Shown piece by piece: positions 1-34,666 of a stretch of 34,666 bases of DNA. Each line of letters starts with the position of its first letter. Position 1 is the stretch's first letter. Origin of the DNA: Nocardioidaceae bacterium (GTDB taxonomy: Bacteria > Actinomycetota > Actinomycetes > Propionibacteriales > Nocardioidaceae); the NCBI GenBank assembly GCA_013697585.1, contig JACCWP010000195.1:1-34666 (forward strand), written 5' to 3'. The translations under genes and the position numbers were made by a program. The notes under the pieces were generated by a model that saw only the letters and a list, made by a program, of their open reading frames with translations, was not told the DNA's origin and made no database searches.

Positions 1-299
1 GTAGTCCCGTCAGCGACCGACGTGTCGCGGAGAATGTACGCCGCACCCGGCGTGGTCCGCCAGGTATGCAGAGGACGGGTGGGTTCGGTCCGGTTGGCAG
101 GCGCACCTTGAACGGCCTCCGTCAGCCGCGCCCGAGGGGTCACCAAGGGCTTTAGACAAGTCCCGCCACTCGCTTACCTCCCCGTGGACGCCAACGCGAG
201 TGGAACCGGCCGCGTCTGATGACGGCTTCAACGGAATCGTGGCTGCAGCGGGGGATTGCCAGCCGAGAGCATCCGGATCGATCTCTCGCCACCGGTCCA

Positions 300-560
300 G
301 AGGTCGAGGTAGTCCGACCGTCAGCGCCAACAGCCTTCGGCGTCGGGTGGAACCGGCCGGCGAACAGGTCGAAGCGGCGGCGTCGGCCACCAGCAAGTCC
401 GCGGTCTCGCGCAAGTTCGTGGCCATGACCGAGACCGCGCTGGCAGACCTGTTGGTCGCCAAGCTTTCCAGCCTGGACCTGGTCGCGATGATGGTTGACG
501 GGGTCCACTTCGGCGAGCACCGCTGCGTGGTCGCCCTCAGGATCGACATCGTCGCCGACG
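300..560 (+). pseudogene. IS256/mutator-family transposase fragment
   Basis: Frame of ORF 200..730 reads ..RRRVEPAGEQVEAAASATSKSAVSRKFVAMTETALADLLVAKLSSLDLVAMMVDGVHFGEHRCVVALRIDI.., resembling the internal part of IS256-type transposases; no intact N- or C-terminus. Confidence 0.6.
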
Positions 561-599
561 CCGACCAGTCGGGGACCATCGCCGTCACGCTGCACCTGT

Positions 600-792
600 A
601 CGTCCACCTCGCCCTAAGGCGCAGCGAACCGCTGAGGTCGAGCGCGCGGCCCCCGGAGTTCTTGATCGTGGTATGGACGATCGGGACGCCATTGTCGTCC
701 TGGGGCCCGCGTTCAGTGCGTCGAATCTGAATTTGGGGCCGGCATCCCTGCGTGCCGACGGACAGGTACAGCCGCACGCCGACGCGGCTCAC
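600..792 (-). pseudogene. Possible remnant of a secreted/surface protein
   Basis: Minus-strand peptide VGVRLYLSVGTQG..VPIVHTTIKNSGGRALDLSGSLRL looks like a degraded repeat-type surface domain; frame continuity lost next to the transposase fragment. Confidence 0.3.
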
Positions 793-822
793 CTGCGTAA
801 GGCCGCCCTACAGAGTGCGTTC

Positions 823-2235
823 TCAGAAGGAGCCAAGACCGGTCGGTCGCAGGATCCACAGTCCGCTGTTCAGGTCGCTTGCGTAGATCAGGTTTCGGGT
901 GCGATCCGCGTACACGCCCCACACCAGCGGGACGGGCGGGAACACCCCGCTCGGGTCCTCGGTCGGCGGCGGAACGAACTGTCCCTTCTTTACCGGGTCG
1001 CGCCGGTCGGCCACCGACCACCACACCACACCGTCGGAGTACCACGAGGAGAACAGCTGTGCCCGGCGGCTACCGGCCGTCTCGGTGTTGTGGACCGTGT
1101 AGAAGCCGTCGGTACGCATGGAGCGGCTGTGGCGCGTGGAGAAGCTGGAGACCGGGCGGTTGTCGCCGCGTCCGTTCGTGTAGACGTAGGCCTCCCCCCA
1201 GCCGCCGCACTCCGGGCAGCCTTCGACCGGAGAGAAGTCCTCCGGGTTGACGACCATGGTCCCCCCACCCTTGGCGAGGGTCATCGAGTGGTTGTCGGCG
1301 TCCTCGTCGGGTGGCGCGAGATCTGAGCGCCCGACCGGCCCGCGGAGGGCGCCGCTGTCCCGAACGTGGAATCGCAGCGTCCCGTAGTCCCAGTACGACG
1401 CGAACAGGGTGTCCCCGCCGTGGGTGAAGCGCACGCTGTGCGCGAACGTGGCAGGGAAGGCGCCGACGTTCTGCCGGGTGGTGGCGGGATCGACTCCAAG
1501 GTCCTTGCCCACCGCGAAGCCGCCGACCTTGTGCGGCCGGAACGGGTTGGTGACGTCGACCACGACGACCTCGTCGGTCCCGGTGATCTGCTCCGCGAAG
1601 GCGTTGGCACAGCCGGCCAGCACGCTTGACTGACGAACCACCAGGTCGACCTCGTGGCAGCCGACCGTGTCCTCCGCTACCTGGAACCGGCTGAGCTCAC
1701 GAGGCGCGCGGGGGTTGGTCACGTCGAAGAACTGCAGACCCCGAAAGACCGGGCTGCTGGTCGGATCGTCACAGGTCTGGATGCCCACGACGGCAAGCTC
1801 ACCGGAGAATCGGTCGGTCTCGACGTGACGCACGACGACGTCCTCGGCGCTGGTCCCCGCCGGGTTGGGCAGCCGGCTCACCCGGGTCGGATGACGCGGG
1901 TTCTGCACGTCGGCCACCTTGACGCCGTTGGCCGGACAGGTGCCCGACCACACCCCGACATAGGCGAAGCCCCGGTGCTCCCAAACATCGGCGTTCAACC
2001 CATGTCCCCCGAGGTCGGTGTGGCCGACCACGGTGATGTTCTGGGTCCGCATCTTCGCCGTCCACGCGGGACCGGAGGTGATCCCCGCGGCCGCTGCCCA
2101 CAGCGGGTCCGGCGAGCTGTCCGGTCCTGCTTGGTGCGCCGCCGACGGGGCGGACGATACCAGCGACGCGAGTGTCAGCGCGGTGATGGCCACCGCACCC
2201 GCGGGGGCCGTCCAGCGAAGATTTCGTCGACTCAT
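823..2235 (-). CDS. LVIVD repeat-containing secreted protein
   Basis: Signal peptide MSRRNLRWTAPAGAVAITALTLASLVSSAPSAAHQ; repeats such as VKVADVQNPRHPTRVSRL, LQFFDVTNPRAPRELSRF, VVVVDVTNPFRPHKVGGF. Confidence 0.8.
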   Translation of the reverse strand: MSRRNLRWTAPAGAVAITALTLASLVSSAPSAAHQAGPDSSPDPLWAAAAGITSGPAWTAKMRTQNITVVGHTDLGGHGLNADVWEHRGFAYVGVWSGTCPANGVKVADVQNPRHPTRVSRLPNPAGTSAEDVVVRHVETDRFSGELAVVGIQTCDDPTSSPVFRGLQFFDVTNPRAPRELSRFQVAEDTVGCHEVDLVVRQSSVLAGCANAFAEQITGTDEVVVVDVTNPFRPHKVGGFAVGKDLGVDPATTRQNVGAFPATFAHSVRFTHGGDTLFASYWDYGTLRFHVRDSGALRGPVGRSDLAPPDEDADNHSMTLAKGGGTMVVNPEDFSPVEGCPECGGWGEAYVYTNGRGDNRPVSSFSTRHSRSMRTDGFYTVHNTETAGSRRAQLFSSWYSDGVVWWSVADRRDPVKKGQFVPPPTEDPSGVFPPVPLVWGVYADRTRNLIYASDLNSGLWILRPTGLGSF

Positions 2236-2313
2236 CTGTGTCCACCTGTCCACTGAATCAGCCCCACGAGTACGGCAGCGGCCGCCATCAAACCCGGTTC
2301 CTACTCCCCGCGG

Positions 2314-3411
2314 TCAACAACTGTCAAGCGTGTCGTGCGACGTCGCGTTCGCGCTGTGGAGGTTCTCCCCAGGCACGGCGGGTAGCGCAGCCGTGCGGCT
2401 ACCTCGCGTGCGCTGCCCAGCAGACCTGGAGCAGGGTGTTGTCACCGTTGTCGCGAACCACCGCGCCAACCGGTCGAACCCCTCGTCGAGGCTCACGTGC
2501 GGCGCCCACGCAAGCACCTGCCTGGTGTGCCGCTGGTCGAACCAGTGCGCGGTGCTCAGCTGTTCGACGAGAAACGGCGTGAGGGGTGGGGTGTCGCGCC
2601 GGTCGAGCAACGTCCACGCCCGCTCGATCGCGACAGCGGCCGCACGAGCCACCGGCACCGGTACGCGCACGCGAGGGCCGCGGACACCGGCCGCCCGGCA
2701 CAACCGGTCCAGCACCTCGCGTACGGGTCGTGGCTCGCCGTTGGACACGACCAACGCCTCGCCGTGGACGGCCGGCTCCGCGTCGATCGCCGCGACCAGC
2801 GCGGCCACCGCGTTGTCGATGTAGGTCGTGTCGATGAGCGCGGCACCAGACCCGATGACCGGCAGCCTTCCGGCGCGGGCTCGGGCCACGATCGGCTCGA
2901 CCAGCTGAGTGTCGCCGGGACCCCAGACCAGGTGCGGCCGGATCGCCACCACGGCAAGGTCGGGGGAGTCGGCGCCAAGTGCCTGCTGTTCGGCGAGCGC
3001 CTTGGACCGGGCATAGTGCCCGCGGGCGGCCGCAGGGTCTGCTGGCTCGGCACCGACCCCCACCAACGGCTGGCCGTCGTGCGCCACCGCGGGCGACGAC
3101 ACGTGCACCAGCCGCTGCACGCCGGCGGACCGGCATGCGGTCGCCACGGTGCGGGTGCCGATCACGTTGGCTCGCAGGAACTCCGGCCACCTCCCGACGA
3201 CGTCCACCTTGGCGGCCAGGTGCACGACCGCGTCCTGCCCGACCACGGCGCGGCCTACGACAGCGGCGTCGGCGACGTCGCCGAGCACCTCCGGGCACCC
3301 GATCCCGCCCGGTCGCCGCTGCAACACCGTCACCTCGTCGCCGCGGGCGAGCAGCGCACGAGCCGTCTCGCGGCCGAGCATCCCGCTCGCGCCGGTGACG
3401 AGCACTCGCAT
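2314..3411 (-). CDS. oleD: NAD-dependent epimerase/3-beta-HSD family reductase, OleD-like
   Basis: Starts MRVLVTGASGMLGRETARALLARGDEVTVLQRR (Rossmann GxxGxxG); TGA/ATG overlap with the upstream oleBC ORF; neighbours are oleBC and oleA. Confidence 0.85.
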   Translation of the reverse strand: MRVLVTGASGMLGRETARALLARGDEVTVLQRRPGGIGCPEVLGDVADAAVVGRAVVGQDAVVHLAAKVDVVGRWPEFLRANVIGTRTVATACRSAGVQRLVHVSSPAVAHDGQPLVGVGAEPADPAAARGHYARSKALAEQQALGADSPDLAVVAIRPHLVWGPGDTQLVEPIVARARAGRLPVIGSGAALIDTTYIDNAVAALVAAIDAEPAVHGEALVVSNGEPRPVREVLDRLCRAAGVRGPRVRVPVPVARAAAVAIERAWTLLDRRDTPPLTPFLVEQLSTAHWFDQRHTRQVLAWAPHVSLDEGFDRLARWFATTVTTPCSRSAGQRTRGSRTAALPAVPGENLHSANATSHDTLDSC

Positions 3412-5993
3412 CAGCGGCTCCCGGCGAGCGTCCGCTCCGCCCATGCGGCGACCACGGTGCGGTCCACCTTCGACGCGTGCCTGATGTCGACCGGCAGCTC
3501 GCGAGCGACGAGCACGGCGGCCAGTGGCACCTGCGCTGCGGCTCGTACGCGATCGGCGAGCGGGGTTGCGGCCACCCGCGGCGCCGTTCGTGGCGCCGGC
3601 GCGACGGGTACCACGACGACCACAGGCTGCTGCGTCCCCGCAGGTCCGATGCCGACCACCGCGGCCGAGCCGACCTCCGCGAGCGCCTCGACCCGTTGCT
3701 CGACCCCGACCGGTGTGACGACCCCCGCGGGCGTGGTCAGTACGTGTTGCAACCGACCCTCGATCCACAGTCTGCCTTGACGATCGAGGTGTCCGACGTC
3801 ACCGGTGCGGTGCCAGCCGAGGTCGCGGGCGCTCGCCCGTTGGGTGGCCCACAGCGCGTCATAGGTCTGCTTGACGTGGGCAGCGCGCACGCAGACCTCG
3901 CCGGCCGTGCCCGGTGCCGCGGTCAGCGGCTGGTCGGCGGCTCCCGACACCGACAGCGGGCTCACCCGCACCTGCACGCCAGGCAGCGGATTCCCGACGC
4001 ACACTCCGTCGCCGGCACCGGCCGCCTCGATCTGGGGCAACGAGATGTCGGTGACGGGCAGCACCTCGGTCATCCCGTACGGCGTGTGCGCCTCGGCGGC
4101 GGGCAGCACCGCTCGTACCGAGCGCAGCAGCTCGGCCGACACCGGCGCGCCCGCCGACATGAGCAGCCGAACCCGGCTGAGCGCCGACCGCTGAGTCGGC
4201 GAGAGAGCCGGTTCGGTCGCGAGCACGCTGCGCAGCGACGCCGGGGACGCGAAGACGACCGATGCCTCGATCGCGGCGACCGCGTCGGCGAGCGCGCCCG
4301 CGGTCAGTGTGCCGGGGGAGGTGACGTCCATGTCCGGCACGGCGGAGCCGACCCCCAGCGCCGGGCCGAGCAACGAGAACGGCGCAAACGCGGCGACGAT
4401 CCGGTCGTCGTCGCGCAGTTCGTACGTGGCGCGGATCAGCGCCAGCTGCGCCTCGACTTGCCGGTGCCGATACACCACCCCCTTGGCCGGACCGGTCGCG
4501 CCCGACGTGAACACGACAGCGCACTCGTCGTCGACCACTGGGCCGCAAGGAGCGGGCCCGTCACGGCCGAGTCGGGCGAGGTCGGCCAGCGTGTGCTGGG
4601 CTCCGAGCACCCGCCGCAGCGAGCCCACGAGCGTCCCGGCGACGATCCGGGACCCGGGCAGGCGCATCGCCCGAGCCGCCGCCAGGCCAGGCCCGGTGGC
4701 GATGACGTGGTGGATGCTGGCGCCACGCAGCGCCCGGCCCATGCCGCCCAGCCCGAGTCCGCGGTCAGCGAGGACGACGACGGCGCCGGCCCGCCACACG
4801 GCGTGGACCGCGACGGTCAGCTCGAGAGAGGGGGGCACGAGCAGCGCCACCCGCCGACCCGGCCCGACCCCGACGGCCGCCAGCCCCGCAGCGATCTCAC
4901 GGACCCGGCGGTCGAACAGGTCCCAGCTCACCGGCGGCCGTCCGACCTCGACGATCGCCGGCGCGTGATCTTCGGCGCGCGCCGCCAGCCGCGCATGCAG
5001 CAGCGACGGGCGCACGTCAGCACGCGCGGTCGGGCCAGCGGACGGCAACGTGTCGAGGTCGGCCAGCCAGCCGGCGATCGCCTCCGCGTACTCGGGTGCG
5101 TCCTCGGTCACCAGGTGCGCCGCTCGCTCATAGCGGTGCAGCAGTGCCTGCGGCAGCCGGCGGCGCAGGTCGTCGAGATGGGCCTCACCAAACACCGGGT
5201 CGCGCGGTCCCCACAGCAGCAGCACCGGCACGTGGAGCTGGCCGGTGGCCTGGGCGATCTCTTCGAGGGGCTCGCGGCTCGGGTGGTCGGCGTCGAACGG
5301 GATGTCCGCGACGAAGTCACCCACCGCGGCGCGGCTGGCAGCGGTTGCGTACGGAGCGGCGAACCCCGCGCGTACCTCGGCGTTCAGGCGCGGACGAGAC
5401 AGGCCACTCGCCGCCCACACGAACGCGGGAGTACGTACGCACACCAGGTCGCGCAGTCCCGGTACCCGCGTGAGCCTGATCAGCACCGGCCCGTAGGTCC
5501 CCTCCGGCTGGTGTACGGCGGTGTTGGTCAGGACCACGCCACGCAGCAGTGCCTGGTGCGTGGCGGCCCACCCCAGCGAGATCGCACCACCCCAGTCGTG
5601 TCCCAGTGTCACGACCGGCCCGGTGATCCCCAGGGCGTCGGTGAGCCGTCCCAGGTCGGTCACTCGCTGCGCCAGCGTGCGGGGCGCGGTCCGCTCTGAC
5701 CAGCCCATGCCGAGCTGGTCGGGGGCGACGACCCGCCAGCCGGGAGGCGCGTCCGCGAGCAGGCGCCGCCACAGGTAGGACCAGGTGGGGTTGCCGTGCA
5801 CGCACAGCACTGTGCCGTGGTCGGCCGGCGCGCCGTTGTCGAGCAGGTGCCAGGCGCGGTCGACGCCGTCGGCGTCGGGCACCCGCACCAGTCGTGACCA
5901 GGCAGGGTCCAGACCGGGCAGCCCCCGCGGCGGCAGCCTGGCGCTGGTCTGCGAGTGATTGCGAAGCAGCTTGGCTGACGTGACGTCACGCAT
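3411..5993 (-). CDS. oleBC: Fused alpha/beta hydrolase (OleB) and AMP-dependent synthetase (OleC, beta-lactone synthetase)
   Basis: N-terminal half has HGNPTWSYLWRRLL, PDQLGMGWSE and GHDWGG (haloalkane dehalogenase-like fold); C-terminal half has VVFTSGATGPAKGVVYRH, PYGMTEVLP and HRTGDVGHLDRQGRLWIEGR (ANL motifs); single 860 aa ORF. Confidence 0.88.
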   Translation of the reverse strand: MRDVTSAKLLRNHSQTSARLPPRGLPGLDPAWSRLVRVPDADGVDRAWHLLDNGAPADHGTVLCVHGNPTWSYLWRRLLADAPPGWRVVAPDQLGMGWSERTAPRTLAQRVTDLGRLTDALGITGPVVTLGHDWGGAISLGWAATHQALLRGVVLTNTAVHQPEGTYGPVLIRLTRVPGLRDLVCVRTPAFVWAASGLSRPRLNAEVRAGFAAPYATAASRAAVGDFVADIPFDADHPSREPLEEIAQATGQLHVPVLLLWGPRDPVFGEAHLDDLRRRLPQALLHRYERAAHLVTEDAPEYAEAIAGWLADLDTLPSAGPTARADVRPSLLHARLAARAEDHAPAIVEVGRPPVSWDLFDRRVREIAAGLAAVGVGPGRRVALLVPPSLELTVAVHAVWRAGAVVVLADRGLGLGGMGRALRGASIHHVIATGPGLAAARAMRLPGSRIVAGTLVGSLRRVLGAQHTLADLARLGRDGPAPCGPVVDDECAVVFTSGATGPAKGVVYRHRQVEAQLALIRATYELRDDDRIVAAFAPFSLLGPALGVGSAVPDMDVTSPGTLTAGALADAVAAIEASVVFASPASLRSVLATEPALSPTQRSALSRVRLLMSAGAPVSAELLRSVRAVLPAAEAHTPYGMTEVLPVTDISLPQIEAAGAGDGVCVGNPLPGVQVRVSPLSVSGAADQPLTAAPGTAGEVCVRAAHVKQTYDALWATQRASARDLGWHRTGDVGHLDRQGRLWIEGRLQHVLTTPAGVVTPVGVEQRVEALAEVGSAAVVGIGPAGTQQPVVVVVPVAPAPRTAPRVAATPLADRVRAAAQVPLAAVLVARELPVDIRHASKVDRTVVAAWAERTLAGSR

Positions 5994-6013
5994 GCTCGCC
6001 CAGCCGTGCCAGT

Positions 6014-6190
6014 GCGGCGGCGGCTGCCCGGGTGGACCGATGTCGTGCCATTACGGGGGTGGGAGCCACCACAACGGCGCGACATCCGTTGCGGGTCGGG
6101 GTCGCGCGGCGGCGGCTGCCCGGGTGGACCGATGGCGTGCCCTTACGGGGGTGGGAGCCACCACAACGACACGACATCCGTTGCGGGTCG
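6014..6190. repeat. Two tandem copies of an about 85-bp repeat, period 92 bp
   Basis: Copies at 6014..6098 and 6106..6190 share gcggcggcggctgcccgggtggaccgatg[t/g]cgtgcc[a/c]ttacgggggtgggagccaccacaacg...cgacatccgttgcgggtcg. Confidence 0.9.
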
Positions 6191-6212
6191 CCCGGCGACC
6201 GACCCCCAGCGC

Positions 6213-6230
6213 GGGACGGGACACCGTCCC
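6213..6230 (-). terminator. Candidate hairpin downstream of oleA
   Basis: GGGACGG gaca CCGTCCC, perfect 7-bp stem; no clear T tract. Confidence 0.35.
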
Positions 6231-6337
6231 AGCGGCGCCGCACGCGAACGCTTCTGCAGAGCGTTGCTGGCCCCTGGCGAGACCACCCGCGGTGGCAGGA
6301 ACGGGCGGAGCACTCCGAGACGATCACTGTCGGCCGG

Positions 6338-7363
6338 TCACCAGCAGATCTCGGTGAAGTTCGCGTTCAGCCCCGACCCGATCCCCATCAGCAGCACGCG
6401 GTCGCCTGCCTGCAGCTCTTGGGCCTCGACAGCCAGCGTGTACGGGATGGAGGCCGGTCCGATGTTGCCGCGGGTGGGGAAAGTGCGCGGCACCTGGGCG
6501 GGATCGATGCCGAGCTGGCGACACATCGCGTTGGTGTGCACGTCCGAGATCTGGTGGATGACGTAGCGGTCCATGCCTGTCGCCCAGTCGAAGTCGGCGC
6601 GGGCGTCGTCCCACAGGTCCCCGGCGAGCTGCAGCCCAGCCTCGAGCAGGCCCCTGCTGTCGGTGCGCATCATCTCGATGCCGCCGACGCACAGCTCGTG
6701 GTGCTGGGTGCTCGCGCGGCTGACACCTCCGATGATCCGGTGGCCTTCGGGATGCCTGTCGCCGCGGCCGAGGACCATCGCCGCCGCTCCCGACCCCAAG
6801 GTGAGAGTCGCGAACTCAGACATGAACTCCGACGCGGTGATCGTCGGCCCCGACAGCCGGGCGAGGGTGGTCTCGTGGATGGCTCGCGCGTCCTCGCCGT
6901 TGACCACGAGGGCATAGTCGATCTGTCCGGACTCGATCATCGCGTCGGCAATCTGCATCCCGTTGACGAAGCCGAGACACGCGTTGGCCACGTCGAAGTT
7001 GAGGCACCGCGTGGGCAGTCCGAGCGCGTCGTGGATCGACACCGCCGACGACGGCTCGAGGTGGGCGCGGCTCACCGAGGTGTTGATCATCACGCCGACG
7101 TCGGCTGGGTTGATCCCCGCCTCGGCCAGAGCCTTGGCGCCAGCCATCGCGGCGCCGTCGGAGTACGTCATGCCGTCGGCCCACCAGCGACGTTCGCGGA
7201 TGCCGACCAGTCCTTCGAGCAGACCAGGGCGCAGCCCGGTCCGGGCGTACGTGCTCGCCAGCTGCTCGTCGAACTCTGCCGACGTCACTACCTGCTGTGC
7301 GTCGACCGCCGCGACTGCGAGCACGGACGTGCTGGACGAACGGTGCACGCCATTGCCTGACAT
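6338..7363 (-). CDS. oleA: 3-oxoacyl-ACP synthase III family protein, OleA-like Claisen condensing enzyme
   Basis: Thiolase-fold KAS III-like; candidate active-site Cys in NACLGFVNGMQIAD; start MSGNGVHRSS preceded by GGAGAGG; next to oleBC and oleD. Confidence 0.85.
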   Translation of the reverse strand: MSGNGVHRSSSTSVLAVAAVDAQQVVTSAEFDEQLASTYARTGLRPGLLEGLVGIRERRWWADGMTYSDGAAMAGAKALAEAGINPADVGVMINTSVSRAHLEPSSAVSIHDALGLPTRCLNFDVANACLGFVNGMQIADAMIESGQIDYALVVNGEDARAIHETTLARLSGPTITASEFMSEFATLTLGSGAAAMVLGRGDRHPEGHRIIGGVSRASTQHHELCVGGIEMMRTDSRGLLEAGLQLAGDLWDDARADFDWATGMDRYVIHQISDVHTNAMCRQLGIDPAQVPRTFPTRGNIGPASIPYTLAVEAQELQAGDRVLLMGIGSGLNANFTEICW

Positions 7364-7512
7364 TCGTGGCCCTCTCCTGGTGCGGGAGCCCCATTGTGTC
7401 CCACGACTGGCAGCCGCCCGGAAGCCGCCGTCCTCCCGTGCGGGAGGCGTCGACACCCGGGCGGCGGTCGGCCAGCTTCAGACGCTGCCAGCCGGCCAGG
7501 CCGAGCCGCGGG

Positions 7513-8304
7513 TCAGCGCTGGGTCGTCCCCTCGGTGCCGTCGGCCTCGATCTGCTCCTTGCGGACCTCCTCAGACACCTGCTGCTCCTCGGTGACGGTG
7601 TCCTTGTCGATCCGTACCCGCTCGACCGGAACGGTCTCCTTTTCCACGACGGCGCGCTCCTCGTGCAGCGTGACCTCGTGCTCCTCGTCGGTGATACCGA
7701 CACCGGATGTGGCGGCCCTGCGGTCGGCGTCGGTGATCGGCTCCCGCTCGACACGGACCTCCTCACGGGTGACCGGGACGGTCTGGGTGACGTTCTCGGT
7801 CACGACGTACTTGCGCAGGCGCGCCTTGCCGGTTTCCTGCTTCTCGGTGCCCACGTGCAGCTGCTCTTCAGAACGGGTCATGGCGTCGTCGGTGGCGGGC
7901 ACGGACGTGTCATGTCCGACCGTACCGGCAGCGGCGTTGTGGTCGTCGCGGTTGCCGGTGGGCAGGCCGGAGTCGGACGGGGCCTCGCTGTAGGACAGGC
8001 CGTAGTAGCGGTAGAGCTCGGCCTCCTCGTCCTGGGAGAGGTGACCCTGGTCAGGGTCGATCCGCGGCGCGTCCTTCACCTTGTTCTTGTCGTACGGAAC
8101 CGTGAGCTCGCTGCCTGAGGCACTGGCCTCGGCCAGCGGGACGAAGCTCTCGTTCGAGCCGAACATGCCGGTGCTCGCGGTCGCCCACTCGGGCTGGCCG
8201 GTCTGGTCGTCCAGATAGATCTGCCCCACCTTGCCGATCTTGTCGCCGTTGGCGCCGTACATGGTCTCGCCGATGACGTCGTCGATCTGTGCGGTGGTGA
8301 TCAT
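7513..8304 (-). CDS. PRC-barrel and DUF2382 domain-containing protein
   Basis: N-terminal IGETMYGANGDKIGKVGQIYLDDQTGQPEWA (PRC-barrel); C-terminal RLRKYVVTENVTQTVPVTREEVRVEREPI (DUF2382-like); upstream GAAAGG. Confidence 0.85.
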   Translation of the reverse strand: MITTAQIDDVIGETMYGANGDKIGKVGQIYLDDQTGQPEWATASTGMFGSNESFVPLAEASASGSELTVPYDKNKVKDAPRIDPDQGHLSQDEEAELYRYYGLSYSEAPSDSGLPTGNRDDHNAAAGTVGHDTSVPATDDAMTRSEEQLHVGTEKQETGKARLRKYVVTENVTQTVPVTREEVRVEREPITDADRRAATSGVGITDEEHEVTLHEERAVVEKETVPVERVRIDKDTVTEEQQVSEEVRKEQIEADGTEGTTQR

Positions 8305-8367
8305 GGTGGCCTTTCGTTCGTTGGGTCACGCCTGGTGAAGACGTCCGGATGGAAGCCTCCGTACTGG

Positions 8368-9144
8368 TCACTGGTAGGCGCGGGCGCCTGTCTGAGGCTC
8401 GGACGGCTGGCCGCCGCTGGCTTGCTCCTTGTACTGCTCGCCGACCTCCTGGCCCGCGTCCGTGGGCGACTTGGCCTGCTGCTTGGCCTTGGCGCCTTCG
8501 AGGGCGGCCTTGTCGAGCCAGCCGTCCCAGCGGTGGGACATCGGTCGGACCAGCCCGCCGCCGACACCGACGATCAGGATCCCGGCGACGGTGGCCAGGA
8601 TGGCGACCAGGATCGGGGTGGTGACGGTCGTGGCGATGCCCATCTGATTCAGGGCGGCCACGATGCCGAGGAACATGATGAAGGCCGACGCCGCGGTGGC
8701 GACGACGTCGCCGTACGACAGCGCGCCGAGCACGGTGCTGATGAGGTCCTTGGCTGCCTTGGCGATGGCCGAGGCGATCACGATGATGATGATGGCGATG
8801 ACGACCTGGGGCAGGTAGGCGATCAGCGACGTGATCAGCTCGCTGATCGGGTTCGGCCCGAACACGCCGAATGCCAGCTGCAGGGTGAAGAGCAGGACCG
8901 CGTAGTAGGCCAGCTTGGCGACGACGTCCGACGCGTCGTAGTGGCTGCGCTGCAGCGCTGTCTTGACCCCACCCTTCTCTACGGCGTTGTCGAATCCGAC
9001 CTTCTCGAGGATCCCGTTGACGACCTTCAACAACGTCTTGGCGACGATCCAGCCGACGATCAGGATGACGAGGAACAGCACGAGCTTGGGGACAAAGCTG
9101 GCGATGGTGCTCAGCCCATCAGAGAGAGCGCTTTCGATGTCCAT
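8368..9144 (-). CDS. Membrane protein with conserved TM-helix repeats (MscS-associated TM_helix type)
   Basis: VPKLVLFLVILIVGWIVAKTLLKVVNGILEKVGFD followed by several TM segments; hydrophilic Q-rich tail. Confidence 0.75.
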   Translation of the reverse strand: MDIESALSDGLSTIASFVPKLVLFLVILIVGWIVAKTLLKVVNGILEKVGFDNAVEKGGVKTALQRSHYDASDVVAKLAYYAVLLFTLQLAFGVFGPNPISELITSLIAYLPQVVIAIIIIVIASAIAKAAKDLISTVLGALSYGDVVATAASAFIMFLGIVAALNQMGIATTVTTPILVAILATVAGILIVGVGGGLVRPMSHRWDGWLDKAALEGAKAKQQAKSPTDAGQEVGEQYKEQASGGQPSEPQTGARAYQ

Positions 9145-9198
9145 CGAGGACCTCCGGTTGTCAGATCGGGCTGGCGGGAGAAGCCGGGCAGGCAAGAG

Positions 9199-9600
9199 TC
9201 AGGGCTTCGGCACCTCCGCGGGCAGGTTCTCCCTGGCGTCGGCCAGCCGCGTGTCCAGCCAGTCGATGACACCGGGGTCATCGAGCAGGATGAAACCGCC
9301 GACCACGGCGGCAACCGCAAGCACCAACGCGAGCACACTGAGGATCAGACCGATGATGGCGAGGGCCTTGCCGGTGCGCTGCGGCTCGGTGGTCCGCTTG
9401 ATGCCGACGACGCCGAAGATCAACCCGAGCACCGCGAGCGGCAGCGCGATCGGGGAGAACAGGATGCTCAGGATTCCGAAGAAGGCGAGCAGGCCGAAGA
9501 TGAGCGCGAAGACAGCGGTCGCGCTCGTCTTGGCCTTGGGGAGATCGTGGTAGGAGCGGGTGTCGCGCCCTTCGTCGGCGCCGTGTGCGGTTGATGACAT
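9199..9600 (-). CDS. DUF4190-like small membrane protein
   Basis: Two TM segments with FALIFGLLAFFGILSILFSPIALPLAVLGLIFGVVGIKRT. Confidence 0.7.
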   Translation of the reverse strand: MSSTAHGADEGRDTRSYHDLPKAKTSATAVFALIFGLLAFFGILSILFSPIALPLAVLGLIFGVVGIKRTTEPQRTGKALAIIGLILSVLALVLAVAAVVGGFILLDDPGVIDWLDTRLADARENLPAEVPKP

Positions 9601-9824
9601 TGGAACCTGCCTCAGGGGGTTTCGGGGTCACACATGGCGACCGGCAGTGCACTTGTTCGCGATCAGTCACGGGGGGAGCTCACGGGTCTCGAAGCTCGAA
9701 CGGAGGGCTTGTCTCCGGGCATGCATGCAGCCGCGCGGACGTAGCCCACTGGGAGAACGCGCTCGTCGGCCCCCCATGACGCACGGTGGCGGAAGTATTT
9801 CTGCCCCGGGGGTAGCGTCGGGTC

Positions 9825-10988
9825 GTGACCGTGCCCGAGAAGGTGCGCAACGGGGCGGGCCAAGCGCAACTCGACGACCAGGCTGTCGTCGAGACGTTGG
9901 CTGGTCCGCTGCGCCGGATCGTGGGCTCGCGGGTGCCGGATCCGCACCTGGCCGACGATGTCGTGCAGGAGACACTGCTTCGCGTGCTCGGCGCCAGCGA
10001 TCGGGTTGACGCCGACGCATTGCTGCCCTATGCCGTGGTCACTGCGCGCAACCTCGTCACCTCCCGCGCTCGCCGCGATGCGACCGCCGAGCGGCACGCA
10101 CCTGGGCTGGTGGAGGTCGAGGCGTCCGACGGCCCTGAGGAGGCGGTCCTGCGCTTCGAGGAGGCCGATGCCGTACGCGCTGCGCTGGACGCGTTGCCCG
10201 AGCGCGACCGGGAGACCTTGGTCGCGCATGAGGTGCACGGTCTCGGCACCGACGAGCTGGCTCGCTCTGGCTCCTCCACCCCGGGTGGGGTGGCCGCACA
10301 GCTGGCGCGCACCCGGGCCCGGATGCGGGTCGAGTACGTGTTGGCCTTTCGCCGCGTCAGGCTCCCCACCGCTTCGTGCAAGCCGGTTCTGCTGGCCCTG
10401 TCGATGGGCGACCAGCGTCGCCAGCGGGCCCTCGACGCCGGCTCGCACCTCTTGACTTGCCCCACCTGCGCCGAGCTCAGTGATCCGTTGCTCACTCGCA
10501 AGCGTGGCCTGGCCGGCGTTGTGCCTGTCGCATTCGCGTGGCTGGTCGGCAAGGGCGCACCCGGTACCGGTGTCCAGGCAACGGCTCAGGCAGTCGGCGC
10601 CGCAGCCGTTGTCGCTGCGGTGGGCACGGTTGTCGTGCTGAGCGGTTCTGAGTCCGAGTCCGCACCCGACGCCCCCGCGGCGCGTCTGGCTCTGGTCGTC
10701 GGCACCGGCCGACCCGCGGTGACGCCGGCGGCGCTGCGCGAGGCTGACCGAGCCGACCGGACCGTCACCGCCAGGGACGCGGTGGTGCTTCGCGTGAGTG
10801 CCGATGAGGGATTCTGGGTCGCCAACGGCGAAGGCAGGCTGTGGGTGCGGCTGGTCGGGCGTGGCGAGTCCAGCATGCAGGTTCGCGCCGGGCAACGGCT
10901 CGATTTCGAGGGCCAGGCAGAGTGGCGCGCCTCGGGCGTCGAGGTGCGGGTCCCGATCGCCGCCGTGACCACGGCCGACATGTCCTGA
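9825..10988 (+). CDS. ECF-type RNA polymerase sigma factor with C-terminal zinc-binding-like motif, TM segment and extra domain
   Basis: Sigma region 2-like DPHLADDVVQETLLRVL; sigma region 4-like LDALPERDRETLVAHEVHGLGTDELA; then HLLTCPTC (HxxxCxxC), hydrophobic AVGAAAVVAAVGTVVVLSG, and an about 100 aa C-terminal domain. Confidence 0.75.
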   Translation: MTVPEKVRNGAGQAQLDDQAVVETLAGPLRRIVGSRVPDPHLADDVVQETLLRVLGASDRVDADALLPYAVVTARNLVTSRARRDATAERHAPGLVEVEASDGPEEAVLRFEEADAVRAALDALPERDRETLVAHEVHGLGTDELARSGSSTPGGVAAQLARTRARMRVEYVLAFRRVRLPTASCKPVLLALSMGDQRRQRALDAGSHLLTCPTCAELSDPLLTRKRGLAGVVPVAFAWLVGKGAPGTGVQATAQAVGAAAVVAAVGTVVVLSGSESESAPDAPAARLALVVGTGRPAVTPAALREADRADRTVTARDAVVLRVSADEGFWVANGEGRLWVRLVGRGESSMQVRAGQRLDFEGQAEWRASGVEVRVPIAAVTTADMS

Positions 10989-11012
10989 CTGACCCGCGCC
11001 CGCCAGTCGGCG

Positions 11013-12071
11013 CTAGACGCTCAGCCTGGTGTCCAGGAGCTGCCGGTCGGCAGCCGCCGCCCATCCGCGGTCGTGGACCTGACGTCGTCCGCCCGCGCCC
11101 TTCGCCTGATAGAGCGCCGCGTCCGCCCGGCGCAGCAACGCCTTGACGTCCGGCTCCGACGACAACGCGATCGACGAGGCGATGCCCGACGACACCCCCG
11201 CGCCGTCGGCGAGCGTGCTGGCCCTGGCGACCAGCCCGACGAGCAGGTCAGCCACGTAAGGACCGGAGTGACCGGCGGCGACCAGGCAGAACTCGTCGCC
11301 TCCCAGCCGGGTGGCGACGGCGCCCGGAAGTCGGCTGGCCGCCTGGCTGAGCAGCAAGGCGACCTCCCGCAGCAGGCGGTCGCCGGCCAGATGCCCCTCG
11401 CGGTCGTTGATGACTTTGAGGCCGTCCACGTCCCACAGCGCCACCGTCGTCGGGGTTCCCTGCTCGGAGAGCCGCCGCAAGGTCTCGTCGACCATGCGCC
11501 GGTTGCCCAAGCCGGTGAGCGCGTCGACGTAGACGAGCTCGCGCAGCTGGTCGCGGCCGATGATCCGGCCGATGCACAGCGCGATCGCCTGGGCGATCAT
11601 CCGGGCGATCGCCCGGTCGGCCGCCTGGAAGGGTTCAGCTCCTTCGGCGCGGGTCGCGTACAGCTCGCCCCACACGCGCGCCCCGAGAAGGATCGGACAG
11701 CCGAGCGCGGCGGACTTGCCGAACTTGCGCATGAGCCCGAGCTCGGACTCGTCCCCGTTCGGGTCACCGACATGCGTGGACCAGGTTTCCTGCAGCTCGG
11801 CCACCTGCAACAGATGCGGGAACTCGGTGACCTCGTAGCGCTCGACGGCCGGTCGTTCTTGCTCGCCCGGCCCGAGCTCCCCTGCGTTGACGAGCGTCCG
11901 TACGGTGCCCGCCTCGGCGTCGTAGCGGCTGATCGACGTGGACGCCGCAGCCAGCACCTCTCGCGCGGCGGCGGCACTCACCGAGGCGAACTCGTCGATG
12001 CCGCCAGCCGACTCCATGGCCCCGAAGAGATCGGCCACCCTGAGGTATCGGCTGGTCTCAGTGGCCTCCAT
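11013..12071 (-). CDS. GAF-GGDEF diguanylate cyclase
   Basis: RLGGDEFCLV signature, DALTGLGNRRMVDETL, ALWDVDGLKVINDREGH; GAF-like N-terminal region; start uncertain (12071 or 12086). Confidence 0.85.
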   Translation of the reverse strand: MEATETSRYLRVADLFGAMESAGGIDEFASVSAAAAREVLAAASTSISRYDAEAGTVRTLVNAGELGPGEQERPAVERYEVTEFPHLLQVAELQETWSTHVGDPNGDESELGLMRKFGKSAALGCPILLGARVWGELYATRAEGAEPFQAADRAIARMIAQAIALCIGRIIGRDQLRELVYVDALTGLGNRRMVDETLRRLSEQGTPTTVALWDVDGLKVINDREGHLAGDRLLREVALLLSQAASRLPGAVATRLGGDEFCLVAAGHSGPYVADLLVGLVARASTLADGAGVSSGIASSIALSSEPDVKALLRRADAALYQAKGAGGRRQVHDRGWAAAADRQLLDTRLSV

Positions 12072-12221
12072 GCTGCCAGTGTGCATTGTTGCGACTACAG
12101 TGTGTAACGACTCGCCGGCGGTCGTGCCGATAGTCCGACGCTCCACCGAGAAGTCGACCACGCATCGACCCCGCGGTGCCATTGTAGGCCCGACACGCCG
12201 GCCTAGCCCGGCCTCGACACA

Positions 12222-12872
12222 ATGAGGACCATGGCGTTCCTGCTACGGGTGGAGCTGCCCGACGTCCCGGGCTCGTTGGGCGCGGTCGCGTCGGCGATCG
12301 GCACGTCGGGCGCCGACATCCACGCGATCGAGATCGTCGAGCACCGGGAGGCTGGCACGGCGGTCGACGACGTGCTGCTCGACCTGCCTCCGCAGGTGCT
12401 GCCGGACACGGTGGTGAGCGCCTGCCACCGGCTGGACGGCGTACGGGTGCTGTGGATCTCGCGCTACAACGCCGGAGCAAGCCTGCGCCTCGACCTGGAG
12501 GCCGTCGAGGCGATGACTGCCGAGCCCAAGAAGGCAGTGGCCCAGCTGGTGGAGCTCGTGCCGGTCACGTTCCGCTGCGACTGGGCACTGGCGATCTGTC
12601 CGCTACCGGACGGCGGCGTCGAGCGGCTCGCGGCCAGCGACACCGCACCCGATCTGCCGACCGAGGCGGTGAGGTGGCTGACCTCGGTCGAGCGGCCGGT
12701 GGTGCTGTCGGAGCTGCCGGAGTGGGAGGGCACGGTGCTGGCCGCGGCCCCTCTCGGCGATGGTGTCGTCGTGCTCGGACGTCGAGGTGGCCCCGCTGTG
12801 CTCGACTCGGAGCTGGCTCGCTTCGGGCACCTGTGCGGGCTGGCGACGGCGATCAGCGCTGCTGCAGGCTGA
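12222..12872 (+). CDS. ACT domain-containing protein
   Basis: FLLRVELPDVPGSLGAVASAIGTSGADIHAIEIVEHREAGTAVDDVLLDLP is a typical ACT domain. Confidence 0.8.
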   Translation: MRTMAFLLRVELPDVPGSLGAVASAIGTSGADIHAIEIVEHREAGTAVDDVLLDLPPQVLPDTVVSACHRLDGVRVLWISRYNAGASLRLDLEAVEAMTAEPKKAVAQLVELVPVTFRCDWALAICPLPDGGVERLAASDTAPDLPTEAVRWLTSVERPVVLSELPEWEGTVLAAAPLGDGVVVLGRRGGPAVLDSELARFGHLCGLATAISAAAG

Positions 12873-12877
12873 CCCGC

Positions 12878-13861
<984 letters not shown>

Positions 13862-13864
<3 letters not shown>

Positions 13865-13919
13865 ACCTGACGTTCGACAGCCGACACGCCGTGGAAATCG
13901 CAGTGAGACGTCAGGCTCA
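13862..13919. repeat. Intergenic inverted repeat (possible member of the 14914/24883 palindrome family)
   Basis: TGAACCTGACGT / ACGTCAGGCTCA arms (11 of 12 match), spacer containing CGACACGCCGTGG. Confidence 0.6.
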
Positions 13920-13951
13920 GCGGGTGGGGGACCTCTGACAGGCTGCCGGGC

Positions 13952-14878
13952 ATGAGCGATCGCGCGGTCTCGGAGATCTTCGACCCGTCCGCATGGGAGC
14001 CGGTCGCCGGCTTCGGTCAGCTCACCGACGTCACCTACCACCGTGCTGTCGGCCAGGGCACCGTTCGGGTGGCTTTCGACCGACCCGAGGTGCGCAACGC
14101 GTTCCGCCCGCACACGGTCGACGAGCTGCTCGCGGTGCTGGAGCACGCGCGGGCGTCGGCCGACGTCGGTTGCGTGCTGCTGACCGGCAACGGTCCGTCG
14201 TCGCGCGACGGCGGCTGGGCGTTCTGCTCCGGCGGGGATCAGCGCTCGCGCGGTCGCGCCGGCTATTCGTACGACGACGACGGCAAGTCACCCGAGGGCC
14301 GTCGCCCGGTCGACAAGGCACGGCCCGCCCGCCTGCACATCCTGGAGTGCCAACGCCTGATCCGGTTCATGCCCAAGGTCGTCATCTGCGTCGTGGCGGG
14401 CTGGGCTGCCGGTGGTGGGCACAGCCTGCACGTCGTGTGTGACCTGTCGCTGGCCTCCGCCGAGCACGCCCGGTTCAAGCAGACCGATGCCGACGTGGCC
14501 AGCTTTGACGGCGGATACGGCTCGGCCTACCTTGCCCGCCAGGTCGGGCAGAAGCGGGCCCGCGAGGTGTTCTTCCTGGGCCGCGCATACACCGCGGCGC
14601 AGGCGTACGAGATGGGCATGGTCAACGCCGTCGTGCCGCACGCCGAGCTGGAGCCGACCGCGTTGCAGTGGGCGAGCGAGGTCAACGCGAAGAGCCCCAC
14701 CGCGCAACGGATGCTCAAGTATGCCTTCAACCTTGCCGACGATGGTCTGGTCGGCCAGCAGCTGTTCGCGGGCGAGGCCACCCGGCTCGCCTACATGACC
14801 GACGAGGCTGCCGAGGGCCGCGACGCCTTCCTCGCCAAGCGCGACGCCGACTGGTCGGACTACCCCCACTACTACTGA
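13952..14878 (+). CDS. menB: 1,4-dihydroxy-2-naphthoyl-CoA synthase
   Basis: Crotonase fold; GWAFCSGGDQRSRG, VVAGWAAGGGHSLHVVCDLSLAS, KQTDADVASFDGGYGSAYLARQVG, C-terminal DWSDYPHYY. Confidence 0.93.
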   Translation: MSDRAVSEIFDPSAWEPVAGFGQLTDVTYHRAVGQGTVRVAFDRPEVRNAFRPHTVDELLAVLEHARASADVGCVLLTGNGPSSRDGGWAFCSGGDQRSRGRAGYSYDDDGKSPEGRRPVDKARPARLHILECQRLIRFMPKVVICVVAGWAAGGGHSLHVVCDLSLASAEHARFKQTDADVASFDGGYGSAYLARQVGQKRAREVFFLGRAYTAAQAYEMGMVNAVVPHAELEPTALQWASEVNAKSPTAQRMLKYAFNLADDGLVGQQLFAGEATRLAYMTDEAAEGRDAFLAKRDADWSDYPHYY

Positions 14879-14913
14879 GCGGGAAGTCGCCCACCCGCAC
14901 CTCCCCCCGCTCC

Positions 14914-14977
14914 CCCGTGCGAAATGGCGGACACACGCGGGCGACACTCCGCGAACGACCGGCACCTTCCGCCACTT
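14914..14977. repeat. Intergenic imperfect palindrome (copy 1)
   Basis: CCCGTGCGAAATGGCGGACACACGCGGGCGACACTCCGCG..CTTCCGCCACTT; aligns with 24883..24945. Confidence 0.7.
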
Positions 14978-15014
14978 GCGAGTGGTCGCGCGGCGTGGCC
15001 TAGGGTCGCGTCTC

Positions 15015-16199
15015 GTGAGAGTCGCGGTCGCAGGGGAGACACAGCAGGGCGAGACGCGGGTCGCGCTCGTGCCCGACGGCGTCAAGAAGCTCGTGGAGCT
15101 GGGGTACGAGGTCGCGGTCGAGCCGGGCGCGGGGCGTGCTGCCGAGTTCGACGACGCCGACTATGAAGCGGCCGGAGCGGTGCTCGACGACAGCCCGTTC
15201 GCCGATGCGGCACTGGTCCTGTCGGTGCAGCCGCTGGCGCGGGAACGGATCCGCCAGCTCCCCTCCGGGGCCTCGACGGTGTCGTTCCTGCCGATCACGA
15301 GCCAACCCGACCAGGTGCGTGACATGCGTGACTGTGGGCTCACTGCGTTCGCACTCGAGCTGGTCCCCCGCATCTCGCGCGCGCAGTCGATGGATGCCCT
15401 CTCGTCGCAGGCTCTGGTCGCGGGCTACCGCAGCGCGATCGTGGCAGCCGGCATGCTGCGGCGCTTCTTTCCGCTCAACATGACCGCTGCCGGCACGGTG
15501 CAGCCCGCCGAGGTGGTCGTGCTCGGCGCCGGTGTAGCCGGACTGCAGGCGATCGCCACCGCAAGGCGTCTCGGCGCTGTGGTCCGGGCATACGACGTAC
15601 GGGCCGCGGCCGCTGAGGAGATCCAGTCGATGGGCGCCAAGTCGATCGACCTCGAGCTGGAGTCGCTGGAGGGCTCGGGGGGGTATGCCCGCGAGATGGC
15701 AGACGACCGCGCCGCGCGTCAGCGCGAGCTGCTCACCCCGTACATCAGCGCCGCCGACGCGTTGATCACCACCGCCGCCGTGCCCGGCCGTCCGGCTCCG
15801 ATGCTGGTGACCCAGGAGATGGTCGAGACGATGGGCAACGGGTCGGTGGTCGTCGACCTCGCTGCCGAGAGCGGCGGCAACGTCGAGGGCTCGGTCGCGG
15901 GAGAGACCGTACGCATCGGCCGCACCCGCGTGTGGGGCGGTCGCAACGTGCCGAGCTCGATGCCCGCTCCCGCCAGCCGGTTGCTGTCAGCCAACATCGT
16001 CAGCCTGGTCACGCTGATGACCACGGGGCCTGGCGGCGAGGGCGACGGCGGCAGCCAGCGGCAGGGTGAGGCTCAGCACGGGTCGGGGGCGATGTTCGCC
16101 CCTGACCACGAGGACGAGGTGGTGTCGGGCTGCTGCGTCGTGCGCGACGGAGAGGTCGTGCACCAACCCACCCGCGAGCTGTTGGAGGGCGGTTCATGA
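15015..16199 (+). CDS. pntAA: NAD(P) transhydrogenase subunit alpha, domain 1
   Basis: GTG start; VAVAGETQQGETRVALVPDGVKKLVELGYEV, VVVLGAGVAGLQAIATARRLGAVVRAYDVR. Confidence 0.9.
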   Translation: MRVAVAGETQQGETRVALVPDGVKKLVELGYEVAVEPGAGRAAEFDDADYEAAGAVLDDSPFADAALVLSVQPLARERIRQLPSGASTVSFLPITSQPDQVRDMRDCGLTAFALELVPRISRAQSMDALSSQALVAGYRSAIVAAGMLRRFFPLNMTAAGTVQPAEVVVLGAGVAGLQAIATARRLGAVVRAYDVRAAAAEEIQSMGAKSIDLELESLEGSGGYAREMADDRAARQRELLTPYISAADALITTAAVPGRPAPMLVTQEMVETMGNGSVVVDLAAESGGNVEGSVAGETVRIGRTRVWGGRNVPSSMPAPASRLLSANIVSLVTLMTTGPGGEGDGGSQRQGEAQHGSGAMFAPDHEDEVVSGCCVVRDGEVVHQPTRELLEGGS

Positions 16200-16507
16200 G
16201 CGAGGAGGTCGTCTGGCTCACCATCTTCGTGCTGAGCGTGTTCGTCGGCATCGAGGTGATCTCGAAGGTCTCGTCCACGCTGCACACGCCGCTGATGTCA
16301 GGGGCCAACGCGATTCACGGAGTGATCCTGGTGGGCGCTGTGCTGGTCACGGGCACCGCCGAGTCGGGGCTCGGTCTCGCGGTCGGGCTGGTGGCCGTCG
16401 TGCTCGCGACGCTCAACATGGTGGGCGGATTCGTCGTCACTGACCGAATGCTGCAGATGTTCCGTAGGCCGCGGGGCGACGCCCAGCAGAAGGCCGGGCA
16501 GAAGTGA
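16196..16507 (+). CDS. pntAB: NAD(P) transhydrogenase subunit alpha, membrane part
   Basis: 103 aa; VFVGIEVISKVSSTLHTPLMSGANAIHGVILVGA; overlapping start and stop with neighbours. Confidence 0.92.
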   Translation: MSEEVVWLTIFVLSVFVGIEVISKVSSTLHTPLMSGANAIHGVILVGAVLVTGTAESGLGLAVGLVAVVLATLNMVGGFVVTDRMLQMFRRPRGDAQQKAGQK

Positions 16508-17907
16508 TCCCCACCTGGGTGCAGCTGGGCTACCTGCTGGCCGCCGCGTGCTTCATCATCGCGCTGAAGGGGCTGTCCGGCCCGGGTACGGCCCGCCGGG
16601 GCAACCTGATCGGCGCGTTCGGCGCTGCGCTCGCCTGCGTCATCGTGTTCTTCGAGCGAGACCTCGACCACCAGCTCCCCATCCTGGCGGCGATCGCGGT
16701 GGGCTCGGCTGCCGGTGTGGTCGGCGCCCAACGGGTGCAGATGACCCAGATGCCGCAGCTGGTCGCGCTGTTCAACGGCGTGGGCGGCGCCGCTGCCGCG
16801 CTCGTGGCAGGCCTGGAGCTGAGCGAGCTCGTCGAGGCCGCCGAGCTGGCCGGGGGCGGCTTGGGCGACGTGCCGGAGTTCGACCTCGCGGCCACCGCGT
16901 TCACGATCCTCGTGGGCGCGGTCAGCTTCTCTGGGTCGCTCGTGACGTTCGCCAAGCTGCAGGAGCTGATGACGACCCGCCCCGTGACGTTCCCCGGTCT
17001 GCCGGTGGCGTTCGGCGGCTCCATCATCGCCGCGGGTGCGCTGTCTGTGCTGCTGGTCCTCGAACCGGCGACCTGGGCCGGCGTGGTGATCGGCGTGCTC
17101 GGACTCGCGCTCGGTGTGCTGCTGGTGCTTCCGGTCGGTGGCGCCGACGTGCCGATCGTGATCTCGCTGCTCAACGCCTTTACCGGGCTCGCGGTCGCCG
17201 CCGGGGGCTACGTGCTCGGCAACACCCTGCTGCTGGTCGCGGGCACGCTGGTCGGCGCGTCCGGCACCCTGCTCACCCGACTGATGGCTGCCGCGATGGG
17301 ACGTTCGCTGGCGAACACGCTCTTCGGCGCCCTGAAGGGCGGCTCCACGCTCGGCGGAGGCGAGGTCAGCGACCGCCCGGTCCGCTCGGCCGGTCCGACC
17401 GACGTGGCGATCCTGCTCGGCTATGCCCAGCGGGTGATCGTCGTGCCCGGCTACGGGCTCGCCGTGGCGCAGGCCCAGCACACGTTGCGCGAGCTGGTGG
17501 ACGTCCTCGGCGAGCGTGGCGTACAGGTCGACTACGCGATCCATCCCGTCGCCGGTCGGATGCCCGGCCACATGAACGTGCTGCTCGCCGAGGCGCAGGT
17601 GCCGTACGAGCAGCTCAAGGAGATGGATGAGATCAACGACGAGTTCAAGCGGACCGACGTGGTGCTCGTCGTCGGGGCCAACGACGTCGTCAACCCTGCG
17701 GCGCGATCCAGCCCGGGCGCACCCATCTATGGCATGCCGATCTTGCACGCCGACCAGGCCGAGCAGGTGATCTTCATGAAGCGCTCGATGCGTCCCGGCT
17801 TCGCCGGCATCGAGAACGAGCTGTTGTTCGACGGCCGAACCACACTGCTGTTCGGCGACGCCAAGGAGAACATGAGCAAGCTGCTCAACGCGGTCAAGTC
17901 GCTCTGA
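16504..17907 (+). CDS. pntB: NAD(P) transhydrogenase subunit beta
   Basis: VPGYGLAVAQAQHTLRELVDVLGERGVQVDYAIHPVAGRMPGHMNVLLAEAQVPY, VVGANDVVNPAARSSPGAPIYGMPIL. Confidence 0.95.
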   Translation: MIPTWVQLGYLLAAACFIIALKGLSGPGTARRGNLIGAFGAALACVIVFFERDLDHQLPILAAIAVGSAAGVVGAQRVQMTQMPQLVALFNGVGGAAAALVAGLELSELVEAAELAGGGLGDVPEFDLAATAFTILVGAVSFSGSLVTFAKLQELMTTRPVTFPGLPVAFGGSIIAAGALSVLLVLEPATWAGVVIGVLGLALGVLLVLPVGGADVPIVISLLNAFTGLAVAAGGYVLGNTLLLVAGTLVGASGTLLTRLMAAAMGRSLANTLFGALKGGSTLGGGEVSDRPVRSAGPTDVAILLGYAQRVIVVPGYGLAVAQAQHTLRELVDVLGERGVQVDYAIHPVAGRMPGHMNVLLAEAQVPYEQLKEMDEINDEFKRTDVVLVVGANDVVNPAARSSPGAPIYGMPILHADQAEQVIFMKRSMRPGFAGIENELLFDGRTTLLFGDAKENMSKLLNAVKSL

Positions 17908-17917
17908 CCCCGCCGCA

Positions 17918-17961
17918 ACGTCATGCAACTCGCCGTCGATGGGCCGCCGGACGGATGACGT
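17918..17961. terminator. Inverted repeat between convergent pntB and upp
   Basis: ACGTCAT (17918-17924) / ATGACGT (17955-17961), 30-nt spacer; located between two convergent stop codons. Confidence 0.35.
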
Positions 17962-17987
17962 CCCGCGGGCGGGAGCGGGTGGGGCGG

Positions 17988-18629
17988 TCAGCTCACGACG
18001 CCGTACAGCCGGTCGCCCGCGTCTCCCAGGCCCGGCACGATGTAGCCCTTGTCGTTGAGCCGTTGGTCGAGTCCGGCTGTCACCAGTGTCGTGGGAATCG
18101 CGAGCTCGGCCAGGTCCCGCTCGACCCGGGCGACCCCCTCCGGCGCTGCCAGCAGGCATACGGCAGTCACGTGCTCGGCGCCGCGCTCGGCCAGGAACTC
18201 GATCGCAGCCGAGAGCGTCCCGCCGGTCGCGAGCATCGGGTCGAGCACGTAGCACTGACGCCCGGACAGATCCTCGGGCAGCCGCTCGGCATAGGTCGAC
18301 GCGAGCAGCGTGTGCTCGTCGCGGATCATGCCGAGAAACCCCACCTCCGCAGTGGGCAGCAGCCGTTGCATCCCCTCCAGCATGCCGAGACCCGCGCGCA
18401 GGATCGGCACCACCAGCGGCTTGGGCGCTGACAACCGCACGCCCTGTGCGGGCGCGACCGGGGTCTGGACAGTGATCGCCTCGGTGCGCACGTCGCGGGT
18501 GGCTTCGTACGCGAGCAGCGTGACCAGCTCGTCGGCCAGCCGTCGAAACGTCGGCGACTCCGTCCGCTCGTCGCGCAGCAACGTGAGCTTGTGAGCGACG
18601 AGAGGGTGGTCGGCGACGTGCACGCGCAT
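17988..18629 (-). CDS. upp: Uracil phosphoribosyltransferase
   Basis: [60 protein letters not shown]. Confidence 0.95.
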
Positions 18630-18693
18630 GCCGCGCACGCTAGTGGACACGCGACCCTACCCCTCGGGCGTAGGGTCTGCGACCATCGACGAT

Positions 18694-19176
18694 GTGTCCG
18701 AGGACAGCGTGGACTTCGCCGTTGTGGCATACCGCGAGGAGGGGGTCTGGCAGGTCCAGCCCCTGCCGCACCGGGTTGCGGCCGGCGGGCTGGGCGAGCT
18801 GGTGTCGGCGCTGCGGCCGTGGCCGGCTGAGAGCGGATCGCTCGGGCTGGTGTCTATCGACGAGGACTTCTTCGTGCTCGTTCGGGTCCAGGGCCGCGAT
18901 GTCCGGGCGTTGCTCTCCGACGTGACCGCCGCGGCCGACTGGCCGCTCGCGGCCGCGGTGATGGAGCTGCTCGACCTCCCCGACCCCGACGACGAGGAGG
19001 ATGCGCAGCCGGCCGGCCAGCTGGACATTGTGGCCGACCTCGGGATGTCCGCCATGGACATGGCAGTGCTGTGCGACGACCCCGACCTGTATCCCGACGA
19101 GATGCTCGCCGACGTCGCGCACCGGCTGGGCTTCGGTGGGGAGTTCGAGGGCGTCCTCGAGGGGGCATCGGTCTGA
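18694..19176 (+). CDS. tRNA adenosine deaminase-associated protein
   Basis: VDFAVVAYREEGVWQVQPLP, acidic DLPDPDDEEDAQPAGQLDIVADLGM; upstream of tadA; start uncertain. Confidence 0.8.
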   Translation: MSEDSVDFAVVAYREEGVWQVQPLPHRVAAGGLGELVSALRPWPAESGSLGLVSIDEDFFVLVRVQGRDVRALLSDVTAAADWPLAAAVMELLDLPDPDDEEDAQPAGQLDIVADLGMSAMDMAVLCDDPDLYPDEMLADVAHRLGFGGEFEGVLEGASV

Positions 19177-19208
19177 GCGTTCTGCCGACCAGCCCCTGGC
19201 ACGAGCCG

Positions 19209-19667
19209 ATGGGGGTCGCGCTCGCCGCAGCCCTGGGTGCGCTGCGCGCCCGCGACGTGCCCGTCGGCGCCGCCGTCCTGGATCGGACCGGCGCCGTGCT
19301 GGCAACCGGCCACAACACCCGCGAGCGCGATTGCGACCCGGCGGGCCACGCCGAGCTGGTCGCGCTGCGGCTGGCCGCCACCGCGCAGGGGTCGTGGCGA
19401 CTCGACGGCTGCACCCTGGTCGTCACCCTGGAGCCGTGCGCCATGTGTGCTGGGGCACTCGTGCTCGCCCGGGTGGACCGGCTCGTGTTCGGCGCCTACG
19501 ACGACCAGGACGGAGCGGTCGGGTCGGTGTGGGACCTCGTCCGGGACCGTCGCCGCGGCCATCGTCCGGAGGTGGTCGCAGGCGTCCGCGCCGGCGAGTC
19601 CGCCGTCCTGCTGCGCGCCTTCTTCGCCGACCACCGGGGCGAGAAGCAGCCGCCGCGGCTCGGGTAG
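19209..19667 (+). CDS. tadA: tRNA-specific adenosine deaminase
   Basis: GHAELVALR and LEPCAMCAGALVLARVDRLVFGAYDDQDGAVGSV deaminase motifs; start may lie further upstream. Confidence 0.9.
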   Translation: MGVALAAALGALRARDVPVGAAVLDRTGAVLATGHNTRERDCDPAGHAELVALRLAATAQGSWRLDGCTLVVTLEPCAMCAGALVLARVDRLVFGAYDDQDGAVGSVWDLVRDRRRGHRPEVVAGVRAGESAVLLRAFFADHRGEKQPPRLG

Positions 19668-19677
19668 CCTACTGCGC

Positions 19678-19767
19678 GGTGGCGTGTCCGAGCGGCCGAA
19701 GGAGCACGCCTCGAAAGCGTGTGAGGGTTCACGCCCTCCGTGGGTTCAAATCCCACCGCCACCGCCA
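19678..19767 (+). tRNA. tRNA-Ser (anticodon CGA)
   Basis: Acceptor GGTGGCG/CGCCACC, anticodon loop ctCGAaa, long variable arm, T arm GTGGGttcaaatCCCAC, encoded GCCA. Confidence 0.97.
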
Positions 19768-19872
19768 ACCTCCGGCGGCATCACCGCAGGTCAGCGACTT
19801 GTGTGGCGCCGCCGGTGCTGCGTTCAGGGGCCGATCTGCCCTCAACTACGTGCGGCAACCCGACTAGTGCCA

Positions 19873-20091
19873 TCACGCCGGCTGGATTGCGCTCCACCCA
19901 AGCCGACCGACCATGTCTGTCGCCGCACAGCCGTACAACCGTTCGGCCGCAGCGTTCCACGTGAGGATCCGGCCGTCCAAGTCCTCACTGAAGATTGCGT
20001 CGGCCGACACCTCCACGACCTGCGCCAGCAGATCCGCGTCGACCACGAGGTCATGGGCCGCACCCGTCGGGGTGGACCCGGTGACCGTCAC
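19873..20091 (-). pseudogene. Truncated PAS-domain ORF
   Basis: 72 aa ORF with LLAQVVEVSADAIFSEDLDGRILTWNAAAERLYGCAATDMVGR, stops mid-domain. Confidence 0.6.
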
Positions 20092-20460
20092 GGCACCACA
20101 ATCCCAGAGTTCATTGCACCGACGTTACGTCTGGGATCGCCAATCGAGCCGAACAGGCGCGTTTTCATGACGAGAATCAACCCGAACGGTGGACGCTGCA
20201 TCGGGGCTGTGGGGTGCCGCCATCCCCATCTGTCGGCTGGGATCCGTCGCCTTCAGGTGTATCGGTGGTGGCGTCAGTGGCGGCGGTCGTGCCACCGCTG
20301 TGGGCCGCGCGGTTTCACCGATCACGCGGCGGTGGGCTGACCGACCGGGTCCCGCCCGGTCGTCACGCCGGACAGATCGCCCTCGATGCTCTCGTTGCTG
20401 TTATCGCGACCAATTTCGTCAAAGTTCTCGTACCGTTCAATCGGGTCGTCTACGGTCCTT

Positions 20461-21795
20461 ATGATGGTCGTGCGCCGGGGATCTGCGCTTGGCCGCCTGA
20501 CGGCAACGGTGCTCGCGGCGGCGACCGCTGCCGGGCTGGCTGCCGGGGTGCCGTCGGCCGCGGCACTAGGCGTCGCTTCGGCGGGCAGGTTGGCCGCTGA
20601 GTCGGATCGGGGCTGGTTCGCCGCCGCCCGGGTGGAGACGGCCAGCCTGTCACCGCGTACCGGCCGGCCGGCCGGTGACATCGAGTTCGGTCAGGCGTCG
20701 CTGTCTGCTGATGGCCGGTTCGTGCTGTTCGTCGACAATGCCGGCGACGCGTCGGGGGAGCGGGCGTGCCGGGACACCCGCTGTCTGCTGCTGCGTGATC
20801 GCCGGCGCGACGTCACGACGGTGGTGTCGGCGCGTAGCGACGGGACCGCGGTGGGCAGCCGGGGTCTGATCTGGTCGGACATCAGCGGCGACAGTCGGCT
20901 GGCGGCGTTCAACGCCGAGGCGTACGGGCTCGGCCCACCAGGGCGCCGGCCGGAGGCCAACCTGTTCGTCAAGCACCTGCGGTCCGGGCGGCTGGAGGCG
21001 ATCGCGGCTCCGCCGGACCCGGCGGTCGAAGGGACGCGGCTGTTCATCAGTGTGCGCGCGGTGTCCGAGCACGGCCGGTTCGTCGGGGTCCGCGGGGGGT
21101 CGAGGTCCGGTTTCGGTTACCCCTACCTGTTCGACCGGGGCACCGGCACCTGGACACGGCTGCCCGCTCCGGACGGCGAGTCCGAGGTGGAGGCCATGAA
21201 CGACAACGGCCGCTACGTCGCGGTGGAGTCCTCCTCGGCACCCGAGGGCGGCGATGATCTGTTCGTGTACGACCGGCGCACCGGTCAGTCCCGGCAGGTG
21301 CCGCCGGGCCCGGCTCGCGCCGACGCGAGCATCATTGACGCCACGTTCAGCGGTGACGGCCGGCTGCTGTTCGTCACCTGGAACAGCTACAACCCCCGCA
21401 CCGATGTCGACACCGTCGAGGCCGTCATGTATCGCACCCGCGACCTGGGCGTGGCCGACGTCATCGACGACTACGGCATCGACGGCGTCGATGCGGCCAG
21501 CACCACCGGGCGCTACATCGCTGCCGTTGCGTTCGGCGACCACTTCGGGTCCGACACAACCCAATCGGTTGGCTACGACCGACGTACCGACACGATCACC
21601 CTGGTCAGCCGGGGCCGACGCGGCCAGCCTGCCAACTTCTGGAGCTACCCCACCGACATCAGCGCCGACGGACAGACCGTGCTGTTCAACACCGCGGCCG
21701 GCAACATCGCTCCGGAAGGCGACGACCGGCCCCGGCCGCTGTTCTTCGACGCGTACAACGACGTCTTCGTCACCGAGCTGTTCTGGCGTCGCTAG
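20461..21795 (+). CDS. Secreted TolB/WD40-like beta-propeller protein
   Basis: Signal peptide then repeated FGQASLSADGRFVLFVDNAG, DATFSGDGRLLFVTWNS, PTDISADGQTVLFNTAAGNI motifs. Confidence 0.75.
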   Translation: MMVVRRGSALGRLTATVLAAATAAGLAAGVPSAAALGVASAGRLAAESDRGWFAAARVETASLSPRTGRPAGDIEFGQASLSADGRFVLFVDNAGDASGERACRDTRCLLLRDRRRDVTTVVSARSDGTAVGSRGLIWSDISGDSRLAAFNAEAYGLGPPGRRPEANLFVKHLRSGRLEAIAAPPDPAVEGTRLFISVRAVSEHGRFVGVRGGSRSGFGYPYLFDRGTGTWTRLPAPDGESEVEAMNDNGRYVAVESSSAPEGGDDLFVYDRRTGQSRQVPPGPARADASIIDATFSGDGRLLFVTWNSYNPRTDVDTVEAVMYRTRDLGVADVIDDYGIDGVDAASTTGRYIAAVAFGDHFGSDTTQSVGYDRRTDTITLVSRGRRGQPANFWSYPTDISADGQTVLFNTAAGNIAPEGDDRPRPLFFDAYNDVFVTELFWRR

Positions 21796-21890
21796 ACGGG
21801 CCGGCCGACGCGCGCCGAGCCTCAGAGAGTTCTCCGCGCGGACGCAGTACTAGTCGGAAGGGGGCTGCCTCGGTTTGCCCTGAGGATCCT

Positions 21891-21961
21891 CGACTCGGGA
21901 TGTGCGGAGGCTGAGCGATGCTGTCAGGACTGAGTTCGCTGCAGCGAACTATCCCGAGTCG
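21891..21961. repeat. Nested palindromes near right end of island
   Basis: CGACTCGGGAT (21891-21901) / ATCCCGAGTCG (21951-21961); directly abutting 18-bp perfect palindrome AGTTCGCTGCAGCGAACT (21933-21950). Confidence 0.85.
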
Positions 21962-22004
21962 GTCGCCTGTGCCTCATCATCCGCGCGGCGAGTCGGGGGT
22001 CCGC

Positions 22005-22026
22005 AGTCTCAGTTGTAGTCTCAGTT
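22005..22026. repeat. 10-bp direct repeat AGTCTCAGTT x2
   Basis: AGTCTCAGTT gt AGTCTCAGTT at 22005-22014 and 22017-22026. Confidence 0.9.
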
Positions 22027-22124
22027 CGCCCGTATCCAGAGATGTCTGCCCGGGTCTGGCGGATGGCCGATCCCGCCTGAGCTGAGCCGACCTGCGCGGA
22101 CCATGCGGAACGCCTGGCCGCAGA

Positions 22125-22181
22125 CCTCGAAAGCGTGTGAGGGTTCACGCCCTCCGTGGGTTCAAATCCCACCGCCACCGC
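22125..22181 (+). repeat. Partial tRNA-Ser(CGA): duplicated 3' half (attR-like)
   Basis: 57/57 identity to 19709..19765; no 5' half of the tRNA upstream. Confidence 0.93.
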
Positions 22182-22187
22182 GCCGCC

Positions 22188-22270
22188 GTTTTCGCAGGTA
22201 CACCAGCGAAAGGTGCGCTTCCCCAGCGAAGTTTCCCCGGGGAGGCGCACCTTTGGCCTGGTCAGTGCAC
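22188..22270. repeat. Double-hairpin dispersed repeat (copy 1)
   Basis: TTTTCGCAGGTACACCAGCGAAAGGTGCGCTTCCCCAGCGAAGTTTCCCCGGGGAGGCGCACCTTTGG; strong stem AAAGGTGCGCTTCCCC / GGGGAGGCGCACCTTT. Confidence 0.8.
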
Positions 22271-22394
22271 AACCCGACCGGCCTCCCACACCCAGCGCCG
22301 GAGCGGAGGAGCGCGGCCGGGCGAGCTCTAGGCTGGGGGCCCTTGCTGAGGCACAGCGCGGAGACGGCGACCGACACGGCGAGAGGCGCGGCGG

Positions 22395-23897
22395 GTGAGC
22401 TACGGCTTCGAAGTCCTCGCCCTGGTCGGCGGCGCGGTTCTGCTGGCCGCGATCCTTGCCGTCCGGGTCTCGGCGCGAGCGGGACTGCCGAGTCTGCTGC
22501 TCTACATCGGTATCGGCGTGCTGCTCGGCGACTCCGTGCTCGGCGTCCCGTTCGACGACGCCGACCTCGCGTACGTGCTGGCGCTTGCGGCACTCGTGCT
22601 GATCCTCGCCGAGGGCGGGTTGACCACCGACTGGGCCGAGGTGCGACCGGCGGCGCCGCTGGGACTGGCGCTCAGTACCGTCGGGGTCGCGGTCGGGGTG
22701 AGCGTGATGGCCGTCTTCGGTCACTGGGTGCTCGACCTCGACTGGCAGCTCGCGATCCTGCTCGGAGCGGTCACGACGCCCACCGACTCGGCGGCGGTGT
22801 TCTCGGTGCTGCGGCGGGTGCCGCTGAAGCCCTCCGTACGCGGCGCGCTCGAGTCGGAGTCAGGGCTCAACGACGCGCCCACCCTGTTGCTGGTCACCGC
22901 AGTGGCGACCGGTGCAGCCGACGATGTGCCCTGGTGGGTGCTGCTGGCGATGATCGCCATGGAGCTGGTGGTCGGCGGGGCGCTCGGCTTCGCGGCCGGC
23001 TGGCTCGGTGCCCGGTTGCTGGCTCGGGCTGCGCTGCCGTCGTCAGGTCTCTATCCCGTCGCGGTGCTCGCGATGTGCGTGGTGGCCTGGAGCGGGGCCT
23101 CCGTGCTGCACCTGAGCGGCTTCGCAGCCGTCTACATCGCCGCGCTGACGCTGGGCAACGCCGACCTGCCGCACGGACGCGCCACCCGATCGTTCGCGGA
23201 GGGCGTGGGGTGGATGGCGCAGATCGGGTTGTTCGTCATGCTGGGCCTGCTGATGTCGCCCCAGCGGCTGACGTGGTGGCACCTCGGCGCCGGCTTCGTC
23301 GCGGGCGCGGTGCTCACCTTCCTGGCCCGACCGCTCTCCGTCGTCGTGTCGACGGCGCCGTTGCGGGTGCCATGGCGCGAGCAGGCGTTCTTGTCGTGGG
23401 CGGGGCTGCGCGGCGCGATTCCGATCGTGCTGGCCACCGTGCCCCTTGCCGAGGACGTGCCCGGCGCCACCGACCTGTTCGACCTGGTGGTGGTCCTGGT
23501 CGTCGTCTACACCCTCGCGCAGGGGCCGACCCTGCCTTATGCCGCACGCCTGCTCGGGGTCACCGACACCGGCGCTGCCCACGACCTGGAGGTCGAGGCA
23601 GCCCCACTGGACCGGATCGCGGCGGACCTGCTGCACGTGAGCATCGCCACCGGGTCGCGGCTGCACGGGGTCGAGGTTGCCGAGCTGCGCCTGCCGCTCG
23701 GCGCATCGATCTCGCTGGTCGTACGCGCGGGAGCGTCGTTCGTGCCGTCAGGTGTCACCCGGCTGCAGCGCGACGACGAGCTGCTGGTCGTGGCTCCCCG
23801 GCGGGTACGGGAGGCCACCGAAGGCCGCTTGCGGGCGGTGTCCAGGCACGGGCGCCTTGCCGGATGGCAGGACCCGCGCGGCACTGGCAACGGCTGA
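22395..23897 (+). CDS. CPA-type potassium/proton antiporter with C-terminal TrkA-C-like domain
   Basis: GAVTTPTDSAAVFSVLRRVPLKPSVRGALESESGLNDAPTLLLV; multiple TM; C-terminal GASISLVVRAGASFVPSGVTRLQRDDELLVVAPR. Confidence 0.85.
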   Translation: MSYGFEVLALVGGAVLLAAILAVRVSARAGLPSLLLYIGIGVLLGDSVLGVPFDDADLAYVLALAALVLILAEGGLTTDWAEVRPAAPLGLALSTVGVAVGVSVMAVFGHWVLDLDWQLAILLGAVTTPTDSAAVFSVLRRVPLKPSVRGALESESGLNDAPTLLLVTAVATGAADDVPWWVLLAMIAMELVVGGALGFAAGWLGARLLARAALPSSGLYPVAVLAMCVVAWSGASVLHLSGFAAVYIAALTLGNADLPHGRATRSFAEGVGWMAQIGLFVMLGLLMSPQRLTWWHLGAGFVAGAVLTFLARPLSVVVSTAPLRVPWREQAFLSWAGLRGAIPIVLATVPLAEDVPGATDLFDLVVVLVVVYTLAQGPTLPYAARLLGVTDTGAAHDLEVEAAPLDRIAADLLHVSIATGSRLHGVEVAELRLPLGASISLVVRAGASFVPSGVTRLQRDDELLVVAPRRVREATEGRLRAVSRHGRLAGWQDPRGTGNG

Positions 23898-23903
23898 GGC
23901 GAC

Positions 23904-24425
23904 TCAGCGCCTACCGGCTGGGCCGGTGCGGGGTGGTACGCAGACCTCCTGATCGCCACGCACCCGAACCGTCGCGGGAGCGCCGCCCTGGAGCCCGAGA
24001 TAGCCCTGGCCGAGCACGATGTCGATTCCCTCGGCCAGGTCGGGATTCTTGCGCACCTGGACCTGGCCCTGGAACTGGGCACGTACGAGCCGCACCTGCG
24101 CCGAGCCGGGCTCGGGGTCGAGCACCGTCACGTTGGCCACCCGGAGGTTGCCCGGCGCGTTCTCGGCGACGCCGCGGGAGAAGTCGCGCTGGGCCAGCTC
24201 GCGCAGCGTGCTCGCGGCCAGGTCGTTGCGCGCACTGCCGTTGTAGACGTTGACGATCACCTGCGCGCGGGTCAGCTTGCCGTCGACCTGCTCGGGGACG
24301 CAGTCCGGCGGGTCGGCGAACGGGTTGCTGATCGGCTGGTTGATCTGGGTCCACCCGTACCACGCGCCGAACACGACGAGCAGGACCAGCAGCGCGAGCG
24401 TGATCGGGGTCCGGTTGCGGCTCAC
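23904..24425 (-). CDS. LytR C-terminal domain-containing protein
   Basis: One TM, then VIVNVYNGSARNDLAASTLRELAQRDF and LVRAQFQGQVQVRKNPDLAEGIDIVLGQGYLGL. Confidence 0.8.
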   Translation of the reverse strand: MSRNRTPITLALLVLLVVFGAWYGWTQINQPISNPFADPPDCVPEQVDGKLTRAQVIVNVYNGSARNDLAASTLRELAQRDFSRGVAENAPGNLRVANVTVLDPEPGSAQVRLVRAQFQGQVQVRKNPDLAEGIDIVLGQGYLGLQGGAPATVRVRGDQEVCVPPRTGPAGRR

Positions 24426-24727
24426 GACGCCCCGGCAGGGATCGGGTGGATGCGGGCGTGCAGCAAGTGTCGCTGCTGCAGGGCGGCGCGGAGCGCGCGG
24501 TGCAGACCGTCCTCGAGATAGAGCTCGTCCCGCCAGCGCACGACATGGGCGAACAGGTCACCGAAGAAGGTCGACTCGGCGTCGAGCAGTGTTGCCAGGT
24601 CGAGTGTCCCCTTGGTCGTCACCAGCTGATCGAGGCGGACCTGCTGCGGGGGCAGGTCGGCCCACTGGCGCTGGGTCAGCCCGTGCTCGGGGTAGGGCCG
24701 CCCCTCCCCGACCCGCTTGAAGATCAC
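24422..24727 (-). CDS. Conserved actinobacterial small protein (often labelled VapB-like)
   Basis: MIFKRVGEGRPYPEHGLTQRQWADLPPQQVRLDQLVTTKGTLDL; overlaps the LytR_C gene start by 4 nt. Confidence 0.6.
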   Translation of the reverse strand: MIFKRVGEGRPYPEHGLTQRQWADLPPQQVRLDQLVTTKGTLDLATLLDAESTFFGDLFAHVVRWRDELYLEDGLHRALRAALQQRHLLHARIHPIPAGAS

Positions 24728-24770
24728 GCGCGCAGTCTAGGAGAGGCCGCTCCGCTCGGCCGGCACGCGG

Positions 24771-24855
24771 CGGAGGATAGGGGATTCGAACCCCTGAGGG
24801 CGTTAACCCAACACGCTTTCCAAGCGTGCGCACTAGGCCACTATGCGAATCCTCC
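24771..24855 (-). tRNA. tRNA-Ser (anticodon GGA)
   Basis: Acceptor GGAGGAT/ATCCTCC, anticodon loop ttGGAaa, long variable arm, T arm GGGGTTCGAATCCCC. Confidence 0.96.
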
Positions 24856-24882
24856 GCCGAGCAGAGTACCGGCCCGCCCCGA

Positions 24883-24945
24883 CCCGTGAACTGGCGGCAA
24901 CACGCTGACGACACGCCGTGGGCAACGCCGAGGTTCCGCCAGTTC
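24883..24945. repeat. Intergenic palindrome (copy 2)
   Basis: GAACTGGCGG (24888-24897) / CCGCCAGTTC (24936-24945) perfect arms; loop contains CGACACGCCGTGG. Confidence 0.75.
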
Positions 24946-24985
24946 GGCGCTTGGCTCACGCTCGACCGGCACGGTTACCATGGCG

Positions 24986-25078
24986 CCCAGCCCCTCGCGC
25001 GGCGGCATCCCGCCCAACTCCCCCAGGGCCGGAAGGCAGCAAGGGTCAGCAGGCTCTGCCGGGTGCGCGAGGGGTCTC
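24986..25078 (+). ncRNA. ffs: Signal recognition particle RNA (small bacterial type)
   Basis: CCCCTCGCGC..CAGGGCCGGAAGGCAGCAAGGGTCAGCAGGCTCTGCCGGG..GCGCGAGGGG; conserved apical GGAAGGCAGCA; closing stem pairs; located just upstream of dnaX. Confidence 0.9.
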
Positions 25079-25133
25079 CTGGTCCCCTCGGGACCGAGGG
25101 GACGTGTCCGGCGGCCGGGCTAGGGTGCCTGGG

Positions 25134-26969
25134 GTGGACGCCCCGCTCGCGCTGTACCGCCGTTACCGGCCGGAGACGTTCGTCGAGGTCCTGGGCCAAG
25201 ACCACGTCACCGTCCCGCTTCGACAGGCGTTGGCCGCCAACCGGGTCCATCATGCGTACCTTTTCTCCGGGCCGCGGGGCTGTGGCAAGACGTCCAGCGC
25301 CCGCATCCTCGCCCGTGCCCTCAACTGCGAACAGGCTCCCCTCGCCGAGCCGTGCGGCTGCTGCCAGAGCTGCCGCGACCTTGCCCGCGACGGCGCCGGC
25401 AGCCTCGACGTCATCGAGATCGACGCGGCCAGCCATGGTGGCGTCGACGACGCCCGCGACCTGCGCGAGCGGGCATCGTTCGCCCCAATGTCGAGCCGGT
25501 ACAAGATCTACATCGTCGACGAGGCGCACATGGTGACCACCCAGGGGTTCAATGCCCTGCTCAAGGTGGTCGAGGAGCCCCCGCCACACGTCAAGTTCAT
25601 CTTCGCGACCACCGAGCCCGACCGGGTGCTGCCCACGATCCGCTCCCGCACCCACCACTACCCGTTCCGGCTGCTCCCCCCACGGATGCTCACCGACTAC
25701 CTCGCCGAGATCTGCGCCCACGAGCAGATCGCGGTCGAGCCCACCGCGCTGCCGCTGGTCGTGCGCGCCGGCGGAGGGTCGGCCCGCGACACCCTCAGCG
25801 TGCTCGACCAGCTGATCGGCGGCGCCGACGATGCCGGCCTGACGTACGCGTTGGCCGCCGGTCTGCTCGGCTTCACACCTGCCTCACTGCTTGACGAGGT
25901 CGTTGACGCGTTCGCGGCAGGTGACGGCGGCACGGTGTTCCGGGTGGTCGACAAGGTCGTCGAAGGTGGCCGCGACCCGCGCCGGTTCGTCGAGGACCTG
26001 CTCAGCCGGCTGCGCGACTTGATCGTGCTCGGGCACTTGCCCGGCGCCGCCGGTGACGGGCTGCTCGACGTCAGCCCCGAGCAGGGCCAGCGGCTGGCCG
26101 GCCAGGCCGCCCGCTTTGGCGCCGCCGACCTGGTACGCGCCGCCGAGGTGGTCTCCACCGCGCTGGGTGAGATCCGCGGTGCCACCGCGCCCCGGCTGCT
26201 GCTCGAGCTGATGTGCGCCCGGGTGCTGCTGCCCGGCGCCGACGACAGCCTCGAGGGCGTGCAGGCCCGACTGGCCCGGCTCGAACGGCGACTGGAGATC
26301 ACCGGCCAGCCCGCACCCGCGCCGCCGGACCGTCAGCCGGCTCCCAGATCCGCCGACCCGCCCTCGGTCCCGGATCCAGCTCCCGCACCCGGCGCGGCGG
26401 TCGAGCCGGCCTCCGAGCGCACCGCTCAGCCCGCCTCGGTCCCCGAGCCCGCCGCTGACCAGGCCGCGGGTCGCAGCCTCGGCCTGGTCGACGTCCGCCG
26501 CGCCTGGCCCGACCTCCTCGAGCGCGCCGCGTCCGTACGCCGGCTGGCCTGGTCGCTGTTGAGCAAGAGCGCACAGGCGCACTCCCTCGACGGCCGCACG
26601 CTGACCGTTGCGTTCGTCAACGCAGGCAGCCGCGACTCGTTCGCCCGCAACGGCTGCGAGGAGGTGCTCCGACAGGTGCTCATCGACGTGCTCGGCGTCG
26701 ACTGGCGGGTCGAGTCGATCGTCGATCCGACCGCGGACTCGTCGACAGGGGTGCCGCCTCCTCCCCCGGCCGAACCCACCGCAGCCGCGCCACGACCAGA
26801 GCGCGGCCAGAGCGCGGCCGAACCGGCGACGGCCAACCAGGCAACCGCCGAGCACGGCGGGCCCGACATCAACGACCCCGATGCCGACGACCAGGGCGAC
26901 GGCACCCACGAGCTGCTCACCCGCGAGCTCGGGGCGCAAGTGATCGAGGAGATTCCGCACCGGCCCTAG
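25134..26969 (+). CDS. dnaX: DNA polymerase III subunits gamma/tau
   Basis: LALYRRYRPETFVEVLGQDHVTVPLRQAL, FSGPRGCGKTSSARILARALNC, EIDAASHGGVDDAR, YIVDEAHMVTTQGFNALLKVVEEPP; GTG start. Confidence 0.95.
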   Translation: MDAPLALYRRYRPETFVEVLGQDHVTVPLRQALAANRVHHAYLFSGPRGCGKTSSARILARALNCEQAPLAEPCGCCQSCRDLARDGAGSLDVIEIDAASHGGVDDARDLRERASFAPMSSRYKIYIVDEAHMVTTQGFNALLKVVEEPPPHVKFIFATTEPDRVLPTIRSRTHHYPFRLLPPRMLTDYLAEICAHEQIAVEPTALPLVVRAGGGSARDTLSVLDQLIGGADDAGLTYALAAGLLGFTPASLLDEVVDAFAAGDGGTVFRVVDKVVEGGRDPRRFVEDLLSRLRDLIVLGHLPGAAGDGLLDVSPEQGQRLAGQAARFGAADLVRAAEVVSTALGEIRGATAPRLLLELMCARVLLPGADDSLEGVQARLARLERRLEITGQPAPAPPDRQPAPRSADPPSVPDPAPAPGAAVEPASERTAQPASVPEPAADQAAGRSLGLVDVRRAWPDLLERAASVRRLAWSLLSKSAQAHSLDGRTLTVAFVNAGSRDSFARNGCEEVLRQVLIDVLGVDWRVESIVDPTADSSTGVPPPPPAEPTAAAPRPERGQSAAEPATANQATAEHGGPDINDPDADDQGDGTHELLTRELGAQVIEEIPHRP

Positions 26970-27017
26970 GCTCAGCCACACCCGTCTTGTCGAGGAGCCG
27001 TCGCGAGGAGTCGACCC

Positions 27018-27609
<592 letters not shown>

Positions 27610-27617
<8 letters not shown>

Positions 27618-28221
27618 GTTGCCGACGCAGGGCAGGCGAACCGAGGTGGACAGCGACCTGGAAGACCTCGCCCAAGGCGTTGCCGACCAGGTCGCGAGCT
27701 TCCTGCTCGCGGTGCGCGCGATCGCCAAGGGTGGCGACTCGAGCACCGCGATCCCACTGCTGCTGCTCGAGGTGAGCCAGCTGCTGCTCGCCGGCGCCCG
27801 GCTCGGCGTCATGACGGACCTGGTGCCGCACGAGGAGTACGAGCCCGAGGCGGGGCCTGACGCCGACCTCGATCGGATCCGCGAAGCGCTGGCCCGGCTT
27901 CTCGGGCCGGCCGACGACTACGTCGAGGTGTTCGACCCCTACGCGATGCCCCCCGACCTGGTGCCGGCACGCATCTCCGACGACGTGGCCGCGACCGCCC
28001 AGACGCTGGCCCACGGGCTTGCCCACCACCGGGACGGTCGGGTCGACGAGGCCTTGTGGTGGTGGCAGTTCTCGTACGTCTCGTCCTGGGGCTCCGAGGC
28101 CAGCGCCGTGCTGCGAGCACTGCAGTCGATCGTCGCCCACGACCGGCTCGACGCGGACACGGGCACCGGCGAGATCGAGCAGCTCGCGGTCGCCGACCAG
28201 ATCGAGGACCCGATCTCCTGA
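27610..28221 (+). CDS. DUF5063 domain-containing protein
   Basis: [42 protein letters not shown]; conserved position after recR. Confidence 0.8.
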
Positions 28222-28500
28222 CCCGCTGAACAGATGAGCAGAGGTCGTGCTGGTGCGGGTACGAGCTTTCCGGTGGCCCGTACAAGACCGGGAGTCGGGC
28301 AGCAGCGGCTAGCCCGGCCACTGCGCCGACGGTGACGAGAAACCGGCGGCGGTCCATGGAGGGGAACTGCACGGCGTCGACCAAAGCGGGCAGGCTTCCG
28401 AGTCCCAATCGCGTTCGCGCCACCAACCGCAGCCGCTGAGCAGGCATCCGGGGCATGGCTTCGGGCGAACAGCATCCGAGCGTCGATACACTCGACGCTC

Positions 28501-30824
<2,324 letters not shown>

Positions 30825-30847
30825 TCTCCACCGGCCTCGGGCGGGGG

Positions 30848-32821
30848 TCAGGGGTCGCGGGAGAAGGCCGTGAAGGCGTCCAGCGACTCGGGGTTGACCA
30901 GCGCTCCCCTCGCTGCGGCGTCGTCAACGGCTGCGCCGGTCAGGATCTTCTTGACCGGCACCTCGAGCTTCTTGCCCGACAGGGTTCGGGGCAGGTCGGG
31001 TACGGCGTGCACGGAGTCGGGGACGTGGCGCGGCGACAGGTGGGTACGCAGCTCACGTCCGATCGCCTTGCGCAGCCGGTCATCAAGCTCGGAGCCGTCG
31101 GCCGGCACCACGAACAGCAGCAGCTCACCGGCGCCGCCTTCGGCGTCCTCGAGGTGCACCACAAGGCTGTCGGCGACCTCGGGCATCGCCTCGACGACGG
31201 CGTAGAACTCCGCCGTGCCGAGCCGCACCCCGCCCCGGTTGAGGGTCGCGTCGCTGCGCCCGGTCAAGACGCACGAGCCGTCGGCGTCGATGGTGATCCA
31301 GTCGCCGTGCCGCCACACTCCTGGGAAGTCGTCGAAGTAGGCCGCACGGTACCGGCTGCCGTCGTCGTCACCCCAGAAGCCGACGGGCATCGAGGGCATC
31401 GGTGCGGTGACCACCAGCTCGCCCTGCTCGCCGACCAGCGCGCGCCCGGTCGGGTCGTACGCCTCCACCCGGCAGCCCAGGCAGCGGGCGGCGATCCGTC
31501 CTGCCCGCACCGGCAGCAGCGGGCTGCCGCCGACGAACCCGCTGCAGATGTCGGTGCCGCCAGAGAAGCTGGCGAGGAGCACGTCCGAGGACACCGCCTC
31601 GTACACCCAGCGGAACCCCTCGGCCGGCAGCGGCGCCCCGGTCGACCCGACGCCGCGCAGCGCGGACAGGCCGGCGACGTCACGCGGCACCAGCTCCTGC
31701 TTGCGGCAGGCCAACAGGTACGGCGCGCTGGTCCCGAAGTAGGTCGTGCCGGTCTCGTCGGCCAACTGCCACAGCGCGCCGAGGTCGGGCGCGCCCGGGT
31801 CGCCGTCGAACAAGACGACGCCGGCGCCGACCCCGAGGCCGGAGACCAGCAGGTTCCACATCATCCAGCCTGTGGTGGAGAACCAGAAGAACCGGTCGGC
31901 TGGGCCGAGGTCCATATGCAGGGCGAGGGCCTTGACGTGCTCGAGCGTGATGCCCCCGTGCCCGTGCACGATCGGCTTTGGCAGCCCGGTGGTGCCTGAC
32001 GAGTACAGGACGTACAGCGGGTGGTCGAACGGCACCCGATCGTAGGCCGGCTCTGCCGGCTCGGCGACCAGGTCAGCCCACGAGATCGCACCGTCAGGGG
32101 GCACCGAGTCGCGGTCGAGGTACGGCAGGTGCACGGTGTGCCGCAGGCCGGGCAGCGCGTCCCGTACGGCGGCCACCTCGGCCCGGCGGTCGACCCGCTT
32201 GTCGCCGTAGCGGTAGCCGTCGACCGCCACCAGCAGCACCGGCTCGATCTGACGCAGCCGGTCGACGACGCTGCGGGTGCCGAACTCGGGTGCGCACGAC
32301 GAGAACACGGCGCCAAGGCTCGCGGCCGCGAGCAGCAGCACGAGCGTCTCGGGCACGTTGGGCAGGTAGGCGGCCACCGGGTCGCCGCGCCCTACGCCGA
32401 GCCGCACCAGCCCCGCTCGGGCGCGCCCCACCTGCTCGCGCAGCTCGGCGGCGGTCAGCTCGACCCGCTCCCGAGACTGCGAGCGACCCACGACCACGAC
32501 GTCGCCGTCGGCGCGTCCGGGCAGCGCCAGCATGGCCTCGGCATAATTGAGCCGCAGCTGGGGAAACCAGCGGGCACCGGGCATGGCGCGCTCGGTGAGC
32601 ACTGGGTCGAGGTCGCCGTCGTGCGGCACGTCCAGGAACTCCACCACGGAGCGCCAGAAGCCGTCCAGGTCGTCGACCGACCACTGCCACAGCGCCGGGT
32701 AGTCCTCGAAGCGCAGGTCGGTGGTCGTCTCCAGGTGGCGCAGATACGTCCCGATCCGAGTCGTCTCGCGGACGTCGGCCGGGGGTGACCAGAGCAGGTC
32801 CCCGGTGCGTTGCTCGCTCAT
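30848..32821 (-). CDS. Acetoacetate--CoA ligase (acetoacetyl-CoA synthetase)
   Basis: LLWSPPADVRETTRIGTYLRHLETTTDLRFEDYPALWQWSVDDLDGFWRSVVEFLDV; LYSSGTTGLPKPIVHGHGG; GGTDICSGFVG; C-terminal SGKKLEVPVKKIL. Confidence 0.9.
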   Translation of the reverse strand: MSEQRTGDLLWSPPADVRETTRIGTYLRHLETTTDLRFEDYPALWQWSVDDLDGFWRSVVEFLDVPHDGDLDPVLTERAMPGARWFPQLRLNYAEAMLALPGRADGDVVVVGRSQSRERVELTAAELREQVGRARAGLVRLGVGRGDPVAAYLPNVPETLVLLLAAASLGAVFSSCAPEFGTRSVVDRLRQIEPVLLVAVDGYRYGDKRVDRRAEVAAVRDALPGLRHTVHLPYLDRDSVPPDGAISWADLVAEPAEPAYDRVPFDHPLYVLYSSGTTGLPKPIVHGHGGITLEHVKALALHMDLGPADRFFWFSTTGWMMWNLLVSGLGVGAGVVLFDGDPGAPDLGALWQLADETGTTYFGTSAPYLLACRKQELVPRDVAGLSALRGVGSTGAPLPAEGFRWVYEAVSSDVLLASFSGGTDICSGFVGGSPLLPVRAGRIAARCLGCRVEAYDPTGRALVGEQGELVVTAPMPSMPVGFWGDDDGSRYRAAYFDDFPGVWRHGDWITIDADGSCVLTGRSDATLNRGGVRLGTAEFYAVVEAMPEVADSLVVHLEDAEGGAGELLLFVVPADGSELDDRLRKAIGRELRTHLSPRHVPDSVHAVPDLPRTLSGKKLEVPVKKILTGAAVDDAAARGALVNPESLDAFTAFSRDP

Positions 32822-32871
32822 GGCGGCCCAGTCTGCCGTGGGCAGTGTGCGCGGAGGGCCTCGCGGGGGCG

Positions 32872-32952
32872 CCACTTCCCCAGCGAAGTGCGCGCCTTCC
32901 CGGCGAAACAACGCCGGGGAAGCGCCTCTTTCGCTGGCATCCCAGCGAAACG
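32872..32952. repeat. Double-hairpin dispersed repeat (copy 2, inverted relative to copy 1)
   Basis: Reverse complement CGTTTCGCTGGGATGCCAGCGAAAGAGGCGCTTCCCCGGCGTTGTTTCGCCGGGAAGGCGCGCACTTCGCTGG aligns with 22188..22270. Confidence 0.8.
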
Positions 32953-33016
32953 TGCGGCGGCTCGCCCGCCGCCGGAGCATCCTGGGCGAGCAGCCGGGGC
33001 CGGGATCGGAACACGT

Positions 33017-33044
33017 GTCAGCGCCCCGCAGAGGGGGCGCTGAC
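33017..33044 (-). terminator. Hairpin downstream of tRNA-Pro
   Basis: GTCAGCGCCCC gcagag GGGGCGCTGAC, perfect 11-bp stem just 3' of the tRNA. Confidence 0.65.
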
Positions 33045-33053
33045 GCGCGTGAG

Positions 33054-33127
<74 letters not shown>

Positions 33128-33150
33128 TTGCAGCCGCCCAGGCTAGCCGT

Positions 33151-34083
33151 TCAGGCGGGTCGCAGCGTGAGCAGGGTGGCCTCGGGGCGGCAGCAGAATC
33201 GCAGTGGCGCGTACGGCGAGGTGCCGAGGCCGGCTGACACGTGCAGCCAGGCGGCGCGGTCACCCACGGTGTGTTGGCCGAGTCCGCGCGCCCGCCGGCG
33301 CTCGAGGTCGCAGTTGGTGACCAGCGCGCCGAAGCCGGGCACCCGCAGCTGCCCGCCATGGGTGTGCCCGGCCAGCACCAGCGGGTAACCCGCGGTGGTG
33401 AACCCGTCGAGCACCCGGAGGTAGGGAGCGTGGGTCACCGCGATCGCCAGGTCGGCGGCCTCCGCTGGGTGGGACACTGCCGCGAGGTCGTCGTAGCCGA
33501 GGTGTGGGTCATCGACCCCGGCCAAGGCCACGTCGCGACCGCAGACCCGCACCCGGGCGCGGCGGTTGTTCAGATCGACCCAGCCGCGCTCAGCCAGCGC
33601 CGCGGTGAGGTCGCCCCACGGCAGCCGCTGGCCGAGCCGGGTCTTGGCCTGCCGAGCCGGCACCAGGTAACGCAGCGGGTTCTTGACGATCGGCGCGAAG
33701 TAGTCGTTGGACCCGAGCACGTAGGCGCCCGGGCGGTCGAGCAGCCCGCCCAGACAGGCCAGCAAGGGCGCGACAGCAGACCGGTGGCCGAGGAAGTCAC
33801 CGGTGACGATGACGAGGTCCGGCTCCAGAGCCTGCAGGGCGCGTATCCAGCGCTGCTTGATCCCCTGCGCAGGCGTCAGGTGGAGGTCGGAAAGGTGCAG
33901 CAGGCGCAGCGGGCGCTGCCCGGCCGGCAGGACCGGCACGTCGGCCGTACGCAGCACGAACGCGCGCGTCTCGGCGACCGAGTACGCCACCACGGCCAGG
34001 CCGATCGCAACCGGCCCGACGGCCACGCGGGCGCCGGCCAGTCCGGGAGGGATCGACACCAGAACAGGCTGCCACACCAGCAC
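33151..34083 (-). CDS. Metallophosphoesterase
   Basis: LLHLSDLHLTPAQG, VIVTGDFLGH, VLGSNDYF, VLAGHTHGGQLRVPG. Confidence 0.92.
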   Translation of the reverse strand: MLVWQPVLVSIPPGLAGARVAVGPVAIGLAVVAYSVAETRAFVLRTADVPVLPAGQRPLRLLHLSDLHLTPAQGIKQRWIRALQALEPDLVIVTGDFLGHRSAVAPLLACLGGLLDRPGAYVLGSNDYFAPIVKNPLRYLVPARQAKTRLGQRLPWGDLTAALAERGWVDLNNRRARVRVCGRDVALAGVDDPHLGYDDLAAVSHPAEAADLAIAVTHAPYLRVLDGFTTAGYPLVLAGHTHGGQLRVPGFGALVTNCDLERRRARGLGQHTVGDRAAWLHVSAGLGTSPYAPLRFCCRPEATLLTLRPA

Positions 34084-34106
34084 AGGTCGGCTGTCAGACT
34101 GGAGCG

Positions 34107-34568
34107 ATGCCCCGGCTCAAGGACCATCTCCGTCGCGACCTCACCACGGCCATGAAGGCTCGCGACTCGCTGCGGTCGTCCACGTTGCGGATGGCGCTCA
34201 CCGCCGTGACGAACGCCGAGGTCGCAGGCGCGCAGGCCCGCGAGCTCACCGACGACGAGGTCACCCGGGTGCTGGTCGCCGAGGCCAAGAAGCGGCGCGA
34301 AGCCGCGGCCGCCTACGCCGCCGCCGACCGACCTGAGCTCGCCGACAAGGAGCGCGCCGAGGCCGACCTGCTCGCCGACTACCTGCCCCGGCCGCTCACT
34401 GCCGACGAGCTGGTCGAGCTCGTCGCGGCCGCAGTCGAGCAGACTGGTGCCGCCGGCGAAGGGATGCGCGCAATGGGCCCGGTCATGAGCGCGTTGAGGC
34501 CGCAGGTCATCGGTCGAGCCGACGGCGGGGTCGTCGCGGCCGAGGTCCGCCGCCAGCTCGGCGCCTGA
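34107..34568 (+). CDS. GatB/YqeY domain-containing protein
   Basis: LKDHLRRDLTTAMKARDSLRSSTLRMALTAVTNAEV; YLPRPLTADELVELV. Confidence 0.92.
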   Translation: MPRLKDHLRRDLTTAMKARDSLRSSTLRMALTAVTNAEVAGAQARELTDDEVTRVLVAEAKKRREAAAAYAAADRPELADKERAEADLLADYLPRPLTADELVELVAAAVEQTGAAGEGMRAMGPVMSALRPQVIGRADGGVVAAEVRRQLGA

Positions 34569-34592
34569 AGCGCCGCCCGGCCTGATCCCACG

Positions 34593-34666
34593 TCAGTCGT
34601 CGCCCCCGCCGCCCGGCGGTGGCGGGTCGATGGTCGGTTCCGGCAGCGGCGACGGTGGCCCGGGGC
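34593..34666 (-). CDS. C-terminal end of a probable penicillin-binding protein (partial)
   Basis: Minus-strand reading PGPPSPLPEPTIDPPPPGGGGDD* resembles the low-complexity PBP tail; PBP/metallophosphoesterase/YqeY proximity is common in actinobacteria. Confidence 0.45.
   Translation of the reverse strand, partial: PGPPSPLPEPTIDPPPPGGGGDD

Follow-up and report, generated by a model that had tools for sequence, protein, structure and literature searches.

How does the 3' half of a tRNA gene come to stand 2.4 kb away from the intact gene, in an interval that holds no integrase? This question is raised by the window, the whole 34,666-nucleotide stretch that we analysed, which is contig C250 of a 2.94-Mb Nocardioidaceae draft genome (299 contigs, 98.9% complete). 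The preliminary description of this DNA took the arrangement for the product of tyrosine-recombinase integration into tRNA-Ser(CGA). It left undecided whether the interval is the deletion scar of a larger element or a small element mobilised in trans.

The 57-bp copy of the tRNA 3' half that was described earlier is indeed present. The sequence CCTCGAAAGCGTG...CCACCGC, 57 nt long and corresponding to tRNA positions 32–88, occurs exactly twice in the same orientation, with a start-to-start distance of 2416 bp (Table 1). Extended to 62 nt, the pair matches at 97%, and the repeat is far above chance level. The distal copy lacks the tRNA 5' half, ARAGORN calls a single tRNA-Ser(CGA), and a second full or nearly full gene is absent, so the duplicate is not part of a tandem tRNA cluster. 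No other tRNA has a partial duplication of at least 15 nt in the window, and the 24-nt 3' end of tRNA-Ser(CGA) has no further mismatch-free occurrence in the genome. We notice that the copy ends in CGC-GCC, not in CGC-CA. Either drift has altered the native flank, or CCA was not encoded in the ancestral gene, and this ending counts against the explanation that we prefer below.

Table 1. Features at the tRNA-Ser(CGA) site, in window coordinates.
Feature	Position	Strand	Remark
TadA gene	19071–19667		Upstream neighbour of tRNA-Ser(CGA)
Intact tRNA-Ser(CGA), target gene	19678–19767	+	ARAGORN call
Left att core, 3' half of tRNA-Ser(CGA)	19709–19765		Within the intact tRNA
Left-end motif CGCAGGTCAG	19785–19794	+	17 nt after the tRNA
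Truncated PAS-domain ORF, 72 aa	19873–20091	-	PF00989 match
Secreted seven-bladed WD40-like (PD40) beta-propeller protein, 469 aa	20386–21795	+	Cargo
Putative arm-type tandem repeat AGTCTCAGTT-G-TAGTCTCAGTT, right end	22005–22026	+	Motif and spacing shared elsewhere
Right att core, 57-bp copy of the tRNA-Ser(CGA) 3' half	22125–22181	+	Anticodon loop to acceptor stem
Probable native flank up to the antiporter gene	22182–22394	+	Includes a genome-wide palindromic repeat

The gene order TadA, tRNA-Ser(CGA) and Na+/H+ antiporter is conserved across the family, which allows the occupied site to be compared with empty ones. Four relatives (G048, G016, G038 and G041) have empty sites, with a spacing of 108–196 bp from the tRNA to the antiporter. 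Subtracting one 2416-bp unit from the window predicts 211 bp, close to these values. The spacing ranges from 590 bp to 17.6 kb in twenty other relatives, and in the single same-genus genome compared (G001) it is 866 bp, with the tRNA copy absent. The 2.4-kb interval itself, whose presence in all relatives would point to vertical descent, is absent from every relative examined. Given this variable spacing, and with no examined relative carrying the interval, the gap between TadA and the antiporter that holds tRNA-Ser(CGA) is a family-wide hot spot, and the interval of the window is an insertion. Searches with the interval DNA found no match in phages and plasmids and no second copy in the own genome, and the tRNA 3' end was not found as attP in viral contigs. 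A tblastx scan was set aside, being swamped by GC-rich chance matches.

Other sequences around the site were also observed. About 8 nt past the tRNA copy begins a palindromic intergenic repeat, TTTTCGCTGG...CCAGCGAAAGGTGCGC...GCGCACCTTT (approximately 22189–22257), with about 40 dispersed copies in the genome. Near the same antiporter in G025 (L049) and G035 (L067), we find 20- and 24-nt copies of the tRNA-Ser(CGA) 3' end accompanied by GTGGTCAC-type repeats; these represent a second element type, using the T-arm of the tRNA. Elsewhere in the window, a bacterial small SRP RNA gene (24988–25080) lies inside the longest dnaX reading frame (24918–26969), so the true dnaX start is probably further downstream.

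The gene content of the interval agrees with what had been read from the sequence at first, a secreted beta-propeller gene and a truncated PAS ORF. The propeller ORF carries seven blade motifs of the S-x-D-G-R-x-V type, its homologues match PD40 (the WD40-like beta-propeller repeat), and its signal peptide probably starts at 20461–20464. Its best relatives within the order reach just 25–30% identity, one distant paralogue lies on contig C35 of the own genome, and a protein search of genome contigs, viral contigs and plasmids gave no match. A single-sequence fold of the protein was poor (pLDDT 43) and was discarded. The PAS ORF matches only positions 3–44 of the 113 in PF00989 and is cut in the middle of the domain, at its tRNA-proximal side. 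Contig C115 of G001 gave a 76% DNA match near an integrase; this was rejected, since only the PAS part of a histidine kinase gene is matched. Searches of the interval against Pfam, NCBIfam and PHROG bore out the absence of integrase, excisionase and replication genes, and integrases of the matching element class (see below), used as queries against the window, found nothing.

The right end of the interval carries the signature of an integrative element. The pattern AGTCTCAGTT-N-TAGTCTCAGTT sits 98 bp upstream of the 57-bp copy, where the full repeat reads AGTCTCAGTTGTAGTCTCAGTT. A pattern-only search with AGTCTCAGTTGTAGTCTCAGTT, one base left free, returned 19 named stretches, mostly from Actinobacteria; three of the 19 are low-complexity repeats of Firmicutes. 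In the remaining stretches, the motif mostly lies either about 60 bp after a tRNA gene (Ser-GGA, Thr-CGT or Phe) or about 90–135 bp before a tRNA-Ser fragment beginning in the anticodon loop, and the window shows the latter arrangement. At the other right ends, 89–134 bp separate the repeat from the GAC/CAG at the core. In the tRNA-side position, the integrase gene often terminates at or near the arm repeat. Among 397 genomes of the order, just five contain the motif, the window's own included, compared with zero for a reversed-motif control and a chance expectation of about 1e-5 at this GC content. The motif directly follows tRNA-Ser(CGA) in G037 and G146. Its sole match in viral contigs (L158) was rejected as chance, lying inside a longer repetitive reading frame with no tRNA nearby. 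In a Nocardioidaceae MAG (G422, locus L159), tRNA-Ser(GGA) is followed by the AGTCTCAGTT repeat, and nothing close to the integrase is encoded in that genome; this locus is possibly another integrase-less scar.

Intact elements with the same signature are available for comparison. The larger island bounded by a tRNA-Ser 3' half that was sought after the first reading exists in G037, of the same order, as a complete 22.2-kb element in the same tRNA-Ser(CGA). There the tRNA is followed by the arm motif, a 423-aa tyrosine integrase and, 22.2 kb away, an exact tRNA copy of 58 bp (positions 33–90), which starts one base later than the copy in the window. A degenerate arm repeat occupies about the same distance at the right end of that element. 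The G037 integrase is 53% identical to that of Aeromicrobium sp. Root495, where a 19.4-kb element with an integrase at tRNA-Ser(GGA) has a 56-bp repeat and the motif at both ends. Since the motif and its spacing are shared and the right end of the window aligns with that of G037, we assign it, on sequence comparison, to the right end of this class of AGTCTCAGTT-arm tRNA elements. Members of the class further carry, some 60 bp past the tRNA, an arm repeat with an integrase of 406–423 aa nearby, and the window lacks both. Although the own genome, 98.9% complete, has 13 Pfam integrase matches, the search for a resident tRNA-Ser integrase of the cognate type came out negative: the best match to the G037 integrase is partial, with 35% identity (E 1.9e-9).

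At the left end, where the AGTCTCAGTT repeat is absent, the 10-mer CGCAGGTCAG is found instead. It has 43 copies in the own genome, compared with 11 for a reversed control, and most of them lie away from tRNAs; the motif is short. Six copies, including that of the window, stand no more than 30 nt from a tRNA gene, where about 0.04 would be expected if the genome is assumed to have approximately 50 tRNA genes. The others are located near tRNA genes on contigs C42, C159, C161 (two) and C260, and a further copy follows a tRNA fragment on C56. Three other junctions with the motif bear integrases, at tRNA-Arg(TCT), tRNA-Thr(CGT) and a tRNA-Arg(ACG) fragment. The stretch or a near copy also follows tRNA-Ser(CGA) in G015 and G025, and a search with the left-end 16-mer across the order gave no more matches than the control. 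From these tRNA contexts and the two relatives, the left end of the window looks like that of a different element type from the right end, a weaker claim than the assignment of the right end. The left end could also be a native flank common to G015 and G025, not a second element.

On contig C56 (L214), a displaced 44-nt tRNA-Arg(ACG) fragment, beginning in the anticodon loop, is directly followed by the end of another integrase-bearing element, an arrangement that points to tandem insertion in this genome. Contig C220 (L157:263–290, 585–650) carries, about 400 bp apart at most, fragments that resemble the 3' ends of tRNA-Ser(CGA) (22 of 24 nt) and tRNA-Thr(CGT). Direct repeats of the GGTCAC type precede the former, and the fragments are probably further integration scars.

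Tyrosine-recombinase integration into the tRNA, as first proposed, is supported by the empty-site spacing, the absence of the interval in relatives, the G037 element and the right-arm repeat. We are confident that site-specific integration at tRNA-Ser(CGA) left the interval behind as an immobile scar, and we lean towards the idea that its two ends derive from two different elements. The explanation that we favour as a whole, and consider likely, is a composite scar in which two elements stood in tandem, both integrases were lost and the propeller gene was left stranded. A tyrosine-integrase element would have crossed over in the anticodon loop, and its own 3' half would have rebuilt the tRNA. 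The original 3' half would thereby have been displaced rightward to the position of the present copy, and the right arm with its arm-type repeat would have survived just before it. A second element, of the CGCAGGTCAG left-end type that is common in this genome, would then probably have inserted at the rebuilt tRNA to form a tandem array. One or more deletions, running from inside one element to inside the other, may have removed both integrases and most of the sequence. What survived would be one element's left end and the other's right end, together with a PAS gene cut in its middle and the beta-propeller gene, which is still open. With its intact tRNA, the scar can still serve as a landing site, but for excision it has no matched arm pair. 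Comparison with intact elements supports the view that an element inserted at the tRNA, that the right end belongs to the AGTCTCAGTT-arm class and that the integrase was lost; the array of two tandem elements and the deletion count we infer. The deletion junction is not directly readable in the sequence, and we would place it near 19830–19880, because the truncation of the PAS gene is at its tRNA-proximal side.

The simplest history would be that of a single element, from which one internal deletion took the integrase together with the left arm repeat and left about 100 bp of the element's own or native flank. These two features adjoin in several reference elements, so one deletion near the tRNA would take both, and the occurrence of the CGCAGGTCAG stretch or a near copy after tRNA-Ser(CGA) in G015 and G025 fits this account as well. 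A deletion starting beyond approximately 19850, however, should spare an arm repeat located about 60 bp from the tRNA, and none is present; moreover, CGCAGGTCAG adjoins other integrase/tRNA junctions of the own genome. We regard a single element as possible but doubtful. The choice left open by the preliminary description, between a deletion scar and an element mobilised in trans, falls to the scar. A functional non-autonomous mini-element served by an integrase in trans would account for both core copies being intact and for the perfect right arm repeat, yet the matching left arm is absent, and neither a second copy in the genome nor a match in phages, plasmids or relatives exists for the interval. 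Since the G037 integrase finds just the 35% partial match, mobilisation by a resident enzyme is unlikely, and we consider a functional mini-element very improbable.

The draft state of the genome, with its 299 contigs, would allow two strains to have been joined at the tRNA during assembly. Such an artefact is highly improbable, given that both flanks retain the TadA, tRNA and antiporter order of the family and that the insert ends with element-specific sequence. If no mobile element took part, a tandem duplication or the decay of a second tRNA-Ser gene would explain why the repeat is a tRNA sequence in direct orientation. Against it, the copied part comprises only the 3' portion from the anticodon loop, a foreign 2.36-kb interval separates the copies, with an integrase arm repeat at the expected distance, the same arrangement occurs with an integrase in G037, and all relatives have a single tRNA. 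We give this explanation almost no weight.

Returning to the composite scar, the locus is of a known kind, a genomic fossil of the ordinary sort except that the pairing of its two ends is slightly unusual. It shows cleanly how cargo genes can be stranded in the chromosome when deletion follows tandem insertion at a tRNA, and the combination of an arm repeat and a tRNA fragment is a signature that locates such scars without an integrase gene. As a tentative conjecture, the AGTCTCAGTT pair might mark the arm sites of a single integrase lineage of Actinobacteria, which kept these sites as it moved among tRNA-Ser(GGA), tRNA-Ser(CGA) and tRNA-Thr(CGT). The window would then be a hybrid scar, with its other arm from another lineage, fixed because no single integrase can excise it. 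If so, solo arms beside tRNA fragments would reveal integrase-less scars that island finders miss.

Among known systems, Islander class A comprises tRNA-targeted islands with an anticodon-centred attachment site (PMC4383910). The window likewise has an intact tRNA and a fragment of its 3' part in the same orientation, starting in the anticodon loop, and relatives provide empty sites of the expected spacing. Islander requires an integrase, so integrase-less intervals are filtered out (PMC4383910), and the interval described here, unlike Islander islands, holds none. A cis-mobilizable element (CIME) has lost its integration and transfer genes and kept its att sites; CIMEs arise by decay, often in tandem arrays, and move in cis once a helper element has joined them by accretion (PMC5704250). 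Like a CIME, the interval has no integration and transfer genes. Unlike a CIME, it does not retain attL and attR of one element: the right arm is there, and the left end carries CGCAGGTCAG instead. Since its left and right att do not match, the interval falls outside the strict definition of a CIME, and the arm pair needed for cis-mobilisation may be incomplete. Compared with the G037 and Root495 elements, the interval is short of the tyrosine integrase and the left arm repeat, and it shares with both nearly the same repeat boundaries, the arm repeat and the spacing at the right end, and with G037 the target gene as well.
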